Shown here piece after piece: positions 1-64,000 of a stretch of DNA of 64,000 bases. A model generated the notes under the pieces. That model had not been told where the DNA came from. It made no database searches and worked only from the letters and a program-made list of their open reading frames with translations. Within the stretch, counting starts at the first letter, position 1. Every line of letters starts with the position of its first letter. The DNA is taken from positions 62,001-126,000 of IMG/VR virus record IMGVR_UViG_3300050821_001428, one strand, 5' to 3'. Origin of the DNA: a virus. Made by a program: the position numbers and the translations under genes.

Positions 1-434
1 ATGAGATTGTCAATAGCTCGCGGGATAATGGGGCAGACGTAATCCTCATCGATCAGCTACAATATGTAGAGTCGGAAGACGGAGTAAACCTCGGATCACA
101 CAATGCCACCGGTATGTATTGGAAGGTACTAAATAAGGCGCGGGATTACACCGACGAGGGACCAATCCTATACGCACACCAATTCAACAGAGCAGCCATG
201 AATTCCGATACCATGCCATCAATGGAGATGGCAAAGGGTTCGTCTTCTATCGAAGAGACTGCTACACTAGCATTAGGCATATGGGCCAACAGAGATATGC
301 GCCGTTTAGGCCAACTAGAGATTGGCGTATTATGTGCGCGTAACCATGAACACGCATCATGGGAGATTCAGGTCGAACGCAAATACGGGTGTAGCTTGAA
401 TATTACTAGGCGAACTGACTTAGATGAAGAATGA
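1..434 (+). CDS. Replicative DNA helicase, DnaB-like, C-terminal part (5' end outside window)
   Basis: The reading frame is open from base 3 to the stop at 432-434, so only the last ~143 residues are present and the gene begins before the window. The first visible segment contains DVILIDQLQYVE, a Walker B strand of the RecA-fold DnaB C-terminal domain, followed by a lysine/arginine-rich stretch ending in LGIWANRD and an antiparallel strand pattern (ASWEIQVERKYGC) like the end of DnaB-family ATPases. DnaB hexamers unwind DNA ahead of the polymerase at the phage fork. The frame overlaps the next small gene by 11 bp and the primase gene follows, a helicase-primase neighbourhood typical of phage replisomes. 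The Walker A motif lies upstream and cannot be checked, so a UvsX/RecA-like ATPase is not fully excluded. Confidence 0.75.
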   Translation, partial: EIVNSSRDNGADVILIDQLQYVESEDGVNLGSHNATGMYWKVLNKARDYTDEGPILYAHQFNRAAMNSDTMPSMEMAKGSSSIEETATLALGIWANRDMRRLGQLEIGVLCARNHEHASWEIQVERKYGCSLNITRRTDLDEE

Positions 435-630
435 CGGTCGTAGATTAAATGTACCACCGTGGGTATCGGACCCCGATCTAGTCGCGCCCTGCTTATGCGG
501 TGAGGAATTTGACCCAGACAGCTATTATATTATCGTTCAAGATCCATATACGAACCTCAAACGTTGGTTTCATCTAACATGCTTACAAGACATGCAAGGC
601 TTTTTCTTTGACATCGAAAATGAAGATTAG
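424..630 (+). CDS. Small cysteine-containing protein, possible zinc knuckle (68 aa)
   Basis: I do not recognise the family. The protein has a C-x-C pair (APCLCGEEF) and, about 30 residues later, an H-x2-C pair (FHLTCLQ), together a plausible four-ligand zinc site of a small treble-clef or RING-like fold. It overlaps the helicase end by 11 bp, and its last codons overlap the ATG of the primase gene, so translational coupling within one replication operon is likely. A role next to helicase and primase is inference from position only. Confidence 0.6.
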   Translation: MKNDGRRLNVPPWVSDPDLVAPCLCGEEFDPDSYYIIVQDPYTNLKRWFHLTCLQDMQGFFFDIENED

Positions 631-1711
631 ATACTATGAATTCGTAGATGATATTGATCTTGATGCTCTATACGAAGCAATCGGATTTGATCCCCTAGTA
701 AATATAAAGGACAATGACATTGGGCATTGTCTATTTCCAGACAATCATTCCCATGGCGATACAACTGGTAAATTTGCTATTCATCGCGGCAAGAAGATTT
801 ATAATTGCTATAAGTGTGGTGGAGGGTCGCTACTATCCTTGATAGTAGAATTATATGGGTGGACCGTGGAGGAAGCTACCCGTTATTTACGTACATTTGC
901 CATCGGTGATACTCGGAGCGATTCTGAATTTGCAGATCATTTGATGAAGATGTTGGGATATCAGGGAGAGAAACCATATCCTATTCCATACTTCAACGAA
1001 CGTGTACTTGATAAATTTGACGGGCCAGTCGACTACTTTAGGCGCAGAGGTATCTCTAATGAAGTAATCAATGACTGTCGCCTATGTTATTCAACGGAGG
1101 TAGTTAGAACAGCACCGATTAGGATGCGTGATAATGAATCCGTGAAAATCGATACGGACTATGTAGGTCCGGCTGCAATTTTCCCACATTTTTGGAAGGG
1201 CCGTCTTGTCGGATGGCAATCACGATGGATTGATTATCCAGATCCTAATCAACACCGACATACAGATGACACATTTCCCAAGTGGCTACCTAAGTATACG
1301 AATACTAGCTCATTTCCAAAGCATAATTCAATATATAATTATGACTGGTGCTTAACACAGAGCGATAAGATAGTAATCTGTGAGTCGGTGCCAACGGTAC
1401 TATTTTTGCGATCTAATGGTATACCTGCTATAGCATATTTTGGCGATGCACCAAGTCAAGAACAGTTAAAGATGTGTCGTCGTTTTACCCAAGGTGTAAT
1501 CTTAGCTCCCGACAACGACAGTAATGGTGATAAACTACTTATTAGTGCTACTAACGCGCTTCAAGACTTTATTGATGTGTGGCACGTACCCAAGGTTGGT
1601 GCGTCCCATGATGATCTAGGGACATATGCAGACTATGAAGATGGCCCACAACTTGTAAAGGAGCATTTAGACCTAGCTGAATTATCATATCTAATACCTA
1701 GCTATTACTAA
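620..1711 (+). CDS. DNA primase, CHC2 zinc finger plus TOPRIM
   Basis: Makes RNA primers for lagging-strand synthesis. Near the N-terminus is a zinc-binding region with C37, the DNHSHGD histidines, and C63/C66 in NCYKCGGG, followed by a helix-rich segment (LLSLIVELYGWTVEEA) as in DnaG-type CHC2 fingers. The central part holds aromatic-rich catalytic-core sequence. From roughly residue 250 there is a TOPRIM-like domain: IVICESVPTVLFL supplies the conserved glutamate and ILAPDNDSNGDK supplies the D-x-D motif for metal binding. At 363 residues it is shorter than bacterial DnaG, with little room for a C-terminal helicase-binding domain. A TTG twelve bases upstream (608) is in frame, but the ATG at 620, overlapping the previous stop, is the better start. 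Confidence 0.85.
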   Translation: MKIRYYEFVDDIDLDALYEAIGFDPLVNIKDNDIGHCLFPDNHSHGDTTGKFAIHRGKKIYNCYKCGGGSLLSLIVELYGWTVEEATRYLRTFAIGDTRSDSEFADHLMKMLGYQGEKPYPIPYFNERVLDKFDGPVDYFRRRGISNEVINDCRLCYSTEVVRTAPIRMRDNESVKIDTDYVGPAAIFPHFWKGRLVGWQSRWIDYPDPNQHRHTDDTFPKWLPKYTNTSSFPKHNSIYNYDWCLTQSDKIVICESVPTVLFLRSNGIPAIAYFGDAPSQEQLKMCRRFTQGVILAPDNDSNGDKLLISATNALQDFIDVWHVPKVGASHDDLGTYADYEDGPQLVKEHLDLAELSYLIPSYY

Positions 1712-1738
1712 CAAACCGTAAGATAATAGTTAGACTTC

Positions 1739-1861
1739 ATGTTCACCAAGACCGCTGATATTCCAACTTCCTCTGCAAAGATTGTCCCTCATGATGATCC
1801 CCAGGTTAAGAAGATCAAGGAAGATTTATCCTCGGGCAAGAAAATCAAGAAGTCACTGTAA
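1739..1861 (+). CDS. Possible 40-residue basic peptide
   Basis: A short ATG frame lies between the primase stop and the promoter of the next gene. It reads MFTKTADIPTSSAKIVPHDD at the start and ends in a lysine-rich tail (KKIKEDLSSGKKIKKSL). Codon choice (AAG, GTC, ATC rich) resembles neighbouring genes, which favours a real gene. The upstream ribosome site is weak (only GTAAG). No function can be assigned. Confidence 0.4.
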   Translation: MFTKTADIPTSSAKIVPHDDPQVKKIKEDLSSGKKIKKSL

Positions 1862-1877
1862 CTAAATAGCATACCTG

Positions 1878-1886
1878 TGCTATAGT
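1878..1886 (+). promoter_or_regulatory. Extended -10 promoter for the 1927-3006 gene
   Basis: TGCTATAGT fits the extended -10 form TG-n-TATAnT. Transcription would start near 1893, giving a leader of about 34 nt. That leader contains a short hairpin (GACTC/GAGTC around 1897-1911) and then a good ribosome site, AAAGGA, five bases before the ATG at 1927. The same -10 type precedes several other plus-strand units in this window. Confidence 0.55.
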
Positions 1887-1926
1887 TTATTCATCGACTC
1901 TATATGAGTCACTATTAAAGGATAAT

Positions 1927-3006
1927 ATGCCTAATTTCAATAAGGACGCCGCTAATCGCGGTAATGAAGTAGTCGAGCGTGGTACCGGAGGCGGTAATTT
2001 CCGTCCATTCCTGTCAAAGATTTACTGGAAGGAAGCGGATGATAGTCGTTTCATCCTGATTCTCAATCCACTTGAGGAAATTGTACGTTTGAAGTTTCAC
2101 CCTTTCGTAGAAACCGACGAGGGTGGTCGTGATATTATTGCCCGTACCGATCCTGGTATTGGTGAGCGCGTAGATCCGATTGAGGATAGTTGGGGTTATA
2201 CCCCCCGTGTCACCGATCTTATGATCGCCGTTGAGCTTGAGCCTATTTACGAGACTAAGATCGTCAATAAGCGCGAGCGTCAGTCGGTTACTGGATTTGG
2301 TGTAGTAACGAGGACTATCGAACGTCGTATTCGTGACGAAGCCGGTGAGCTTACTGATGATAAGGAAGAGGTTGAGATTCCGATTGTAGGATATATCACT
2401 CAGTCACCCTTCAACTTTGGTAATCTACTCAATGCTTATGAGAATAACGAGAACCCAATCCACTTGACTCCTTTCAAGGTGACTCAGGTTGGTGCTGGGT
2501 CTGGGAAGACATATAGCTTTGACGGCTATCCGGATGCTACATTCGATTTGACTAATCTATTCGAATACATTGAGAATATCTCATATGTTAGCGATCCAGA
2601 TGAGTTGATTGATCTTATTGATGGTCTAGAGCAGGAGGATGCCGGTGTAGTTATCGGTCAGTACCTGCTTGATCTGAAGATTAATGAGCTTGCAGATCCG
2701 GAATATTATGACGAGATTTTCAAGGCTATCACTAAGCCTTCTCGTTTTCAAAAGGAAACTAAGTCAGATAGTAAATCTGCCAGACCTAAGCGTTCTTCAC
2801 AGCGTGCTACTCCTGTAGCTAAGACTGTTGTGTCGGATGATGAGGGAGATGTAGATGACGCACCGGATATAGATGACACTCCAAGTGTTTCTAATAAACC
2901 CGTAGCACGCTCTCGTAAGCCAGGGGAGTCTAAGAGCAGTCCTTCCTCTGCGCGTACAAAGCTTGAAGAACTCAAGGCTCTTCAAGCTATCAAGGCCGCT
3001 GCATAA
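1927..3006 (+). CDS. Probable single-stranded DNA-binding / replication accessory protein
   Basis: A 359-residue protein with its own promoter and strong ribosome site, implying high expression. The N-terminal ~230 residues contain beta-rich sequence beginning NFRPFLSKIYWKEADDSRFI, a pattern I associate with phage ssDNA-binding proteins of the T4 gp32 type of role. The C-terminal ~90 residues are low complexity: a basic serine-rich stretch (SDSKSARPKRSSQ), then a strongly acidic segment (DDEGDVDDAPDIDD), then a basic end. Acidic flexible tails are usual in SSBs, where they recruit replisome partners. Its place between primase and RNase H/polymerase fits. No signature residue proves DNA binding, so the role is inferred from architecture and context. 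Confidence 0.5.
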   Translation: MPNFNKDAANRGNEVVERGTGGGNFRPFLSKIYWKEADDSRFILILNPLEEIVRLKFHPFVETDEGGRDIIARTDPGIGERVDPIEDSWGYTPRVTDLMIAVELEPIYETKIVNKRERQSVTGFGVVTRTIERRIRDEAGELTDDKEEVEIPIVGYITQSPFNFGNLLNAYENNENPIHLTPFKVTQVGAGSGKTYSFDGYPDATFDLTNLFEYIENISYVSDPDELIDLIDGLEQEDAGVVIGQYLLDLKINELADPEYYDEIFKAITKPSRFQKETKSDSKSARPKRSSQRATPVAKTVVSDDEGDVDDAPDIDDTPSVSNKPVARSRKPGESKSSPSSARTKLEELKALQAIKAAA

Positions 3007-3025
3007 TCGCTCTAGTTGATATCAT

Positions 3026-3063
3026 ACCTATGATCCACCTGTGATGGGTGGATCATAGGTTTT
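3026..3063 (+). terminator. Rho-independent terminator after the SSB-like gene
   Basis: A perfect 14-bp stem (3026-3039 with 3047-3060) with a 7-nt loop is followed by a run of T (3060-3063). It lies 20 bp after the stop of the SSB-like gene and upstream of RNase H, so it separates the highly expressed gene from the rest of the operon or lets only part of the transcripts through. Confidence 0.85.
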
Positions 3064-3085
3064 ATCAGTCATCATTAGAGGTTAA

Positions 3086-3559
3086 ATGTCGCATAAATCA
3101 ACCGAGCAGCCACAAAATTGGGCGCTTTATACCGATGGTTCAAGCGACTCAAGGGATAAGTCCGGAGGTTGGGCTTGGGTAGCATTCGACGCTTATCAGG
3201 GAGAGATGTCTGATAGTGGCGGAATAATGGGTACTACCAATAATCGTATGGAAATGACAGCCTGGATTGAGGGTTTACAAGAGTTATTCCTCTTATTTGG
3301 CGCATGTCGTGTTATAGTGTACTCTGACAGTGAATATGTCGGGCTAGGCGCGATGGATCGCGGTCGGCACCGTAATAAAAATAACGATTTGTGGAAACAA
3401 TTAGATCAGATCATTGACAACCATCTTTATGTGGAGTTTAACCACGTTAAGGGACATAAAGATGATGTAGTCAATAATATTGTCGATGTCATGGCGGGGA
3501 ACGCAAGGAAACAATACCGAGATGAGCATAAAGCATATGAACCCAGCCCCATTGCATGA
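3086..3559 (+). CDS. Ribonuclease HI
   Basis: Degrades RNA in RNA:DNA hybrids, removing primers from Okazaki fragments. The type-1 RNase H catalytic set is visible: D17 (LYTDGSS), E56 (NRMEMTAW), D81 (VIVYSDSEY), H124 (VKGHKDD) and D134 (NIVDVMAG). The length of 157 residues is normal for the single-domain enzyme. The ATG at 3086 follows AGAGG at good spacing. The end of the gene overlaps the start of the DNA polymerase gene, so the two are likely coupled. Confidence 0.92.
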   Translation: MSHKSTEQPQNWALYTDGSSDSRDKSGGWAWVAFDAYQGEMSDSGGIMGTTNNRMEMTAWIEGLQELFLLFGACRVIVYSDSEYVGLGAMDRGRHRNKNNDLWKQLDQIIDNHLYVEFNHVKGHKDDVVNNIVDVMAGNARKQYRDEHKAYEPSPIA

Positions 3560-6500
3560 TCACTCTATGTGGTCGCAGCTTGACGGTTGGTCTACCCCTG
3601 AGGAAATGGCACAAAGAGCCGTCCAGATTGGAGCGTGCGGCTGCGGCATCAGCGACCACGGCAATGTCGCCGGGCACCTAGAGTTCGCAAAGGCTACTCA
3701 TAAATATGATATCAAGCCTGTTTTTGGCGTCGAGCTATATCACGGTCTTAAACCAGTGCATGATAAAGAACGCGATCAGGCACACCTGATCGCCTTTGCA
3801 CAGAATGACGAGGGATTACGTAACCTATGGCGTCTGGTCAACCAGACTGGACGCAATGATCACTTCCACCACGTAGGTCGTGTGTTTTGGGATGACCTAG
3901 AGAAGTATAAAGATGGGATTACATTCACATCCGCATGTGCCCTTGGCTTAGTTCCTCGTGAGATTGTTAAGGGTAACTACGATTCGTTGAATCGTTATCT
4001 AGATATCCTCCGCGACAATTTCTTCATTGAAATCAGCACATATCCTGGTGATGCTGTCTTTAAGGACAAGGATAGCGAGCATGGTATATCTATGCGTACA
4101 TATAATGAAGCTCTGGTTGATATTGCTCATGAGCGCGGTATCCCTATCGTTTATGGAGATGATGGGCACTACTCATCTCCAGACCAATTTGTATTCCATG
4201 ACGCTTACTTAGCGCGACAGACTAATCAATCTGTTTATACACCTATTGAAGATCGCACGATGTATCACCCACCAAACGCGGTAGTGATCAAAGATATAGA
4301 TATGATTTATGAAAATCTTTCGTATCTTCCTGTCGCTGTGATCGATGAGGCTGTCAATAATGCTAATGTTATTATTCAACGCGCATCTGCGCAATTGCCC
4401 GAGATTCGCAGACACCTGCCTGTATACCTTCCGTCCACTTCGCCTTGGGTGACAGAAGAACAGAAGCAGCTATCGCCTGAAGAGCTATTTATTAATCTGG
4501 TAACAGACGGGATTCATGCACGATATGGAGACACGCCTTCGGATGCGGTCTGGGAACGAACCTTCTATGAGGTCGAAACACTAATCCGTGACGGTATTCA
4601 CCATTACTTCCTCATGGGTTGGGATGAGATGAAGATAGCTGATGAATTAGGCATCGAACGTGGCCCTGGGCGTGGTTCAAGCGGCGGGTCTATCGTCGCT
4701 TATGCCCTGAGTATCACTGATGTATGTCCCTTGCACTATGGGCTTATTTTTGAACGTTTCTGGAACTCAGGTCGTGTAGATGGCTTCCCCGATATCGACT
4801 CGGACTTCAGTCGTGCAAGACGTGGCGAGATGATTGAAGCATTACGCAAGCGTTGGGGCAATGATAGAGTCGTTGCTATCGGTACGACTGGTTATCTCAA
4901 GCCTAAGGCCGTTATTGATAAGCTATCTGGTGCCTGCGAAATCACTTATAAAGAAGTCGACGAGCTAAAGGGGATCGTAGGTCGCACAACTAAGATCGAA
5001 ATCCTTGGTCATGAGCAGATCGGTTGGAATCCGGATCTAGAACCCGGCAAGAAATATTATGTTAAGGATGACGTAGGCGAGGATATTATCCAATGGATCA
5101 ATGCCGACCCAGAACGTGCTGATAAGCGTGAATATTTTGTATTAATGTGTGAGGCTACCTGCTCTCGCGTATCGCAGTACGGCGTTCACGCATCTGGCCT
5201 AGTGATTAGCGATGTTGATACCGATTCCGAGCTACCTGCCCAAATTCGCGGTGGTAAGGATGGCGTACCCGCGACGATGTTTACAATGTCTGACGTAGAT
5301 AAACGTATGTTTGTTAAGCTAGATATTCTCGGTTTACGAACCCTTGACGTTCTTGCGTATTGGAAGAATGCCATGAAGGATGGGCATGATATCGATATTC
5401 AATGGTCAGGTCTTGATCGTCAAGACCATCCGGACGATATGTGGAAAATGATCCATCAAGGATTTACCGCCGGTATCTTCCAAGTCGAAGATGGATACGG
5501 GCGTCAGCTATGTAAACGAATGCTACCAAATTCTATTATGGATCTTGCGGTGATTGGTGCTTTAAACCGACCTGGACCGATCCAAGCTGGTATTCCAGAC
5601 AACTATATAGCCAGACGTAATGGCGAGCAAGAGGTTAGTTATCCGCACCCAAGATTTGAAGAGCTAATGGCCAAGCATCTTGATAATACTTATGGATTGT
5701 GGTGTTTCCAAGAGCAGATTATTAACTACTTTAATGAACTTGGTTACACCAAGAGTGAGTCGGATGCTATTCGTAAGATTATGGGTAAGAAAAAGCCAGA
5801 GCAGATGGATGCTGTACGAGATGGCGGAGATGAGTGGGAGGGTCGTGGGTATCTGCATATGGCGGTTGAAGCGGGTATCCCTCTAGATATTGCCGAGCGC
5901 ATCTGGGAAGATCTTGAGGGCTTTGCTGATTACTGTTTCAACCTGTCTCACTCTGTCGTATACGGAGTGATTACGTTCCGTACAGTATTTGCTAAATACT
6001 ATGGTGCTCCTGAATTCTATGCTGCGGTGATTCGCTCGCTTGTACCTTCTTCAGAAGATGGTGATTCTAAGAAAAAGACTTCTAGTGGCGATAAACGTAA
6101 GAAGATGCTTCCTGTTATTGTTCAAGAATGTCGTAGGTTAGGTATCGATATTCAGCCGCCCGATATTAGATACTCTAAGGGGTATACATATGCCGAACAA
6201 GGGTCGGTCTACCTCGGATTTAGTGAGATTAACACCGTTCGTGCTAGCGGTAGCTATATCGTGGAGTTGCGAGATAAACACAATCTAGACATCTCAACAT
6301 TCGAAAATTTCCAAGCATCATTTAATGCTTATAATGATAGTTGGAATGCTTCCAAAAAAGCAGCTATCAAAGCGGGAATCGGTGAGGACTATGCCAGTAT
6401 CCGTTCGCCTAAGCAGAGATTAGGTGCTAAGAAAATTGTAAACCTAGGCCGGGTCGGTGCTTGGAATAACATTGTCGGTATGACGCATTCTATGACAGAA

Positions 6501-6914
6501 CAACAGGAGATTGAAGAAGAACTCCTTGAATGTGTGCTTACTGATAACTCACTAGAAATTCTAGAATCTAACTTAGAGCGTATTAGCGAATGTGATGATT
6601 ATGCCGATGTGCTAATGTCATGGGTGGATAAGGCATATGACGTGGAAGACCCGAATAGTTACATTGATTATATGCTCCCTGGGGTGATTACTAATATTGA
6701 TGAGAAAATTGCTCGTAAAAGCGGCGAACCTTTTGGTATACTTACAGTTACATATGAAGAAAATGAAATTGAATTTATCGTGTATGCTACGTTATGGAAG
6801 CGGGTTAAGCCGAATTTCAAGATACGCACACCGGGGATCTTCGAAATTCGTCAGGGTCCCGATACGCAATGGGGTCCATCGTATGTATTCAGAAACGGGA
6901 GCATTTTAAAGTAA
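3522..6914 (+). CDS. dnaE: DNA polymerase III alpha subunit (DnaE type)
   Basis: The phage replicative polymerase, of the bacterial C family. The N-terminal PHP domain begins almost at residue 1 with LHDHS and continues with SDHGN, VFGVELYH, HLIAFA, SACALG and GDDGHY. The palm carries PDIDSDFSR (around residue 424) and VKLDILGL (D601), giving the three catalytic aspartates. Next come the Y-F-N-L-S-H-S finger motif and a C-terminal OB-like region (LPGVITNIDEK...). The length of 1131 residues is normal for DnaE. The frame extends back to a TTG at 3480, but the PHP domain starts at the ATGs at 3522 or 3537; I use 3522. It overlaps RNase H by 38 bp. The PHP metal ligands look intact, unlike E. 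coli DnaE. The recA-like gene follows immediately. Confidence 0.95.
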   Translation: MSIKHMNPAPLHDHSMWSQLDGWSTPEEMAQRAVQIGACGCGISDHGNVAGHLEFAKATHKYDIKPVFGVELYHGLKPVHDKERDQAHLIAFAQNDEGLRNLWRLVNQTGRNDHFHHVGRVFWDDLEKYKDGITFTSACALGLVPREIVKGNYDSLNRYLDILRDNFFIEISTYPGDAVFKDKDSEHGISMRTYNEALVDIAHERGIPIVYGDDGHYSSPDQFVFHDAYLARQTNQSVYTPIEDRTMYHPPNAVVIKDIDMIYENLSYLPVAVIDEAVNNANVIIQRASAQLPEIRRHLPVYLPSTSPWVTEEQKQLSPEELFINLVTDGIHARYGDTPSDAVWERTFYEVETLIRDGIHHYFLMGWDEMKIADELGIERGPGRGSSGGSIVAYALSITDVCPLHYGLIFERFWNSGRVDGFPDIDSDFSRARRGEMIEALRKRWGNDRVVAIGTTGYLKPKAVIDKLSGACEITYKEVDELKGIVGRTTKIEILGHEQIGWNPDLEPGKKYYVKDDVGEDIIQWINADPERADKREYFVLMCEATCSRVSQYGVHASGLVISDVDTDSELPAQIRGGKDGVPATMFTMSDVDKRMFVKLDILGLRTLDVLAYWKNAMKDGHDIDIQWSGLDRQDHPDDMWKMIHQGFTAGIFQVEDGYGRQLCKRMLPNSIMDLAVIGALNRPGPIQAGIPDNYIARRNGEQEVSYPHPRFEELMAKHLDNTYGLWCFQEQIINYFNELGYTKSESDAIRKIMGKKKPEQMDAVRDGGDEWEGRGYLHMAVEAGIPLDIAERIWEDLEGFADYCFNLSHSVVYGVITFRTVFAKYYGAPEFYAAVIRSLVPSSEDGDSKKKTSSGDKRKKMLPVIVQECRRLGIDIQPPDIRYSKGYTYAEQGSVYLGFSEINTVRASGSYIVELRDKHNLDISTFENFQASFNAYNDSWNASKKAAIKAGIGEDYASIRSPKQRLGAKKIVNLGRVGAWNNIVGMTHSMTEQQEIEEELLECVLTDNSLEILESNLERISECDDYADVLMSWVDKAYDVEDPNSYIDYMLPGVITNIDEKIARKSGEPFGILTVTYEENEIEFIVYATLWKRVKPNFKIRTPGIFEIRQGPDTQWGPSYVFRNGSILK

Positions 6915-8036
6915 ATGAGTAATCTTAATAAACTTAAAGAAGTATATGCTAGACGCTATGGTAATGAATACGTAAACGTAGATGGCAAGAAATATAGTCT
7001 AGATGTAGTGCCAACAGGATCGCTAATGATGGACTATAAAACCGGTATTGGCGGGTTCCCCTACGGAGGGACCGTTGAGGTATTTGGAGGTAACCGAATC
7101 GGCAAGAGTTCGGCAGTATTATATCCCGTCCTTGGCAATGTGCAAAAGCAGGGGAAGATCCCCGCTCTTATTCAGGTAGAGCCGCGCTTTCGTACAGAGG
7201 AAGATAAGGAATGGGCACGTCGTATTGGTGGGTTTGATCCTGATAATGCCCTGATCCTTGAACCCGATCATGCTGACGAGGCATTCGACATGCTCAGAGA
7301 CTTAGTGTTTGATGACGTGGTACAGTATATCGCCATCGACTCACTTGGCGCATTAGGTAATAGAACGAGTGCCGTCAAGGACGGTAAGCCTAAAGCTTAT
7401 GGTATTTCTGGTGCTGTTACTTCGGTTATGAATGATATCTTACCGCGCTTACATAAGAACAAGATAGGATTGCTGGTATTAAATCAGCAACGCCAAACCG
7501 GGCAATATAATGGCACTACTATGTACGACTCTCCTGGTGGGGAGGGTTTACATCACAATATGATGATGCGTATTCAATTAAAGCCCAACGGTAAACAGCG
7601 TTTTAACGCGACCGTTGATGGCGACACGGTATTGGTAGGACGAGATGTCAAAGCAGTATTCGTAAAGAATAATCTATCTGAGTCACAAGAGAAGACAGCT
7701 ACTTTTAATTTCTTCTTTATCGAGACAGATAAATACGGCATTGGTATTGATAAGGCTGGTGATGTTGTTAATACGGGCGTGCTGACGGGTGTTATCAAAA
7801 GGTCTGGTGCCTGGTATACACATCCAACATTCCCTAAGATCAAGAGCGGCGAGAGTAAAATCAATGGCGTAGATGCAACGGGAACATTTTTGGTTGAAAA
7901 TCCCGATGCTTATCAACAGGTTCGCGCCGAGGTGTTAGAGTCGATGGTTCGTAAGGAACTTAATGCGAAGGCGAAGCTACGCGATATTAAGCACGCCAAT
8001 GTATCGGTAGAAGCGGATACGGACGAGGATGAATGA
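6915..8036 (+). CDS. RecA-like recombinase
   Basis: Strand-exchange ATPase for recombination and repair of phage DNA. Walker A is GGNRIGKSS (residues 58-66), a variant of the usual RecA P-loop. Walker B is YIAIDSLGAL with D142. A loop with LLVLNQQRQTGQY and the following SPGGEGLHHNMMMRIQL matches the RecA L2/core end. The length of 373 residues is as expected, and the C-terminus is acidic (VEADTDEDE), as in many RecA proteins. The ATG directly follows the polymerase stop (TAA-ATG), so translation is coupled. The RecA identity rests on fold motifs; a UvsX-type branch is possible. Confidence 0.88.
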   Translation: MSNLNKLKEVYARRYGNEYVNVDGKKYSLDVVPTGSLMMDYKTGIGGFPYGGTVEVFGGNRIGKSSAVLYPVLGNVQKQGKIPALIQVEPRFRTEEDKEWARRIGGFDPDNALILEPDHADEAFDMLRDLVFDDVVQYIAIDSLGALGNRTSAVKDGKPKAYGISGAVTSVMNDILPRLHKNKIGLLVLNQQRQTGQYNGTTMYDSPGGEGLHHNMMMRIQLKPNGKQRFNATVDGDTVLVGRDVKAVFVKNNLSESQEKTATFNFFFIETDKYGIGIDKAGDVVNTGVLTGVIKRSGAWYTHPTFPKIKSGESKINGVDATGTFLVENPDAYQQVRAEVLESMVRKELNAKAKLRDIKHANVSVEADTDEDE

Positions 8037-8048
8037 ATAGACTGAGTA

Positions 8049-8411
8049 ATGGCTCATAGAGGGACTAAAAAAGAGCTATCGGTTCGTCATGAAAATCATG
8101 TAGCACATGTGTTGGGCGGCAAGCGTAGTAAGTCGTCGGGGGCATCTGTAACCGATAAGGGCGATGTTCGCGCTAATGACCTTGTTATAGAGTGTAAAAT
8201 GACAATGGGTCGCCTACCTACTTTTATAAGACAATTTGAAAAGGTTGCATCAGAAGCGTATGAAGAAGGGTTAACGCCCATGATGACACTTCGGTATTAT
8301 GATCCCGTTAGTATCATCTCTGATACTAACGGTTGGATAGATATAGCTGTTATGCTTTTGGGTGACGCCGGTGAACGAGAGGAAATATTTTATGCCGATA
8401 AAATTCGATAA
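8049..8411 (+). CDS. Small PD-(D/E)XK nuclease, Holliday-junction resolvase-like
   Basis: A 120-residue protein. The arrangement HENHVAHVLGGKRSKSSGA, then KGDVRANDLVIECKMT, then a helical segment with RQFEKVASEAYEEG resembles archaeal Hjc-type and phage RecB-like nucleases: an N-terminal glutamate, the D of KGDV and E-x-K of IECKM as the metal site. Such enzymes cut four-way junctions or branched replication intermediates before packaging. It sits between the RecA-like gene and an exonuclease gene. Sequence-specific cleavage (restriction-like) is an alternative, but the recombination context favours a resolvase. Confidence 0.65.
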   Translation: MAHRGTKKELSVRHENHVAHVLGGKRSKSSGASVTDKGDVRANDLVIECKMTMGRLPTFIRQFEKVASEAYEEGLTPMMTLRYYDPVSIISDTNGWIDIAVMLLGDAGEREEIFYADKIR

Positions 8412-9252
8412 GGATCAAAACAAAGCTATTAATAAGAAGGCTTATAACAGGGCCAACGCCGGGTCCACCGGATACCATAAGACCATCTTAGCTAATCAGT
8501 TAGATGAAGCTTTCAAACGTTTTAATGGTGATTTTGAATTTATTTATGAACCGAAAAAGAGTGATCAAGGTTGGCATCCGAGCGGTGACTGTTTACCTCC
8601 GGTGAGTTACCTATGGGGCAAGGCGTATGCTTCTTTGCATCCTGAGACAGCTACGGTACCGGGAAAGGATCTAAGCCACCTTAATAAGATTTTTATGGTA
8701 GGCCATTATTGGCACCAGATCATTCAGCATATTATCATTACAGAATGTTGGGCAGCACCTTCGGCTATTGAAGGTATTGGTTATCGCACATGGGATGATG
8801 AGGGTGAGTATATTTACACCGTGGGGAGTCACGCTGACCAGAGTCAGGTTGACACGGCACATAACAGCAACTACGAGTCTGTCAAGCCGTTTCATTATGT
8901 ACGAGGCCAAGGCGATGTAGCCCCTCTGATTATGTCTAGCTGGGCGGGACTTGTGGATATTAAGACGATGAATCCGGATGACTTTAAACGAGGGTTATTA
9001 CAGTCACGGTTTGCTAATAAATATTTAGCGCAAATCAATATATATATGGACCTATTTGATCTAGATCAAGCATTAATTCTGGCTGTAGATAAGGGTTCTT
9101 CTGCGTTTGCCGAGTATACTTTTGTCAGAGATCAAAAGCTTATCGATCAGATTTATACTAAGTGGGAAAGAGTTAGTTGGTTACTCGATCATGATCAAGA
9201 GCCATCATCATTAGATGATAATATGTTTGAACTATATATAGGAGATGAATAA
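8392..9252 (+). CDS. PD-(D/E)XK exonuclease, RecB/Cas4-like
   Basis: A 286-residue protein. The nuclease signature is in the middle to C-terminal half: a histidine-bearing helix (MVGHYWHQIIQHII), then YVRGQGDVAPLI with the metal-binding aspartate, then AGLVDIKTMN as the D-x-K strand, then AQINIYMDLFDLDQALIL as the conserved Q-x3-Y helix and strand. This is the layout of the RecB-like/Cas4 family used by phages for recombination or host-DNA degradation. Cas4-type iron-sulfur cysteines are not evident. A GTG at 8362 is also in frame, but ATG 8392 has GAGAGGAA eight bases upstream and is preferred. It overlaps the previous gene by 20 bp. Confidence 0.75.
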   Translation: MPIKFDKDQNKAINKKAYNRANAGSTGYHKTILANQLDEAFKRFNGDFEFIYEPKKSDQGWHPSGDCLPPVSYLWGKAYASLHPETATVPGKDLSHLNKIFMVGHYWHQIIQHIIITECWAAPSAIEGIGYRTWDDEGEYIYTVGSHADQSQVDTAHNSNYESVKPFHYVRGQGDVAPLIMSSWAGLVDIKTMNPDDFKRGLLQSRFANKYLAQINIYMDLFDLDQALILAVDKGSSAFAEYTFVRDQKLIDQIYTKWERVSWLLDHDQEPSSLDDNMFELYIGDE

Positions 9253-9680
9253 TGTTAGAGACATATCAAGCAGAGACTGATTACCACACAATACTCTGGT
9301 ATCAGGCCGGACCCATGAGCAAAATCGACAAATTTAATATTCCGGCATTCTTAGCAACACAGACGGACCTAAGAGATCGTGGTTATACAACACATCTACC
9401 AGCCGATCTGGACGATCCCGAGATTGTTGCTGAGCTACTAGCATCTGATGGTTCTCCTAGTTCTAGCGTCCTTACATGGGGCGAATGTCTAGCTGCCGAC
9501 GTAATCCTAATCAGTGATATATGTGGGGGTGTAGCGGTGATGACAGGATGGGAAAATTCTAGAGGTGCGTGCTTAGAAACATTCACGGCTAGATTGCACG
9601 GTAAACCTGTGGTATATACAGATACCATGCTTCCTGTTTCTTCCCAAACACTGATTGACGCCTGGGGCCAGTGGGCATAA
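9252..9680 (+). CDS. Nucleoside 2-deoxyribosyltransferase-like protein (DUF4406 type)
   Basis: A 142-residue Rossmann-like protein. It opens with LWYQAGPMSKIDKFNIPAF, the nucleotide/sugar-binding loop of DUF4406 and deoxyribosyltransferase relatives, then DLRDRGYTTHLPADL. It ends with ADVILISDICGGVAVMTGW, a serine/arginine-glycine turn (ENSRGACLE) supplying a candidate catalytic glutamate, and FTARLHGKPV. These proteins act on N-glycosidic bonds of nucleosides or nucleotides. In a phage the likely roles are nucleotide pool adjustment or DNA-precursor modification. The start overlaps the previous stop (TAATG). The exact substrate cannot be read from the sequence. Confidence 0.7.
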   Translation: MLETYQAETDYHTILWYQAGPMSKIDKFNIPAFLATQTDLRDRGYTTHLPADLDDPEIVAELLASDGSPSSSVLTWGECLAADVILISDICGGVAVMTGWENSRGACLETFTARLHGKPVVYTDTMLPVSSQTLIDAWGQWA

Positions 9681-9711
9681 TATTGTAACGCTATCTCTGA
9701 CATAATTGGAG

Positions 9712-10089
9712 ATGGGACAAAGACTCTGGATCTGTAAAAGACAAGTAGACAAGATCAAATGTGGCCATGTGAACCCACGGCGCTTACAGCTATGTGAGAA
9801 ATGTGGGAAGCGTAGGCCAGCAACGAAGAAACCAGCACATATGGCTGTGCTGTCCGAGGTTACATACGAGCAATGTGTTGAGCGTTGGGGCGAGAAGTGC
9901 GGAATCTGCGGGGTGACTCGTAAACCGGGCGCTAGACGTTTAAATCGTGACCACTCACATATTGATGGAACCCTAAGAGGACTTCTATGTACCCGTTGTA
10001 ACCGCGCCCTACATTCGTATATGGATTTAGAATGGATAGAGAATGCCGCAGCTTACCTGAGACGGGCTACGAAAGATATCGATATTTAA
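9712..10089 (+). CDS. Recombination endonuclease VII (T4 gp49-like)
   Basis: A small HNH/His-Me endonuclease that resolves Holliday junctions and branches before packaging. The core motif is clear: EKCGICGV, then RLNRDHSHIDGTLRGLLC as the catalytic D-H box with downstream asparagine-containing helix, then TRCNRALH giving the second zinc cysteine pair. It also has an N-terminal four-cysteine ribbon (C-x2-C pattern around KIKCGHVNPRRLQLCEKCG), an addition not present in T4 gp49. An in-frame TTG at 9706 is an alternative start; neither has a good ribosome site. With the gene at 8049 this makes two likely junction-cleaving enzymes. Confidence 0.88.
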   Translation: MGQRLWICKRQVDKIKCGHVNPRRLQLCEKCGKRRPATKKPAHMAVLSEVTYEQCVERWGEKCGICGVTRKPGARRLNRDHSHIDGTLRGLLCTRCNRALHSYMDLEWIENAAAYLRRATKDIDI

Positions 10090-10093
10090 TAGA

Positions 10094-10123
10094 TTAACTT
10101 ATTTATTGATCATATGATATACT
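10094..10123 (+). promoter_or_regulatory. Promoter upstream of the sigma-like gene
   Basis: A -35 like box TTAACT (10094-10099), an 18-nt spacer and an extended -10 TGATATACT (10115-10123). The predicted start is about 20 nt before the ATG at 10152. The intervening leader is A+T rich without a clear ribosome site beyond AGG in ACAGGTTAAG. Confidence 0.55.
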
Positions 10124-10151
10124 AACATATACAGGTTAAGTATATATAAAA

Positions 10152-10571
10152 ATGACAACAAATAAAAAAATCCCTCGTACTATTTACAAGGAAGAACTAC
10201 CACCACATCGATTCCTACGCGAAATTCTTCGACATTATCTTGAGTTTCGTGACTACGTAGCTCAGGGGAATGATCACGTAATTGAACATAGTTATTTGGT
10301 GAAAGATCCAACAGGGCGCTTAAAGAAGGTTACTATGTCCTTCTCATTCTGGGATCTCCATAGAGGGATTAACGAATTACCTCCCCGTAAGAAGGAAGCC
10401 TTATTCTACAATATTATTCTGGATAAGAAACAGAAGGATGTCGCAGAGATTATGGGTATCAGTACCGTATCGGCTGGCCAGTATTGCGATTTGGGACTCA
10501 AGTCGATTGTAGACCAATTCTACGAAGGTGGCAAGTCTATTATGTCTGAGGTGTATCTAGATGAAAAGTAA
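10152..10571 (+). CDS. Sigma-70 region 4-like transcription factor
   Basis: A 139-residue protein. Its middle to C-terminal part (about residues 67-118) reads INELPPRKKEALFYNIILD, then KKQKDVAEIMGIS, then TVSAGQYCDLGLKSI. This is the layout of sigma region 4: an xLPxRxxEal helix, the first HTH helix with DVAEIMGIS, and a recognition helix followed by a gLk-type helix. There is no recognisable region 2, so it is not a complete sigma factor by itself. It could be a truncated sigma-like late-transcription activator or an anti-sigma partner. It has its own promoter. A plain HTH regulator is the main alternative. Confidence 0.6.
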   Translation: MTTNKKIPRTIYKEELPPHRFLREILRHYLEFRDYVAQGNDHVIEHSYLVKDPTGRLKKVTMSFSFWDLHRGINELPPRKKEALFYNIILDKKQKDVAEIMGISTVSAGQYCDLGLKSIVDQFYEGGKSIMSEVYLDEK

Positions 10572-11286
10572 TCTACTTGACGACTTTACAGAAGAGCCGG
10601 AAATTACAGAAGAATCCGAAGAGTTACTAACTCTCTCCGATGACGAAGAAGAGATACACGATACAGACGTTGATGAAGACCGTTGGGTACCCAGGTGGAA
10701 ACGTTCTAATTGCCCTAAGAGTACCACCGGTCATAGTGCGATTAAGGATCACATCGCTGCTAAGTTCGGTCGTACCGAATATGTGTGTGAACATTGTGCT
10801 AAACGTAATTGGACGCCATCTGAGCTTGAGTTTATTGCCGATAGTATATTACGAGAGGATTCTAACTCAGAACTCTGCCGTGAATGTTGGAAAGATACTC
10901 CCGAGTCTCTGCCATATGGCAGAGAGACAGGACACACGGAATGGCAATTACAGAAGGATGAGAATGGTGACGCGCTACTCAATGAAGCCGGGGAAGCTGT
11001 TTACGTAGGATATCCAGAACTTACATGTACCAACGGACACAGGTGGTACAAGGGAGAAGGACCGCGTAGAAATATTAATGGCGTAAATCCTATTCTATTT
11101 GAATCTCATATATATAATCGTAAGCGCCGAGAGATTTATTCCGAAGCAGGGGTTCCTGATCCGGCCTATACTATGGATCGTTGGGGCAAGCATCCGGTTG
11201 CTGGTTTATATATTAGGACTAGGCCAGATGGTCGTAAAACCAACTCGCCCGCCCAGCGAGCATCTGGTTCAGGATTCTACCGTTAA
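10561..11286 (+). CDS. Acidic, multi-cysteine protein of unknown function
   Basis: A 241-residue protein I do not recognise. The first ~40 residues are highly acidic (EEPEITEESEELLTLSDDEE). The middle contains two zinc-ribbon-like pairs, CEHCAKRNW and CRECWKD, about 30 residues apart, and further on LTCTNGHRWYKG. The C-terminus is basic with an asparagine/arginine-rich end. It overlaps the sigma-like gene by 11 bp, so they are co-expressed. The acidic head plus zinc ribbons would suit a protein that binds RNA polymerase or nucleic acid, but that is speculation from composition. Confidence 0.6.
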   Translation: MKSNLLDDFTEEPEITEESEELLTLSDDEEEIHDTDVDEDRWVPRWKRSNCPKSTTGHSAIKDHIAAKFGRTEYVCEHCAKRNWTPSELEFIADSILREDSNSELCRECWKDTPESLPYGRETGHTEWQLQKDENGDALLNEAGEAVYVGYPELTCTNGHRWYKGEGPRRNINGVNPILFESHIYNRKRREIYSEAGVPDPAYTMDRWGKHPVAGLYIRTRPDGRKTNSPAQRASGSGFYR

Positions 11287-11319
11287 TGGACTAATGATAG
11301 AAACGATAACTTAATTATT

Positions 11320-12162
11320 ATGAAAGAAGAATTTCAAAAGAAAGTTGATGAACTACTAAGTAAAGAAGCTGCAAAGGAAGCAGCCCAGCAGGAGACAAAT
11401 GCTTTACAGGCTGTATCTGGTGACGAACGCGCCCATCGCCAAGCGATTAAGCAATCACGTTCGGTGCAAGGTATGGAGAAGAAATGGCAAGATCAGGATC
11501 GAGCCGTGCTTGCCGCTGCTATTGCAGCTAATGCCCCTCCTGTAAAATCTGAAGGACGTTGTACAATCTGCCAGTCGTCCCACCGTTTGTGGGTAGAACG
11601 CCAACTGATTCGTGGCATAGCGTATACGGCTATTGCTAAATCCATCCCAGGTGTTAACGTAGACACCTTCCGTAGAGCTTTACCAAAGCATTACAAGGAG
11701 CATATGGATCTGGAAGGTGCTCAGGTCCGTGCTATCCTAGAAGAAGAATCTGATCTACTCCAGCAGAATTACGAAGAAGGCGTAAAGGGCGCATTCACCT
11801 ATCGAGCCGCGTTAGATGTCATGATTCGTAAAGGCTATAGTGATGTATTGGATGACATTACAACGGTTGAACCCAAGGACATCATCAAGTTCATGGAATT
11901 AGCTGATAAGATGAATGGTGCATCCGCTACACGTATGGTAGAAGAAGCCCGAGCAGCGGTTAACATCTTCATGGAAGCTATCCGTAATGTATTTACGGAT
12001 AATTTAGATAGAGATATGGCCGATTTTCTCTCTGCCGGTATTGTTAAAGAGGTTAAGAGACTTCGTGAACAGAATGAGCTAGAAGCTCAAATCGAAGATA
12101 ACATGAGGCAGCTACCTAGTGTCAAGTCAGCAAATAATAGTAACACCGCAACTCCTGAATAA
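11320..12162 (+). CDS. Zinc-ribbon/HTH DNA-binding protein, terminase-small-subunit-like
   Basis: A 280-residue protein. The N-terminal ~85 residues are helical and charged. Next comes CTICQSSHRLWVERQLIRG, a C-x2-C pair with a nearby H that leads into YTAIAKSIPGVNVDTFRRAL, a helix-turn-helix, then PKHYKEHMD. This C-x2-C...IA...H..H layout is seen in DNA-binding phage proteins, some annotated as small terminase subunits. The rest is helical, with coiled-coil potential near the end (VKEVKRLREQNELEAQ). No large terminase lies next to it; the helicase gene follows, overlapping by 44 bp. A packaging role is therefore possible but unproven; a replication-origin or regulatory binder fits equally. 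Confidence 0.5.
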   Translation: MKEEFQKKVDELLSKEAAKEAAQQETNALQAVSGDERAHRQAIKQSRSVQGMEKKWQDQDRAVLAAAIAANAPPVKSEGRCTICQSSHRLWVERQLIRGIAYTAIAKSIPGVNVDTFRRALPKHYKEHMDLEGAQVRAILEEESDLLQQNYEEGVKGAFTYRAALDVMIRKGYSDVLDDITTVEPKDIIKFMELADKMNGASATRMVEEARAAVNIFMEAIRNVFTDNLDRDMADFLSAGIVKEVKRLREQNELEAQIEDNMRQLPSVKSANNSNTATPE

Positions 12163-14044
12163 GATCGAAGAGTCATCAGATGCAGAGCAAGCGCAATGGC
12201 TATTTCTAGTACAGAGTACAGAGTTCAAGGGATATTGGGAAGTCCATGGTCTTAATCAGTCATTCTTCTTAGATCTTGCAGATTTAATTGGTCCTTTTCG
12301 CCTCGTATCACCTGTTACCATAACTGAATTCATGGCAGAAGCCGGGGAATGGGGATATCAAGTCGCCTTTATGGAAGACCCCGCAGATATTCTAGTCGCT
12401 TATGAATATCTAAAAGAAAAACCGGATATTTCATTACGGTCTACCCTTGAAGGTAATGTTCAAGGGTTTCTACCCTGGCAGATCACCGGGTATAACAAGC
12501 TGATTCGCAATGAAGAAATAAGGGCCGGATTCTTTGTGTGGGCAACTGGGTCCGGCAAAACGGCAGCTATGGCATCTGCTATCAAGCACCATCAGATGGG
12601 CGAACATCGATTTAATCTGGCGTTTTGTGTGGTGAAATCTCATAATAAGATCGATACGCAGCGTAAGTTGAAATCGCTTGGTGATATAGATAGTATTATC
12701 GTTGACGGATCAAAGAAACAGCGCCAGAAGATTTATCAGATGGTAGAAGATCAGTCACAAGCGGACTCGTCTATTGTTTTGATTCTTAATTATGAGAAGA
12801 TTAGGGAGGATTATGAAGATATGATCCCCCTGGTTACCGATGCTAACTGTCTATTTTTCTGGGACGAAGCGCCAACAAAGTTGGCCAATCGGGGCACCCA
12901 GTTATATAAGGCAACCAAGAAGTTGTTATATAAGACATTTCCCAGTAAACCTCGGGCTAAATGGATGCGCCACTGGGCGCTTACAGCTACGCCGATAGAG
13001 AATTCACCCGAAGACTTATATAGCGTGGGTAATTTAATGAAGCCGGGTATTCTTGGTACATTGCGCGAATTCTACGACAACTACGGAGAGAACGTTAATT
13101 TCTTCACTGGTAAATACGACACCTGGAAGAATCTTGAGGGACTTGAGGCTAGGATTCAATTCATGACACACCGGGTATCTAAAGATGATCCACAAGTTAA
13201 AGCAAAGTTTCCAAATGTCGTTCCTCACCCGTTAACAATTGATTGGAACCCAAAACATTTCTCTATATATAATAATTTGACAGGAAAGGCTAAAGATTTA
13301 CTTGAGGATGATCTGGAATCGGTGAATATTTTGGCACTTATACAGATCATGCAGATGATGTGTGATGCCCCGTCAATGATCGCTACATCAGCAGATAACC
13401 GGAAGGTATTTTATGATATGGTCAGCCGCATAGATGATGGAGGTTTGTTACCTCCAGCCCGAGGTTCGGATATCGCTCTTATGCTAATAGAGTTATTAGG
13501 AGTAGATAAATTCACAAACGTTGGGCATTCTAAACTAGATACATGGGGAGATATTATCATTAATAAACATCCTACGGAGAAAATAGTTACACACTCTACT
13601 TGGTCGGAATATATATTCCCTATTTGGGAGGAATATCTGTCTCACCACAATGTCAGCTATGTTGTATATAGTGGGAATTCTAAAGATAAGCAAATAGCTT
13701 TAGATGAGTTTCGGACCAACCCCGAGATTCGATGCTTTTTAAGTGGAGATGCCGGTGCAGATAGTATCGATATTTCTGAAGCATCGGTAGGAATTAACTA
13801 TAATATTCCTTGGAAATGGACTACCTTACAACAACGCGAAGGCAGGCGTGATCGTGTAAATTCGCTTCATAAGCAGATTCATACCTACACGTTGACGATG
13901 CCATTCTCAGTGGATGAACGTAAGCTAGATATATGTAATCGGAAATATGCATACCACGAACAATTATTTGATGGTAAAGCCCAAGATGAAGCTATTAGTG
14001 CCAGCCTGACTTACGAAGAGCTTACGTATCTGATGTTCGGTTAA
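12119..14044 (+). CDS. SNF2/DEAD-type superfamily 2 helicase
   Basis: A 641-residue ATP-dependent DNA translocase or helicase. Motifs in order: LPWQITGYNKLI (Q/Ia entry), WATGSGKTAAM (Walker A), FFWDEAP (DEAD-like box), WALTATPIENSPEDLYSV (motif III, strongly SNF2-like), VTHSTWSEYI (IV), DSIDISEASVGINYN (V) and QQREGRRDRV (VI). Such phage enzymes remodel forks or recombination intermediates, as T4 UvsW does. The start at 12119 is GTG, overlapping the preceding gene by 44 bp; no ATG exists before the conserved region. The stop codon overlaps the stop of the convergent tail gene by 4 bp, with no terminator between. Confidence 0.9.
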   Translation: MSSQQIIVTPQLLNKIEESSDAEQAQWLFLVQSTEFKGYWEVHGLNQSFFLDLADLIGPFRLVSPVTITEFMAEAGEWGYQVAFMEDPADILVAYEYLKEKPDISLRSTLEGNVQGFLPWQITGYNKLIRNEEIRAGFFVWATGSGKTAAMASAIKHHQMGEHRFNLAFCVVKSHNKIDTQRKLKSLGDIDSIIVDGSKKQRQKIYQMVEDQSQADSSIVLILNYEKIREDYEDMIPLVTDANCLFFWDEAPTKLANRGTQLYKATKKLLYKTFPSKPRAKWMRHWALTATPIENSPEDLYSVGNLMKPGILGTLREFYDNYGENVNFFTGKYDTWKNLEGLEARIQFMTHRVSKDDPQVKAKFPNVVPHPLTIDWNPKHFSIYNNLTGKAKDLLEDDLESVNILALIQIMQMMCDAPSMIATSADNRKVFYDMVSRIDDGGLLPPARGSDIALMLIELLGVDKFTNVGHSKLDTWGDIIINKHPTEKIVTHSTWSEYIFPIWEEYLSHHNVSYVVYSGNSKDKQIALDEFRTNPEIRCFLSGDAGADSIDISEASVGINYNIPWKWTTLQQREGRRDRVNSLHKQIHTYTLTMPFSVDERKLDICNRKYAYHEQLFDGKAQDEAISASLTYEELTYLMFG

Positions 14045-14847
14045 TCACCAAGATATGCCGGTGTAAACGGGGCACCTAAGGAGTCGTATAGCTCCCCAAA
14101 TACAATAGGATGAGTAACGTGGTATACATTGCCATCGATATCAACAGCCGTTAGTGTCACCTGTACTTCGGTCGGCGCGGCCAAGCTACCGTCAGAGTAG
14201 TTTAAAGTTCCCGTATACCAATATTGCGTTTCAACTAGTGGTCCCTCTGCTTCAATACCATTCCCTAGATCCCAGTGAAAACTTACTATATTAGCGCCCT
14301 TACTGCTAGGTTTACCTTCCGTTAATGTATCCATAGCATCAAAGGTTACATTAGTAGCTGTAAAAGCCGAAAGTGGTAATTCAAGAGTAATCCATCGAGG
14401 ATCATATATATCTGTACCGCTCGTAAATGTCTGATTAGTGCCGCCACTATATCCATCGATCACAAAGCAACATTCAAATGTATTGCCGGATATAGCTGCT
14501 GCCCCACCGCTTGTAATAGTGTAACCGATTAAGGCCCAGTGTGTCGGTCCTGTGCCAATGTATAGAGTCCCGACAGGGATAGGATATTGCCATTTTGGTA
14601 CCTCAAATGACGTACCGGCCAAATTAGAGCCACCTCCACCGACAAAGGATGATGCATCTGCTACTGTGATTGTGAATGGCGTAGACTTACTAGAAGGAGT
14701 AGTAAACCCGGTTATTGTAGATAATCCGTAAGGTACGGTAAATTCCCCAATCGTGGTTTCTAAGGGAGTGAGTATGCTAGCGGATCGCCAAGAGAAATCT
14801 ACTGGCGAGTTAATCAGTGGTGCAGGAATATGGTTGATAATAGGCAT
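14041..14847 (-). CDS. Virion appendage protein with PKD-like domain
   Basis: A 268-residue beta-rich structural protein, last gene of the tail operon. The middle has glycine/serine/threonine-rich sequence typical of fibre-like proteins. The C-terminal part contains IVSFHWDLGNGIEAEGP followed by YWYTGTLNYSDGS, the pattern of an Ig-like PKD domain (W-x-F-G-D-G type core). PKD domains on tail tips mediate weak contacts with surface carbohydrate. It lies directly after two larger appendage proteins (14862, 16678), probably part of the same tail-tip complex. Identity beyond structural protein is not established. Confidence 0.6.
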   Translation of the reverse strand: MPIINHIPAPLINSPVDFSWRSASILTPLETTIGEFTVPYGLSTITGFTTPSSKSTPFTITVADASSFVGGGGSNLAGTSFEVPKWQYPIPVGTLYIGTGPTHWALIGYTITSGGAAAISGNTFECCFVIDGYSGGTNQTFTSGTDIYDPRWITLELPLSAFTATNVTFDAMDTLTEGKPSSKGANIVSFHWDLGNGIEAEGPLVETQYWYTGTLNYSDGSLAAPTEVQVTLTAVDIDGNVYHVTHPIVFGELYDSLGAPFTPAYLGD

Positions 14848-14861
14848 TGTGAATTTATGAA

Positions 14862-16691
14862 TTATAAACTAAGAAGGGTCGTACCATACCCTCTGTTATT
14901 AAAGTTATCGACAACCGCTGCCGTTGCGTAGTATTGACCTATATCGGTGGCACCCTGAGTATATGTGTATATCCGTGTAGTATTAGGCTCCCCTTGAATC
15001 CATTGATCAAATGCATATCCGCCATCACCAAATGACCATTCAATATTATAGATGGTGCCTGTATCAGAAGTAATATCTGCGGTGAACATAAATGTGTCAC
15101 CACCAAGAGATGTAGCCGTGACGGTTATATCTGACGATGGAATTACTATAGGATCGGTTGTATCAGCTACTATGCGACCTAGTTGGGCGTAATTAGGAAC
15201 TACGGTATAACCATTGTAAATCTCAGCATCTTGTTGAAGTGCCTGGGCACGCACCTGGAGTGCATATCCCGGTTGATCGAATCTGATTCCCGAATTGTTA
15301 GCATTCACCGTACTACTAAATGGTACCCACGGAGCTAAATCCTTTATATAAGGATTATTGTCTGTAACGCGCCCGGACCAAGATACCGCCTCCGATGTAA
15401 TTTGTAAATTATCAATCCATGCGGTAGTAGCTCCACCACCAACGTAGAGCACGGCGAATTTATACAATCCCGATGGGATAAGTCTGTTAATAGGAACGGG
15501 TGTGGACAAAATAGTATTAATATTCTCGGTGAGAACAAACGGAGTTACATTAGGATTCACCAGTACGCTAATCACACCATGATTCCACTTATTAGGGACA
15601 ATTGAAGGTAGTTGCAGCGGTATACCATATCCTTGTTCGTTAATCAATAAACCAATGAAGGGGTTTAGTGTATTAGCTATCGCGCTGGATTCAATCCATA
15701 TATCAAAGCTGGCACTGATAGCATTATAATCTGTAATTCCAGATATATCATCTCCAATTGGAGTAAGAGGTTGGGTAGTCAACCCTTGAAAAGTCTCCGT
15801 AGCTGCGCTTTGGCCAAATACTATTCTAGAACTTTGGCCTGTCGTAGTGCGTCCCGAATCCAAAGTAACAGTAGGTGTTATGCCGTCTGAACTAGTGACC
15901 GTCATGAATGGAGGATAGAATAATTGTGTAGGAGGGGTATTCTGGGCGTATAGCTGGGCACCGATAACTGGCGTGTGACTATTAAAGGTATTAGACTCAA
16001 ACTCCGCAAACATGGTGTGATATGGACGTAGCGAATATACTGCCGCACCGGTATCCAAGGTATTTACGTTGATTCCCACATGGCCCGGGATACGACAGAA
16101 TACAGATGTATCTTTAATAGGCGCGGATGTAAATACCGGGGCATCAAGATACCCCTGGTTGTTAAACGGATATATAGATACTTCAATTGTCTCATCATCT
16201 AGTATCGCATATAGTAAGTAATTAGTATTAGGGTTTAATTCAGACGTATGTAAGATATCGCCACTTACCAAGGTGTTGTATTGATAAACAATCGGGCTGG
16301 TACTATTGCTTAGCGATATTTGGTAACCTATGATTCCATCGAAATCTCCCCATTGAAGATTTACTTGAATATTGAAGGCATTAGGTGCTGGGGTACCCTG
16401 TAGACTAGGAGGCAATGTATCGTTACTAGCTAGTGCATATCCATCAAGGGTACCAACTAATTGATTATTGAGTGTGGCTTCGGTCACCGGTACATTCTCA
16501 TTGCCACGAAGATATAATGTAATATTATTACGATTTATTTGGGCACCGCTATTAAATTTAATGCCAATAGTAGAGTTTATTGGTTGTGGATCATCAACGC
16601 CTGGACTATCGGCACTAATCCATTCTACCCCACCTGTATTTGTTATGCCACTTGGCCAGACCTTGGTGATAGGAACATTAACTGGAGGCAT
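14862..16691 (-). CDS. Large tail-tip / appendage protein with C-terminal PKD-like domain
   Basis: A 609-residue protein, almost entirely beta-strand pattern. Segments such as NAFNIQVNLQWGDFDGIIGY followed by LNPNTNYLLYAIL look like fibronectin-type III sandwiches in the first 200 residues. A central lectin/CBM-like region ends GLYKFAVLYVGGGATTAWID with NLQIT. The last ~80 residues contain IEWSFGDGGYAFDQW and YYATAAVVDNFNNRGYG, a PKD domain. These are common modules of host-recognition proteins on phage tails. It overlaps the gene upstream (16678-19032) by 14 bp, so the pair are coupled. No catalytic residues for sugar cleavage are evident. Confidence 0.6.
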   Translation of the reverse strand: MPPVNVPITKVWPSGITNTGGVEWISADSPGVDDPQPINSTIGIKFNSGAQINRNNITLYLRGNENVPVTEATLNNQLVGTLDGYALASNDTLPPSLQGTPAPNAFNIQVNLQWGDFDGIIGYQISLSNSTSPIVYQYNTLVSGDILHTSELNPNTNYLLYAILDDETIEVSIYPFNNQGYLDAPVFTSAPIKDTSVFCRIPGHVGINVNTLDTGAAVYSLRPYHTMFAEFESNTFNSHTPVIGAQLYAQNTPPTQLFYPPFMTVTSSDGITPTVTLDSGRTTTGQSSRIVFGQSAATETFQGLTTQPLTPIGDDISGITDYNAISASFDIWIESSAIANTLNPFIGLLINEQGYGIPLQLPSIVPNKWNHGVISVLVNPNVTPFVLTENINTILSTPVPINRLIPSGLYKFAVLYVGGGATTAWIDNLQITSEAVSWSGRVTDNNPYIKDLAPWVPFSSTVNANNSGIRFDQPGYALQVRAQALQQDAEIYNGYTVVPNYAQLGRIVADTTDPIVIPSSDITVTATSLGGDTFMFTADITSDTGTIYNIEWSFGDGGYAFDQWIQGEPNTTRIYTYTQGATDIGQYYATAAVVDNFNNRGYGTTLLSL

Positions 16692-19032
16692 ATGTATCCC
16701 ACCATCCCTGATTAGTTAATGTAAAATCATTCACACTAGCATTTATCATGTCAATACCGGTTTCTGTGTATACGGTCGAATCTCCTACGACTTCTCCCTG
16801 ACTACGTAGAAATACTATATTATTCATTCCAAAGAAATATGCCTTATTGTCGGCTATAGTAGCCTGCTTCTCCATGTAACCGTGGCGACATGTATAGAAG
16901 AAGTACATATCCGGAGATAACAGTTCGCCAAGAATACTGTCTCGCTGAAGCGATGATACGGTAGTAATCGCAGGATATGTTGGTGGTGCCGCTTCAGTTA
17001 CTTGCTGGGCACCATCTATGACATTATTTATTTGATTGGCGGATATTGCACCGATAATAGTGGTGGTATCCGCCTGCACACCAAGCGCATCTTGATATGG
17101 AGACACCGTTAGGTCTATCTGCCCAAGGGTGGTATTATCCAGATTAGAGCTTGAAGAAGTAGAGTAAATAGTGGGCGACGGGACAGATGGTATCACCGGC
17201 GATTGTTGGAGATCACTAAGATCCGGGGTATATAAGGTCGTGAGCGAATCGCTTTGTACTACTACTTGATCAGTGTCCCAAGTAGGGTAATCTACTTGGG
17301 AGAAGAAATAATTCTGCACCCAACTAGGGAACGTCTTGTAATTAATTGGCAACTGGAAGGTGCCAGGATCATAAGGTTGCATCTGAGGATTCGTTAATTC
17401 TATTTTGATATATGCAGCCCCAATAGGCTGGGGTAATACTTGGGTTTCATTGCCGAAATTGCTTGTAAGGGATGCGGCCCTAGTCCACAATTTGTTCTCC
17501 CAATCATCTGAGGTCACAGGGGTTGCATCATTGCCGTTATTATCGTTAGAATAGTATATATTATAGTGTTGATTAGGAAAGATGGGATTGAGGACTAAAG
17601 CATCAACTACTATAGGATCGTCTGAAATAGGATTTGTAATAATCTGAACCGAGGATGAATCGCCAGGTTGACCTGCCCATTCACAATCAGCAGAGTCACC
17701 ATCAAAATAAGCAGTTGGTAATACGGTATCTTGGATTACACATATTCCATCAATATACATTGTTATATTCTGGGTACTAGATGAAGCACTATAACCTGTC
17801 ACGGTAACCCTAACGAGGGTGGCTCCGACAGGTGCCGGTGCGATTAGCGAAGCTAGCTGATTGCCTCCGGGGATAGCTTGGATAGTGCCAATTGAACTGG
17901 AAAGATATACTGGTGAATCCACAGTTCCCGAGTACCAGTCGTATTGTAAAACACCATAAGCGTTAGGTGGCGAAGCGCCCCAACTGATATTAGCGAATCC
18001 GGAATAATACAATCCACCTGTTACCGGAAGTAATTCATTAGTATATGCCTGGATATAGCTATGGGCTGCGACGGTATTAGCACTTAACTCTAATAGCTGA
18101 ACACCAGTTGATGCTGGGATTGTGGTTGTGGCATTTATTACAGAGAAATTAACTATAGAACCTGATGCCAGGTTATAATCCCATGTAGATGGTGTGCCGA
18201 GTACGTCGTATTCAAAACTCGGATCTGGAACAATATTCGTTTGTCCATTTTGAGATCCATTTTGGGATCTTCGCATATCGAAATATAAACTAGCAACAGC
18301 GTCCGAAGCGGGGAGAGCAGGACTCATCCAGTAATTCCCGATACCTCCGATATTTACCTGTGAAGCATTAATATTACTCACCGGGGTAGTTAGCACAACC
18401 GATCTATATGGATTATTCAAGAAATCCGTCCCGCTATCTCCCGCTAGACTTAATACCCTGAAATTACAGGATACGGGTTCGTTATCACTAGATAATGATG
18501 TTATCATATTTTGTGAGTATGGTGATGCTTCAAGATTCGTTACGATAAATCCTTGAATACGGTTATCGTATCCGCCGGTTCCTAGATGGAAGAATGGGAT
18601 ATAATCGATATCCGTACACTCTAGCTGTATAATCCAGATATTATTGATCGTGTCTGTAGTCACCGGTATAGCCTGATCAAATATAATATCGAACCAGACC
18701 ATACCGCTCTTAGATGCACCCTGGGTAGTGCCACTACCAACCTCGGTTATTTGGGATGTTACATTACCTACACCAAACACCGGTTGGGTAACGTATCCAA
18801 TCGTCCAGTTAAAAGCCGCAGTAGTTGTATCTGTGATATGGGTTAATATTTGGAACCCACTAATATCGGGGATACGTTGTTCGGCAGGGTTGGAGCCACG
18901 CGCATACCCATCTGGAAGCATGAAAGTTTGGCAAATTACACTGCTATCAGATGCATCCCATACGTGATCATAACCATAATTATAGTCAATGCTAATGCTA
19001 GAGTAGTCTCGACTTATGATATTCACATACAT
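16678..19032 (-). CDS. Large minor tail / baseplate appendage protein with CBM-like domain
   Basis: A 784-residue beta-rich protein. The central region starts NIVPDPSFEYDVLGTPSTW and runs through SYIQAYTNELLPVTGGLYYS to ITMYIDGICVIQDT, the layout of a carbohydrate-binding (CBM4/9-like) sandwich. It is followed by TAYFDGDSADCEWAGQPGDS. The YFDGD...W.G.....S motif is one I know from many minor tail proteins of actinobacteriophages, and it is one of the hints on host range. The gene overlaps both neighbours (1 bp upstream, 14 bp downstream). The likely role is receptor contact at the tail tip. Confidence 0.62.
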   Translation of the reverse strand: MYVNIISRDYSSISIDYNYGYDHVWDASDSSVICQTFMLPDGYARGSNPAEQRIPDISGFQILTHITDTTTAAFNWTIGYVTQPVFGVGNVTSQITEVGSGTTQGASKSGMVWFDIIFDQAIPVTTDTINNIWIIQLECTDIDYIPFFHLGTGGYDNRIQGFIVTNLEASPYSQNMITSLSSDNEPVSCNFRVLSLAGDSGTDFLNNPYRSVVLTTPVSNINASQVNIGGIGNYWMSPALPASDAVASLYFDMRRSQNGSQNGQTNIVPDPSFEYDVLGTPSTWDYNLASGSIVNFSVINATTTIPASTGVQLLELSANTVAAHSYIQAYTNELLPVTGGLYYSGFANISWGASPPNAYGVLQYDWYSGTVDSPVYLSSSIGTIQAIPGGNQLASLIAPAPVGATLVRVTVTGYSASSSTQNITMYIDGICVIQDTVLPTAYFDGDSADCEWAGQPGDSSSVQIITNPISDDPIVVDALVLNPIFPNQHYNIYYSNDNNGNDATPVTSDDWENKLWTRAASLTSNFGNETQVLPQPIGAAYIKIELTNPQMQPYDPGTFQLPINYKTFPSWVQNYFFSQVDYPTWDTDQVVVQSDSLTTLYTPDLSDLQQSPVIPSVPSPTIYSTSSSSNLDNTTLGQIDLTVSPYQDALGVQADTTTIIGAISANQINNVIDGAQQVTEAAPPTYPAITTVSSLQRDSILGELLSPDMYFFYTCRHGYMEKQATIADNKAYFFGMNNIVFLRSQGEVVGDSTVYTETGIDMINASVNDFTLTNQGWWDTYASS

Positions 19033-21269
19033 TACGCGGCTGAGGTAAATGAAACCCCAAAACTGTTCGCAACACGGCCTATACGCAGGTTTCTAACCTC
19101 GATGCTATAAGCCGCCTGATTGCTGCCGATTTGGAAAGGCTCGCCTTGCGATGTGCGGGTAAATCCGATACGGATATAGCGTGAATAAATCATAGTATCG
19201 AGTGCATTAGTAATCGGTAGATACACAATCGTCCATGGATTGGTGTTAGATGCAGAATAAGATAATGAAGTGACACTTGGCAAGATTGTCGATATCTCTG
19301 CATCTATAAACTCTCGACTATTTGGCTGATCTAGAGATTCATAAGCCACTGAAATAGAGTATGGTTTGTTAGTAGCTTCAAAACATATGAAATTCACTGG
19401 TTGTGTAGATCCAAGATCAATCTCAAGATAATCTGTACCGGTTGCCCGTTCATATGAAGACCAGAAAGGACCGCCAGTCAGCGAGTTGTAATTAACTCCG
19501 GGTAAGTTTAAATATGATGTTGGATAAGTATCATTAATCAGTGTCACCAAATCATTTGTCACCGTAGTTATCAGAGGTTGATTCGGTTGGATAGCCTCAG
19601 CATACATGGGCTGATATATCGTTGAGCTATCCTGATACTGGGATAGCATGGGATACAGCAGTTGTTGTACCTGATTAAATTTGCCTACATGGGTATCATA
19701 ATATGAAGCCCAAAAGGGCTGAACGGATGCGGCTTGTGGTGTGTTATAATTAGGATCGACAAGCGCACCCTCATTATACGCTACGATATCAAGGATATTG
19801 TGAAAATTAGTATACTGACTCTGATAGCCGCCAGACAATTGTGGCGCTTCATGCTCTATATCTGGTTCTATCCAATTGGTTATATTATCGGGGGATGGCC
19901 AATTAACAGCCGGGTTACCAGTCACATAAGGTTGTACCGTGACATAAGCCTGATCAGCGAAATAAGAGCTTGGTGATTGACGTGTGTATAAGCTCTGTCC
20001 ATCAACGACAGATATTAGAGATGTTTGGGGACGAAGAATATCCACCGCCTCCAACATCAATGCCAGGTCAGCCTCGGCAAAATTAATCCCTAACCCATCG
20101 ATATCTGTGCCCGCTATACCTACATCAACAATAGGGGTAGTCGCCGGGGTAAGGCCCGACGATCCGCTCGTTACATCGGCTATGGTCTTGATAACCAATG
20201 ACCCAATACTGGTATTAGCAAGTTCCCCGGTAAAGATCACCTGGATAGGTTTATAAGGCAATGGACCACCTAGACAAACTACATTTTGTAATCCGCCGAT
20301 AATAGGCAGTACACCAAGTGCTTCACGTACTGTGTCAGCCGTGGCATTATAAGGGATTGGTGCTGTCTCAGCGCGACTAATAGATATTCCTCCGGTAAAT
20401 GTGGCACCGGTTGTGTATACGGGGTTTGTAGTTATAGTGTGACTACCGAGGATAGCTGTGCATGTCCACACGTTACTTGGATTACCGCCGTCGATATTTG
20501 GGCCATAAAACCAACCATTAGCTGAGAACAATTTGCTATTGGGGACAGTGACCGTACCATCAGCATTAAATGTCATAGATATTTTGGAGGTTACGAAAGG
20601 TGGCCCGATAGGAACAATGATTGTAAATTCCCCACTAGTAGGAATAGTCGAGAACTCAAATGTCTGTGCTACATTTTGAGGTATATTATTACGAGGTATG
20701 AGGACAACTTCATCTAAACTATCAGTAGATCCCAAATAAGGTAAGCGAAGGGGCGCATCTGTGTACTGATCGACTAATGCCTTGTAATTCTCTATTGCCT
20801 CGACGTTCTGCCCTAGTCCCGAGGATGCGGTTAGAGAAATACCTAAAACACTACCACCTGCGCGAACCGCCTGAATCCATAAACGGGCGCGGTTGCGGAA
20901 TGAGGCATCTGCTGCTAGTATTTGCGCCCTTTGTGCCACCGGTAAAAGTTGCGCCTGGGCGTCCCACAAGTATGATTCCTCAGTTAGACGCTGAAAACCA
21001 AACGCACCTGTATATAAGGCATCTAGATTAGCATCTGTAATATTACCTGCTTCGGTCTGAAGACGTTCAAGAAAGTATGACTCTTCAAGTAGTCCGGCAC
21101 CAGCCGGACCTAGCAATGCATACATCAGGATCGATAAATGCGAATCTACAGATTTGTTATAAACCGCATCCGGGAAATTACTAAGGAATGTAGAACTATT
21201 CGAAGCCCCATTCAGCGCATCGATAAAGAAACTTTGGTCGATTATGTTCGTAAGAATCGGCGCAGACAT
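19032..21269 (-). CDS. Baseplate wedge protein, phage tail protein I-like, with discoidin-like domain
   Basis: A 745-residue protein directly downstream of the J-like gene, the usual position of gpI. The first ~170 residues are helical with FLERLQTEAGNITDANLDAL and SFRNRARLWIQAVRAGGSV, as in gpI-type proteins that join the wedge to fibres. Mid regions are beta-rich. Near residue 600, SSYERATGTDYLEIDLGS and VNFICFEATNKPYSISV, with YIRIGFTRT later, match the F5/8 type C (discoidin) sandwich, a sugar-binding module. The protein thus probably anchors fibres and also contacts the cell surface. It abuts its neighbours with 1-bp overlaps. Confidence 0.65.
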   Translation of the reverse strand: MSAPILTNIIDQSFFIDALNGASNSSTFLSNFPDAVYNKSVDSHLSILMYALLGPAGAGLLEESYFLERLQTEAGNITDANLDALYTGAFGFQRLTEESYLWDAQAQLLPVAQRAQILAADASFRNRARLWIQAVRAGGSVLGISLTASSGLGQNVEAIENYKALVDQYTDAPLRLPYLGSTDSLDEVVLIPRNNIPQNVAQTFEFSTIPTSGEFTIIVPIGPPFVTSKISMTFNADGTVTVPNSKLFSANGWFYGPNIDGGNPSNVWTCTAILGSHTITTNPVYTTGATFTGGISISRAETAPIPYNATADTVREALGVLPIIGGLQNVVCLGGPLPYKPIQVIFTGELANTSIGSLVIKTIADVTSGSSGLTPATTPIVDVGIAGTDIDGLGINFAEADLALMLEAVDILRPQTSLISVVDGQSLYTRQSPSSYFADQAYVTVQPYVTGNPAVNWPSPDNITNWIEPDIEHEAPQLSGGYQSQYTNFHNILDIVAYNEGALVDPNYNTPQAASVQPFWASYYDTHVGKFNQVQQLLYPMLSQYQDSSTIYQPMYAEAIQPNQPLITTVTNDLVTLINDTYPTSYLNLPGVNYNSLTGGPFWSSYERATGTDYLEIDLGSTQPVNFICFEATNKPYSISVAYESLDQPNSREFIDAEISTILPSVTSLSYSASNTNPWTIVYLPITNALDTMIYSRYIRIGFTRTSQGEPFQIGSNQAAYSIEVRNLRIGRVANSFGVSFTSAA

Positions 21270-24200
21270 TAGTTGATTACTGGTCTATAAAATGTGTTCT
21301 CGGCGCGTGTCTGAGCAATCAAACCTGGCAACGTGTCGCCTGCAACCATACCCATTGGTAAGGCGGGAAGCTCGTCATCCATTAGAAAGAAATCGGTATT
21401 ATATAGATATATACCCTGGGAAATAGTATTCAATACAGTAGGTACAACTGGCTGTGGGGGAGTAACAACCCCGCCAGTTGTCAATATCCCTGACGGGACT
21501 CCACCAGCTATAGTGTTACACCCTGTAAACGTTGTGCTTGTTGTACCTGTATAAGAAATTACAGCGATACCATTACCAGTCTCAACATTGATCGTTCCGG
21601 TCGTTGGATATGCGGGTGATACGGTAGTAGAGGCAACGTTTAGCACACCGGACCCGGTAAAGGTAGATACATCAATATTATTAGATCCGGACGCCACGGT
21701 AGTCGCGGGAGTAGCGTAAGTAACCAGATATTGCGTGTATGGATTAAGAGTATCCGGAGATCGATATAGCTGTGTGACTGTAACCCCATTTTGATATGGC
21801 AATGCAAAACTTTCTATTACCGTGTTGATTGCAGTTTGTATATCCGAAGCTGAGGCCGTGTAAGATATAGGATTGGTTGTAAATGTCCCTAGCACGCTAT
21901 CATTCCATGTTAATCTGTAATTATCGGTTGAACCGAAATTAGCCCCGGTGACCTGGAGGGTAAAGGATGCTTTGTTAGCCGATGAGTATGGGGCATAACG
22001 GTCTGTTTGAACCCCAGCTAGAGGATTTCCGTTAATATCGGTTTCAATCACTCTAATCTGATTTGGTGGAGTAGGTAGGTCATTGCTCCAGCGTACATTT
22101 TGCACACCAGATACGGCACCAATCTGCTCCAAGATGCTAGATAGCTGTACAATCGTTCCAAAATACTGATTATTAAGATAATTAGATAAGGTTGACGTGA
22201 TAGCTGACTGCACACCGGCAGCGCCAGCATTTTGTGCGTACATTAAGGTAACGTCAAATTTGAAATAACGTATCTTAGCACCATGCGCCAGCACATCTGT
22301 AGTTACAGGAGATTGTGCGTCATAGGTCGCCTGCATATTGATGATATTCGCATCGTTGGAATAATTATCTACTTCAATAGGAAGTTTACTCTGACCATAA
22401 TTCATCACCGTAGATGTGCTATCCCCACCGGGTAGATATCCGGAGTTGTCGATAGGTGGTGTAGTTTGATTGTCGCCCCAGAATTGATAGGACCATTCAA
22501 TACCATCCCGGCCTCTAATGCTATTAGCTAACTCATCGATTTCATGGACTAACCAATAATGTACGTCCAAGAAGAAGGTTGCGCCGTCTGGTCCTGTAAT
22601 AGAAGCTGGTAAGCTTGTGATAGGGGGATTGAAAAGAGGGGTCCAGTGATTACCAATGTTAGGACGACGCTCGGGTTCGCCATCTCTACGGAAATTATCT
22701 ACATAAAACGGACTAGATGTCGTGTTAGTAAAGATTGCAGTCAGCGGGTTCGTGCTAGATGATGGGGGCATGAATACGCACGATGTCTGCTGGGGATTAG
22801 ATCCATTGACGTATACATCAATACAGTTATTAAGATTAATATTTAGATTATTACGTGATGCCGTCGAGACATAGCGGAATTCAGACTGGATCACTTGGCC
22901 AGGGGTAAGGGTCTGCACGGTGATTAGATTATCTGCTGGGTTAACTATTTCTGAATTAGTTACCCATTCCCCAGTAGTCGTATCAAATAGTCTTGTGTAT
23001 TGGCCAGTAGCGACATCAATAACGCTATTGATATTAGTAAACGTGAAATTAGGACGTTCTTCCGTATCGGTGGGAATTAGGTAGATCGGGTATCCAACAA
23101 ATGTCTTAGCTGTTCCACCATACGTCGGGACTGTGTTACAACCCGTAAACTCCGGTGTATACTGACCGCCACTCGTATTGATATCGATGTTTGTATAAGT
23201 GACCGTGTACCAATTAAGATCACTAGCATATAGGTATAAAGATCCTGAGGTTGGGAAACCTGTGGTGGATTCTACCGGTATTGCGAAATTAGTCCCGTTT
23301 AGCGAAATCTCGCCCGTAGAAGGAGGGCCAGCCGCAGTAGTCACATGTTCGCGCAACGCATCTCCTTGTAGGAGAGGTGGGGTATTATATGTATAATCTA
23401 CATCCTGTTGGTAGTAGTAGGTGCCCGTACCATTATCAGAAATAAATGTAGGAATAGAAGTGAAAAGATTCTTTGCGTACGGAATATCGGATAGTGCCGT
23501 GGTCCATAAACCACCGGCACTTGCGCCAGCGGTCATCGCTTGAATATTCCCATTGATCAATTGGATAGAGCTATTAACAATCCCTGCATCATCGGCGTTA
23601 GGGACTTGGATATATTCGATAAATGTAGATTGTTGACCAATACATACAGCTTTGGTAGTAAATGCCCCTGCAAGAGCTACTGCTAGATATGAACTGGTTG
23701 TACCAGATAGGTTGCGCGCCCATGTGTTCTGGAAACGCGATTTAAAGATATCATCATCTTCCGGATCTAATCCATTTGTAATCGCCGTAGGATTAGATAC
23801 CGATGAAACTCCTGCGGGGATTGTCCCTACAAACTGATTTAAGGCACCAGCAGGAACGTTTGTCGCAACACCAGCGGTAACGGCCTGCACTGGTACAGGG
23901 GCGCTAGCGGTTTCGCCTTGGGCAATTGTTCCCGGGGAGGATGTAGAGTATTGTACGGTTGTCGGGCTATTAGTATTAACACCATTAGCTTGAATTACCA
24001 ACCCTTGTGAGATAGTAATGTTAGTAGGGGCGGGGGATGGCCGTCTAAACACAACATAACCCTGGGCGGGCGTAGCCTTCTGGCGTTGCATACCAAAATT
24101 AGCTGTAAATTGATCAAGTTGGGAGCCGACCTTTGAGTTAATATTCAAGGCGTTAGATAGCCCCGTCATGTTTACTTGGCTAGCGGCAAGCGTCTGGGCT

Positions 24201-24319
24201 ACAGACGAGAACATCTTGTATTCTGGACTTCCAACCGCGCCACTAAAGCTAGGATCAAGCAAGCGGGCTTGTACTATCATCTGGTTTAGCCAGTCGTCTG
24301 CTGTTAATACGATAGACAT
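21269..24319 (-). CDS. Baseplate J-like protein
   Basis: A 1016-residue baseplate wedge protein. The N-terminal ~220 residues have the J/gp47 layout: WLNQMIVQARLLDPSFSGAV, QLDQFTANFGMQRQKATPA, then PVPVQAVTAGVATNVPAGAL, then the conserved acidic turn TNGLDPEDDDIFKSRFQN. The central part is long, beta-rich and variable, so this is larger than the ~400 residues of P2 gpJ; large versions occur in big myoviruses. A later segment (STLSNYLNNQYFGTIVQLSS, then GAVSGVQNVRWS) resembles the canonical C-terminal domain of J. The gene starts 1 bp before the gp25-like stop, so the wedge genes are translationally coupled. Confidence 0.85.
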   Translation of the reverse strand: MSIVLTADDWLNQMIVQARLLDPSFSGAVGSPEYKMFSSVAQTLAASQVNMTGLSNALNINSKVGSQLDQFTANFGMQRQKATPAQGYVVFRRPSPAPTNITISQGLVIQANGVNTNSPTTVQYSTSSPGTIAQGETASAPVPVQAVTAGVATNVPAGALNQFVGTIPAGVSSVSNPTAITNGLDPEDDDIFKSRFQNTWARNLSGTTSSYLAVALAGAFTTKAVCIGQQSTFIEYIQVPNADDAGIVNSSIQLINGNIQAMTAGASAGGLWTTALSDIPYAKNLFTSIPTFISDNGTGTYYYQQDVDYTYNTPPLLQGDALREHVTTAAGPPSTGEISLNGTNFAIPVESTTGFPTSGSLYLYASDLNWYTVTYTNIDINTSGGQYTPEFTGCNTVPTYGGTAKTFVGYPIYLIPTDTEERPNFTFTNINSVIDVATGQYTRLFDTTTGEWVTNSEIVNPADNLITVQTLTPGQVIQSEFRYVSTASRNNLNINLNNCIDVYVNGSNPQQTSCVFMPPSSSTNPLTAIFTNTTSSPFYVDNFRRDGEPERRPNIGNHWTPLFNPPITSLPASITGPDGATFFLDVHYWLVHEIDELANSIRGRDGIEWSYQFWGDNQTTPPIDNSGYLPGGDSTSTVMNYGQSKLPIEVDNYSNDANIINMQATYDAQSPVTTDVLAHGAKIRYFKFDVTLMYAQNAGAAGVQSAITSTLSNYLNNQYFGTIVQLSSILEQIGAVSGVQNVRWSNDLPTPPNQIRVIETDINGNPLAGVQTDRYAPYSSANKASFTLQVTGANFGSTDNYRLTWNDSVLGTFTTNPISYTASASDIQTAINTVIESFALPYQNGVTVTQLYRSPDTLNPYTQYLVTYATPATTVASGSNNIDVSTFTGSGVLNVASTTVSPAYPTTGTINVETGNGIAVISYTGTTSTTFTGCNTIAGGVPSGILTTGGVVTPPQPVVPTVLNTISQGIYLYNTDFFLMDDELPALPMGMVAGDTLPGLIAQTRAENTFYRPVIN

Positions 24320-24781
24320 TTAGCCACCCACACTCGATGTTAGTAGTGATGTGCCAGAACCGGTTGTTAATGTCGCGGTCATATGTACCATTGTTTCTAC
24401 TTGTTGAATATTAATATTTGAAACACCTAGTAATGCCTCACCAGCGGTCAGTGTGGAAGATCCGTAGGTCGAGAGATCATTCTGGTTACGTTGAACCTGT
24501 AGCATTTGATAGTTCTGACAAATACGTTGAATTTCAGCCTGAATCATAGCGGCTACATCCTGATCGTTATTACTACCAATTAATCCATGGTAAACATTAC
24601 CATCGGCATCAATTCCGCCTTCGATGATAGACCCAAAATTAGGATCATTATAATCTGTACCTAGGGGTTCAAGAATGCAGCAAGACAGGTCTTGCACAAG
24701 TTTGTTTGCACCTGTTACGGTATTCAAACCCTTTGGGCCGTAGGAGATATCTCCATTAGATATTGCTAGTGACCAACTCAT
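24320..24781 (-). CDS. Baseplate wedge protein, gp25/W-like
   Basis: A 153-residue protein of the gpW/gp25 family, the small wedge protein that starts sheath assembly at the baseplate. The visible pattern is GLNTVTGANKLVQDLSCCIL, then EPLGTDYNDPNFGSIIEGGI, then a helix VAAMIQAEIQRICQNYQML, ending with a beta strand. The core EPLG-x-n-FGS pattern is characteristic. It lies immediately before the J-like gene, as in P2, Mu and T4-like gene order. The start is the ATG at 24781. Confidence 0.85.
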   Translation of the reverse strand: MSWSLAISNGDISYGPKGLNTVTGANKLVQDLSCCILEPLGTDYNDPNFGSIIEGGIDADGNVYHGLIGSNNDQDVAAMIQAEIQRICQNYQMLQVQRNQNDLSTYGSSTLTAGEALLGVSNINIQQVETMVHMTATLTTGSGTSLLTSSVGG

Positions 24782-24811
24782 TCAATGATTACACTTGTGT
24801 AGTAGTAAAAA

Positions 24812-25735
24812 TCATGAACCGTGGACAATAAACCAATTGACAACGCTTACCGGAGGTAGAATATTCATAGGGGTACTGCTACCCACCGAGGAAGTGATAG
24901 CCTCCCCGCCATAATGCGAGACACCGTTTAAGGGAGGTGAGTTGCTATCTCCCCCTAGCCAGATACTAGTTGTGTCACTACCATGGCTGATATCTAATCC
25001 GGTAGTATGCGTGTGGCTCGTTATCTCCGATGTTAGCTGTACATGAGATTGCTCTCCACCCGGGCCATATACCGGTTCGTTACCAATATCCCAAGTAGTT
25101 CCGTGGTCAGCATCGCTAACACCAGCGCCCAAAGGTACACGTCCGGTAAGTTTAGGCACCCTTAGACCACTTCCAGATTTATACGCCGGGTGAATATTAG
25201 CGAATAGATTAGGGTAATCTGTCTCGGCGTTAGGGTAGAACTGTCCATCGCATAATAGGGCACCTGGGTAAGTAGCCGTCGCAGCCGGGACTAACGCCCC
25301 TGGTCTAATTGGCATCAATTGTGTAACAACACCCGCATGAGAGTAAGCTAGATTTTCTCCGTTAAAAAATATCTCAAAGTCAACATTGTTGTTATCGGCG
25401 TCGGGGATACTACCAACGACCGCCACCTTACCCGTGTCTGAGTTTAGAACTAAATCACCTTGGTCGTAATCTGTAAAGGAATTCGCCGCAGCCGTCTGCT
25501 GGGGAAATAATCCATCCAAATACCAAGACCCGTTATATTGAATAACCATCCATGTTTCCCCAACCACCGGCCAACGAAAAGCAGGGGAGATATTATATAA
25601 ACAAATCTGGATGGCTTTACCGGATTTGATAGCGCCTTCGATGATAGGCGCGGGCGCTCCGATTGACGTTGTAGCATTAGGATCAACCGTGGTTATTACG
25701 CATGTGTATCTAATTGTACCCGATTGTATAGCCAT
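24812..25735 (-). CDS. Baseplate/fibre protein with phage tail collar domain
   Basis: A 307-residue protein. The N-terminal ~110 residues form a beta-rich OB-like segment (AIQICLYNISPAFRWPVVGE, then TWMVIQYNGSWYLDG). The C-terminal half has the tail-collar pattern: GALLCDGQFYPNAETDYPNLF, then RVPKLTGRVPLGAGV, then a histidine-rich end with EQSHVQLTSEITSHTHT and NILPPVSVVNWFIVHGS. Collar domains trimerise, and their histidine rows (HTH) often bind metal along a fibre or spike. Between the hub and gp25-like genes this may be the central spike tip or a short fibre; I cannot distinguish these. Confidence 0.72.
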   Translation of the reverse strand: MAIQSGTIRYTCVITTVDPNATTSIGAPAPIIEGAIKSGKAIQICLYNISPAFRWPVVGETWMVIQYNGSWYLDGLFPQQTAAANSFTDYDQGDLVLNSDTGKVAVVGSIPDADNNNVDFEIFFNGENLAYSHAGVVTQLMPIRPGALVPAATATYPGALLCDGQFYPNAETDYPNLFANIHPAYKSGSGLRVPKLTGRVPLGAGVSDADHGTTWDIGNEPVYGPGGEQSHVQLTSEITSHTHTTGLDISHGSDTTSIWLGGDSNSPPLNGVSHYGGEAITSSVGSSTPMNILPPVSVVNWFIVHGS

Positions 25736-25762
25736 ACTAATTATGTTACTGATCCGTAGATT

Positions 25763-28621
25763 TTAGCCCCGAATAATATGGTGGCCACCGCCGCCTTGCG
25801 CTGGCTTTTTCGGTGTTTTAGGAGGCTTAACTTGGGCATTGCCCGCATCCTGAACCGGCTCACCTAAGGCAGCAACCATATTAGGCGGTAGTCCGGTTTC
25901 ACTAGAGGAAAACCCCTTCATGATACTCGGGGAATTAAGCTGTGCCGTTGTCGTGAAACCCGATGTGTAATCAAAAGTATGAGTTACTTGATTCACATAC
26001 ATCATCAACCCATGTGATGGGAATCCGATCTTCCCTCCCGGGAAGATTTCCGGCATAAAGGTAAAATCAAAATGAGATTCAAACTGATTAGACCAAGCTT
26101 TCATGAAAAGCTGATAAGCCATAAACATTTCGAATACACCGGAGCGCACCATTGGATATTCTTGGACATAAGGTCTGGCCCCATATCTCTTAATGAAATT
26201 CAAAGCGTCTTTGGTTCCCATTACCTCACCGAGTCCAGATTGATCTGTACCATTTTCGATTAGACCCGGAGATTGAAATGCGTTAAACACTGTAATAGTA
26301 CCGGCTGAGAATAACTCATTTAACATTGAGTCGTTGATAGGATATGTATTATCTCCGATTGCGTATACATGGGTAGCTAGAGAATCATCTGAGATATTGA
26401 TTGTACCGCTAGTAATTTCGATATCATCAACATACCAATAAGGATCATGGTGGCCCATTTCGCCAAAATAATCTGGGTAAAACGCATAGAATGACCCATC
26501 GGGCAAGCTCATAAACTCACGCATAGATGCCTGGCATACCTGTTGGATAAATGGCAATAGCGATTGATCATGCATCAGACCCTTGCCTTCTGAGCCTAAC
26601 AAGATAGCGACGATAGAATCTTGAATTGAAGGGAAATCAAGACTCTGCGTAAATGCCTCGGCAGAGGTCTGACTAATCGTATTACCGCTATTACCACCTC
26701 CATCACTACCACCACCCGACGCATCGTTAATCGTCGTTGATCCCGCCGCTATATCCAATCTATATTGGGCATTAGGGGTAAGAAAGGATGCGGGAATATG
26801 ATAAGGTTTATATCCTTGATCTGATCTAGCATACAATGGATTACTATCTCCCTTAGATAACCATCGTGGACCATTGCCAGGTGCGCTGCCATCCGCAGTA
26901 CCCCAATAATACCCTTTGGTACCTCCAATACGCATAAAAATATGCTCCCCAGGATTATCCCAAATAGTTATTGACTGTGATGAGTTATCAACATTAGGTA
27001 CTAATATCCCTTTCTCAATTAATGCATGAACAAGTCTTGAGTCGTTGGGCACCGAACCAGCAGGTAATAATCCATCATACAATCCCGCCGCATATAATAC
27101 AGCAGCAACCGATCCCGAACAATCATATCCCTTTCCGGGAGTCCCCCCGTTTTCTCCCGATGTGCCGATAGACGGGACGCCGACTTTGGTATGACCTCCG
27201 CCCCAAATATACGGATATTTTTCGTTAGCAATAGCATTCGCGGCCTGTACTATCACATCGTAAGTACTAGTAATGGTATCCCCTAGAGCGTTAACATTAC
27301 CTAACCCATTGGAGTTCATGTATTTAGCTAATGGGCCTGAAAGAGTAAATTTCTTTGTTTTATCTGATTTGGACGCTCCGGGTTTACTGCCATCCTTATT
27401 ATTTGATGAAATTCCTTGTCCGTATTGCTTATATACTTGCTCAGCATGTTGCTGACGCCCTTTCAAATTTAATGCCGCCTGGGTTGAGGGCGAATTTTTG
27501 GCCTGGCCGTCTTCAAATCCTATCAAAAATGTAAATGCTGCCTGGGATGGGGTACCGGCAGAATTCAGTTCTGCAATCAGAGCAGAAGACATGTGATTAT
27601 ATATATATAATATCTGACCATTTAGCGTGGTTGGATCTTGTCCATGGTTTTTGCACCACTGAATCAAATCAGCATATAAACCGACTCCATTAGCATAGCT
27701 GTTGGTAAACTGGGCAATGCCGTAACCCACGCCCTTTTGTCCTAATTGGGCTGTAGTATCCCCTATTTGGACGGTGGTGGGGCTGAGTGTAGAATCTTCT
27801 ACGAGAAAATTACCCATCATGCCAGAGGCTGCTATCTCGGTTAAACCAAGGCTTGTTAATCCATTGAAAATCTTCTGTGCATTGGTATTCCCCGTGAGCG
27901 AGGGATTCATGGCTCCGTTTCCTGAACCCTGTCCGTTAGCGCCGAGCATCATCGTAAATACCTGCTGTAGTTCTGTAGCCGCAGCGGCATCCAATGTATC
28001 CATCGCATTCATAAGCGTCAGGACACGATTAACGATACCATTAGCGCCTTGTGGCAATGGCTCGATCCAGATGTCGCCATCATCCCATTGGCCTACGTCG
28101 TACAACAATCCCCAGAGTAATCTGGAGATACTACCATCTTCCAGTTTTGCCTTATTCTGCTTAAGATTTTTAGCATTAATACCTGACGCAGAGATAATTG
28201 AACCTTGTCCGGTATTGATCCATCCATACTTCTCAAAGAACGAAATCATAAATGGTAACGATGGATCAAAATATGAATATAACAAACGTTTCAAAGTACA
28301 TGATGCTTGTAATTGGATAACGGCGGGCTGAAGTTGTAGATAAGGCGTCTGATCTAGATACCCTGTGAAGACCCTGACCGGAAATCCGGCGATACGCTCC
28401 ATATAAATCGTAATGGGGTCTTGGGGATGGAACGCAATACCATTGCTAGGGGTAGTAAAAATCTTATCCGGGTTACGCAATACCAAAGTAGCCGTAGACA
28501 CCTGACCGATATTACGTTCGATTTCGCCAGATACAATAAATGGCGAAATATCTAGCGTTACATTCTGCGCGTTCTTAGTATAAGCATAAACTTTTGGTGA
28601 ATAAACCAGGCGGTTAGGCAT
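25763..28621 (-). CDS. Baseplate hub fused to tail lysozyme and NlpC/P60-like peptidase
   Basis: A 952-residue tail-tip protein combining a hub with two wall hydrolases. Residues 1-230 are hub-like (DISPFIVSGEIERNIG, DPITIYMERIAGFPVRVFTG). Residues ~245-400 are a tail-lysozyme/transglycosylase-type domain with E275 (GNFLVEDSTL) and GVGYGIAQFT. Residues ~450-600 are NlpC/P60-like: GYDCSGSVAAVLYAAGL with C501, and PGEHIFMRIG with H560. The C-terminal ~330 residues return to hub-like sequence with GKIGFPSHGLMMYVNQVTHT. It would locally open peptidoglycan during DNA injection. The frame extends back to a GTG at 28630, but ATG 28621 has AGGAGG at ideal spacing and overlaps the previous stop by 8 bp, so I use it. 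Confidence 0.85.
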   Translation of the reverse strand: MPNRLVYSPKVYAYTKNAQNVTLDISPFIVSGEIERNIGQVSTATLVLRNPDKIFTTPSNGIAFHPQDPITIYMERIAGFPVRVFTGYLDQTPYLQLQPAVIQLQASCTLKRLLYSYFDPSLPFMISFFEKYGWINTGQGSIISASGINAKNLKQNKAKLEDGSISRLLWGLLYDVGQWDDGDIWIEPLPQGANGIVNRVLTLMNAMDTLDAAAATELQQVFTMMLGANGQGSGNGAMNPSLTGNTNAQKIFNGLTSLGLTEIAASGMMGNFLVEDSTLSPTTVQIGDTTAQLGQKGVGYGIAQFTNSYANGVGLYADLIQWCKNHGQDPTTLNGQILYIYNHMSSALIAELNSAGTPSQAAFTFLIGFEDGQAKNSPSTQAALNLKGRQQHAEQVYKQYGQGISSNNKDGSKPGASKSDKTKKFTLSGPLAKYMNSNGLGNVNALGDTITSTYDVIVQAANAIANEKYPYIWGGGHTKVGVPSIGTSGENGGTPGKGYDCSGSVAAVLYAAGLYDGLLPAGSVPNDSRLVHALIEKGILVPNVDNSSQSITIWDNPGEHIFMRIGGTKGYYWGTADGSAPGNGPRWLSKGDSNPLYARSDQGYKPYHIPASFLTPNAQYRLDIAAGSTTINDASGGGSDGGGNSGNTISQTSAEAFTQSLDFPSIQDSIVAILLGSEGKGLMHDQSLLPFIQQVCQASMREFMSLPDGSFYAFYPDYFGEMGHHDPYWYVDDIEITSGTINISDDSLATHVYAIGDNTYPINDSMLNELFSAGTITVFNAFQSPGLIENGTDQSGLGEVMGTKDALNFIKRYGARPYVQEYPMVRSGVFEMFMAYQLFMKAWSNQFESHFDFTFMPEIFPGGKIGFPSHGLMMYVNQVTHTFDYTSGFTTTAQLNSPSIMKGFSSSETGLPPNMVAALGEPVQDAGNAQVKPPKTPKKPAQGGGGHHIIRG

Positions 28622-29534
28622 TACCGCCACCTCCTAATGTTGAGATAACATTGTTAGTAGCGCCCGCAACCGACTGTAGAGTCTTAACGTTATTCTTTTC
28701 GTTCTGCTTAGTAAGCCAGTTTTGTGATTTAGTTCCGTGAAGCATAGCTAGCCATGTCTGGGTTGGTTTCTCAAATGCTTCTGATTCTGTGAATAACGGG
28801 CTACGAAGCATCTGAACGACAATGAAATGCGCCGTCCACGTTGGACGATGATTACCTGCTTGGTGACTGCGGGATATGGTGTCTATATACCCCAGGCACA
28901 TAATTTTGCCATGTCCGCCTACAATGTTCTGATTGTAAGCATGTGGAATTGGTTTTTCATTATTGATTTCAAGCGTTACCTTGCGACCATCGGTACGCCC
29001 ACCTTCCGGAACCGTACCGATACTACGCGCTAGATAAAATTGCACCAAATCTGGCGTTCCACTATGATTGATCAATGCATTATGCTGAGACATGTGGATA
29101 TATTCGGTCAGCGCCCCATAATGCGCTGTGCTATAACATTGCCCTTGAATAGTAAATGATGGTATAGTGATATTATGTGGATAAAAATCTCTAGTCTTCT
29201 GAGACTGAGCGGTCGTTCCTGAAATCCCTAAATCAATTTTAAGGTCATTAACGAATAATGGTACATAGTATTCGGAATTACAGAAATTAGCGTTAGCGTG
29301 TTTTAGGAGATTCCTCCAGCGGTTCTGATAGGCTACTTGGCTAGCCCTTGCATCATAACCGCTGTTCCAGTCTTGGGAAACCGGCGCGAGCTGACCGTTA
29401 GGCCATTGTTGGTATGTAAATCCCAACGCCCCCGGTCCTATAGTTGAAGCAAATTCCGATGAGGGAAGGGTATCATCCCAAAGCTTGATTGATGGGTTAT
29501 TCCAGTTGTATGGTATCGCTGGTGGTTTAGCCAT
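28614..29534 (-). CDS. Tail/baseplate structural protein upstream of the hub
   Basis: A 306-residue protein I cannot name. It lies between the tape-measure and hub genes, where hub-associated and tail-tube-initiator proteins are encoded in contractile phages. The central part (FVNDLKIDLGISG, then SFTIQGQCYSTAHYGALTEY) resembles a beta-barrel with a following helix, and the C-terminal region is basic. The preceding gene product shows a similar G-x-C-x-T...L..i..f pattern, so the two may be distant paralogues. The stop codon overlaps the start of the hub gene, indicating coupled translation. Confidence 0.6.
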   Translation of the reverse strand: MAKPPAIPYNWNNPSIKLWDDTLPSSEFASTIGPGALGFTYQQWPNGQLAPVSQDWNSGYDARASQVAYQNRWRNLLKHANANFCNSEYYVPLFVNDLKIDLGISGTTAQSQKTRDFYPHNITIPSFTIQGQCYSTAHYGALTEYIHMSQHNALINHSGTPDLVQFYLARSIGTVPEGGRTDGRKVTLEINNEKPIPHAYNQNIVGGHGKIMCLGYIDTISRSHQAGNHRPTWTAHFIVVQMLRSPLFTESEAFEKPTQTWLAMLHGTKSQNWLTKQNEKNNVKTLQSVAGATNNVISTLGGGGNA

Positions 29535-29536
29535 TA

Positions 29537-30361
29537 TTAACCCTTCTTAGGTTTGGTCGGAGTCTTTTTCTGTTGAAGCGAGTTATGAGTCGCATTTTGA
29601 TTATTCTTACCAAAATTAGGCTGTGAGCCAACCGCACCAACTAAGCTGGAGAAATCACCCTTCATATACGCTGGGATAAGAGAACTATAATAATCGGCCC
29701 ATTTAGATGCTTGTGCTTGGGCCGCTGAGTCGGACTGATCGCCAGACTGAAAGGGATTGGTATTCGGGTTGTTAGAATGAGGGCTAATATTACCGGTAAG
29801 GCTAAAGGTTCCAATCTGCTTGGCCGAACCGCCATCTAGGGTTGAGCTAATATCCTTGATAGCTGCTGCCTTTATGCCATCCTTAATCACAGATAAATCT
29901 GGTGAATCATCAATAATATGCGCTTGTAATTGCCATTGTGGGCCTACCATACCTGTTTGATAACCAAACCCCGGGACTGATTTAGGATAAATAGCGAATT
30001 GCCAATTACGAGTTGGATATGAACAGATCATTGGCTCTAGATTATAAGATTCATTTGGCGTAGGAGATTGAGCCTTACCTTGGGTTGCGATAATTAGGTA
30101 TCTAGAGAAAAACTTATAAATATGCTCTAATTGTTTATATGTAGCACAAGTACCAGTCATCGTTAGATCATCAATATATACAGATAAAATCTGCACAACT
30201 TCTCCACCATAAGTAGGATAAGTTTGGGTATTGAGTCCATATGCCCATTGAGCTTCATCAATACCGTTATCTATAGTTAATGATCCAAGATACTTATGCG
30301 AGAATCTTATAGTATTAGTAAACCCATGGTCCTTATTTTTATGTGGAGAAGCTGTTGTCAT
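29537..30361 (-). CDS. Tail/baseplate structural protein after the tape measure
   Basis: A 274-residue protein of unknown name, first gene after the tape measure. The region IDDLTMTGTCATYKQLEHIY followed by KFFSRYLIIATQG, and later PQWQLQAHIIDDSP, suggests a beta-sandwich with a packed helix, as in tail-tube or distal tail-adaptor proteins. The C-terminal ~80 residues are asparagine/glutamine-rich and end in lysines (KKTPTKPKKG), probably disordered. In comparable gene orders this position holds gp53-like or LysM-type wedge proteins; I see no LysM motif. Confidence 0.58.
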   Translation of the reverse strand: MTTASPHKNKDHGFTNTIRFSHKYLGSLTIDNGIDEAQWAYGLNTQTYPTYGGEVVQILSVYIDDLTMTGTCATYKQLEHIYKFFSRYLIIATQGKAQSPTPNESYNLEPMICSYPTRNWQFAIYPKSVPGFGYQTGMVGPQWQLQAHIIDDSPDLSVIKDGIKAAAIKDISSTLDGGSAKQIGTFSLTGNISPHSNNPNTNPFQSGDQSDSAAQAQASKWADYYSSLIPAYMKGDFSSLVGAVGSQPNFGKNNQNATHNSLQQKKTPTKPKKG

Positions 30362-30364
30362 TGT

Positions 30365-32452
30365 TTAGTAGGCGTAGGACTGGGTGGCTGGATGATATGG
30401 CTGAGTACTTCCTGTTGGGTGATCATTCAACCCCGCCCAAGCCTTACGATGTATAACGTCGGACTGATCGCCACCGACTTGGTTCTTCTTTATATTAATA
30501 GGCGTTCTTCCTGCATTAGACTCGCGCTTGCTTTGTGATGGTCCCTGCACAATCTGAAGAATCCTGGCGGCCTGAGGTGTTAAACCAACGGTTACGTTTG
30601 TCGCATTTATCTTGTTATCCTTGCCGCCACCGCCGATACCTGATAAATATCTATCTGTCTGATTTAGACGATCTTTCCAATTCTTGTCATTACTTAGTTC
30701 CCGAATATGTTTAGCACTAATTCCTGCTTCGCGCAAGGCGGGGATGACCTGGGCATTCCAATCTCTGTTCAATGTTTCTCGGTTAGCACCTGTTACTTGT
30801 CCATGACCGGCCTTTCTAGCCACCTGGAAGGCGTCCCACATACCAATGCCATTGGTAGACGATCCTAATACTTCCTCGGCAGCAGCGACATGGGAGTATC
30901 GAGTATCTTCGCCAAGCATACGTTGTACTACGGACTTACTAATACCTAACATTGAGGCTATCTGTGCGGCCTCCATCTCAGAACCATTGCGGGTTCTTAA
31001 AGACGTACCATCCTTACGTGAGTACGTATCGTAATTAATGCTCTTAAGACCTTGATTTAACATTCGGACAGCTTGTAACGTCGTGCTAGTGAATTGCCCG
31101 CCACCCATGCTGCCAAGACCAGATGGCAAAACACCCTGACCGAGAGCTAGACCTTGTACAATTGGAGATTGTGCCAATTGAGCAGCCACATGAGGGTCCA
31201 AGCCGGTAGCTTCTGTGAAGCCCGTTACCGTACCGATTGATTGCGCTAATCCTGATCCCATGTTTGCTAATGCCTGTGCCGAATCAGCTACAGAGCTACC
31301 AAATGTATTAACAGATTCTTTCGCAGCGCGAGCCTGGACATCCATATTGGAAAGAGCATCCGCTAACTGGGAAGCTGATGTGCCACCATTACGTAGAGCC
31401 GGGTCAAATTGACCTAATGTTTCGGCAGACAAACCTGGCATTTTAGAAATCAAAGGCCCCATAAAATTCTTAGCTATTGTTGTCGCATCTCCACCAGGGG
31501 TAGACCATGGTGTAGGCGCGACATTAGGGGCAAATCCTTGATTCAAAATAACATCAAGCATCGACTGTGCTTGATTGCTAGTCAGACCTTGACCCGTGCC
31601 AAAGTTGACTAGATCCCTGCCGGTAAGGTAGTTCTGTAATGCCAGAGCGCCCATACCGATGCCTTGAGCCTGGCTGATATCTCGCGTAAATAGTTGATGA
31701 CCTAAAATAGCATTGCCACCCGCACCAGGGCCATATCCAAATGTCTGTCCGATAGTTGCCTGGGTACCTAGCCAATCATCAATGTGACCAACGCCTTTTC
31801 CTACCGACGATAGAATTTGAGATGCACCTTGTGCTAACCCCGGCGTTAGAGTTCTATCACCAAATTTTATACCTTGCGCGACAAGATTATTATGGGCATC
31901 GTAGACCATTTGACCATAATTATCACTAGTTTTATCCTGATTCGTATAATCAATAAATTGATTGGTAAATCCCTGCCCGAAACCTCTACTTAGATTGCCT
32001 ATCATCCCCGGGCTAGTGGCGTCCGTCATGTTCTGACCAACATTAGATGCCATATTTAGATTTTGTTGGAGATTATATGAACCCAAACGCCATCTGCGGT
32101 AAAACTGTGGTCCGCCCTCACCAATCTGAGCGGCGGCGATCACCTGACCGAGATTATCTCGGTCATCATCAATATTTTTTGCTACAGTAGCCGGATCACT
32201 TACGGCAATATTCTTCTCGTTACCCAGACTAGGTATACTCGTCGGCATACTCTGTCTAGCTTGTCTAATCGAAGCGGCAGCATCGGCAACATTGGTCGAG
32301 AATCCATTTGTTTGTATTGCCATTTGGACAGCCGAAGCAGAATCATAAGTACCAACGTTAGGCGACACTCTCTGTTCCGTATAGAACTGATTTAGTTGTG
32401 AAATCTGCGTTGTTAAACTCTGCAACGCATTGACTAGCTGATCATCTGGCAT
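30365..32452 (-). CDS. Tape measure protein (probable)
   Basis: A 695-residue protein in the tape-measure position: directly after the frameshifted tail chaperones and before the hub-region proteins. It is rich in alanine, glycine, glutamine and serine, opening LVNALQSLTTQISQLNQF, with many short amphipathic helices (VADAAASIRQARQSMPTSI, AQARAAKESVNTF-like segments). I see no peptidase or transglycosylase domain in it, in line with the wall hydrolases being in the hub. If length sets tail length at about 0.15 nm per residue, the tail would be roughly 100 nm. The assignment is by order and composition, since tape-measure sequences are poorly conserved. Confidence 0.65.
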   Translation of the reverse strand: MPDDQLVNALQSLTTQISQLNQFYTEQRVSPNVGTYDSASAVQMAIQTNGFSTNVADAAASIRQARQSMPTSIPSLGNEKNIAVSDPATVAKNIDDDRDNLGQVIAAAQIGEGGPQFYRRWRLGSYNLQQNLNMASNVGQNMTDATSPGMIGNLSRGFGQGFTNQFIDYTNQDKTSDNYGQMVYDAHNNLVAQGIKFGDRTLTPGLAQGASQILSSVGKGVGHIDDWLGTQATIGQTFGYGPGAGGNAILGHQLFTRDISQAQGIGMGALALQNYLTGRDLVNFGTGQGLTSNQAQSMLDVILNQGFAPNVAPTPWSTPGGDATTIAKNFMGPLISKMPGLSAETLGQFDPALRNGGTSASQLADALSNMDVQARAAKESVNTFGSSVADSAQALANMGSGLAQSIGTVTGFTEATGLDPHVAAQLAQSPIVQGLALGQGVLPSGLGSMGGGQFTSTTLQAVRMLNQGLKSINYDTYSRKDGTSLRTRNGSEMEAAQIASMLGISKSVVQRMLGEDTRYSHVAAAEEVLGSSTNGIGMWDAFQVARKAGHGQVTGANRETLNRDWNAQVIPALREAGISAKHIRELSNDKNWKDRLNQTDRYLSGIGGGGKDNKINATNVTVGLTPQAARILQIVQGPSQSKRESNAGRTPINIKKNQVGGDQSDVIHRKAWAGLNDHPTGSTQPYHPATQSYAY

Positions 32453-32473
32453 ATCATATATTAAAGATGCGCC

Positions 32474-32502
32474 TTGACAAAAAATCTCTCATGGCGTAAC
32501 AT
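32474..32502 (+). promoter_or_regulatory. Promoter giving a likely leaderless transcript (32509 gene)
   Basis: A perfect -35 box TTGACA (32474-32479), a 17-nt spacer and TAACAT (32497-32502) as -10. The -10 ends seven bases before the ATG at 32509, so transcription would begin at the start codon itself. No ribosome site exists upstream, which agrees with leaderless translation. Confidence 0.6.
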
Positions 32503-32508
32503 ATAGAC

Positions 32509-32844
32509 ATGAGCAGATACGCTCCCCGTGATAAAGCAGTAGAACAATTATATCAAGAAATGAACCGACCGAATCAGAGTCGAAGCGAAGACATCTTCGA
32601 CTTTATCATTGCAGGCGGAATGATTCTGAGTATTATTCTGGTGCCGCCTTTTAATGTGATCTTTGGTCTGGCGCTTGTCGTTAATACCTTTCGGTGGGCA
32701 TCTCAAAAGTTGAAAAGTCGAAAGGCGCGTCGTCTGGCAAGAAAGGCGCTGGTAAGAAAGGCGAGGCTAAAGGTTGAGGTTGATCAAATTCGCCAGGATC
32801 AGGCGCGGTTTGCTGTGGAACAAGAGCGTCTAAACCGTCCATAG
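32509..32844 (+). CDS. Small membrane protein with charged helical tail, antisense to the tail chaperone
   Basis: A 111-residue plus-strand gene inside the minus-strand tail operon, between the chaperone and tape-measure genes. Residues ~30-65 are hydrophobic with a central proline pair (FIIAGGMILSIILVPPFNVI, then FGLALVVNTF), one or two membrane helices. The rest is a strongly basic, then mixed-charge helix (KSRKARRLARKALVRKARLK, EVDQIRQDQARFAVEQERL), likely coiled coil. It has its own consensus promoter and ATG, so it is unlikely to be a shadow frame even though its last 164 bp lie opposite the end of the frameshift product. The role is unknown; membrane location suggests lysis, exclusion or host takeover. 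Confidence 0.6.
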   Translation: MSRYAPRDKAVEQLYQEMNRPNQSRSEDIFDFIIAGGMILSIILVPPFNVIFGLALVVNTFRWASQKLKSRKARRLARKALVRKARLKVEVDQIRQDQARFAVEQERLNRP

Positions 32845-33666
32845 CCTCCCATTCATCCATCATCGACCATAGTTCGTTAAGGTCGCTGGGCTGATAGAAG
32901 TTCACACCACTTGGATCATCATCAACGGCGTCACTTGGCAACTGCTGTGGTTCGAATAAGCGTTGATATAGGTATGGGTCTACTACGCCAATAGACGTAG
33001 CAAAAATGCGCTGCTTGAAGTTCTCTTCGCGTTCAGCGACAACAGACTTGTCATCCCATCTCTGTAGATGCGAGACTAGGATTCGTTGGAAGGTAGAGAG
33101 GGCGGGATACCCGTATTCATCGCGCCTGTCAAAGACTCCGATTCGTTCAAGATATCTTCCAAATCCTGCAAGAACGCTGGCTGCGGACTCGTCTGTTGAG
33201 ATAAAAAATTTAGTTGCTCAACCGCCTTGGTCGCCTTGAGTTCCAGTATTTGATACTGATACCATAGATATTCTATAGTAGGCTCGTACCAACCGTCGTC
33301 CTTATTACTAATGAAGTTTAGACGACCTTGAACAAAGTCTTCTATATTAGGTCCAATAGAATCGCAGAAATCGGACCTACCGTCAACGTGCGTCAACGCC
33401 GCTGCGACATGAGCATTACGCCAAATCTTGTCGGCTATTATAGTATTACGATAAGGCTGAATAACCTGGGCGATTGCATAATGGTATTCCGGACGCAATG
33501 TTTGCAATCCAAATGTGTGTCCTGATAATTTAACAGTTTCCGTGACACGACCTAGATATGCTACACCCTCGATTATATGCTGTACCGCAGGGGTGAATAG
33601 CCGAATAGGGTCTATCGTATCGTCTTGCTTCTGACCTTGACTTTGCTCTGGCGTTTTATCCGCCAT
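32681..33666 (-). CDS. Tail assembly chaperone, -1 frameshift (G-T type) product
   Basis: Tailed phages commonly make two chaperones, G and G-T, by programmed -1 frameshift just before the tape-measure gene. Here the 196-codon frame (33076-33666) overlaps a second frame one base back that is open from 33217 to a TAA at 32681-32683 and has no credible start of its own. Two in-phase slippery heptamers lie at 33202-33211. A shift there gives about 328 residues, with a tail reading GFGRYLERIGVFDRRDEYGY, PALSTFQRILVSHLQ and an acidic/proline-rich end (PDPGEFDQPQPLASPF). The product is expected to coat the tape measure during tail-tube polymerisation. Confidence 0.78.
33076..33666 (-). CDS. Tail assembly chaperone (unshifted G-like product)
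   Basis: A 196-residue protein, the abundant unshifted product. It is mixed helical (YHYAIAQVIQPYRNTIIADK, KIWRNAHVAAALTHVDG) and ends soon after the slippery site with SESLTGAMNTGIPPSLPSNE. Its position between the tail-tube gene and the tape measure is the standard one for gpG-type chaperones. The ATG at 33666 lies 27 bp after the tube stop. Sequence alone would not identify it; position plus the frameshift makes the call firm. Confidence 0.78.
   Translation of the reverse strand: MADKTPEQSQGQKQDDTIDPIRLFTPAVQHIIEGVAYLGRVTETVKLSGHTFGLQTLRPEYHYAIAQVIQPYRNTIIADKIWRNAHVAAALTHVDGRSDFCDSIGPNIEDFVQGRLNFISNKDDGWYEPTIEYLWYQYQILELKATKAVEQLNFLSQQTSPQPAFLQDLEDILNESESLTGAMNTGIPPSLPSNES
33202..33211 (-). 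promoter_or_regulatory. Tandem -1 ribosomal slippery heptamers
   Basis: Read on the minus strand the zero-frame codons are CTA AAT TTT TTA TCT. This contains A AAT TTT (33211-33205) and T TTT TTA (33208-33202), both in X-XXY-YYZ phase. The second equals the HIV-1 gag-pol slippery site. The -1 frame is open only from just upstream of this point, because a TGA in that frame lies at 33218-33220. Confidence 0.8.
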
Positions 33667-33692
33667 ACTTGACTACTTTCCTTTGTTGATAT

Positions 33693-34379
33693 TTAAACGC
33701 CGTTACGAAGAGCTAAGGCTGAATTAGTAGAGCCTTGCCTCGTAGAATAAGTATAGTTAACCGTAATTTGCTTTACGATTTCCAATGTGCCAACCTGAAT
33801 AGTTTCATCGTCGCGCACATCGGTAATAGTGCAACCGTGATATTGAGTGTATCCAGATCTAGCGGGACCACCTATGCCTTGCATATTAGGAATCTGACGA
33901 ATATATTGTACGATACTCATTTGGGATGGTGTCGCTTGAGCCTGGGCAATTACCACATCTAGAATATCTGAAGCATTTTTAAAGATACCGCCGCCAGTGA
34001 CACTGGCAGATCCCTGACCGGTTCCTGTGGTATCTGCGCCGGGGATACTGCCATCCGCGTTCGGCGTGCCGTCACTCGCGCCGCCTCCATTACCTAAACG
34101 ATCCCAAATCTTATCTACATTTTTATCGCTTTGGGACCATAGATCTAATAGGTTTAGTACCAGTGTACCCGGGCCAGCAGCGACAGGGGTAAGAATCTCG
34201 ACAACATATGGCTCGTCCATCGGTTGAATAAATGAGGGATTATTTACTAAACGTGGAGACTGATGCGAAACCTGCTGTGCGAAAGCAATCGGCATACCGC
34301 CGAATAAGAATACCGTGAAACCAGAACCACCACGACGAGTGTATCGTAGATTATTTTGTGGGAGTGTGTTATCCGCCAT
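33693..34379 (-). CDS. Tail tube protein
   Basis: A 228-residue protein following the sheath gene. It has the beta-rich tube fold pattern (SGFTVFLFGGMPIAFAQQVS, YVVEILTPVAAGPGTLVLNL). An internal glycine/serine/aspartate-rich loop is inserted around residues 90-125 (NGGGASDGTPNADGSIPGAD). The conserved end is YHGCTITDVRDDETIQVGT plus a strand (IVKQITVNYTYS). Hexamers stack to form the inner tube driven through the envelope on contraction. The loop is longer than in most tube proteins and may face the tube surface. Confidence 0.8.
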   Translation of the reverse strand: MADNTLPQNNLRYTRRGGSGFTVFLFGGMPIAFAQQVSHQSPRLVNNPSFIQPMDEPYVVEILTPVAAGPGTLVLNLLDLWSQSDKNVDKIWDRLGNGGGASDGTPNADGSIPGADTTGTGQGSASVTGGGIFKNASDILDVVIAQAQATPSQMSIVQYIRQIPNMQGIGGPARSGYTQYHGCTITDVRDDETIQVGTLEIVKQITVNYTYSTRQGSTNSALALRNGV

Positions 34380-34405
34380 TACTAGTTAATATTCCGATCT
34401 AGCAA

Positions 34406-36079
34406 TTAACTAATCGAAGTAGTTACTGTCCCGGTTGTTAGGTTCAAGCCAAATGTAATGTTAATGTAATTTAGTGGGAAGGCTGGTTGATAGCTAAACG
34501 ATACACTGATCGTCGTTGGATTAAGACTAGTTAATGTCGCATTTGGTGCCGTGAACCCGACAATGATCTTTGATCCCTGAAGGATCTGTAGGATACTATT
34601 GATAGTGGTTTCCACAATCATTGGTGAATTAGCGTTGGCTATGATCTGACCGATGATCTGATTATCTAGCGTCTGCTGGATGCTTTCGATCATTACGAAC
34701 TGCGAGCGGACAACTGAAATTTCCTGACCAGATGAACCATCGGCAAGATCGACCGTAATACCCTGACGGCAACGAATACCGTTATTTATATTCTCTAATA
34801 CAAGTAGACCGTTAGCAGCGTCATTGTTTTTATCGGAAGGGGAACGGTTGTCAACGATAGATGAGAATCCGCTGATGTATTGGCGGGTCAGGGCACTCGA
34901 TGTTGCACGGGATACTAACGCTCCACCAATTGCAGCCGCAGCATACTGACCGCCGACCGTTATGGTTCCACCCTGAGCACCCGGTACATTGATATTGAAA
35001 GAGCTGGTATTTAGAAGGATACATTGCTTACTCAATGCGCCACCATAGTTGGAACGTAACGCGCTAGCATGAGTCCACAGCAGGCTATTTGGTGGTGACA
35101 GAGTACGTAGCTGCGCCGGGTTATAAGTACCATCTTCAGCTAAGACGGTCACCATGAAATCATTCTGTGAATTCTGATATGCGATATGTGCCTGAATCGA
35201 TTCAAAAATCTCAAGGATCTGAGCGTTAGTCGTAACGCTTGCATTATCAAATCCGACTACAGGAATGATAACATCCAAATTCGTAATAGAACGCAGAGTG
35301 TACAGTGTGTCACTCCAAGTCTGAGGGTTACCGATAGCTGTCGCCGTTGCTGGCTGCTGGGCACTTGTAGGATCACCCGGAGTTGCACGTTCAAATAAAG
35401 GCTGAAGGATAACTGACTGGGCACCATTCTGGAAAGCAAATGCTGCTGCTAGGGATAGCGGAGAATTGACGCCTGTGTATACAGTCAAACCATTGGATAG
35501 CGTATCGGTTGCCCATGCGTTACCAAATCGAGACTGAACCGCTCCAATGTCATACATGCGTATCGGATTCCAATAATCGGTTGGCGTATACGTATAAGTG
35601 ACGTTGACTAACTTAGGAACCCATGTGGTACCATCGTTGCTTGGATTAAAGGCACCACCTTGGATTGGGGTGAGCGTACCTGTTGAAGCAGAAGGGGTGA
35701 TTGAGTTTACGCCACCATCGGGTGGGCCTTCACCAGATTGTACCGAGTAATCCCCAGGGACGCTACCGGTGTGCTGGATATAACCGGTACCGGGTGGAGT
35801 ACCATAAGAAGGATTAATCGCATCCGTCATGCTCAAGACTTCAACAAGGACTGCATCATCATTAATTGACTCAATGGTCGGAAGCACCATCGGGGAACTA
35901 TTGACACCGAAGAGAATCGTATCTGTAACGGTTATAGGAGATAGCCCGCTAGCCGAATTACCAGGGACACCGACAAGGCATAGATTTGATCCAGAGATAA
36001 CGTTAGGTGTGATCTGTTGAGTGGTGATTCCGGTGACGGTCACTCCGGGAGGTGTATAATTCGAATTAGAGACAGACAT
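34406..36079 (-). CDS. Tail sheath protein
   Basis: A 557-residue contractile sheath subunit. The N-terminus TPPGVTVTGITTQQI is the conserved PGV(T/Y)V start of sheath proteins. The C-terminal third has the typical run: AAAIGGALVSRATSSALTRQ, a core VLENINNGIRCRQGITV, the helix EISVVRSQFVMIESIQQTLD, and a closing strand set (ISVSFSYQPAFPLNYINITF). The middle is a variable protruding domain. This gene makes the phage a myovirus. It starts 27 bp before the tube gene in the expected order. Confidence 0.93.
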   Translation of the reverse strand: MSVSNSNYTPPGVTVTGITTQQITPNVISGSNLCLVGVPGNSASGLSPITVTDTILFGVNSSPMVLPTIESINDDAVLVEVLSMTDAINPSYGTPPGTGYIQHTGSVPGDYSVQSGEGPPDGGVNSITPSASTGTLTPIQGGAFNPSNDGTTWVPKLVNVTYTYTPTDYWNPIRMYDIGAVQSRFGNAWATDTLSNGLTVYTGVNSPLSLAAAFAFQNGAQSVILQPLFERATPGDPTSAQQPATATAIGNPQTWSDTLYTLRSITNLDVIIPVVGFDNASVTTNAQILEIFESIQAHIAYQNSQNDFMVTVLAEDGTYNPAQLRTLSPPNSLLWTHASALRSNYGGALSKQCILLNTSSFNINVPGAQGGTITVGGQYAAAAIGGALVSRATSSALTRQYISGFSSIVDNRSPSDKNNDAANGLLVLENINNGIRCRQGITVDLADGSSGQEISVVRSQFVMIESIQQTLDNQIIGQIIANANSPMIVETTINSILQILQGSKIIVGFTAPNATLTSLNPTTISVSFSYQPAFPLNYINITFGLNLTTGTVTTSIS

Positions 36080-36115
36080 TATAAGATCACTTTTTAAATT
36101 GTAGGAAAACGAGGT

Positions 36116-36901
36116 TTATATATCTGATTCGGCAGAAGCCGGACTGGTGAACTCATAGAAATCCGTACCTACGTTGGTAGTCGGATCATTTAGTTGCAAA
36201 CTCTCTGTAACCGTTAGATCAACAACCTCGATTAGTGATGACCCTCCGTAATTAGAATTAGCGTTAGGAGTGGCTGAGTATAAGTCTCCCATAATCTCTA
36301 CGCTGTACCCGGCGCAATAAGCTAGCTTATCTTTGGCGTTCCAAGGGAGGGGGCTTTGTGTCTCTGAAATAGGGTAAATTCTGTCTGTATTTAGGAACGG
36401 CATATTGTAGTATCCGTAGGGAGTTTGATTCATATAGAAGTACAGACGCTGTATGAATTTATTACCCCATGGAGTAGCATCAGTGGTTGCTAGAATTTCC
36501 ACCAAAGCGTCACGAACCAAACCAAGGTCAGTTGAGGACTGTGCATATGCTTCAAATACTATCTGGCCGTGATACAGACGATGATAATACTTCATAAAGA
36601 CGCTCGGGTTCTGCGGATCGGGATCATATGGTGAGGGTAGCCATTCTTCATGGCCTACACCGGCATTAATATTATCTCGCTCTATATACTTAACCAAGAC
36701 AGCAGGTAGCGTGTATTCATCCTGATTGAATGAAACAGCTACTTTGGTCGCATTAATACGCTTGGATATATGTGCGTCGAAGGCATCTTGCATAGACTCA
36801 GCCGCCCAACGCTTAATGAACGTAACATATTGCCATGATGAAGTCTGCAACACATAATTACGAGGTGGTTGATAGAATTCGGGATCGTGAGTAAAGCTCA
36901 T
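36116..36901 (-). CDS. Tail terminator / neck protein (probable)
   Basis: A 261-residue protein immediately upstream of the sheath. It shows a mixed alpha/beta layout: SWQYVTFIKRWAAESMQDAF, DEYTLPAVLVKYIERDNINA, then IVFEAYAQSSTDLGLVRDAL and a following helix. Tail-terminator proteins that cap tube and sheath share this helix-strand-strand-helix core and occur in this gene position. The start ATG overlaps the stop of the preceding gene by 4 bp (ATGA). A head-completion protein is the alternative. Confidence 0.6.
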   Translation of the reverse strand: MSFTHDPEFYQPPRNYVLQTSSWQYVTFIKRWAAESMQDAFDAHISKRINATKVAVSFNQDEYTLPAVLVKYIERDNINAGVGHEEWLPSPYDPDPQNPSVFMKYYHRLYHGQIVFEAYAQSSTDLGLVRDALVEILATTDATPWGNKFIQRLYFYMNQTPYGYYNMPFLNTDRIYPISETQSPLPWNAKDKLAYCAGYSVEIMGDLYSATPNANSNYGGSSLIEVVDLTVTESLQLNDPTTNVGTDFYEFTSPASAESDI

Positions 36902-37659
36902 CTATCCACCTCTATGCTATACGCAATATCAAAATCCGGTATCTTGCTGATTTCACCAGCATATCCAATAATCATGCGATTATTATTTGCTGTGATAGGG
37001 CCATCTCCAACGCCGCGAGCACCACGGCGATTGACACCATGCATACTGATTGGACTCATTTGTTTCAATTGATAACGTTCGTAAGTTTCTGTGATACGGC
37101 CTTGATTATCTAATGCACACGTTATTAAGATATCATTATCACCAACCTCTGGATACCATGGCAGTTGTACAGTCGCCGTTTGCATACGTGTCAAAGCTCC
37201 CTGTTCGGATAATTTCCATTGATCTTCTGGGCGGTCGGGGAGGATGACATAAGTTAGGAAACCGGGACCATACCCACGATACTTAGGGGCAGGGACAAAC
37301 CAAGGGAACGGCTGTTCATTTGATTCGATAATTGTAAAGATATCGGGGTTGTCTGGGTCTTCTGATCCAAACCACTCTCCTGGTTGAGTCTCTATCGAGC
37401 AGATACCAATACCATGTGAAAGTACATCACCCCAATACTCAGATTGTCCCATAACATAATCAAAAGTAGCAACCTTCTGAGCAATCCCATCGGTAACATC
37501 CCTTGTCGTGTACATCTTTTTTATCAATACTGGCGTACCAATATATTGATAAACATCTGCCGATGTACGCCGTAAATCCCTAACCTCCCAAGGAACCCCC
37601 GGTGTATTAGCCAATGTTATAGATGTTACGTCAGTATACTGCGGGGGGTTCAGAGGCAT
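36898..37659 (-). CDS. Neck / head-tail joining protein of unknown type
   Basis: A 253-residue protein. I cannot match a family with certainty. It is beta-rich with tryptophan/proline clusters (QPFPWFVPAPKYRGYGPGFL, TATVQLPWYPEVGDNDILIT), typical of head-tail interface proteins. The frame extends two codons back to a TTG at 37665, but ATG 37659 is chosen; neither start has a clear ribosome site. It precedes the tail-terminator candidate with a 4-bp overlap, so the two are coupled. Confidence 0.55.
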   Translation of the reverse strand: MPLNPPQYTDVTSITLANTPGVPWEVRDLRRTSADVYQYIGTPVLIKKMYTTRDVTDGIAQKVATFDYVMGQSEYWGDVLSHGIGICSIETQPGEWFGSEDPDNPDIFTIIESNEQPFPWFVPAPKYRGYGPGFLTYVILPDRPEDQWKLSEQGALTRMQTATVQLPWYPEVGDNDILITCALDNQGRITETYERYQLKQMSPISMHGVNRRGARGVGDGPITANNNRMIIGYAGEISKIPDFDIAYSIEVDR

Positions 37660-37668
37660 ATTCAACCA

Positions 37669-37800
37669 TTATGCTCTGGGAATTAGGTAATCTGTGATAC
37701 AGGCTCCCAGGCATGTTGTATCTAATGAAGTCCAATCCTCACGGAATACCAATGTCCATGTACCCGTTGGTCCATGTGGTTGGGAACAGCAACTGGCGCT
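37669..37800 (-). pseudogene. Out-of-frame continuation of the 37722 gene, possible remnant
   Basis: In the frame one base back from the 107-residue gene, 43 codons are open from 37800 to a TAA at 37669-37671. They read through CSQPHGPTGTWTLVFREDW to TSLDTTCLGACITDYLIPRA, filling the otherwise empty gap before the next gene. The GPTG continues the collagen-like GPTGPS of the zero frame. WTLVFREDW..TSLDTT resembles the beginning of GH16/ConA-like folds. It may reflect a frameshift mutation, a programmed shift or a sequencing indel. Confidence 0.35.
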
Positions 37801-38045
37801 CTAGAGGGGCCAGTGGGACCAACGGGTAACGCCAAAGCAGCCTGTAACTCACTTAGAGCATCAGCAACGTATACCTGTGCGTCACTTACGGTAGTCGCAG
37901 CTTTAATCAAACTAGCCTTACCGCCCTTATTGATCATTACCTCCTGAGCATTGTGAATGGAGTTTGCTATCGATGTTAGATATGTTTGAATGCTCGTAAT
38001 ATACGTTTGGGCGACGGTAAGATCTATTTGTAATGAATTAGCCAT
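37722..38045 (-). CDS. Small helical protein with short collagen-like end
   Basis: A 107-residue protein of unknown function. Residues 1-70 are predicted helices (VAQTYITSIQTYLTSIANSI, VSDAQVYVADALSELQAALA). Then comes a single collagen-like turn PVGPTGPS and a 30-residue tail that looks non-native in this frame (PNHMDQRVHGHWYSVRIGLH). A trimeric coiled coil leading into a GPT linker is a usual design for short fibres, which suggests a small head or neck whisker. The abrupt tail and the continuation of a GPTG motif in the -1 frame raise the possibility that the true product is longer. Confidence 0.55.
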   Translation of the reverse strand: MANSLQIDLTVAQTYITSIQTYLTSIANSIHNAQEVMINKGGKASLIKAATTVSDAQVYVADALSELQAALALPVGPTGPSRAPVAVPNHMDQRVHGHWYSVRIGLH

Positions 38046-38054
38046 AAAGTTAAA

Positions 38055-38453
38055 TTACTTATGCGCAGGATGGTATAATGTATTTAGATTAGTAACGGAT
38101 ATACAGTTAACAGGGCCAATCTGCTTAGCAATCGATCTAATTTCTTTAATAGATGCATCGGCTTGGGTCACCGATATCAGATGCTTGTGCTCCTGCGCCC
38201 TAACCTCTGGGATAAACCCCAATGTGATATTTTTCAGAGAAACACGGAGCTTATTGCCTCGTTTACATTGTTGGACGAGAACTGATTGTGTGTTCGTCTT
38301 TAAACGGTGGAAAATCTCCTGTGTTAACATCTTCTGGTTATGATTTTCCATATTAGAATGGGCACGCTCCTGATGAAGAGTGTAAATAACCACCGCCGTA
38401 AGCATTGCGTAGGCTACTACGTGCCAATTTATCTTGCTAAATAAATTACGCAA
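38055..38453 (-). CDS. Membrane-anchored small protein
   Basis: A 132-residue protein with one N-terminal membrane helix (WHVVAYAMLTAVVIYTLHQE) after a short basic head (RNLFSKIN), so probably N-in with the rest outside, or an uncleaved signal anchor. The remainder is basic and partly helical with two cysteines. The only start is a TTG at 38453, which has a full AGGAGG ribosome site ten bases before it, so the TTG is well supported. A membrane protein among neck genes may be a spanin- or exclusion-like factor; nothing identifies it. Confidence 0.6.
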   Translation of the reverse strand: MRNLFSKINWHVVAYAMLTAVVIYTLHQERAHSNMENHNQKMLTQEIFHRLKTNTQSVLVQQCKRGNKLRVSLKNITLGFIPEVRAQEHKHLISVTQADASIKEIRSIAKQIGPVNCISVTNLNTLYHPAHK

Positions 38454-38503
38454 TTTGATATAACCTCCTATATATTAGACACACCGATTTGTTAGTTATA
38501 TAA

Positions 38504-39586
38504 CTAAAAACCTCGATATACGCCCCGAGTTGAATAGTTCGAATAGGGATATAAACGCCCTGCTTTGGATAGAGTAAGTAATGCAGAGTGGCCCAGGCGA
38601 AGTTCGGTTCTCTTCATGAGGCGAACAGCAGCGATATAGTCCTCGTATTCAATTTGATAGATCTGCCCCCACGCTTGTTGATAACGAGTACGGTCAGCCC
38701 AAACCAACTGTCCCTGTCCGGTTGGGGTGAAGATTTCCGTATAAGAACGCATGAGGTGGCGGATAGTCAATACTAATACGCCCTTTGTTAGCAGGGGCAT
38801 ATTGGGATTCGGTACAGCACCGGCATGTGCTGTAAAATTGTCAATAGTGTAATTAGTAGGAGGCATCTGCACGTTGATATCGAACAGAGCTTCGGGGATA
38901 AACCGGGAGATTTTCTCCTTGTCGAAATGATTCAAAGTACGGTCGCGCAGCCACGGACCTCCTTCATTAGAATCAAACACATCTTCAAGGCGCATCCAGA
39001 CCGAATCGGTAATCTGATCTATCGCTGTCGGCTCAGGTAGATTAAAGGGATCAACTACCGTAAACGATGTAATAACCGAACGCTTCTCGCCTGTAACGAG
39101 GTTGAATTGTGCAGTAGCTATATAAGGGCCAATAGCTTGGGTTTCTGTCCATAATAGGGTAGCTTCTCCGCTATCAAGGATCGTGCCTCTATCGGAGATC
39201 GTCGTTAAAAATGTACCAGGGGTATTGAATGCAATTACGGCACCATTAGTTCCGCCCGATACACCGGTAATCTTAGTACCGTTAACGCCTGTATAAGTGA
39301 ATTCTTCAACACCGATACTATCCTGAATAAATACGGTTCCTGACGATGGTATATCCTCTAAGGACTGAAAATTAATTTCGGTCACCGGTAGAGTATAAGA
39401 AACCCCACCATCCGTCATCTGTAGTACGGTCGGTGTTTGTACGGTATAGTTGACCCCAGTGACTTGATCGGCGGTTACTGGCTGTCCGTTGATTTCAAGA
39501 TTACAAAGCAGATTAAGACTATCTCCTTGAAATACCGAACCTAAGTATGAATTATATACGCCAAGACTCAATTTAAACACCACCAT
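38504..39586 (-). CDS. Head-tail connector / neck structural protein
   Basis: A 360-residue protein, first gene of the minus-strand tail operon. The N-terminal ~170 residues are beta-rich (FQGDSLNLLCNLEINGQPVT, GTVFIQDSIGVEEFTYTGV), with an Ig- or BppU-like look. The C-terminal part is helical with charged segments (DSVWMRLEDVFDSNEGGPW, RTRYQQAWGQIYQIEYEDYI). Connector proteins of large myoviruses often mix such domains. The frame extends to a TTG at 39598, but ATG 39586 avoids overlap with the divergent side. No ribosome site is clear for either start. Confidence 0.5.
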   Translation of the reverse strand: MVVFKLSLGVYNSYLGSVFQGDSLNLLCNLEINGQPVTADQVTGVNYTVQTPTVLQMTDGGVSYTLPVTEINFQSLEDIPSSGTVFIQDSIGVEEFTYTGVNGTKITGVSGGTNGAVIAFNTPGTFLTTISDRGTILDSGEATLLWTETQAIGPYIATAQFNLVTGEKRSVITSFTVVDPFNLPEPTAIDQITDSVWMRLEDVFDSNEGGPWLRDRTLNHFDKEKISRFIPEALFDINVQMPPTNYTIDNFTAHAGAVPNPNMPLLTKGVLVLTIRHLMRSYTEIFTPTGQGQLVWADRTRYQQAWGQIYQIEYEDYIAAVRLMKRTELRLGHSALLTLSKAGRLYPYSNYSTRGVYRGF

Positions 39587-39659
39587 ATAGGAATGCAATC
39601 AAGGTCACTAGCACCAGTAAACAAGATATGTAGAGAACAAGCATCATCTATTATCGATC

Positions 39660-39668
39660 TGCTAGAAT
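39660..39668 (+). promoter_or_regulatory. Extended -10 promoter of the 39.7-41.1 kb cassette
   Basis: TGCTAGAAT is an extended -10 box. It ends nine bases before the ATG at 39677, so the transcript would have almost no leader. No ribosome site is present. No good -35 is seen, as expected when an extended -10 is used. Confidence 0.45.
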
Positions 39669-39676
39669 GTATTCAT

Positions 39677-40180
39677 ATGAACGTAGAATATAAAGCCGTA
39701 CTGATTTACAATTACTCGGACGGGGGATTCGTGGGCTACGGAATCCAGGGGTTAAATAAACTTCAGAGTACCAACATTTGGACCGAAGGAGAAGAAGTCG
39801 ATCTTTTTAATAGGTTGCAAGCCCTAAACGAATCCAACGATATCAAATCATGCTGGCCACATCCTCAAGATCCGGATGTGGTGTCGCTACTAGACGATCA
39901 TAACTTCCACCCAATCGAATATACCGTTACTGACGTTATTGATAAGGATCGTTCCACCTTGGTATATGAGCAGATTGAAGATCGAGATATAACAGGAATC
40001 ACAACTGGTAAATTTGTAGACGGAGATATTGATTTGTCCCGCAGCGATGTGGTATATAAATCAATTCAGATTCCTAAGAATCCATCGGATATGAAGATGC
40101 GCCTTCAAGATGCAATGGAAACTATTGCTAGACGTAGGGTTGCGAATAGTCAAGCTAGACGTGCTAGACTAGAGATATGA
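39677..40180 (+). CDS. Unknown acidic/basic helical protein
   Basis: A 167-residue protein of unknown function. It begins MNVEYKAVLIYNYSDGGFVG with an alpha/beta look and ends in an arginine-rich helix (METIARRRVANSQARRARLE). The frame is open back to an ATG at 39593 without any ribosome site. The -10 box at 39663-39668 would lie inside that longer version, so ATG 39677 is preferred. It overlaps the phosphoesterase gene by 4 bp (ATGA), which suggests the two proteins act together or are at least co-translated. Confidence 0.6.
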   Translation: MNVEYKAVLIYNYSDGGFVGYGIQGLNKLQSTNIWTEGEEVDLFNRLQALNESNDIKSCWPHPQDPDVVSLLDDHNFHPIEYTVTDVIDKDRSTLVYEQIEDRDITGITTGKFVDGDIDLSRSDVVYKSIQIPKNPSDMKMRLQDAMETIARRRVANSQARRARLEI

Positions 40181-40965
40181 GCGATTCATTCCTAATAGGT
40201 GATGTTCAGGGCCAAGATGCCCTACTTAAGCGACTCTTGATCCAAGAGGGCTTAATGAGCGAGGCCGGTGAACGGCTCCGTCCAGAAGTCACTGTGATCC
40301 AACTCGGTGACCTGGGACATTTTGCAAGATATCATATGGGTAGTGATCGTATCGATCCAGAAAACGATGAGGCTTGCTTCAAGCTGCTTGAGGATGGAGT
40401 GATCGACTTGATGCTTTGGGGCAATCATGATCGTCCTATCATGTGCCACCTAAGCATAGACAATATCTTTGGTGGATACCTAGCGCCGTCACTAGATTTC
40501 GTTCATAAAGTTCAGGGACTTAGAGCACAGGGTAAGATCAAACTTGCTCAATCTATTGACGGATTCTTACTAACCCACGCGGGCTTACATTCTCATTGGG
40601 AGCATATGGATATCACTGATCCAGAGGATATCGCTGGCATACTAAATTCATATGACGAATTCCACTTCGATGGCGCATCGTCCGTACATAGAGAGGTCGA
40701 ACAGTTTATCGACACGATTGGACCAACACGCGGAGGCCGGGACAAATTTGGTGGCATCTTGTGGCGCGATAATAATGATGAGCCTTTATGGAATGGTGTA
40801 CGCCAAATCTATGGCCACTCGGCATATGAAACAGTACAGACGCAACCCTCACGAAGTGAGGTTTCATATTGCCTCGATGTGAGTAAATACGATCGTATTG
40901 GTGGGATTTGGCTACCAAGCGAAAAGATCGTCACAATCGGGTTAGATGATGTTACCCTCGACTAG
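40177..40965 (+). CDS. Calcineurin-like metallophosphoesterase
   Basis: A 262-residue phosphatase of the ApaH/PrpA type. Metal-site motifs are in order: LIGDVQGQ (D9), VIQLGDLGH (D45), LWGNHDRP (N83-H84-D85), LLTHAGLH and QIYGHSAYE near the end. The first motif has Q for the common H (GD-x-Q-G), and the usual D-R-G after the second aspartate is missing, so activity may be altered in substrate range but the metal ligands look sufficient. Possible substrates are phosphoproteins, diadenosine polyphosphates or nucleic-acid ends. It is in a plus-strand cassette between two structural blocks. Confidence 0.85.
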   Translation: MSDSFLIGDVQGQDALLKRLLIQEGLMSEAGERLRPEVTVIQLGDLGHFARYHMGSDRIDPENDEACFKLLEDGVIDLMLWGNHDRPIMCHLSIDNIFGGYLAPSLDFVHKVQGLRAQGKIKLAQSIDGFLLTHAGLHSHWEHMDITDPEDIAGILNSYDEFHFDGASSVHREVEQFIDTIGPTRGGRDKFGGILWRDNNDEPLWNGVRQIYGHSAYETVQTQPSRSEVSYCLDVSKYDRIGGIWLPSEKIVTIGLDDVTLD

Positions 40966-41095
40966 AATCGTGCTGGTTGTCGTAGCTTGTACATCTTTTG
41001 CCTTACTAGGCATTGTAAATCTATTTACTGGCGATACTAATGCAGGTATCGCTAGCATTTTGCTAGCGATAGCAAATGCTTTATTGCTACTTTAA
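40946..41095 (+). CDS. Two-helix small membrane protein (49 aa)
   Basis: A short gene overlapping the phosphoesterase end by 20 bp, starting at an ATG-ATG pair. It encodes two hydrophobic helices (IVLVVVACTSFALLGIVNLF and ASILLAIANALLLL) separated by a short polar turn (TGDTNAG), so both ends would be on the same membrane side. The size and layout fit small holins or superinfection-exclusion peptides. The stop overlaps the end of a convergent structural gene by 9 bp. It is too short for confident function assignment. Confidence 0.55.
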   Translation: MMLPSTRIVLVVVACTSFALLGIVNLFTGDTNAGIASILLAIANALLLL

Positions 41096-41407
41096 CCTAT
41101 ATGGCTGATATAGGTCGTTAGTACGATCTGATGATAACGAGTCTGGGGACCAATACACTTCTGTTAGCGTATTAGAAGTATCTACTTCCCAATAGTAATC
41201 ATTTAAATCAGATTGCACCTGTACTTGTTGCCCAGATATATCGGTCGGTTGATATATATACCCCATAATAGGATACGTATTGTAACCCGCTTCGATCCCT
41301 AAGGTAGTAGTCGTTGTATTTTCGACCACCCATTGTTTTTCAATTGAAATATCAAGGCTAGGTGCTACATTCTCTGTAATATTGATATTTGTATTATGAG
41401 TAGGCAT
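41087..41407 (-). CDS. Small virion-associated protein of the fibre locus
   Basis: A 106-residue protein of unknown function. It is threonine/asparagine-rich at the start (THNTNINITENVAPSLDISI) and beta-rich later (IMGYIYQPTDISGQQVQVQS, then NDYYWEVDTSNTLTEVYW), a composition shared with fibre-tip or chaperone proteins. It is the last gene of the minus-strand fibre block and directly follows the 209-residue protein by ten bases. Confidence 0.5.
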   Translation of the reverse strand: MPTHNTNINITENVAPSLDISIEKQWVVENTTTTTLGIEAGYNTYPIMGYIYQPTDISGQQVQVQSDLNDYYWEVDTSNTLTEVYWSPDSLSSDRTNDLYQPYRLK

Positions 41408-41416
41408 TGCTAATCG

Positions 41417-42046
41417 TTACTGATTTAAGAATTCCCAAGATAATACAAGGGTATCTCCCTCTGTCAACCCAAGTGGAGCAAAATTAGCCTTAGCAAATAG
41501 ATTACCACCTGTTACAGTAGAAACACCCGGAGGATTTCCTTGGGTAACAGGATCATTAGTAACTAGCGTAGATAATGCCGTAGTACCCTTCTGTGCCCGC
41601 ACAACCGTTAGAGTAGTCGTACCCGAACCGGCTGTGACTTGCATAACCTCAGTGCGTATCTGGATATATCCGCCATTTCCGGGGGTTAAAGGAGTATTAG
41701 TGACGACTTGAGTACCGCTAAATGATCCAATTACAGTCGATGACGATTGTAGTACACCGACAAGGGGTACCGTAAATACATCGGAGATACCAGCTTCGGA
41801 GATAGTAATAGAACCACTTGGTTGAATCGTACCTGTAATCTTTAGAGTATCATTAGTCGTAACTGTCGTAACAGCCGATGCAGTGGCTAGAACCCGAGGC
41901 CCAGCTTCTTTGAACAAGGCGATATCAGTAGCCGCAGACGTTAGGGCAAGCGGATTACTACCTGAAGATAGATAGTAGGAAATTGGACTGCCAGCCATTA
42001 TGCTGACCGCCATCGACTTTCCTGTATTCGTTAATACATAAGCCAT
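41417..42046 (-). CDS. Fibre-associated structural protein
   Basis: A 209-residue beta-rich protein, consisting of threonine/serine/glycine/valine strands. The opening MAYVLTNTGKSMAVSIMAGS and later RVLATASAVTTVTTNDTLKI, then GTIQPSGSITISEAGISD, match the type of phage protein in which a tail fibre or lectin domain is described (the ISEAG-type motif occurs in several virion proteins). It ends GDTLVLSWEFLNQ. It may be a short fibre or decoration protein. The name is inferred from composition and position. Confidence 0.55.
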   Translation of the reverse strand: MAYVLTNTGKSMAVSIMAGSPISYYLSSGSNPLALTSAATDIALFKEAGPRVLATASAVTTVTTNDTLKITGTIQPSGSITISEAGISDVFTVPLVGVLQSSSTVIGSFSGTQVVTNTPLTPGNGGYIQIRTEVMQVTAGSGTTTLTVVRAQKGTTALSTLVTNDPVTQGNPPGVSTVTGGNLFAKANFAPLGLTEGDTLVLSWEFLNQ

Positions 42047-42054
42047 TACATTTA

Positions 42055-43113
42055 TTATGCCGATGGTACTTCATAGAAACCTTGGCCAAATAATGTTTGC
42101 AAATGTCTGAAATATTTATCATATTCAGGGCCAATCGCTGCTAGCGAAAATCTTTGTATTGTTTCGGTACGAAAAATAGTCCGATGAAGAGATGTTAGCT
42201 GCTGTGCCTCAGCGACTGCGTTACAGAATGATGCAATCGAATTACAACGCCATTTTGGAGATATGTTCTCTGCAAATGCCCCCCAATTAGTTGTAATTGC
42301 TGGCGTACCCATAAACAAGGATTCAATAGTCACACCGCCAAACGGTTCGATATATAGTGTAGGGGCTAATAGGGCAATTGCTCCACCCATTAATTTCGAA
42401 CGTTCCTGAGGTCCGACAACGCCATGATATTCAACCCAATTAGGTAGAGGGTAATTGCCTGACCCAGCTATATGTAGTGGTAATCCGGTACGTTCAGCTA
42501 CTTCAAGAACAATTTGTAATCCCTTGCGTTCGATGAGTCTGCCTACATAAAGAAGATAATTACGATCATTAGACATGTATTTTGATGGAAATTCGCACTT
42601 ATCGAAATAGTTCGGGATTACCGTATCATAAAAACGTCCATTCAGATCATGGGCATCATTGATTTGACTTCCATAAACCGAATGCATCCAAGCAAAAGAT
42701 TCAAATACATGGTGTGTATCCGGAATAATCCCCGAATATCCAATGCCGAATTCGCAAACTATATGATTAGGAAATGCTTCCTTAATTGGTAGCTGCGCCC
42801 GTCCACCAATAAGACAGATGATATCGTGTTGTTCGATGCGATCTTTAATCAACATGATAGATTTATCATTAAAGCGTTTGAAAATACGGTTATCGGGATT
42901 AAATTCGGGTATAAATCCATCGAGATATTTCTCATCGGTAACGGCTAGGTATTCCGTGCATCTAGCTTCGTTTTCAACACCGGCATAAAGGTAAACTTCA
43001 TGCCCTTGGTCCATCATCATGTCACAGAATTTCTTGACTTTTTGTGTATACGCGCACCATGAATATTCAGCAGTAGTGCAAGTATGAGGTAAGCTAGGGA
43101 TATGAAGGCGCAT
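42055..43113 (-). CDS. Glycosyltransferase, GT-B fold (family 4-like)
   Basis: A 352-residue sugar transferase. The C-terminal domain has NYLLYVGRLIERKGLQIVLE, then LPLHIAGSGN, and the donor-site pattern YIEPFGGVTIESLFMGTPAI (E-x7-E type), with a histidine-rich acceptor half earlier (DTHHVFESFAWMHSVYG). It lies directly downstream of the giant collagen-like fibre on the same strand, so it might decorate fibre threonine/serine residues; alternatively it could modify host surface sugars to block superinfection. Codon usage matches the neighbours rather than the GC-rich fibre segments. Confidence 0.85.
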   Translation of the reverse strand: MRLHIPSLPHTCTTAEYSWCAYTQKVKKFCDMMMDQGHEVYLYAGVENEARCTEYLAVTDEKYLDGFIPEFNPDNRIFKRFNDKSIMLIKDRIEQHDIICLIGGRAQLPIKEAFPNHIVCEFGIGYSGIIPDTHHVFESFAWMHSVYGSQINDAHDLNGRFYDTVIPNYFDKCEFPSKYMSNDRNYLLYVGRLIERKGLQIVLEVAERTGLPLHIAGSGNYPLPNWVEYHGVVGPQERSKLMGGAIALLAPTLYIEPFGGVTIESLFMGTPAITTNWGAFAENISPKWRCNSIASFCNAVAEAQQLTSLHRTIFRTETIQRFSLAAIGPEYDKYFRHLQTLFGQGFYEVPSA

Positions 43114-43215
43114 AGCTTATATTATATCATACTAAAAGAAAAATCCACCGGGATCGAATCGAACCTACTGATTAGCGATACGCCGTAGTGCCGCGCGATT
43201 TGTTGCGACTAGGTA

Positions 43216-43720
43216 TTATGAGAGGGCAGTCCAATATGGGACCGATGTGGCCACAAATGCGGCTAGGTTTGCTGGCATCGAGGTGGTCCGGCCTGTGTCG
43301 GCTGAGGCGAAGCGCGAGTTTGCGAGCGACAGTCCTGCGTTTGGGGTGCCTACGGAAGTCGTTCCGACCTTGAATGTCGGGAGTGTGGTTCCGTTGGCGA
43401 AGAATGCGACGATATATAGGCCGGACGTGAGGTTCGTCTGTTGCGTGGTGAGCGCCATTGTTTGCAAGCCGCCGGAAGACCAGTTTGTCGATTGGTCAGC
43501 GGTCGCGGACAGCAAGGTGCCGGAGGGGCTGTAGAGCGCCGCGAAACACTGCCCTGCTGTAAGTCCCGATCCTGCGCCGTTGATGGCCAAGAGGATGTTA
43601 CTCACAGTTGTCGCAGCGGGAACCTTCACCTTCATGCAGTACACGGTTCCCGCTGCGGGCGGAACCTGTGATGCGTTGTAGGAAGCGGGATCTCCTGTCC
43701 ACGTAATCAGTCCTTGGTCA
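43216..43720 (-). other. GC-rich C-terminal segment of the fibre gene
   Basis: About 500 bp encoding roughly the last 168 residues of the fibre are visibly richer in G+C than the flanking sequence (about 58-60% by eye). The encoded domain starts near [20 protein letters not shown] and includes [18 protein letters not shown], a compact beta domain likely used for receptor binding. The composition break suggests recent acquisition. Confidence 0.6.
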
Positions 43721-46700
43721 GATGCACACCACAACGCGCTTGTGCTTACCACCGATGGCGGTAGCTCGGCTGTCTTCAATAAGCCCCCAGCATCTAGTCC
43801 AGCGTACCCGTTAGCTACATCTTTCTGGGAAGTCTGTTGGATACTTGACGGCGCATAAGTGAACTGGGAGAATGTTACGGCGTCTGTACCAACAGTATTA
43901 ACTGTGGAAGTGACAACCCAACTTGTAGAGGCGTTTGCAGTACCGTTAATTACAGGGATCGCGCCCGTGTTATTGATATCTGATGGTTGATCGAAATCAA
44001 GAACCCTGGTTAAGATATAAGGCAGAATCCCAGTACCAAGCTGCGTGATGTTATAGATGCCATTCTGGAATGCAGAAGCCTGGTTCTTTACAAGCAATCG
44101 CTGATTCAGAGTAGGTGTATACCCATCTATTGTAAGTACAGCATTAGCCCCAGCCGTCAGTGTAGCTCCTATACCTGCTGCACCATTTGAGTAAGTTGGC
44201 GTATTAGGCAACACTCCTGTCGTGGCAGCTTGGACCGCGACGGCGGGGTTCACTCCAGCAATAGCGTTATTAACAGCAGTAGTTACAAAAGCATCGGTGG
44301 CTATCTTAGTAGAGTTATCGCCAGCGGTTTGCGTAGGAGCAGTGGGCGAGCCTGTTAATGCTGGTGAAGCTGAAGGAGCAGCACCTGTAATTTGGGCTAC
44401 TGTATAGTCGCCAGTAGTAGCTACTACTGTACCCGAACGGCCAAAGACCGATGATACTGTACCAGCAGCCTGTTGCCATTCGGTACCATCATAAATTAAT
44501 GAGACAACGGTAGTTGTATTAGCTACGACTGGAACCGCAGAAGTGATATTATAGCTAGTGCCCCATGTGACTGCATATGGAGTAGACCCCTGCTGAATAA
44601 TAAAGGTCATTCGCATTCCCTGATATAACCAAGTACCAGAAGTAAATACGCCACCGCTGTAGGCATTGGCAATAGTAGTTGCGCCAGTTAAATAAAGCTC
44701 ACTTGTGGCACCATAATACGGATTTGGATTATAAGTCCCAGAAACTCCACCATTAGCTTGGTTGCTCCAAGGACTGTACCCATAACCTTGTTGGTTGAAA
44801 CTAAGATCAAGACCTGCTGGTGCCGCAGACGTAGCAGTAAGAGGAGGCATAAGCGTCGTGCCATTATTGAGCGTCCCAAAGTATTGTAGGTCAATCTTAC
44901 CATTTGCATTTACACTATTTAGGTGTAATGCAGCAGCCTGCTTATTAAGATTCGCGCCGCGGTCCCAGGAGACGCTGCCGGTGATCGAGAACGCGGGGTT
45001 GTTGCCGGTGCCGTCGACGTCGAAGCCGGCGTAGGACCCGACTGGTGTTCCGCCTGTGGTGCCGTTGGCGGTGCCGTTGTTGTTGTTGGAGTCGGCGACG
45101 CAGCTGGCGAGGCTGATGCCGCCGGTGCTGCGGATGTAGAACCCGGAGCGGCCGCAGTCCTGCGCGATGCAGCTCGCGAGGGTTGAGAGTGATGCCCAGT
45201 TGCCGGCGGGGTCGGTGGTCCGGAATCCGTTCCCGAAGCCGTTGGCGTAGCTGTAGGTGATGCCGCTTCCGCCGTCCCATGGGTTTGGTGGGGAGCTGAC
45301 GGTCTTCGCTACCGCGTTCTGGCCGGCGCTGTTGCCGCTGGTCAGCGCGGTGCCGCAGAACCAGGCTTTGCAGTTCGCGACGGTAACGGAGTCGCCGATG
45401 ATGAACCCGTCGAGGCCGTTGGGTCCGACGTCGCACCCGCTGAGGTGGTCGTCTTGGCTGGTGATGATCCCGAACCCTTGGCAGCGGAACGCCTGACAGT
45501 CGGTGATCGCGCACACGCCGTTGCCCCAGGAGACGATCCCGTCACCGGTGAAGTTCTGCACCACCACATTATTGATTTCATGTCGTGCGTCAAGGTACTC
45601 GTAACCGCTTGAAGGACTAGGGTTTTGAAATACAATTCCACAATTATAAAAGCTTGTACCAGTAACTCCAGAACCATCAATAAGCATATCTCTAACACCG
45701 CACATTGAGGCGCTTGTGCCGCTAACTCCTTCATTTTGTTCATTAGTGATGAAATTAGCATACTGTGTCCCACTGTTCATGTATAAACGCGTAGCACCAG
45801 CGCCAGCGCCAGCCAGAGTCACACGTTCTGGAAGTACGATTCCTGCATTGCAGTACCAATCACCATAAGGAATAAATACAGTTCCAGACTGTCCTGTAAT
45901 CGTGCTAGGGGTAACGGCGGCGATAGCATTGGTGATAGCCGTAGTGACATTAGCACCTCTAACAGCGCCATAGTCCATAATATTAGCATATAGAGATGTA
46001 TGAGAAGTCAACAATCGCGCATACCACTTGCTCTCAGAAGGCAAGTACGTCATCTGAACATGATCTAGTGCATTATTTACCGTCGATAATGTTGGGTTAT
46101 TTTCCCATACAACATTAGATGGCCATGTCGCAGTCCCGGCGGCTCCAGATGAAGGCTGCGTAATATAGAGATCAATCTTGGCAGCCAGCCCAGTTGGCGC
46201 GTTATTAAATGTTAATGTTGTATTTCCATTTCCAAGCTGAAAAGATGTGATGTCCCCATCAAAGTAGATATTACCTAGATATAAATTTCCTCCAGATCCA
46301 CCCCCGGTTAATGTTCCTAACTCGGTATAGAGGGAAGTTAAGCCTGCCTGAGCCATCTGCGAGTGCCCTACCGTTGGCAATGAAATAAATCCAGAAAAGG
46401 TTAAGTTATTTGAAATAAGAAGATTAACCGGATTCTGCCAGTCAAGGTGAAAGATTAGGCGTCCATTAGCATAAATCCCTGAGGTTCCTGACCCCATAGA
46501 AATTGGAATAGCTGCCTTAGTGATAGGTGAAGCTGTTCCTGTTTCAAAAGTGATATCTAATGTACTGTCATCAATAATCGAACCACCGCTACCGGTAACG
46601 TCCATCCCAATAGCATAACTGGTATTAGTACCACTCGACGCTATATTGAAATTACCTCGTCCCTTAATCTCGCAACCATAAAGACTTGCGCTATTCTGGA

Positions 46701-48543
46701 GAGAGATACCATTTTGATTTGCACCAGCTACAATAATAAAATCATAGTTGCTGTAATCCCAACTAGATGTATCAAAGGTAACAGCATTACCATTGCTTAT
46801 GAGGCTAATGCTGGTCCATTCACCCTGTTCACTGTACCCGCTAACATTCTTCAATAAGGCTCCTGTGCCAGCAAAACCATATATTGATATGTCATTATTA
46901 CGGGCGGCCGTCATATCGCCAAAATAGAAACCTACTGGCGTACCGCTGGCACTATAACCTAGAATACTATATCCACCAAATCGCCCTGCGTGTCCGCTAG
47001 GGTTCCATGTTCCAGGTAGAGCCTTAATCGCTATTCCACTACCAACATAGTTAATAGTTGTATGAGGTGATCCTTGCCCGATAATACCCTGATTATATCC
47101 AAATGATAGAATATCCCCAGTAGTACCCCATTTATATATTCCCTCTCCCAGAACAATCAGGTATCCGTTACTTCCTTGGGCAGTCTGTAGTGAACGGATA
47201 AGTGTTGTTTGATCTGTAGTTCCTGTAGGATCGCCACCATGAGCATCGAGATAAATCAGGTTTAGACTAGGACCAACTGGCCCAGTAGCACCGGTTGGTC
47301 CCGTAACTCCAGCGGCTCCCGCCGTACCCGTTGGGCCTGTTGATCCTGTTATACCCACTAAACCGGCCAGCGAGAATTGCCAGGTAGAAATTGTACCGGC
47401 ACCGTTCACATTTGTACTAGTTACCGTTATAACACTGCCAGCTATACTTGTGATGACACCTTCAATCCAGTTGGTTGTGCTAGCCGTGTTGATAACGCGA
47501 ACACGGTCGCCAACAATATAAGCCCCGACACCGGATACGGTGAATGCGGGGGTAGCAGCACCAATAGTAATAGTAGTAGTACTTGTAGTATTACCATATC
47601 CTAAGCCATTAGCTCCGGTAGCTCCCGTTGGTCCCGTTGGTCCTGTGACACCTGTCGGACCAGTTGGTCCTGTAAGACCTTGAATACCCTGAGGTCCGGT
47701 AGCTCCAGTAGCACCGGTTGGTCCCGTAACTCCAGCTTGTCCAGCAGCATACACGTATCCCGAGTTGTCTGACCAAACTATAATTCCTTGATTTGGCTGT
47801 AGCGTAAGATTACTATTTAATCCGTTTAGAGGTAATCCGTTAGGATTTACAGTCAATGACGAATTGTGGATATTAATGATGGTGACTAGCCAAGGTGGAG
47901 ATGGCGAGACAGATGGGAGAATAGCGTCTAGATTAGTGCCATTAAAAACAAATTCAGTACCATTATCGGAGTCGAGAATCGTATAGCTAACGGTCTTCGT
48001 AATCGCACTACCAAATCCTAAACCGCTATCTCCTGTCACACCTGTAGGCCCGGTTGAACCAGAAGGTCCGGCAACGCCCGTAGGTCCAGTGGAACCGCTC
48101 GGTCCAGTTAGACCTTGAATACCTGTAGGCCCGGTTGAACCGCTCGGGCCGGTAACACCGGTTGGACCTGTGGCACCCGAAGCGCCAGAAGCGCCAGAAG
48201 GTCCGGCGATACCTGTCGCACCGGTTGGACCTGTAACACCAGTAGCACCTGTGGGTCCACTGACACCTGTAGGGCCGCTAGCACCTGTAGGACCGGTTAC
48301 ACCTGATGGTCCGGTTGGGCCACCTGATGGTCCGGTTGGGCCTGATGGACCTGTTGGTCCTGTGGCACCGGGGGAGCCAATCTGATAAGGCAGGCTGCTA
48401 TAAACGGTAACACCGTCACCAATCTTCCATTTATGTGTATCCCATTCAACCCCCGGTTCGCCTTCAGCGAGCACAGGATTGACAGTCGCCCAATTAGCAG
48501 CGGTGTCATTACGTAATTGAATACGAATTAGCTCATCGGTCAT
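43216..48543 (-). CDS. Giant tail fibre: collagen-like repeats plus two pectate-lyase-like beta-helix domains
   Basis: A 1775-residue host-recognition fibre. Residues 1-55 ([20 protein letters not shown] then [18 protein letters not shown]) are the phage attachment domain of many fibres. Residues ~57-175 and two later blocks (near 272-315 and 397-430) are Gly-Pro-Thr/Ser collagen-like repeats, which trimerise. From ~434, [20 protein letters not shown] starts a pectate-lyase-3 type beta-helix. A second begins near 858 ([20 protein letters not shown]). Further beta domains follow, with [15 protein letters not shown] near 1420 as an interdomain motif, and a compact C-terminal domain. Residues ~993-1196 and ~1608-1775 are encoded by GC-rich DNA. 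Sugar cleavage by the beta-helix is possible; no catalytic pair could be fixed by eye. Confidence 0.88.
44957..45565 (-). other. GC-rich inserted segment within the fibre beta-helix
   Basis: About 600 bp with G+C around 63-66% by eye, sharply bounded by normal A+T-richer sequence on both sides and still in frame. It encodes residues ~993-1196, including [20 protein letters not shown] and later [18 protein letters not shown]. Third codon positions are mostly G or C. It looks like a homologous exchange with a high-GC phage or prophage fibre. Confidence 0.7.
48010..48380 (-). repeat. Collagen-like Gly-X-Y coding repeat
   Basis: About 120 codons of near-continuous Gly-X-Y, mostly GPT, GPS, GVT and GAS, in the N-terminal part of the fibre gene. 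Related shorter blocks lie near 47600-47740 and 47250-47355. The nine-base GGTCCNGTT-type units make the DNA internally repetitive, so recombination could change repeat number. Confidence 0.85.
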
Positions 48544-48998
48544 GCGCCGCCGCCGTTAAGGTCGGTATTAAAAATTGAGAATGCATTACCACCATTTATT
48601 ACATTAGTGGGCGGGGGATTTCCTATATATAATTCGGTATTAGCATTGATAATTGAGCCAAATAACAATGGTACAGAGGTTGCCTCAGGCGGGGTCACTA
48701 GGAATTGATAATTAGCTGGGCCTAGAAGCGCTGTTGTATCGTTAGCAATTAGTATTAAATCGATAATACCATTAGTAGGATCGACACCATCGCCACCAAA
48801 GAAGATACCACTGTGACCTGTGGTGCCTAAATGATATGTAATTACCGCGCCATTAGTGTCGGTGACAATCCATTGTGCCGTATAGTTAGTGAGGTCTACG
48901 GGATTGGTCGAACCGGATGGACCTTGAATATATTGAAAGCGGAAATCAAATAGTACACCGGGTATGTATTTTAATAGGTGGTTGGCGGGCAGGATCAT
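48540..48998 (-). CDS. Fibre/baseplate upper-protein-like protein
   Basis: A 152-residue beta-rich protein just before the giant fibre. The sequence [20 protein letters not shown] then [20 protein letters not shown] follows the DLTGxxxxWxVxDxxG pattern of BppU-type N-terminal domains, used in phage baseplates to attach receptor-binding proteins. Its stop overlaps the fibre ATG by 4 bp, which supports stoichiometric co-translation. Its likely job is linking the fibre to the baseplate. Confidence 0.6.
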
Positions 48999-49019
48999 TA
49001 CTACCTATTAAAACCAAAG

Positions 49020-49044
49020 AAAGCGGCTATTTAGTAGCCGCTTT
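49020..49044 (-). terminator. Hairpin terminator in the fibre block
   Basis: A 10-bp stem (49020-49029 with 49035-49044) with a 5-nt loop, extended by AACCAA/TTGGTT arms; on the minus strand CTTTGGTTTT follows. The stem overlaps the stop codon of the 33-residue gene. A run of T also follows on the plus strand (from 49060), so it could act in both directions. Confidence 0.6.
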
Positions 49045-49128
49045 GATTGGTTCTATTTTTTCTACAGTTCCGTCCTTACGAATGACCTGTATCTTGAGTG
49101 TGGCCGTTACTGGCCGTTTGATTTCCAT
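49027..49128 (-). CDS. Possible 33-residue peptide
   Basis: A short ATG frame starting one base after the stop of the 160-residue gene. It reads MEIKRPVTATLKIQVIRKDG and ends PIKAATK, a simple beta-hairpin-like peptide rich in lysine and threonine. The tight coupling to the upstream stop and the terminator positioned exactly at its end favour a real gene. Function unknown. Confidence 0.45.
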   Translation of the reverse strand: MEIKRPVTATLKIQVIRKDGTVEKIEPIKAATK

Positions 49129-49611
49129 TTATACGCGGTGTACATGCCCCTCGGCTACTGGCGACTGATGATTCTTGAATCGGTCAGCCCACTCCTGAGT
49201 CGTGTTAACTGCCTCAGCAACAGCATCTTTAGCATCGACAACGGCCTGATCAGCAACTTCCGCAGCAACTTCTGTTACATCCTTGACAGCTTCGCCAGTT
49301 AACACGGTGGCGTCGGCCTGTGCTTCTGTTACAATAGCTCCCGGGTTACCTTCTGTAATATCAGCAGGGGCACCTACGGCAATAGTCTCTGCATCCTTGA
49401 CAGCTTCATCGGCAACCTTAGTTGCATCAGTTTCGACCGTCTTAACGTCAGCCTCAACCTGTGGCTTAACGTCCTTAGCAACCTTTGCTACTACAGCCTT
49501 TGCATCAGTTTCGACCGCTGCACCAACCTTTTCTACTTCAGTTTCTACTTTCTTGACTTCAGTTTCGATAGCCGCTTCAACAGCCTGTATATCTTTCTTT
49601 ACATTTGCCAT
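49129..49611 (-). CDS. Low-complexity amphipathic helical protein (Ala/Val/Lys/Glu/Asp)
   Basis: A 160-residue protein made almost wholly of A, V, K, E, D and T in an 11-residue-like rhythm (VEAAIETEVKKVETEVEKVG, VAKVAKDVKPQVEADVKTVE), resembling apolipoprotein- or LEA-like helices. It ends with a different, histidine-bearing tail (QEWADRFKNHQSPVAEGHVH). The ribosome site AAGGAA precedes the ATG well. Possible roles are virion-internal, DNA-binding or scaffolding; I recognise no family. The opposite strand also has a long open frame, caused by this composition. Confidence 0.6.
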   Translation of the reverse strand: MANVKKDIQAVEAAIETEVKKVETEVEKVGAAVETDAKAVVAKVAKDVKPQVEADVKTVETDATKVADEAVKDAETIAVGAPADITEGNPGAIVTEAQADATVLTGEAVKDVTEVAAEVADQAVVDAKDAVAEAVNTTQEWADRFKNHQSPVAEGHVHRV

Positions 49612-49672
49612 ATTGATTCCTTAAATTAGTGAATATTTCACTTATTACCTTGATGAATATAATCCTTATTAA

Positions 49673-50650
49673 CTACGTACGTTGCGTAGGTGCAACCGTT
49701 ACGGTCATATTTCCCAAACCAGCGGCTGGGCCTTCAAGACCCTTACGACGCGCAATATCATCCTGAATACGGTTGATCGCTAGAGGATCAAACGAGATAG
49801 AAGCTGGGTTACCTCCGGTCGGGATAAACTGAGAAGATGATTGATCTGACTGATTTCCTCTGTTTAGTCCTGCGCCAAGATTGCCAGCACGGTTGAATTG
49901 CTTATCGTCTACACGACCCTGCTGAACGCTCTGATCAATCGTCGCAACGGTAATACCCTGAGAGTTGTACTCAGCTTCAATCTTGATAACCGGATTCTCT
50001 GCTACATTACGTCCATTATCGCGGAGTATCTTATACTCATTGCTGAGGATCTGGGTCGGTGTATGAACACGGGTATTCATATTACGAGTTTGCTTCTCGA
50101 TAATAATCTGAGCTTCACCGGCGGGGATTACTTCGATAAATCCCATGTTTAGGTTAGTTATTAGAACCGTGTCAAGTGCATCTTCTTCTCTGATCGGGTG
50201 CATATCACCAGGAACGCCCCTCGGCTTTAGTTCAATACGGCGAGGGCGATGATTACTATTCCCTTGCTGACTATCTAGGCGCAAGTTAAATGGGTTATTC
50301 ATCATATTACGGATATAAGCTGGCCCGGTTGCATTAAGATGGGCGACACGCTCATTTAGCTTGTCTTGCGCCGACTGAATTGCAGCTTCCTGCTCTTCGA
50401 TCTGCTTCGATTGAACATTAGTAATCCAATCTTCAACAGGGATACGAATAGGATCAGGAATCGGAGCACCGACATTCTTCAGAGTCCAGTAGCTATCTAC
50501 TAGAGCTTGACGATGGGATGCATCTTCTGGTAATGAGATTTCGTAGCCTACAGGTTCGACCTGAGGTTCTATAGCCTTGGGCTTAGAGGTACGCGGGGTA
50601 GTAGTTTTACGCTGCGTTGTCTTTGTGGCAGCAGTAGTGGGAGTAGCCAT
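49673..50650 (-). CDS. Structural protein of unknown type, first gene of the fibre block
   Basis: A 325-residue protein. The first ~35 residues are threonine/lysine-rich and disordered (TAATKTTQRKTTTPRTSKPK). A helical region follows (QSKQIEEQEAAIQSAQDKLN). The central ~100 residues are beta-rich (RRIELKPRGVPGDMHPIREE, LITNLNMGFIEVIPAGEAQI). The C-terminus is glutamine/asparagine/glycine-rich. This mix suits a virion protein. It is read away from a divergent promoter region shared with the plus-strand lysis cassette. Confidence 0.5.
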   Translation of the reverse strand: MATPTTAATKTTQRKTTTPRTSKPKAIEPQVEPVGYEISLPEDASHRQALVDSYWTLKNVGAPIPDPIRIPVEDWITNVQSKQIEEQEAAIQSAQDKLNERVAHLNATGPAYIRNMMNNPFNLRLDSQQGNSNHRPRRIELKPRGVPGDMHPIREEDALDTVLITNLNMGFIEVIPAGEAQIIIEKQTRNMNTRVHTPTQILSNEYKILRDNGRNVAENPVIKIEAEYNSQGITVATIDQSVQQGRVDDKQFNRAGNLGAGLNRGNQSDQSSSQFIPTGGNPASISFDPLAINRIQDDIARRKGLEGPAAGLGNMTVTVAPTQRT

Positions 50651-50806
50651 AATTTCTTTCTTGTCGATATATTACTGAACTTTTTACTATTTGTGGTTGT
50701 GAGCCACAGACTTTCCTAACTTTTATGTATAGGACTTATAGGATTTAGTAGGTCTGTATCGTAACTAATAGTAAATAGCGATTTGATTTGAAAAGGAAAG
50801 ATTGAT
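50651..50806. promoter_or_regulatory. Divergent intergenic region between fibre block and lysis cassette
   Basis: 156 bp without a gene, A+T rich, between two divergent starts, so promoters for both directions must lie here or upstream genes read in. The plus-strand gene has AAAAGGAAAG seven bases before its ATG. TTATGTATAGGACTTATAGG contains -10 like boxes, but none matches the extended form seen elsewhere in the window, so I do not place an exact promoter. Confidence 0.4.
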
Positions 50807-51598
50807 ATGGAAACTCATATTACACAGGCTGATCGGGCCGCAATGGTATCGTTTGGCGAATATCTTATTCAGCATAATGGCCTGATTCATTATGCTGAAG
50901 AAAGACCAATGCAGTTGTGGTCCGAAGCTGAAGTTAAGACTAGATTTTCTAAAGGCGAGTCTATTACTATGGACTGTTCTTGGGCAGTTACCGAAATCTG
51001 TTATGCCTGTGGGCTTTTAAGTCCTAGCGGCCCAGGTTTTGGATACGACGGGTATGGTAATACGCAAACTATGCTAAACTATCTGCCTCATATCACCGAT
51101 TGGAACGAAGTCCACGCCGGTACGATCATTATTTTCGGTGGTCCAATGAATCTGCAACATGCTGTTATGGTTCTTGAACCCAACGGTGACAATCCAGTAG
51201 TTTTCTCCCACGGTACAGAGGCTGGACCAGTTCGTACAACTCTTGCATACGAGGCCACAGGGCATCGCGGACAGCCTATTATCCCGTTAGCAATCGCGGG
51301 ACTAGGTACTACGCCCGTTGATACATATCATTATTTATGGTTTGATGATGCAAGAGTTCAATTAGCTAATGATACGAATAGTGAACGTGCAGTAGTTGAA
51401 AACTATGATATAGCTAGATTAAAACCCGTAAGTAATGTTCAGCAATTAAAAAAGATTAAAGAGAATCTAAATTATTTAATTGCTCGTATTGAGACTAATA
51501 TGAAGACCTCACATGATCCCCATGGCAAGCTATATCATCGCGCTTGGAGATTAGCGCAGCTAAAGGAACGCGCTGCGGGTCGTCAGGTGGTGTCATAA
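50807..51598 (+). CDS. NlpC/P60-like cysteine peptidase, endolysin candidate
   Basis: A 263-residue protein with the NlpC/P60 (CHAP-like) catalytic set: C57 in SITMDCSWAVTEICYACGL, H118 in NLQHAVMVLEP, H135 in VVFSHGTEAGP. This fold cuts peptide stems of peptidoglycan. After about residue 175 there is a helical, basic region (VQQLKKIKENLNYLIARIET...) that could bind the wall. It is free-standing, on the plus strand, with a strong ribosome site, so it is more likely a lysis enzyme than a virion part. A holin candidate next to it was not found; the small membrane genes at 40946 and 32509 are the nearest. Confidence 0.72.
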   Translation: METHITQADRAAMVSFGEYLIQHNGLIHYAEERPMQLWSEAEVKTRFSKGESITMDCSWAVTEICYACGLLSPSGPGFGYDGYGNTQTMLNYLPHITDWNEVHAGTIIIFGGPMNLQHAVMVLEPNGDNPVVFSHGTEAGPVRTTLAYEATGHRGQPIIPLAIAGLGTTPVDTYHYLWFDDARVQLANDTNSERAVVENYDIARLKPVSNVQQLKKIKENLNYLIARIETNMKTSHDPHGKLYHRAWRLAQLKERAAGRQVVS

Positions 51599-51604
51599 CA
51601 TCTT

Positions 51605-52447
51605 ATGACTGAACCAATGCTAAAGACCGGAAAACGCCCCGCCCAGTATCACCCCGAGCTAACAAGACTAGTTGATATTAAAACCTCAATTGGGCTAGCG
51701 ACACCTATTTATAAATCCAGCTTTGGTTATGGAAATGATTTTCATAACGGTCCTACTGGGTGGAAGATATTAGGCAACGGACCTCCCGATGATAATTCAA
51801 TCCCTCAAGCGGATGCCGCTGCTTTACAAGGCGCGGGAGATTGCGCATGGGCTGGATCCGCGCATGAAACTATGCTATTATGCAAGAATGCACGCCGCCC
51901 AGTGCCCAAGTTCACTGGCCTAAATATTCTACAGCAGTATTCCGCATATTCGGGTTATGATTTGGTCACGGGTGCTAATGATAATGGGTCTGATGTCGTA
52001 GAAGTTCTCAAATGGCGTCAGACTAAAGGTTTAGTAGACGCTAGCGGCGGTATCCACAAGATTGGAGTCTTTGTATCATTGGAAGTAGGTAATCTCACCG
52101 AATTATGGGAGGCGCTATACTACTTTGATACCGTAGGTTTGGGTATAAATTTCCCCGAGAGCGCTATGACCCAGCTAAATCAAGGTCAGATATGGTCTGT
52201 CGTATCTGGCGCACAGATTGAAGGAGGACATTATATACCACTAGTCGGTCGCCCAACAGCAAATACATGGACTTGTATAACATGGGGTCAGAGACAGATT
52301 ATGACTGAACAATTTGTTACTACATATATGGATGAAGCATATTGTTATATAACTTTAGAGCGTTACAATGCCGTAACCGGAGAGACACCTCAAGGCGTGA
52401 AGGATTACGATCTTGAGAAGTACCTGTATTCCCTACCAAAGCAGTGA
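51605..52447 (+). CDS. Papain-like cysteine peptidase
   Basis: A 280-residue protein with a papain-type active site: C80 in QGAGDCAWAGSAHETML, H209 in QIEGGHYIPLVGRP, and ITWGQR (W227-G-Q) near the third site. The N-terminus has no signal peptide. It follows the NlpC-like gene by six bases and is therefore likely part of the same lysis unit, perhaps cutting the interpeptide or stem peptide. Papain-like proteins of this type also occur as host-takeover proteases in phages, and this cannot be excluded from sequence. Confidence 0.65.
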   Translation: MTEPMLKTGKRPAQYHPELTRLVDIKTSIGLATPIYKSSFGYGNDFHNGPTGWKILGNGPPDDNSIPQADAAALQGAGDCAWAGSAHETMLLCKNARRPVPKFTGLNILQQYSAYSGYDLVTGANDNGSDVVEVLKWRQTKGLVDASGGIHKIGVFVSLEVGNLTELWEALYYFDTVGLGINFPESAMTQLNQGQIWSVVSGAQIEGGHYIPLVGRPTANTWTCITWGQRQIMTEQFVTTYMDEAYCYITLERYNAVTGETPQGVKDYDLEKYLYSLPKQ

Positions 52448-52467
52448 TACCTTGTTACGAAGATTCA

Positions 52468-52476
52468 TGGTATACT
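52468..52476 (+). promoter_or_regulatory. Extended -10 promoter upstream of the AAA+ gene
   Basis: TGGTATACT fits TG-n-TATAnT. Transcription would start near 52483, giving a leader of about 66 nt that contains the hairpin at 52505-52532. Confidence 0.5.
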
Positions 52477-52504
52477 AGGATAGATTGAGCATCACAAGAG
52501 CATT

Positions 52505-52532
52505 GAAAGCCTCCAAGAAATTGGAGGCTTTC
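52505..52532 (+). terminator. Strong hairpin in the leader of the AAA+ gene
   Basis: A perfect 12-bp stem (52505-52516 with 52521-52532) closed by a GAAA tetraloop. No T-run follows beyond TTTC, so it may be a poor terminator of the lysis unit, or an RNA-stabilising or attenuating leader structure, as it lies downstream of the 52468 promoter. Confidence 0.5.
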
Positions 52533-52548
52533 GTGTATACTGTGATGA

Positions 52549-53892
52549 GTGGAGCCATTATCATCCCAACCACCATCCTATATCACCAAGAAGATGCTAC
52601 CGGGAGCGCTACCGGTAAAGAACCAGGCCGCCAAAATGGGAGTTGATCCGAGATCCGCGCAAGTTGGCCTTGCATCGGGTCGTTCGTTGCTACCGCCGTG
52701 GCCCCCCGGGTCGCCGGTGCAGAAGAATAACGTGACCTGGCAATGGGGGGACGAACTATCTGAGATATCTCAGATAGTTACTAATATCAATCAAACCCTT
52801 GAAGAAACCGATAACATGAGTATCAGTGTTGCACAACTAAAGACATATATCAAGACGGATCTAAACGTCTTGATAGTTGGTCCCGCCGGGACAGGTAAGA
52901 CCGCTATGCTTCAGGAAGCATGTGAGGGCCTTGGATTACGAATGAAATACTATCACGCAGCTACTTTGGACCCATTCGCAGACCTTATAGGAATCCCGGT
53001 GCCCGATCAGGAAACAAAGACCGTTGAGTATTATCGCCCACATGACGTGGATAACGCAGAGGTTATTTTCTGCGATGAGCTAAACCGCGCGTCTACGCAG
53101 ACGACCAACGCTATCTTCGAAATGATTCAGTTCCGTTCAATTAACGGTGAGCCTCTACCTAAGCTGCGATGCGTAGTAGCTGCTATGAATCCAGTCGAGG
53201 ATGCATACGATACCGACGAATTAGATATCGCTCTTCTAGACCGGTTCGATGTATATCTAAACGCCCCGGCGCAGGTTCATGCGGAATATTTTATCAAGAA
53301 GTATGGTCGGGATTACGCTAGGGTCGGTATTGAGATTTTCAATGAATATCAGGCTGATTATAATGCCCCGCAGCGTAGTAAGGATAACAAGCCAATAGGC
53401 TACTTTTCCCCACGTCGCTTGGATAAGTTAATGGATATTTTCCAGAAGTTTCCGACACCCCAGACGGTTAGTGTGGTGCTACCTCATAATGTCATCTTAA
53501 ACAATAAGATGATAGCGAATAAATTCAATATTGCTCTTGGTAATCAACCCGCTCCTTCTCCTGAGAAATCCAAGGAAGAAACCCACACAGAATTCTTGGA
53601 TCAATATTACCAGAGCGATATTAGCTATAGACGTAATATCAAGCAAGCACCCAAATTGGTAGAGGCTTATAAGTGGGTAGTAGCTAAGAGAGATCAATCC
53701 ATGGCTGCGAGTATCCGTGATCACCTTGCCGTCGATCTAAATCAGCAGGTTGGTGTTGATAAGATTGTTGGTAACTTTAAACTAATTATTCAGGATTTTG
53801 ACGATAAACAACTGGAGATACTTATGAACAAGTGGAATTATACCAAGATGCGTAAGTTTAGTCAATCCTCTATGAATTGGTCGGGTTGGTAA
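52549..53892 (+). CDS. MoxR-family AAA+ ATPase
   Basis: A 447-residue ATPase. Walker A GPAGTGKTA is at residues 111-118, Walker B VIFCDELNRA at 172-181, sensor 1 in VVAAMNPVEDA (N214) and the arginine finger in LLDRFDVYL (R232), all of the MoxR pattern. These enzymes remodel partner proteins together with VWA proteins, and the next gene is one. The N-terminal ~90 residues before the ATPase are an unusual proline-rich extension (SLLPPWPPGSP), and the DNA there is somewhat GC-rich. The GTG at 52549 is the outermost start; ATG at 52594 would shorten it by 15 residues, and neither has a clear ribosome site. Confidence 0.85.
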   Translation: MEPLSSQPPSYITKKMLPGALPVKNQAAKMGVDPRSAQVGLASGRSLLPPWPPGSPVQKNNVTWQWGDELSEISQIVTNINQTLEETDNMSISVAQLKTYIKTDLNVLIVGPAGTGKTAMLQEACEGLGLRMKYYHAATLDPFADLIGIPVPDQETKTVEYYRPHDVDNAEVIFCDELNRASTQTTNAIFEMIQFRSINGEPLPKLRCVVAAMNPVEDAYDTDELDIALLDRFDVYLNAPAQVHAEYFIKKYGRDYARVGIEIFNEYQADYNAPQRSKDNKPIGYFSPRRLDKLMDIFQKFPTPQTVSVVLPHNVILNNKMIANKFNIALGNQPAPSPEKSKEETHTEFLDQYYQSDISYRRNIKQAPKLVEAYKWVVAKRDQSMAASIRDHLAVDLNQQVGVDKIVGNFKLIIQDFDDKQLEILMNKWNYTKMRKFSQSSMNWSGW

Positions 53893-53902
53893 AGTAAAAA
53901 TC

Positions 53903-55207
53903 ATGTTTGGATCCCCTGAACTTAAAAAGTACAGAGAAGCCATCAAAGAGTTACTATGGATTCACCCAGCGGTTGGATCAGTAGCACGATCAATGGGTGA
54001 ACCTATTTTCACTCATGATGAACCGACGGCGTTTTTAGAGTTAGATGATAATAAAGAAATTCGCTTCAATTTTAATCCAGAATTTATTCTAGATACAGAT
54101 ATAGAAATAGTCTCTGCGGTGATTGCTCATGAGTCGTATCATTTGGTTCTTGATCATTTTCAGGAATTGGTAGACAAGGTAATATTCCCCAATACCAAGA
54201 CTCTAGTAATTGCTCAGGAGATTATCGTAAATGATACTATTGAAAATATCTATCATATGACTCTTCCCGACTTCGTTTATCGAGGTTTGCAAACTCTAGG
54301 CGAGGATTGTTCACAGTACACATCCAAGCAGGTATATGATAAGTTACTTGAAGATCAAGATGAGAATCAAGATCAGAACGGCGGTCAAGGTAAGGACGAG
54401 CACGGATGCGGCGGACTTCATAATAGTGACGGAATATCAGATGAAGATGCTAAAACTGCCAAGGGTATACAGGATGCGTTTAATGATCTCATTGATGATA
54501 TTGCCAAATCAGAGGGTAAAACACCAGATGAGGTAAAAAACGATCTTCTAAATGACCACGGCGGAGGATTTTCAATAGGTAATTTACAGGGAGATCGTGA
54601 TGGTGCGCTTAGCCGCGAGCGGCTAAATTGGAAGCACCTGTTAGCCCAGATCAATCCTAAGATCATGGATTCAGGGTCACCTAAACGTCGTACGGAGAGC
54701 AATTGGATGAAGCCAAATCGTCGTATGGTTGCCATATATCCAAAGGTAATTGTACCTGTATCACAACCAAAGGAGAAATCTTCTGACAACGATAATGGTG
54801 ATATGATTCCTTCCTTCGTAATCGCCTTAGACCTATCAGGTAGTATTCCTCTGACATTAGTCGATACGCTACAAGGGTTTCTAGAAGATATTCCAAGTGA
54901 TCTGATTAATGCTTTCCCTTGCACTTGGAGTAGTCATTTAGTGCCATTTGACCCTGAGACTCGAAAAATCTGTAGACGCGACGGAACGTCTATTAGCAGG
55001 GTATCTCGATATGTCAATGAGGTTAAATCTGAGACAGGGAGAGATCCATACGTCCTTGTAATTACGGATGGTCAAATTTATGGAGATTTTACTAGGCCCG
55101 GAAAGCAATGGTACTGGATGGCTATCAATGCTAACTCTGTAAGTCAATGTCAGAAACATGCAGATAAACCTGAATATGTGTATAATATTGAGGATTTCAC
55201 AAATTAA
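53903..55207 (+). CDS. VWA-like protein with zinc-metallopeptidase motif (DUF2201 type)
   Basis: A 434-residue partner of the AAA+ protein. The N-terminal domain has an HExxH zinc motif (VIAHESYHLVLDH, H76-E77-x2-H80) followed by VIAQEIIVND as possible third-ligand helix. A very polar D/N/Q/G-rich linker sits at ~150-180. The C-terminal domain is VWA-like, with the MIDAS start VIALDLSGSIP (D310, S312, S314) and ITDGQIYGDF as the last metal loop. MoxR plus metallopeptidase-VWA pairs are known in bacteria, with roles in complex assembly; they are unusual cargo in phages. It starts 10 bp after the ATPase stop. Confidence 0.82.
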   Translation: MFGSPELKKYREAIKELLWIHPAVGSVARSMGEPIFTHDEPTAFLELDDNKEIRFNFNPEFILDTDIEIVSAVIAHESYHLVLDHFQELVDKVIFPNTKTLVIAQEIIVNDTIENIYHMTLPDFVYRGLQTLGEDCSQYTSKQVYDKLLEDQDENQDQNGGQGKDEHGCGGLHNSDGISDEDAKTAKGIQDAFNDLIDDIAKSEGKTPDEVKNDLLNDHGGGFSIGNLQGDRDGALSRERLNWKHLLAQINPKIMDSGSPKRRTESNWMKPNRRMVAIYPKVIVPVSQPKEKSSDNDNGDMIPSFVIALDLSGSIPLTLVDTLQGFLEDIPSDLINAFPCTWSSHLVPFDPETRKICRRDGTSISRVSRYVNEVKSETGRDPYVLVITDGQIYGDFTRPGKQWYWMAINANSVSQCQKHADKPEYVYNIEDFTN

Positions 55208-55223
55208 CAAGGAAAACTAATCA

Positions 55224-55400
55224 ATGATGCAAATTCTACCCAATTGGACCGTTACTTATAAGCAAATCGATGGTGGTGAGGAACAATTAATTGTACCAAA
55301 CGGCGATTTAGAAGCAATTGTACGTATCTTTAAATATAGTGGAATAAAATACTTTTTCGTTCATGAGCAGGAGCTAGATAATATTCGGTCTATTGTATGA
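55224..55400 (+). CDS. Small unknown protein (58 aa)
   Basis: A short ATG-ATG frame with AAGGAAAA upstream, reading MMQILPNWTVTYKQIDGGEE, then LIVPNGDLEAIVRIFKY and YFFVHEQELDNIRSIV, an alpha/beta small protein. It overlaps the next gene by 4 bp (ATGA) and follows the VWA gene by 16 bp, so it belongs to this operon. Function unknown. Confidence 0.6.
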   Translation: MMQILPNWTVTYKQIDGGEEQLIVPNGDLEAIVRIFKYSGIKYFFVHEQELDNIRSIV

Positions 55401-55708
55401 TGTATAGAAGGAAATTAAATAGTGTAAAGCGTAGAAAAAGACTAGTGACAATAGGTGAGCGTGACGGTTGGATTTGCCAACTGTGTCATGGCGAAGTAGA
55501 CCGTCTAGATAGCGTAAATCATAAAAACAATGTCGGAGAGCATCGTGCTAGTCTGGATCACATCAATCCATTATGCTTAGGTGGTAACGATGATAATAAC
55601 AATGTACGTTTAGCACACCAAAGCTGTAATAATTATATAATCGGTGATAATGTGGAACCTTATCAACCGTTTGATAAAACACCCCTATTTGGTATCGATC
55701 AAGAATGA
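55397..55708 (+). CDS. HNH endonuclease (small)
   Basis: A 103-residue HNH nuclease. The basic head (MMYRRKLNSVKRRKRLVTI) leads into ERDGWICQLCHGEV with the first cysteine pair, then ASLDHINPLCLGGNDDNNNV with the catalytic H and N, and RLAHQSCNNYIIG completing H-N-H and the zinc site. Possibly a homing nuclease or a DNA-packaging/degradation nuclease. It is coupled to the preceding small gene and lies just upstream of the HNH-Mom fusion gene. Confidence 0.85.
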   Translation: MMYRRKLNSVKRRKRLVTIGERDGWICQLCHGEVDRLDSVNHKNNVGEHRASLDHINPLCLGGNDDNNNVRLAHQSCNNYIIGDNVEPYQPFDKTPLFGIDQE

Positions 55709-55761
55709 CTTATGATTGATCATCATAAGATATTAGGTATCTTATAAAATTGCTCTACTTA

Positions 55762-55770
55762 TGCTATAAT
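55762..55770 (+). promoter_or_regulatory. Extended -10 promoter, leaderless start of the HNH-Mom gene
   Basis: TGCTATAAT is a perfect extended -10 box. It ends six bases before the A of the ATG at 55777, so the transcript should begin at or within a base or two of the start codon. No ribosome site is visible. Confidence 0.65.
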
Positions 55771-55776
55771 GAATGA

Positions 55777-57225
55777 ATGCAGTTTTGTGCATATCATCAA
55801 ATAGAGCATCTAGAAGGGGATTTCAACGCCACCCAACTCAAGCGCAAGAATAGTGCTTGGTGTCGCAAGGCTCTAGCTGAAAATAAACGCCTAAAGACCC
55901 ATGGATTAGAGTCCAACTCTAAGGCCAAAGGAAAGGGCGGAAGACCCAATTGGTATACCCTTGAGGATTTAGAGAAGATTCAAAAATGGCTTCAAGAGGG
56001 TAAATCTTATAGCTGGATCGGAAGGCAATATAACCCCGATAGACAAGCTGCGGTTATATCCAAATTGGCGCAAGAACAAGGATGGCAAAGCCAAGACGCC
56101 CTAAAACTTCAGACAAAGTTTGTTGAACCGGAAAGCAAGGTTTGCACCTGGTGTCATGAAGAAAAACCCATTGAAAAGTTTCCTTTAAGATCAGATAGGG
56201 AAGATAATAATGGCATTTCTCGCTATGAAGCAAAATGTCATATTTGTCGTAGATTAGTAGTCCCAGAACGACAAGCGTATAATCGTAATTATCATCAGAT
56301 TAATGCAGATGCTATTCGCCAAAATAAACGCGATTATCGTAAACGTCATCCCGAGACTCATAGGAGAGCGAGTCATGTTAGGCGTGCTACTAAGAATGCC
56401 ACCCGCGTAGAAGCCTACGATGAACGCCAAATATGGGAATCTTATGATGGATTATGCTATGTGTGTCAGAAGTCCGTAGATTTCAATAAGCGTGGACACG
56501 AAGGCGATTCTTTTACATTAGAACATATTGTTCCTATAAAAAAGAAAGGGCCAACTTCATATAATAATTTAGCCGTATCACACAAACGTTGTAATTCTAG
56601 TAAGAAACGTTTGATAGTTCCTGATGTATTCGCTGAGGACAATTATTCGGTAAAAGAAATGATAGATAAATCCGAAGCATATCGTCTATCTTTAGAAAAA
56701 CATTATCTACATCGGAAACGATCATTTAGTTATGTATATGGGTTGTATAGGCATGATCAATTGATGGGATTTGTGGGATTTAGTTCGCCAACTTCGAATC
56801 GTATCTCGAAATCAGTATGCCCTGATGATACGCGCCTAGTCATTGAATTAAGTCGTTTATGGATAGATCCTCAAGCTGCCGTTAATGCTGGATCGTGGCT
56901 AATATCTCGGGCATTAAAAATGCTCCCTCCGTATATTGTAATTTCATATGCAGATTCGGCTATCCAAGATACTAGACATACTAAACCACGCAATCATAAT
57001 GGCCTGGTTTACCAGGCAACTAATTTCTATTTTGCTGGTAAAACCAAACCCTCGCATGAATACGTTGCTAATAATAGTAGATCGGTAACTAAGGATACAC
57101 CTGGTGCTATCAAGCAAGAAGTATCCTCTAAATATCGCTACTGGACTTTGACCGGTAGCAAAAGAGATAAAAAGAATCTTTTCCGATTATGTAATTGGCC
57201 TATACTGGACCCGAAAGATTCCTAA
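55777..57225 (+). CDS. HNH endonuclease fused to Mom-like DNA-modification domain
   Basis: A 482-residue multidomain protein. Residues ~50-105 form an HTH-like basic domain (GGRPNWYTLEDLEKIQKWLQ). Residues 123-157 form a zinc ribbon (C123/C126, C154/C157), followed by an arginine-rich helix. Residues ~225-275 form an HNH nuclease (C227/C230, LEHIVPIKK with H250, YNNLAVSHKRC). Residues ~315-460 match the Mom family of phage Mu: GLYRHDQLMGFVGF, VIELSRLWIDP (E357), SWLISRALKMLPP, IVISYADS, NHNGLVYQATNFYFAG and KYRYWTLTG. Mom is a GNAT-like enzyme that adds an acetamide-type group to adenine and protects phage DNA from restriction. The fusion joins DNA cutting and DNA masking. It starts at a leaderless ATG and ends at a bidirectional terminator. 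Confidence 0.85.
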   Translation: MQFCAYHQIEHLEGDFNATQLKRKNSAWCRKALAENKRLKTHGLESNSKAKGKGGRPNWYTLEDLEKIQKWLQEGKSYSWIGRQYNPDRQAAVISKLAQEQGWQSQDALKLQTKFVEPESKVCTWCHEEKPIEKFPLRSDREDNNGISRYEAKCHICRRLVVPERQAYNRNYHQINADAIRQNKRDYRKRHPETHRRASHVRRATKNATRVEAYDERQIWESYDGLCYVCQKSVDFNKRGHEGDSFTLEHIVPIKKKGPTSYNNLAVSHKRCNSSKKRLIVPDVFAEDNYSVKEMIDKSEAYRLSLEKHYLHRKRSFSYVYGLYRHDQLMGFVGFSSPTSNRISKSVCPDDTRLVIELSRLWIDPQAAVNAGSWLISRALKMLPPYIVISYADSAIQDTRHTKPRNHNGLVYQATNFYFAGKTKPSHEYVANNSRSVTKDTPGAIKQEVSSKYRYWTLTGSKRDKKNLFRLCNWPILDPKDS

Positions 57226-57228
57226 AGA

Positions 57229-57256
57229 AAAAGGGCACCCAATTGGGTGCCCTTTT
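57229..57256. terminator. Bidirectional terminator between HNH-Mom gene and capsid gene
   Basis: A perfect 12-bp stem (57229-57240 with 57245-57256) with an AATT loop, flanked by A-runs on one side and TTTT on the other, so it works for both strands. It sits between the convergent HNH-Mom and major capsid genes. Confidence 0.9.
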
Positions 57257-57278
57257 CATTACTATGATAGCTTTTAGA

Positions 57279-58367
57279 TTATAGCTGCCACTGAACAGGA
57301 GCACCTGTGGATAGACCACCGATGTCTAGCTTGCTCGGAGCCGCTGTCGAATCACTCTTTAGAACTCTTGCGATACCACGGGGGTTCAATACAAGCATTC
57401 CGATAAGTTCATCGAGTACCCATCCCTTGTAGAACTGCTCTACAAGGTGATTCTCTTCAACGTCTAGCGAGTACATGACTGGCATAACGCCGACGAACTC
57501 TGGCTCTGCGGTTAGGAAGACCTCGCCCTGAGGAACGATGATCGAACGTTGAATCTGGAACTCACCGAACGATGTGATCTTACCACCTGCAAACACCTCA
57601 TCCTTGAACTTGAAGCCTGTAACATTCAGATCCCATGTGTAAAGGTCACGAATATCAACCGGGTGTGCTAGCACGCGGCGAGCCTCAAGCTGGTTGATTT
57701 CGATCTGCGATACAGCGGAGTAGAAGTCCGATGGCTCTAGTGGGTTACCTGCGCCTAGAAGAACGGTATGCTCATTAGGAGCAACCGATGGACCGGCTGC
57801 GATACCAGAAGCAATACCACCCGTAGGTGCTAGACCAACTGTGCTACCCGACTGCAATGTCGAGCCAAGATTCACAATCGCCTGCTCTAGAAGAAGAATT
57901 AGACGAGCGTCCTCCTGCTTCTGAATTGCCTGACGAGTTTCATCCTGAGCATACTCAACCGCATTTACACGTAGGAAGTAAAGGTCTTCCTTACGAATAC
58001 GTGGGAAGGATGCGATACGGAATAGCTGTGGGAAAGCCTGCTTGCCTTCGAATGGAGTGATCTTGACTTCAGCGTCAGTGCTGTTAAGCACGTAAGCTTG
58101 ACCAAGGTCATCCAGAATATCATAAGGCATAAGTGGGCCACGCTCTAGAGTATCTTCCACAAGGACATTACGTACAATACCCTCATAACGAAGACGGATC
58201 TGGATAGGACCAATCATTCCCTGACCAATTCGACGTAGAGCATTCTGCTTGTCGGCTAGAATAGCTTCCAAACGTGCTGACTTCTGCGTCTTGGAAAGCT
58301 TCGGAGAACCCGATAGCTTCATTTCATAATCTGCGGAACTAACCGCTTGTCTTGTAAATTCTGACAT
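57279..58367 (-). CDS. Major capsid protein, HK97-fold (probable)
   Basis: A 362-residue protein with good ribosome site (AAGGAA) and positioned after prohead protease and decoration genes. The N-terminal region is helical and polar (KLSKTQKSARLEAILADKQ). Residues ~130-180 form a long helix (LRVNAVEYAQDETRQAIQKQ, EDARLILLLEQAIVNLGS), like the HK97 spine helix. Later ARRVLAHPVDIRDLYTWDLN, QIQRSIIVPQGEVFLTAEPE and FVGVMPVMYSLDVEENH look like P-domain and A-domain strands. The family is a large-myovirus capsid type. It should be the most abundant virion protein. Confidence 0.8.
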   Translation of the reverse strand: MSEFTRQAVSSADYEMKLSGSPKLSKTQKSARLEAILADKQNALRRIGQGMIGPIQIRLRYEGIVRNVLVEDTLERGPLMPYDILDDLGQAYVLNSTDAEVKITPFEGKQAFPQLFRIASFPRIRKEDLYFLRVNAVEYAQDETRQAIQKQEDARLILLLEQAIVNLGSTLQSGSTVGLAPTGGIASGIAAGPSVAPNEHTVLLGAGNPLEPSDFYSAVSQIEINQLEARRVLAHPVDIRDLYTWDLNVTGFKFKDEVFAGGKITSFGEFQIQRSIIVPQGEVFLTAEPEFVGVMPVMYSLDVEENHLVEQFYKGWVLDELIGMLVLNPRGIARVLKSDSTAAPSKLDIGGLSTGAPVQWQL

Positions 58368-58380
58368 AGTTATTATTTCC

Positions 58381-58980
58381 TTAGATCACTAGCTGGATTG
58401 TTAGAGCAGCATTGCTTTTACGTTCAATAACTCTTGCTACTGGAACGGAGCTAGTTGCTGCGGTACCGCCATCCGTGGTTAGAAGGCTTAGACGGCCATC
58501 TGTACCCGCGTAAAGTAGAACCTGCGAACCTGCACCCGCCGCTGCAATCTTCGCTGCTAGACCGGCATCATTCCAAGCTGGAGCCAAAAGGTCATAGACT
58601 GAATCCGGACCCATCCATACGGAGATTTGATTATTCTGGCCTAGACCATCGAACGTTCCGCCGATCCACTGACCTAGTAGACCCCAAGGCTGTACGCCTG
58701 CGGCACCGTTAGCTACTACTGCATTTGAGTTTTGATTCTTAACCATAACAGTTCCGGGAACAATGGAACCATCATAAGTAAATGCGTTGGCGCTACGACT
58801 TAGCGGAGTCGTGTCGGTGCTAACAGGGACACGAATCGAGCCATCCGAATTTCTCAAAGACGGATCAAGGTAGGCCGCATAAGGGAAACCTTGTGTCTGT
58901 GCATAAGCAGGTCTAATTAGACGCTTTTGAGCCGTGATCGAGATATTGGTAGCTGCACCGGGTGAGTATATGGTCTGCAT
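58381..58980 (-). CDS. Capsid decoration / head protein (probable)
   Basis: A 199-residue protein immediately before the capsid gene. It is beta-rich with many small residues (AYAQTQGFPYAAYLDPSLRN, SANAFTYDGSIVPGTVMVKN, VARVIERKSNAALTIQLVI), the composition of head-decoration or head-fibre proteins encoded next to capsid genes. The fold start NISITAQKRLIRPAYAQ is not a signature I can name. The gene is the first after the terminator at 59138, so it and the capsid gene form one unit. Confidence 0.6.
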   Translation of the reverse strand: MQTIYSPGAATNISITAQKRLIRPAYAQTQGFPYAAYLDPSLRNSDGSIRVPVSTDTTPLSRSANAFTYDGSIVPGTVMVKNQNSNAVVANGAAGVQPWGLLGQWIGGTFDGLGQNNQISVWMGPDSVYDLLAPAWNDAGLAAKIAAAGAGSQVLLYAGTDGRLSLLTTDGGTAATSSVPVARVIERKSNAALTIQLVI

Positions 58981-59097
58981 ATTTGTATATCAACCTTTGG
59001 TGTATTGTGCTCAAAAGCCCTAATCTACAGGGATTTTGAAACCATTTCAATTATTGTTTAGAGGGAGAAATATCAAAAAATAGTATGAGTAAGAAAA

Positions 59098-59103
59098 ATT
59101 ATA
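59098..59103 (-). promoter_or_regulatory. Possible -10 box of the capsid unit
   Basis: TATAAT on the minus strand (59103-59098) lies between the terminator at 59138-59177 and the decoration gene start at 58980. No -35 at proper distance and no TG extension are present; the evidence is position plus a perfect hexamer in A+T-rich DNA. Confidence 0.3.
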
Positions 59104-59137
59104 AGATATTCTTGGGGATTATGATAGTAATCAAAAC

Positions 59138-59177
59138 ACAAAGGGTCAGTGTAGAGAAATCTACACTGACCCTTTGT
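59138..59177 (-). terminator. Strong terminator between prohead protease-scaffold gene and capsid unit
   Basis: A perfect 18-bp stem (59138-59155 with 59160-59177) with GAAA tetraloop, followed on the minus strand by GTTTTGATT. It is about 40 bp after the protease-scaffold stop and would uncouple transcription of capsid genes from the protease gene. Confidence 0.85.
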
Positions 59178-59218
59178 AAGATATTCACGGCTCAATTACC
59201 AAATTACCGTATGATTAC

Positions 59219-60259
59219 TTACCTACCGAAAATAGCGGAATCCAATACATAGTCATCCATAGGAGCATTGCTCGCAGCCGTGTGATCATTCGCTACGCGA
59301 GTGAAACCATTAGGTGCTGAGCTAAACTTGCCGAACATAGACGGAACCTTAGTTAGACCAGCGGTGCGGTGCTGTGCAATCTTAGCCAGACCAGCAGTCT
59401 TAACCTTACTTAATGATTCAATCTGTGCTAATACTACAGTTTCATCAGTATTATCGAGAGTAGCAATACGATTGAACTTTGCATCAACCGGGGATAAACC
59501 TAATTCAATTTCTAGTTCTGCTAGCTTGATAGATGAGATACGCACAGAGCCGGTGTGAAGCTTCACGTCAGGCGTAGGTACTCCACCAAACTCCATCTTA
59601 TCCTTGGTGGTAGGATCTTGCTGCTTCAGTACGCCATTTCCGTCAGTACCGCTCCAAGTTGTTGTCGGACCAGAGTTATTGGCGGGAGTAGTCTGATGCT
59701 CAAGTAGATTGACGCGCTTATACGAGTCAGTCGCCACCGAATCAGTGGGCTGAACTCCCTGAACCGCTGAACCTCCCTGGGCAACAGGCTTGTTACCCTG
59801 CTGTTCATTCTGTTCTAACGTGTTATCGTCGTAAGAATAACGAGCTTGTGCATATGCATCTTGTGCCTGCTTGACAGCGGCATAATAAGCATTTGCAGCC
59901 TTTACTCCATCTTCGGTTGCTGGGAACGGGTCGCTGGTCACCGGATCAGTAATACCCTTTGCGGTACCATCCGAATCGCCAAAGGTCTTAGTTGGACCAG
60001 AATCTTCAGTTGTCTTATCGGTATTGAAACCGGAATCATCGCTCTTTGGATCAGCGGTCGTAAGGGTTTCGGTCTTATCAGGCTCGACACCCTCGACACC
60101 CGTACCACCAATACCGGTTACATCAATTTGCTTCTGTGCAGTCGAAGCTGCTTCGTTTGATGCTTCATCGAAACCACCAACACCGACAACATCAATGCGC
60201 TCCTTAGCGGAGGTGCCGTCAGGCGGGGTAGCTCCATCAGCAATCTTGGTATTACTCAT
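59219..60259 (-). CDS. Scaffold protein from an internal in-frame start
   Basis: Within the protease-scaffold frame, at codon 977, an ATG (60259) has AGGAGA five bases ahead (TTTAGGAGAATCTATG on the minus strand), a far better ribosome site than chance. Translation from there gives 346 residues: MSNTKIADGATPPDGTSAKE, IDVVGVGG and IDVTGIGG near-repeats, then KAANAYYAAVKQAQDAYAQA and later VKLHTGSVRISSIKLAELEI. Internal scaffolds nested in the protease gene are known in lambda (C/Nu3) and others. It is likely the separately made core protein, cleaved by the protease. Confidence 0.6.
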   Translation of the reverse strand: MSNTKIADGATPPDGTSAKERIDVVGVGGFDEASNEAASTAQKQIDVTGIGGTGVEGVEPDKTETLTTADPKSDDSGFNTDKTTEDSGPTKTFGDSDGTAKGITDPVTSDPFPATEDGVKAANAYYAAVKQAQDAYAQARYSYDDNTLEQNEQQGNKPVAQGGSAVQGVQPTDSVATDSYKRVNLLEHQTTPANNSGPTTTWSGTDGNGVLKQQDPTTKDKMEFGGVPTPDVKLHTGSVRISSIKLAELEIELGLSPVDAKFNRIATLDNTDETVVLAQIESLSKVKTAGLAKIAQHRTAGLTKVPSMFGKFSSAPNGFTRVANDHTAASNAPMDDYVLDSAIFGR

Positions 60260-63187
60260 AGATTCTCCTAAATGATTATGATTGTGATTGCGTTGTGCAG
60301 TTGCCATTAGACGTTGTGCAGTCAGCATTGCTGAGGTAATAGGCGTTCTCTGATCATTCAGAATAACCTGATTACTTGGTTGATTGGTTACAATAGTATT
60401 AGGCTGCAAAACAGGGTTTTCAACCTTGTTAATTCTTGCAGCGGTCTTTTCTGTTACTAATGGAGTCCAACTCATTCTATTATTTACATTGGCGGTGGGT
60501 TGCTGTTTATTAGGCATTTGTCCGATTGGTGCCTGAGTTTGTGGACCAGCAGCAGTTTCTTCTTGAGTCTTCATCTCGTCACGAATTTGTTGTGCCTTTT
60601 GTAGATCGGGGTTGTCAAAATCCTTAGGACTTTGGACAAACCCACACACATCACAAGTTTCACCTTCCATTTGCGCCCCACAATTATGCACTAAAGCGCC
60701 CTCTACAACATATGTATGATCTACATCAACCTCTAGATTGTAAACATATCCATCATATGGTATTTCTTGAATCGAAGAAATCTTAGAAAGATTATATCCG
60801 CCAAATGCCCATTTGTTTTTGCCATACTTGGTTGAATAATCACAATTTGGATTAACTTTATAAGCATTTTCTACCTGATACGTTATCTTTTTATTCAATG
60901 GGTATGTGGTAGTAATTGAAGGCTTATAACAATTAATACGATTACCATACTCTGCCACTTGTAGAGCTAATGTTCTTGATGTCTGCTTAAGGTTACCCTT
61001 TTTATCATGGCCATCTCCATTTAATACTCCTTCAATAATATATTGAATTTTATTATCAGGTAAGAGCATTAATTCAGCCGGTATGATCTTATTATGAGAA
61101 TGTTTACCAATCCAAGCAGGGAACCACCTAGCCAACACAGTGCTACCTACTACTACCCATATACTATTAGGCTTATTAGGAACGGTGTAGAGCGTAGGAT
61201 GATATCCTAATTCAGTAAATATCCTTATTAGACGATCTTGATATTCTGTTTCCTTACGATGTAAAGCGAAATTAATCTCTCGTTTATTATTGCTACCCTC
61301 GGCTATATACATACCAATAGCCCATAAGAAATCTGGAGTTAATTCAAACTCGGTTGGTCCTAAAGTACGAGATCCAGATTTAATACCGATTTTACCTCGA
61401 TAAATTTGACTTGCTATATGGCGCGAAACACCCGTAAGTTCCCCGATACGTTTCCATCCCAAATGATCTACCTCACGCAACATCTTAATTTGAGGCTTGA
61501 TATCAGAATAATCTACATATTCGTTACCCCTAAATTGCTCCGGTACAGATACAGTTGTGATATCACGAACAATGCTAGGACCAACATGCACCAAATAATT
61601 CTGATTTGTTAAAGACGATGCAGACTGGAAATGTAAATGATGATTTTCTTCAAATGACTGTGATTTGTCGCAGACGCCGGGGGCGCACTTTTGATGATGA
61701 TCACCTGTTTGAGCAAGAGTATAAAATGGGTGATCAGGAGTAGCAATAACAGGTTGAGTAAATAAGCCAGAATCAATTTTGATGGCATTACCCGTAAATT
61801 TATTCTCCATCACATTGAGGACGGGATGGAAATGACCATCTCCGGTTAATACCTTGGTACCCATCTTAATCATCTCAATAGGTTCATACCCATTTTCAGT
61901 GCGTACCAATGTACCGGGTGCAAAGCAAATAGGACAGATATGTTCATCTCTCAATGTGTCGATATCGTCTGGGGCATGTACCTTCATTGACTGTGGAAGC
62001 TCGTTTTCGGAAGTATGTACGTGTGACCAACGAGGGTCATTCTGAGTGACTTGATTAGGAATCGCTTCAGGACCACCATGTAGTTCCTGATCGTAGATAC
62101 CACCGGGAGGGGTTGGACGTGCAGGAGATGGAGAACCAATCGGTAATCCATTTTCATCTACTTCTTCATTCTGCTTCATGAAGTATGGTAGCTGAACGCC
62201 CTGTTCGTCCAAATGAGGAACACCTTGATTATACTGGCCATAACTCGGATCTTCAAACTCCTGATATGTCCCGTCAATACCTTGTGTATGTGGGGCAAAT
62301 TTGTCACGGTCGTCAGGATGTATGATCCCTGGACCATTCGGATCATATTGACCCTCAGCTACAGGATTATAATAGTTATTATCCCATCTACCACCATCTC
62401 GACCCGAAGCAATAATTTCCTTAGTTAAAGCTGTCTCGTCTGCTGGATTAAAGACACCGGAGATTTCAAAAAATTGAACACCACCAACATTTTCATAACT
62501 CTTCTTTTTGATCTTCTGACCAGAAGCGGTCTTATAATCATGTTCATGACCCTTAAGCTTCACATGTGAGCAGAATTCAGCAGCAGTATGCGCTTTATTG
62601 CCACAATGTGAACATGTAGAGAATTCACAATTACAACCCATAGAGAAACCGTCAATATGACCTAGCTTTACTGCATTAGCAAACTTAGGATAGCTCTTGG
62701 CATCAATCTCTAGCAGTAATTCAATCTCACAAGCAGGTAGATGTGAAGAATCTACTTCTCTAGATGACCAATATGGATCAAGGTCGGCCGTTTTAGCATC
62801 TAAGACACGGAACTTAGAATCAACAATCATACCTCTAGTCTTCTTTGGATCACCGTTATTGTGATCGACAAAGATAGGCTTATTCATAAAGGTAGCAAAG
62901 CCATACTTCTGATTACCGTTAGAAGCTTCTAGTGTGAAACCGTCTGTCGAATGGTGCTTTGCTAGAATGTCAGGAGATCCAGCTAACTCTACCGTAGGCC
63001 AGCCGTCATGATTCTGATTTATGCGCGAACTGATAGAACGGATTCTTACATACAGAAAATCATCGTCTGTACGGAAGTCGTTATATTCCGACATCTTATT
63101 TAGGGAAGCGGTGTAGATGCGATCCTTAGATCCCTTGAGGTCTAAAACGTCGGCAATCTCGGCTGATGCATATTTGGTCAGGCTCAT
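59219..63187 (-). CDS. Prohead protease-scaffold protein interrupted by an intein
   Basis: A 1322-residue frame; 907 residues after intein removal. Residues 1-255 resemble prohead proteases: IFVDHNNGDPKKTRGMIVDS with candidate catalytic H109, LGHIDGFSMGC with S182 (G-x-S-x-G), and FFEISGVFNPADETA. A cysteine cluster (NCEFSTCSHCGNKA, FCSHVKLKGHEH) is inserted near 185-215. Residues ~415-420 plus 836 onward form a zinc ribbon (CPI|CGAQ...CDVCG) split by the intein (421-835). The last ~480 residues are low complexity and scaffold-like. The protease matures the head and likely removes the scaffold. Gene order (protease-scaffold, decoration, capsid) agrees. Confidence 0.8.
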   Translation of the reverse strand: MSLTKYASAEIADVLDLKGSKDRIYTASLNKMSEYNDFRTDDDFLYVRIRSISSRINQNHDGWPTVELAGSPDILAKHHSTDGFTLEASNGNQKYGFATFMNKPIFVDHNNGDPKKTRGMIVDSKFRVLDAKTADLDPYWSSREVDSSHLPACEIELLLEIDAKSYPKFANAVKLGHIDGFSMGCNCEFSTCSHCGNKAHTAAEFCSHVKLKGHEHDYKTASGQKIKKKSYENVGGVQFFEISGVFNPADETALTKEIIASGRDGGRWDNNYYNPVAEGQYDPNGPGIIHPDDRDKFAPHTQGIDGTYQEFEDPSYGQYNQGVPHLDEQGVQLPYFMKQNEEVDENGLPIGSPSPARPTPPGGIYDQELHGGPEAIPNQVTQNDPRWSHVHTSENELPQSMKVHAPDDIDTLRDEHICPICFAPGTLVRTENGYEPIEMIKMGTKVLTGDGHFHPVLNVMENKFTGNAIKIDSGLFTQPVIATPDHPFYTLAQTGDHHQKCAPGVCDKSQSFEENHHLHFQSASSLTNQNYLVHVGPSIVRDITTVSVPEQFRGNEYVDYSDIKPQIKMLREVDHLGWKRIGELTGVSRHIASQIYRGKIGIKSGSRTLGPTEFELTPDFLWAIGMYIAEGSNNKREINFALHRKETEYQDRLIRIFTELGYHPTLYTVPNKPNSIWVVVGSTVLARWFPAWIGKHSHNKIIPAELMLLPDNKIQYIIEGVLNGDGHDKKGNLKQTSRTLALQVAEYGNRINCYKPSITTTYPLNKKITYQVENAYKVNPNCDYSTKYGKNKWAFGGYNLSKISSIQEIPYDGYVYNLEVDVDHTYVVEGALVHNCGAQMEGETCDVCGFVQSPKDFDNPDLQKAQQIRDEMKTQEETAAGPQTQAPIGQMPNKQQPTANVNNRMSWTPLVTEKTAARINKVENPVLQPNTIVTNQPSNQVILNDQRTPITSAMLTAQRLMATAQRNHNHNHLGESMSNTKIADGATPPDGTSAKERIDVVGVGGFDEASNEAASTAQKQIDVTGIGGTGVEGVEPDKTETLTTADPKSDDSGFNTDKTTEDSGPTKTFGDSDGTAKGITDPVTSDPFPATEDGVKAANAYYAAVKQAQDAYAQARYSYDDNTLEQNEQQGNKPVAQGGSAVQGVQPTDSVATDSYKRVNLLEHQTTPANNSGPTTTWSGTDGNGVLKQQDPTTKDKMEFGGVPTPDVKLHTGSVRISSIKLAELEIELGLSPVDAKFNRIATLDNTDETVVLAQIESLSKVKTAGLAKIAQHRTAGLTKVPSMFGKFSSAPNGFTRVANDHTAASNAPMDDYVLDSAIFGR
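60683..61927 (-). other. Intein with LAGLIDADG homing endonuclease (415 aa)
   Basis: Splicing blocks are all visible. The first residue is C421 in CFAPGTLVRTENGYEPI (block A), with TPDHPFYTL as block B. A homing-endonuclease region has two LAGLIDADG-type helices (LWAIGMYIAEGSN and YIIEGVLNGDG) and an HTH between (IGELTGVSRHIASQIYRG). Block F is VYNLEVDVDHTYVVEGA, and block G is ALVHN followed by extein C836. Removal joins CPI to CGAQMEGE and rebuilds a zinc ribbon. Length is typical of a full-size class 1 intein. Nothing in the catalytic residues looks broken, so it is probably active. Confidence 0.93.
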
Positions 63188-63254
63188 TTATCTATTACCT
63201 TTACTACGAATGCATTGTTTTAAAGCCATATCGTATATTAATATGAAGGAAATC

Positions 63255-63437
63255 CTAGTTATCTTCTAAAAGATTAACTAGGACTGCCTCCTGATCATAA
63301 GTTATGCTTTTGAGTAAGGAAATAGCAGAACGCTCTTGACGTTCGTCAAGGCCCATAGCCTCGATCGCGCCAGCTAACCGACCGCGCAAGCGATTCATGC
63401 TATTATGTATCTCCTGCTCAAGCTCTTCGGAAGGCAT
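63255..63437 (-). CDS. Small helical protein (60 aa)
   Basis: A short gene just upstream of the protease gene, reading PSEELEQEIHNSMNRLRGRL, then GLDERQERSAISLLKSITYD and EAVLVNLLEDN, an all-helical small protein. It has a GAGGG ribosome site (minus strand) ahead of its ATG and lies 10 bp after the preceding stop. Probably head-assembly related by position; no family recognised. Confidence 0.6.
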   Translation of the reverse strand: MPSEELEQEIHNSMNRLRGRLAGAIEAMGLDERQERSAISLLKSITYDQEAVLVNLLEDN

Positions 63438-63447
63438 ATTACCCTCT

Positions 63448-64000
63448 TTAGTGCATTGAAATTACAGCACGCGCTATGCGCTCACCGGCTGGGTCAATAG
63501 CTTCTTCAAGCTGTGCTACTCGATATCCGCCACCAAGCTCGTTAGTTAAGGATACAAGCTCCGCATGAACATCACTAATTGGACGATTACCAATATGCTG
63601 TTCTGTAGGAATAGAAGCAACCTTACCTGCGACATGCTTCCATGGATGATTTTCACGTACATGGGAGAATGCAGGCGCTCCAATTGGAGTGCCGCCAGGA
63701 GGAACCTCGCCAGGCTTCAAAGCCTTTTCGTGGATAATGTGCTGATCGCCAGGGGCACCATGAGCGGAGCCACCATCTGGGCCAGCCGATCCACCAATGC
63801 CAGGAGGCGGTGGTGGAACGTTATCAGGACCACCGGGACCGAGAGGGGGCATACCGCCACTCGGGTCAGATGGGTCACCGCCAAGAGCATCTGATGGATT
63901 AGGAATACCAAGACCCTGGAAGAGAGCATCAAGCATTTGAATAATCTGCTCTTCCTTACCGCCCTTGCCATCCTTACCCTTAGATTTGTCACCCTCAGAG
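63448..64000 (-). CDS. C-terminal part of a protein with Pro/Gly-rich linker (5' end outside window)
   Basis: The frame is open to the right end of the window; upstream of the ATG at 63936 it continues SEGDKSKGKDGKGGKEEQII, so that ATG is probably internal and the gene is truncated. The visible ~183 residues hold a lysine/glycine-rich stretch, a long proline/glycine-rich linker (MPPLGPGGPDNVPPPPPGIG), then a helical end (GYRVAQLEEAIDPAGERIAR). In this gene order a portal or neighbouring head protein is expected here, and portals of large phages may have such disordered tails, but nothing proves it. Confidence 0.5.
   Translation of the reverse strand, partial: SEGDKSKGKDGKGGKEEQIIQMLDALFQGLGIPNPSDALGGDPSDPSGGMPPLGPGGPDNVPPPPPGIGGSAGPDGGSAHGAPGDQHIIHEKALKPGEVPPGGTPIGAPAFSHVRENHPWKHVAGKVASIPTEQHIGNRPISDVHAELVSLTNELGGGYRVAQLEEAIDPAGERIARAVISMH

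Follow-up and report, generated by a model that had tools for sequence, protein, structure and literature searches.

A gene beside a phage capsid gene joins an HNH nuclease to a Mom-type domain and may encode a homing endonuclease that marks its own carrier

The 64,000-nucleotide stretch of DNA from a large phage analysed here (the window) carries a gene in which an HNH nuclease domain and a Mom-type GNAT domain are joined in one chain. The fusion is real and not an assembly artefact. We give even chances to the reading that its product is an HNH endonuclease of the free-standing homing type, with a Mom domain that marks carrier DNA so that this DNA is spared. The observations behind this reading are the two domains and their residues, the syntenic recurrence of the fusion, its patchiness, the exchange of its GNAT part in one relative, and the homology of the C-termini of Hef-like phage proteins to Mom. 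The HNH variant of the nuclease-Mom architecture is new, while fusion of Mom to a nuclease of the restriction fold was already known. The features are listed below by their positions in the window.

55397..55708, + strand: free-standing mini-HNH gene, 103 aa, directly 5' of the fusion gene (PHROG HNH matches)
55762..55770, + strand: extended -10, TGCTATAAT, ending 6 nt upstream of the ATG
55777..57225, + strand: HNH-Mom fusion gene, 482 aa
55777..55896, + strand: zinc-finger-like segment, C-x2-H...W-C, residues 1-40
55939..56091, + strand: HTH-like segment, residues about 55-105
56143..56247, + strand: four-Cys zinc ribbon, residues 123-157
56455..56607, + strand: HNH nuclease domain, residues 227-277
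56641..57222, + strand: Mom-type GNAT domain, residues 289-482
57229..57256, no strand: perfect 28-bp palindrome, terminator common to the fusion gene and the convergent capsid gene
57279..58367, - strand: major capsid protein gene, convergent neighbour

The open reading frame encodes 482 amino acids plus a stop, with the start and stop as first described. Its N-terminus, M-x-(F/W)-C-x-Y-H, is conserved across four homologues (C4, Y6 and H7 in the window protein), and the choice of start codon is thereby supported. Judging from their Cys and His pattern, residues 1-40 likely bind zinc. The HTH-like segment that follows matches HTH_38 at residues 61-83 (E=0.056, under the Pfam threshold) and is absent from the shorter homologues in the loci L029 and L089; residues 1-112 as a whole are 70% identical (78/112) to the homologue in L052. 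In the zinc ribbon, C123, C126, C154 and C157 are invariant in four homologues. The domain order of the first-pass annotation, an HTH-like part, a zinc ribbon, an HNH nuclease and a Mom domain, was thus confirmed, with the HTH match itself remaining sub-threshold.

Residues 227-277 match the Pfam HNH family PF01844 with 35.5 bits against a curated cut-off of 21.4 (E=1.1e-8), and C227, C230, H250, N264, C272 and N273 are invariant in the four homologues. The PHROG endonuclease VII family phrog_1035 (E=9.5e-18) spans the ribbon and the HNH domain together, a layout that the fusion protein has in common with free-standing HNH homing endonucleases and with the HNH/endonuclease VII-like nucleases of phages. 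With its 271 positions, however, the phrog_1035 profile matches only the N-terminal part of the fusion and carries no Mom domain. The HNH part was modelled poorly by AlphaFold2, so its assignment rests on sequence. When PADLOC was run for defence genes, it gave weak matches only, of the PtuB-type HNH kind.

Profile match, fold and signature residues all place the C-terminal domain in the Mom family of phages Mu and D108. Pfam Mom (PF25680) matches residues 295-434 with 80.5 bits against a curated cut-off of 27.1 (E=1.8e-22), the PHROG Mom-like family phrog_1384 matches the protein with E=1.7e-28, and the best solved structure by sequence is Mu Mom, 8bv8. The AlphaFold2 model (pLDDT 68.7 overall) reaches high confidence chiefly in the Mom domain, with values mostly of 80-94 over residues 290-390, and the modelled domain has Mu Mom 8bv8 as its top PDB match (E=6e-11). 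With residue numbering taken from D108 Mom, H58, E108, R111, S124, D149, G156 and Y159 correspond to H309, E357, R360, S373, D393, G409 and Y412 of the fusion. Mutation of S124, to which S373 corresponds, inactivates Mu Mom; the PDB title of 8bv8 is that of the inactive mutant S124A. Nothing in either sequence suggests decay of the HNH or the Mom domain. The initial identification of HNH plus Mom was therefore right, both domains scoring above their curated cut-offs and the latter having the 8bv8 fold. The possibility that would have undone it, an unrelated GNAT domain lacking the Mom signature, is ruled out by the PF25680 match, the 8bv8 fold and the signature residues, all seven of which are present. 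The difference from Mu and D108 lies in the arrangement, as their Mom proteins stand alone and occur with Com, whereas the Mom domain of the window is joined to an HNH nuclease.

The suggestion that the same fusion be sought in other phages led to two divergent homologous fusions at the same capsid site. An IMG/VR scan with the fusion as query returned stand-alone Mom proteins and no fusion; the homologues were reached through the neighbouring capsid gene instead. They are 38-41% identical to the window protein and occur in the 160-kb phage L029 and in L040-42/L089, which is one lineage in four identical copies. In all three lineages the HNH and the Mom domain both score above the curated cut-offs, all seven of the Mom signature residues examined are present, and the gene is convergent with the capsid gene, lying roughly 20-55 nt after it. 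In L052 the same site holds a gene with the same N-terminal block and HNH domain followed by a different domain, phrog_24928, and in L022 and L047 small HNH genes stand immediately after the capsid gene. Most other relatives, including close ones, lack the fusion and have no small HNH gene there either; L030, for example, has no fusion despite a capsid gene with 82% nucleotide identity to that of L029. On the capsid tree, at least three changes are needed to explain where the fusion occurs, a count that comes from few independent HNH-Mom lineages and from pattern-based scans. Presence of the fusion gene is thus patchy, at a constant site next to a conserved gene.

The window protein itself appears to be a mosaic, with residues 1-112 nearest to L052 and the Mom domain nearest to L029 and L089. 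These different nearest relatives, and the rarity of the fusion, could be taken to indicate a chance or assembly fusion of unrelated genes, but that explanation is refuted, and is given next to no probability, by stop-free two-domain reading frames that occupy this site in two further, divergent lineages.

The surroundings of the gene accord in part with the idea, put forward in the first-pass annotation, that it is an independent module with its own leaderless promoter and a bidirectional terminator. The extended -10 TGCTATAAT is present, and similar arrangements recur in L029, where TTGACA-17-TATAAT is located 7 nt before the ATG, and in L052, where TGCTATCAT is located 6 nt before it; in L089, unlike these three, the fusion gene abuts the upstream gene. 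A sigma-70 scan listed no site at TGCTATAAT, that is, no acceptable -35. Leaderless transcription of the fusion gene is plausible from this layout. The palindrome is perfect over 28 bp. Since a terminator-like hairpin lies 3' of the capsid gene in the inspected relatives both with and without the fusion gene, the terminator is no argument for the gene's independence. The capsid gene (phrog_2522, E=7e-94, and synteny) probably serves as the conserved point to which the site is anchored. Its nearest named relatives, about 54% identical, are in the Myrna group of actinobacteriophages, and an actinobacterial host is therefore likely.

Other genes of the neighbourhood are of interest in their own right. 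The mini-HNH gene at 55397-55708 (+) and the HNH-Mom gene make two adjacent HNH genes. Upstream of them, 52549-55207 (+) holds a MoxR-type AAA ATPase gene and then a DUF2201-type metallopeptidase-like gene. A mobile element of another kind lies near the capsid gene too: in a 1322-aa protein of the head region, encoded at 59219-63187 (-), residues about 420-835 are an intein, with matches to Hint_2 (E=4.8e-8) and to an intein splicing domain (E=2e-6). An Rfam scan of the region and a tRNA scan of the window gave no match.

Among named phages, no protein matched at least 80% of the fusion query. Mom genes that stand alone are common in phages, for example in Arthrobacter phage Maureen, Microbacterium phage BarnCat, Vibrio phage F89 and Aeromonas phage PX29, and among the named phages examined Mom was stand-alone except in annotated homing endonucleases and their kin. 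In PX29 (L111:2456-3862) the stand-alone Mom gene is followed directly by the gp49 endonuclease VII gene, so that Mom and an HNH-type nuclease are neighbours. A non-exhaustive search of bacterial and archaeal genomes with short peptide patterns found no fusion.

The exceptions are Hef-like proteins (phrog_3339, phrog_559) of T4-related, Campylobacter, Acinetobacter and jumbo phages, which have the same layout as the window protein: an N-terminal zinc-ribbon or DNA-binding part, a nuclease in the middle and a Mom-homologous GNAT domain at the C-terminus. The Mom-like family phrog_1384 matches a Campylobacter Hef (6e-7) and Thermus TMA_137 (6e-11), and comparison of Hef C-termini with Mom by profile gives a probability of 98.3% (E=2.1e-14 over 127 columns). 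The Hef Mom-like domain is the more diverged. Several have D changed to N at the signature aspartate, and the serine position depends on the alignment, being serine-serine in the profile alignment and a gap in the residue-check alignment. The nuclease of these proteins is restriction/Vsr-like, with weak MTES_1575 and Vsr matches, whereas that of the window is HNH; neither phrog_3339 nor phrog_559 is among the best 25 families listed for the fusion protein, and its nuclease does not class with that of Hef.

Hef matches 444 named records, some annotated 'nuclease/acetyltransferase'. The genes are solitary, beside or between conserved genes: at nrdA/nrdB in a T4-type phage, at topoisomerase II subunit genes, and between portal and terminase. 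In Pseudomonas phage Cassandra (L200:997-2679) the DNA polymerase gene is interrupted by a Hef-like nuclease-Mom gene and so stands as two CDS. In Acinetobacter Lazarusvirus (L197:880-2304 and L198:877-2304) such genes are convergent with the gp23 major capsid gene, as in the window, but their nuclease fold is unrelated to the HNH domain found there. U5 Hef is reported to cleave nrdB (PMC2988022), and Hef cleavage sites have been placed near its own gene (PMC3322345); that the G8 protein is U5 Hef is taken from their common locus.

In jumbo phages, Mom domains joined to REase-fold nucleases have been described and predicted to mark self DNA while attacking other DNA (Iyer et al. 2021, PMC7824862). 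Like the window protein, these have nuclease and Mom in one chain; they differ in the REase fold and were read as restriction plus self-marking, not homing. Because the PA5oct homing endonuclease is among the structure matches of the fusion model, these proteins probably overlap the Hef-like family. The statement in the first-pass annotation that no described system has this layout thus needs qualifying: a nuclease-Mom fusion had been reported with the REase fold and is present in Hef, while no earlier HNH-Mom fusion was found in a literature search limited to open-licence papers.

The domain that replaces Mom in L052, phrog_24928, was modelled with a pLDDT of 91.5, and the PDB structures that match it best (lowest E about 1e-3) are in the great majority acetyltransferases of the GNAT type. 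It was considered as a member of the Mom family and rejected, the profile comparison giving a probability of only 1.6%; the GNAT fold alone is supported. Elsewhere, phrog_24928 is joined to DNA methyltransferase-like sequences (L185:2923-4467 and L193:725-2497, identified from motifs), and in phage Lily its gene adjoins two annotated methyltransferase genes. It is therefore a second GNAT family tied to DNA methyltransferases and an HNH nuclease, and a candidate DNA modifier.

In the homing reading, the zinc-finger, HTH and ribbon modules would choose a DNA site, probably within the capsid gene of element-free phages or close to it, the HNH domain would cut or nick it, and recombination repair would copy the gene into the cut genome. 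As the gene is intergenic, the carrier's own site would stay intact and would need to be spared. The Mom domain would place an acyl mark on adenines of the carrier-phage DNA, most plausibly sparing this site and perhaps blunting host restriction. Homing activity is suggested, by analogy, by the patchiness of the gene, its location and the Hef precedent, and we hypothesize that the Mom mark provides self-protection. Against this, the Hef nuclease has a different fold, so that where the nucleases are concerned the parallel is one of analogy and not of homology. Accessory genes in general occupy this site, and a patchy distribution by itself is therefore no proof of homing. Comparison of the capsid gene between carriers and relatives gave no signal of co-conversion or of a resistant allele. 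Six private capsid nucleotides common to the carriers exceeded crude controls, but AT-rich triples of relatives gave as many or more; since the carriers are AT-rich, base composition explains the comparison and the excess is uninformative. More tentatively, and in our view less likely than not, homing endonucleases of at least two nuclease folds may independently have become modification-immune, the carrier being protected by modification and not by target disruption. One chain would then cut unmarked sites, and acylation by a Mom-type or alternative GNAT domain would mask the carrier's intact site.

Two mechanisms had been proposed from the first reading, a device for cutting unmodified host DNA while marking phage DNA and a homing-type module with anti-restriction cargo, and the homing-type module is the better supported, by the patchy presence at a single site next to a conserved gene and by the Mom-like C-termini of Hef. 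A weapon akin to a single-chain restriction-modification system, in which HNH would attack host or competitor DNA that lacks the mark and Mom would label phage DNA as self, is in our view unlikely. Both putative activities are in one chain with intact residues, the same prediction has been published for the REase-Mom fusions of jumbo phages (PMC7824862), and in L052 the GNAT part has been exchanged for one associated with methyltransferases; yet the gene is solitary, patchy and anchored to one conserved gene, and the studied Hef relatives are reported as site-specific homing enzymes.

Mu Mom is known for anti-restriction. A homing nuclease might accordingly carry Mom as cargo, with HNH spreading the gene and Mom guarding the genome as in Mu, unrelated to the HNH site. 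The abundance of stand-alone Mom genes in phages fits this, as does the fact that the fusion holds the sole Mom match in its genome record. We nonetheless think it quite unlikely, as it leaves unexplained why nuclease and GNAT recur in one chain, in fusions that involve nucleases of two folds and GNAT domains of two families. The changes at signature positions in Hef C-termini, such as D to N, mean that Mom catalysis may be dispensable in the Hef family, and they raise the prospect that the Mom domain is a non-catalytic DNA-binding or targeting module of the nuclease. For the HNH-Mom proteins this is improbable, given intact signature positions in three lineages despite such low overall identity (38-41%).

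The HNH-Mom fusion links Mom DNA modification with phage homing endonucleases, two literatures that were not found joined in the papers searched, and suggests that homing endonucleases are among the 'momylating enzymes' that have been counted in jumbo phages. A probable self-spreading DNA-cutting enzyme, encoded beside the capsid gene and joined to a Mom-type enzyme that should mark adenines, suggests a selfish gene with its own protective mark. If marking and cutting are coupled, this would explain how a homing gene can adjoin an uninterrupted essential gene, the capsid gene for one, while its carrier escapes cutting, and there would be a directly testable route from a selfish gene to a restriction-modification system.
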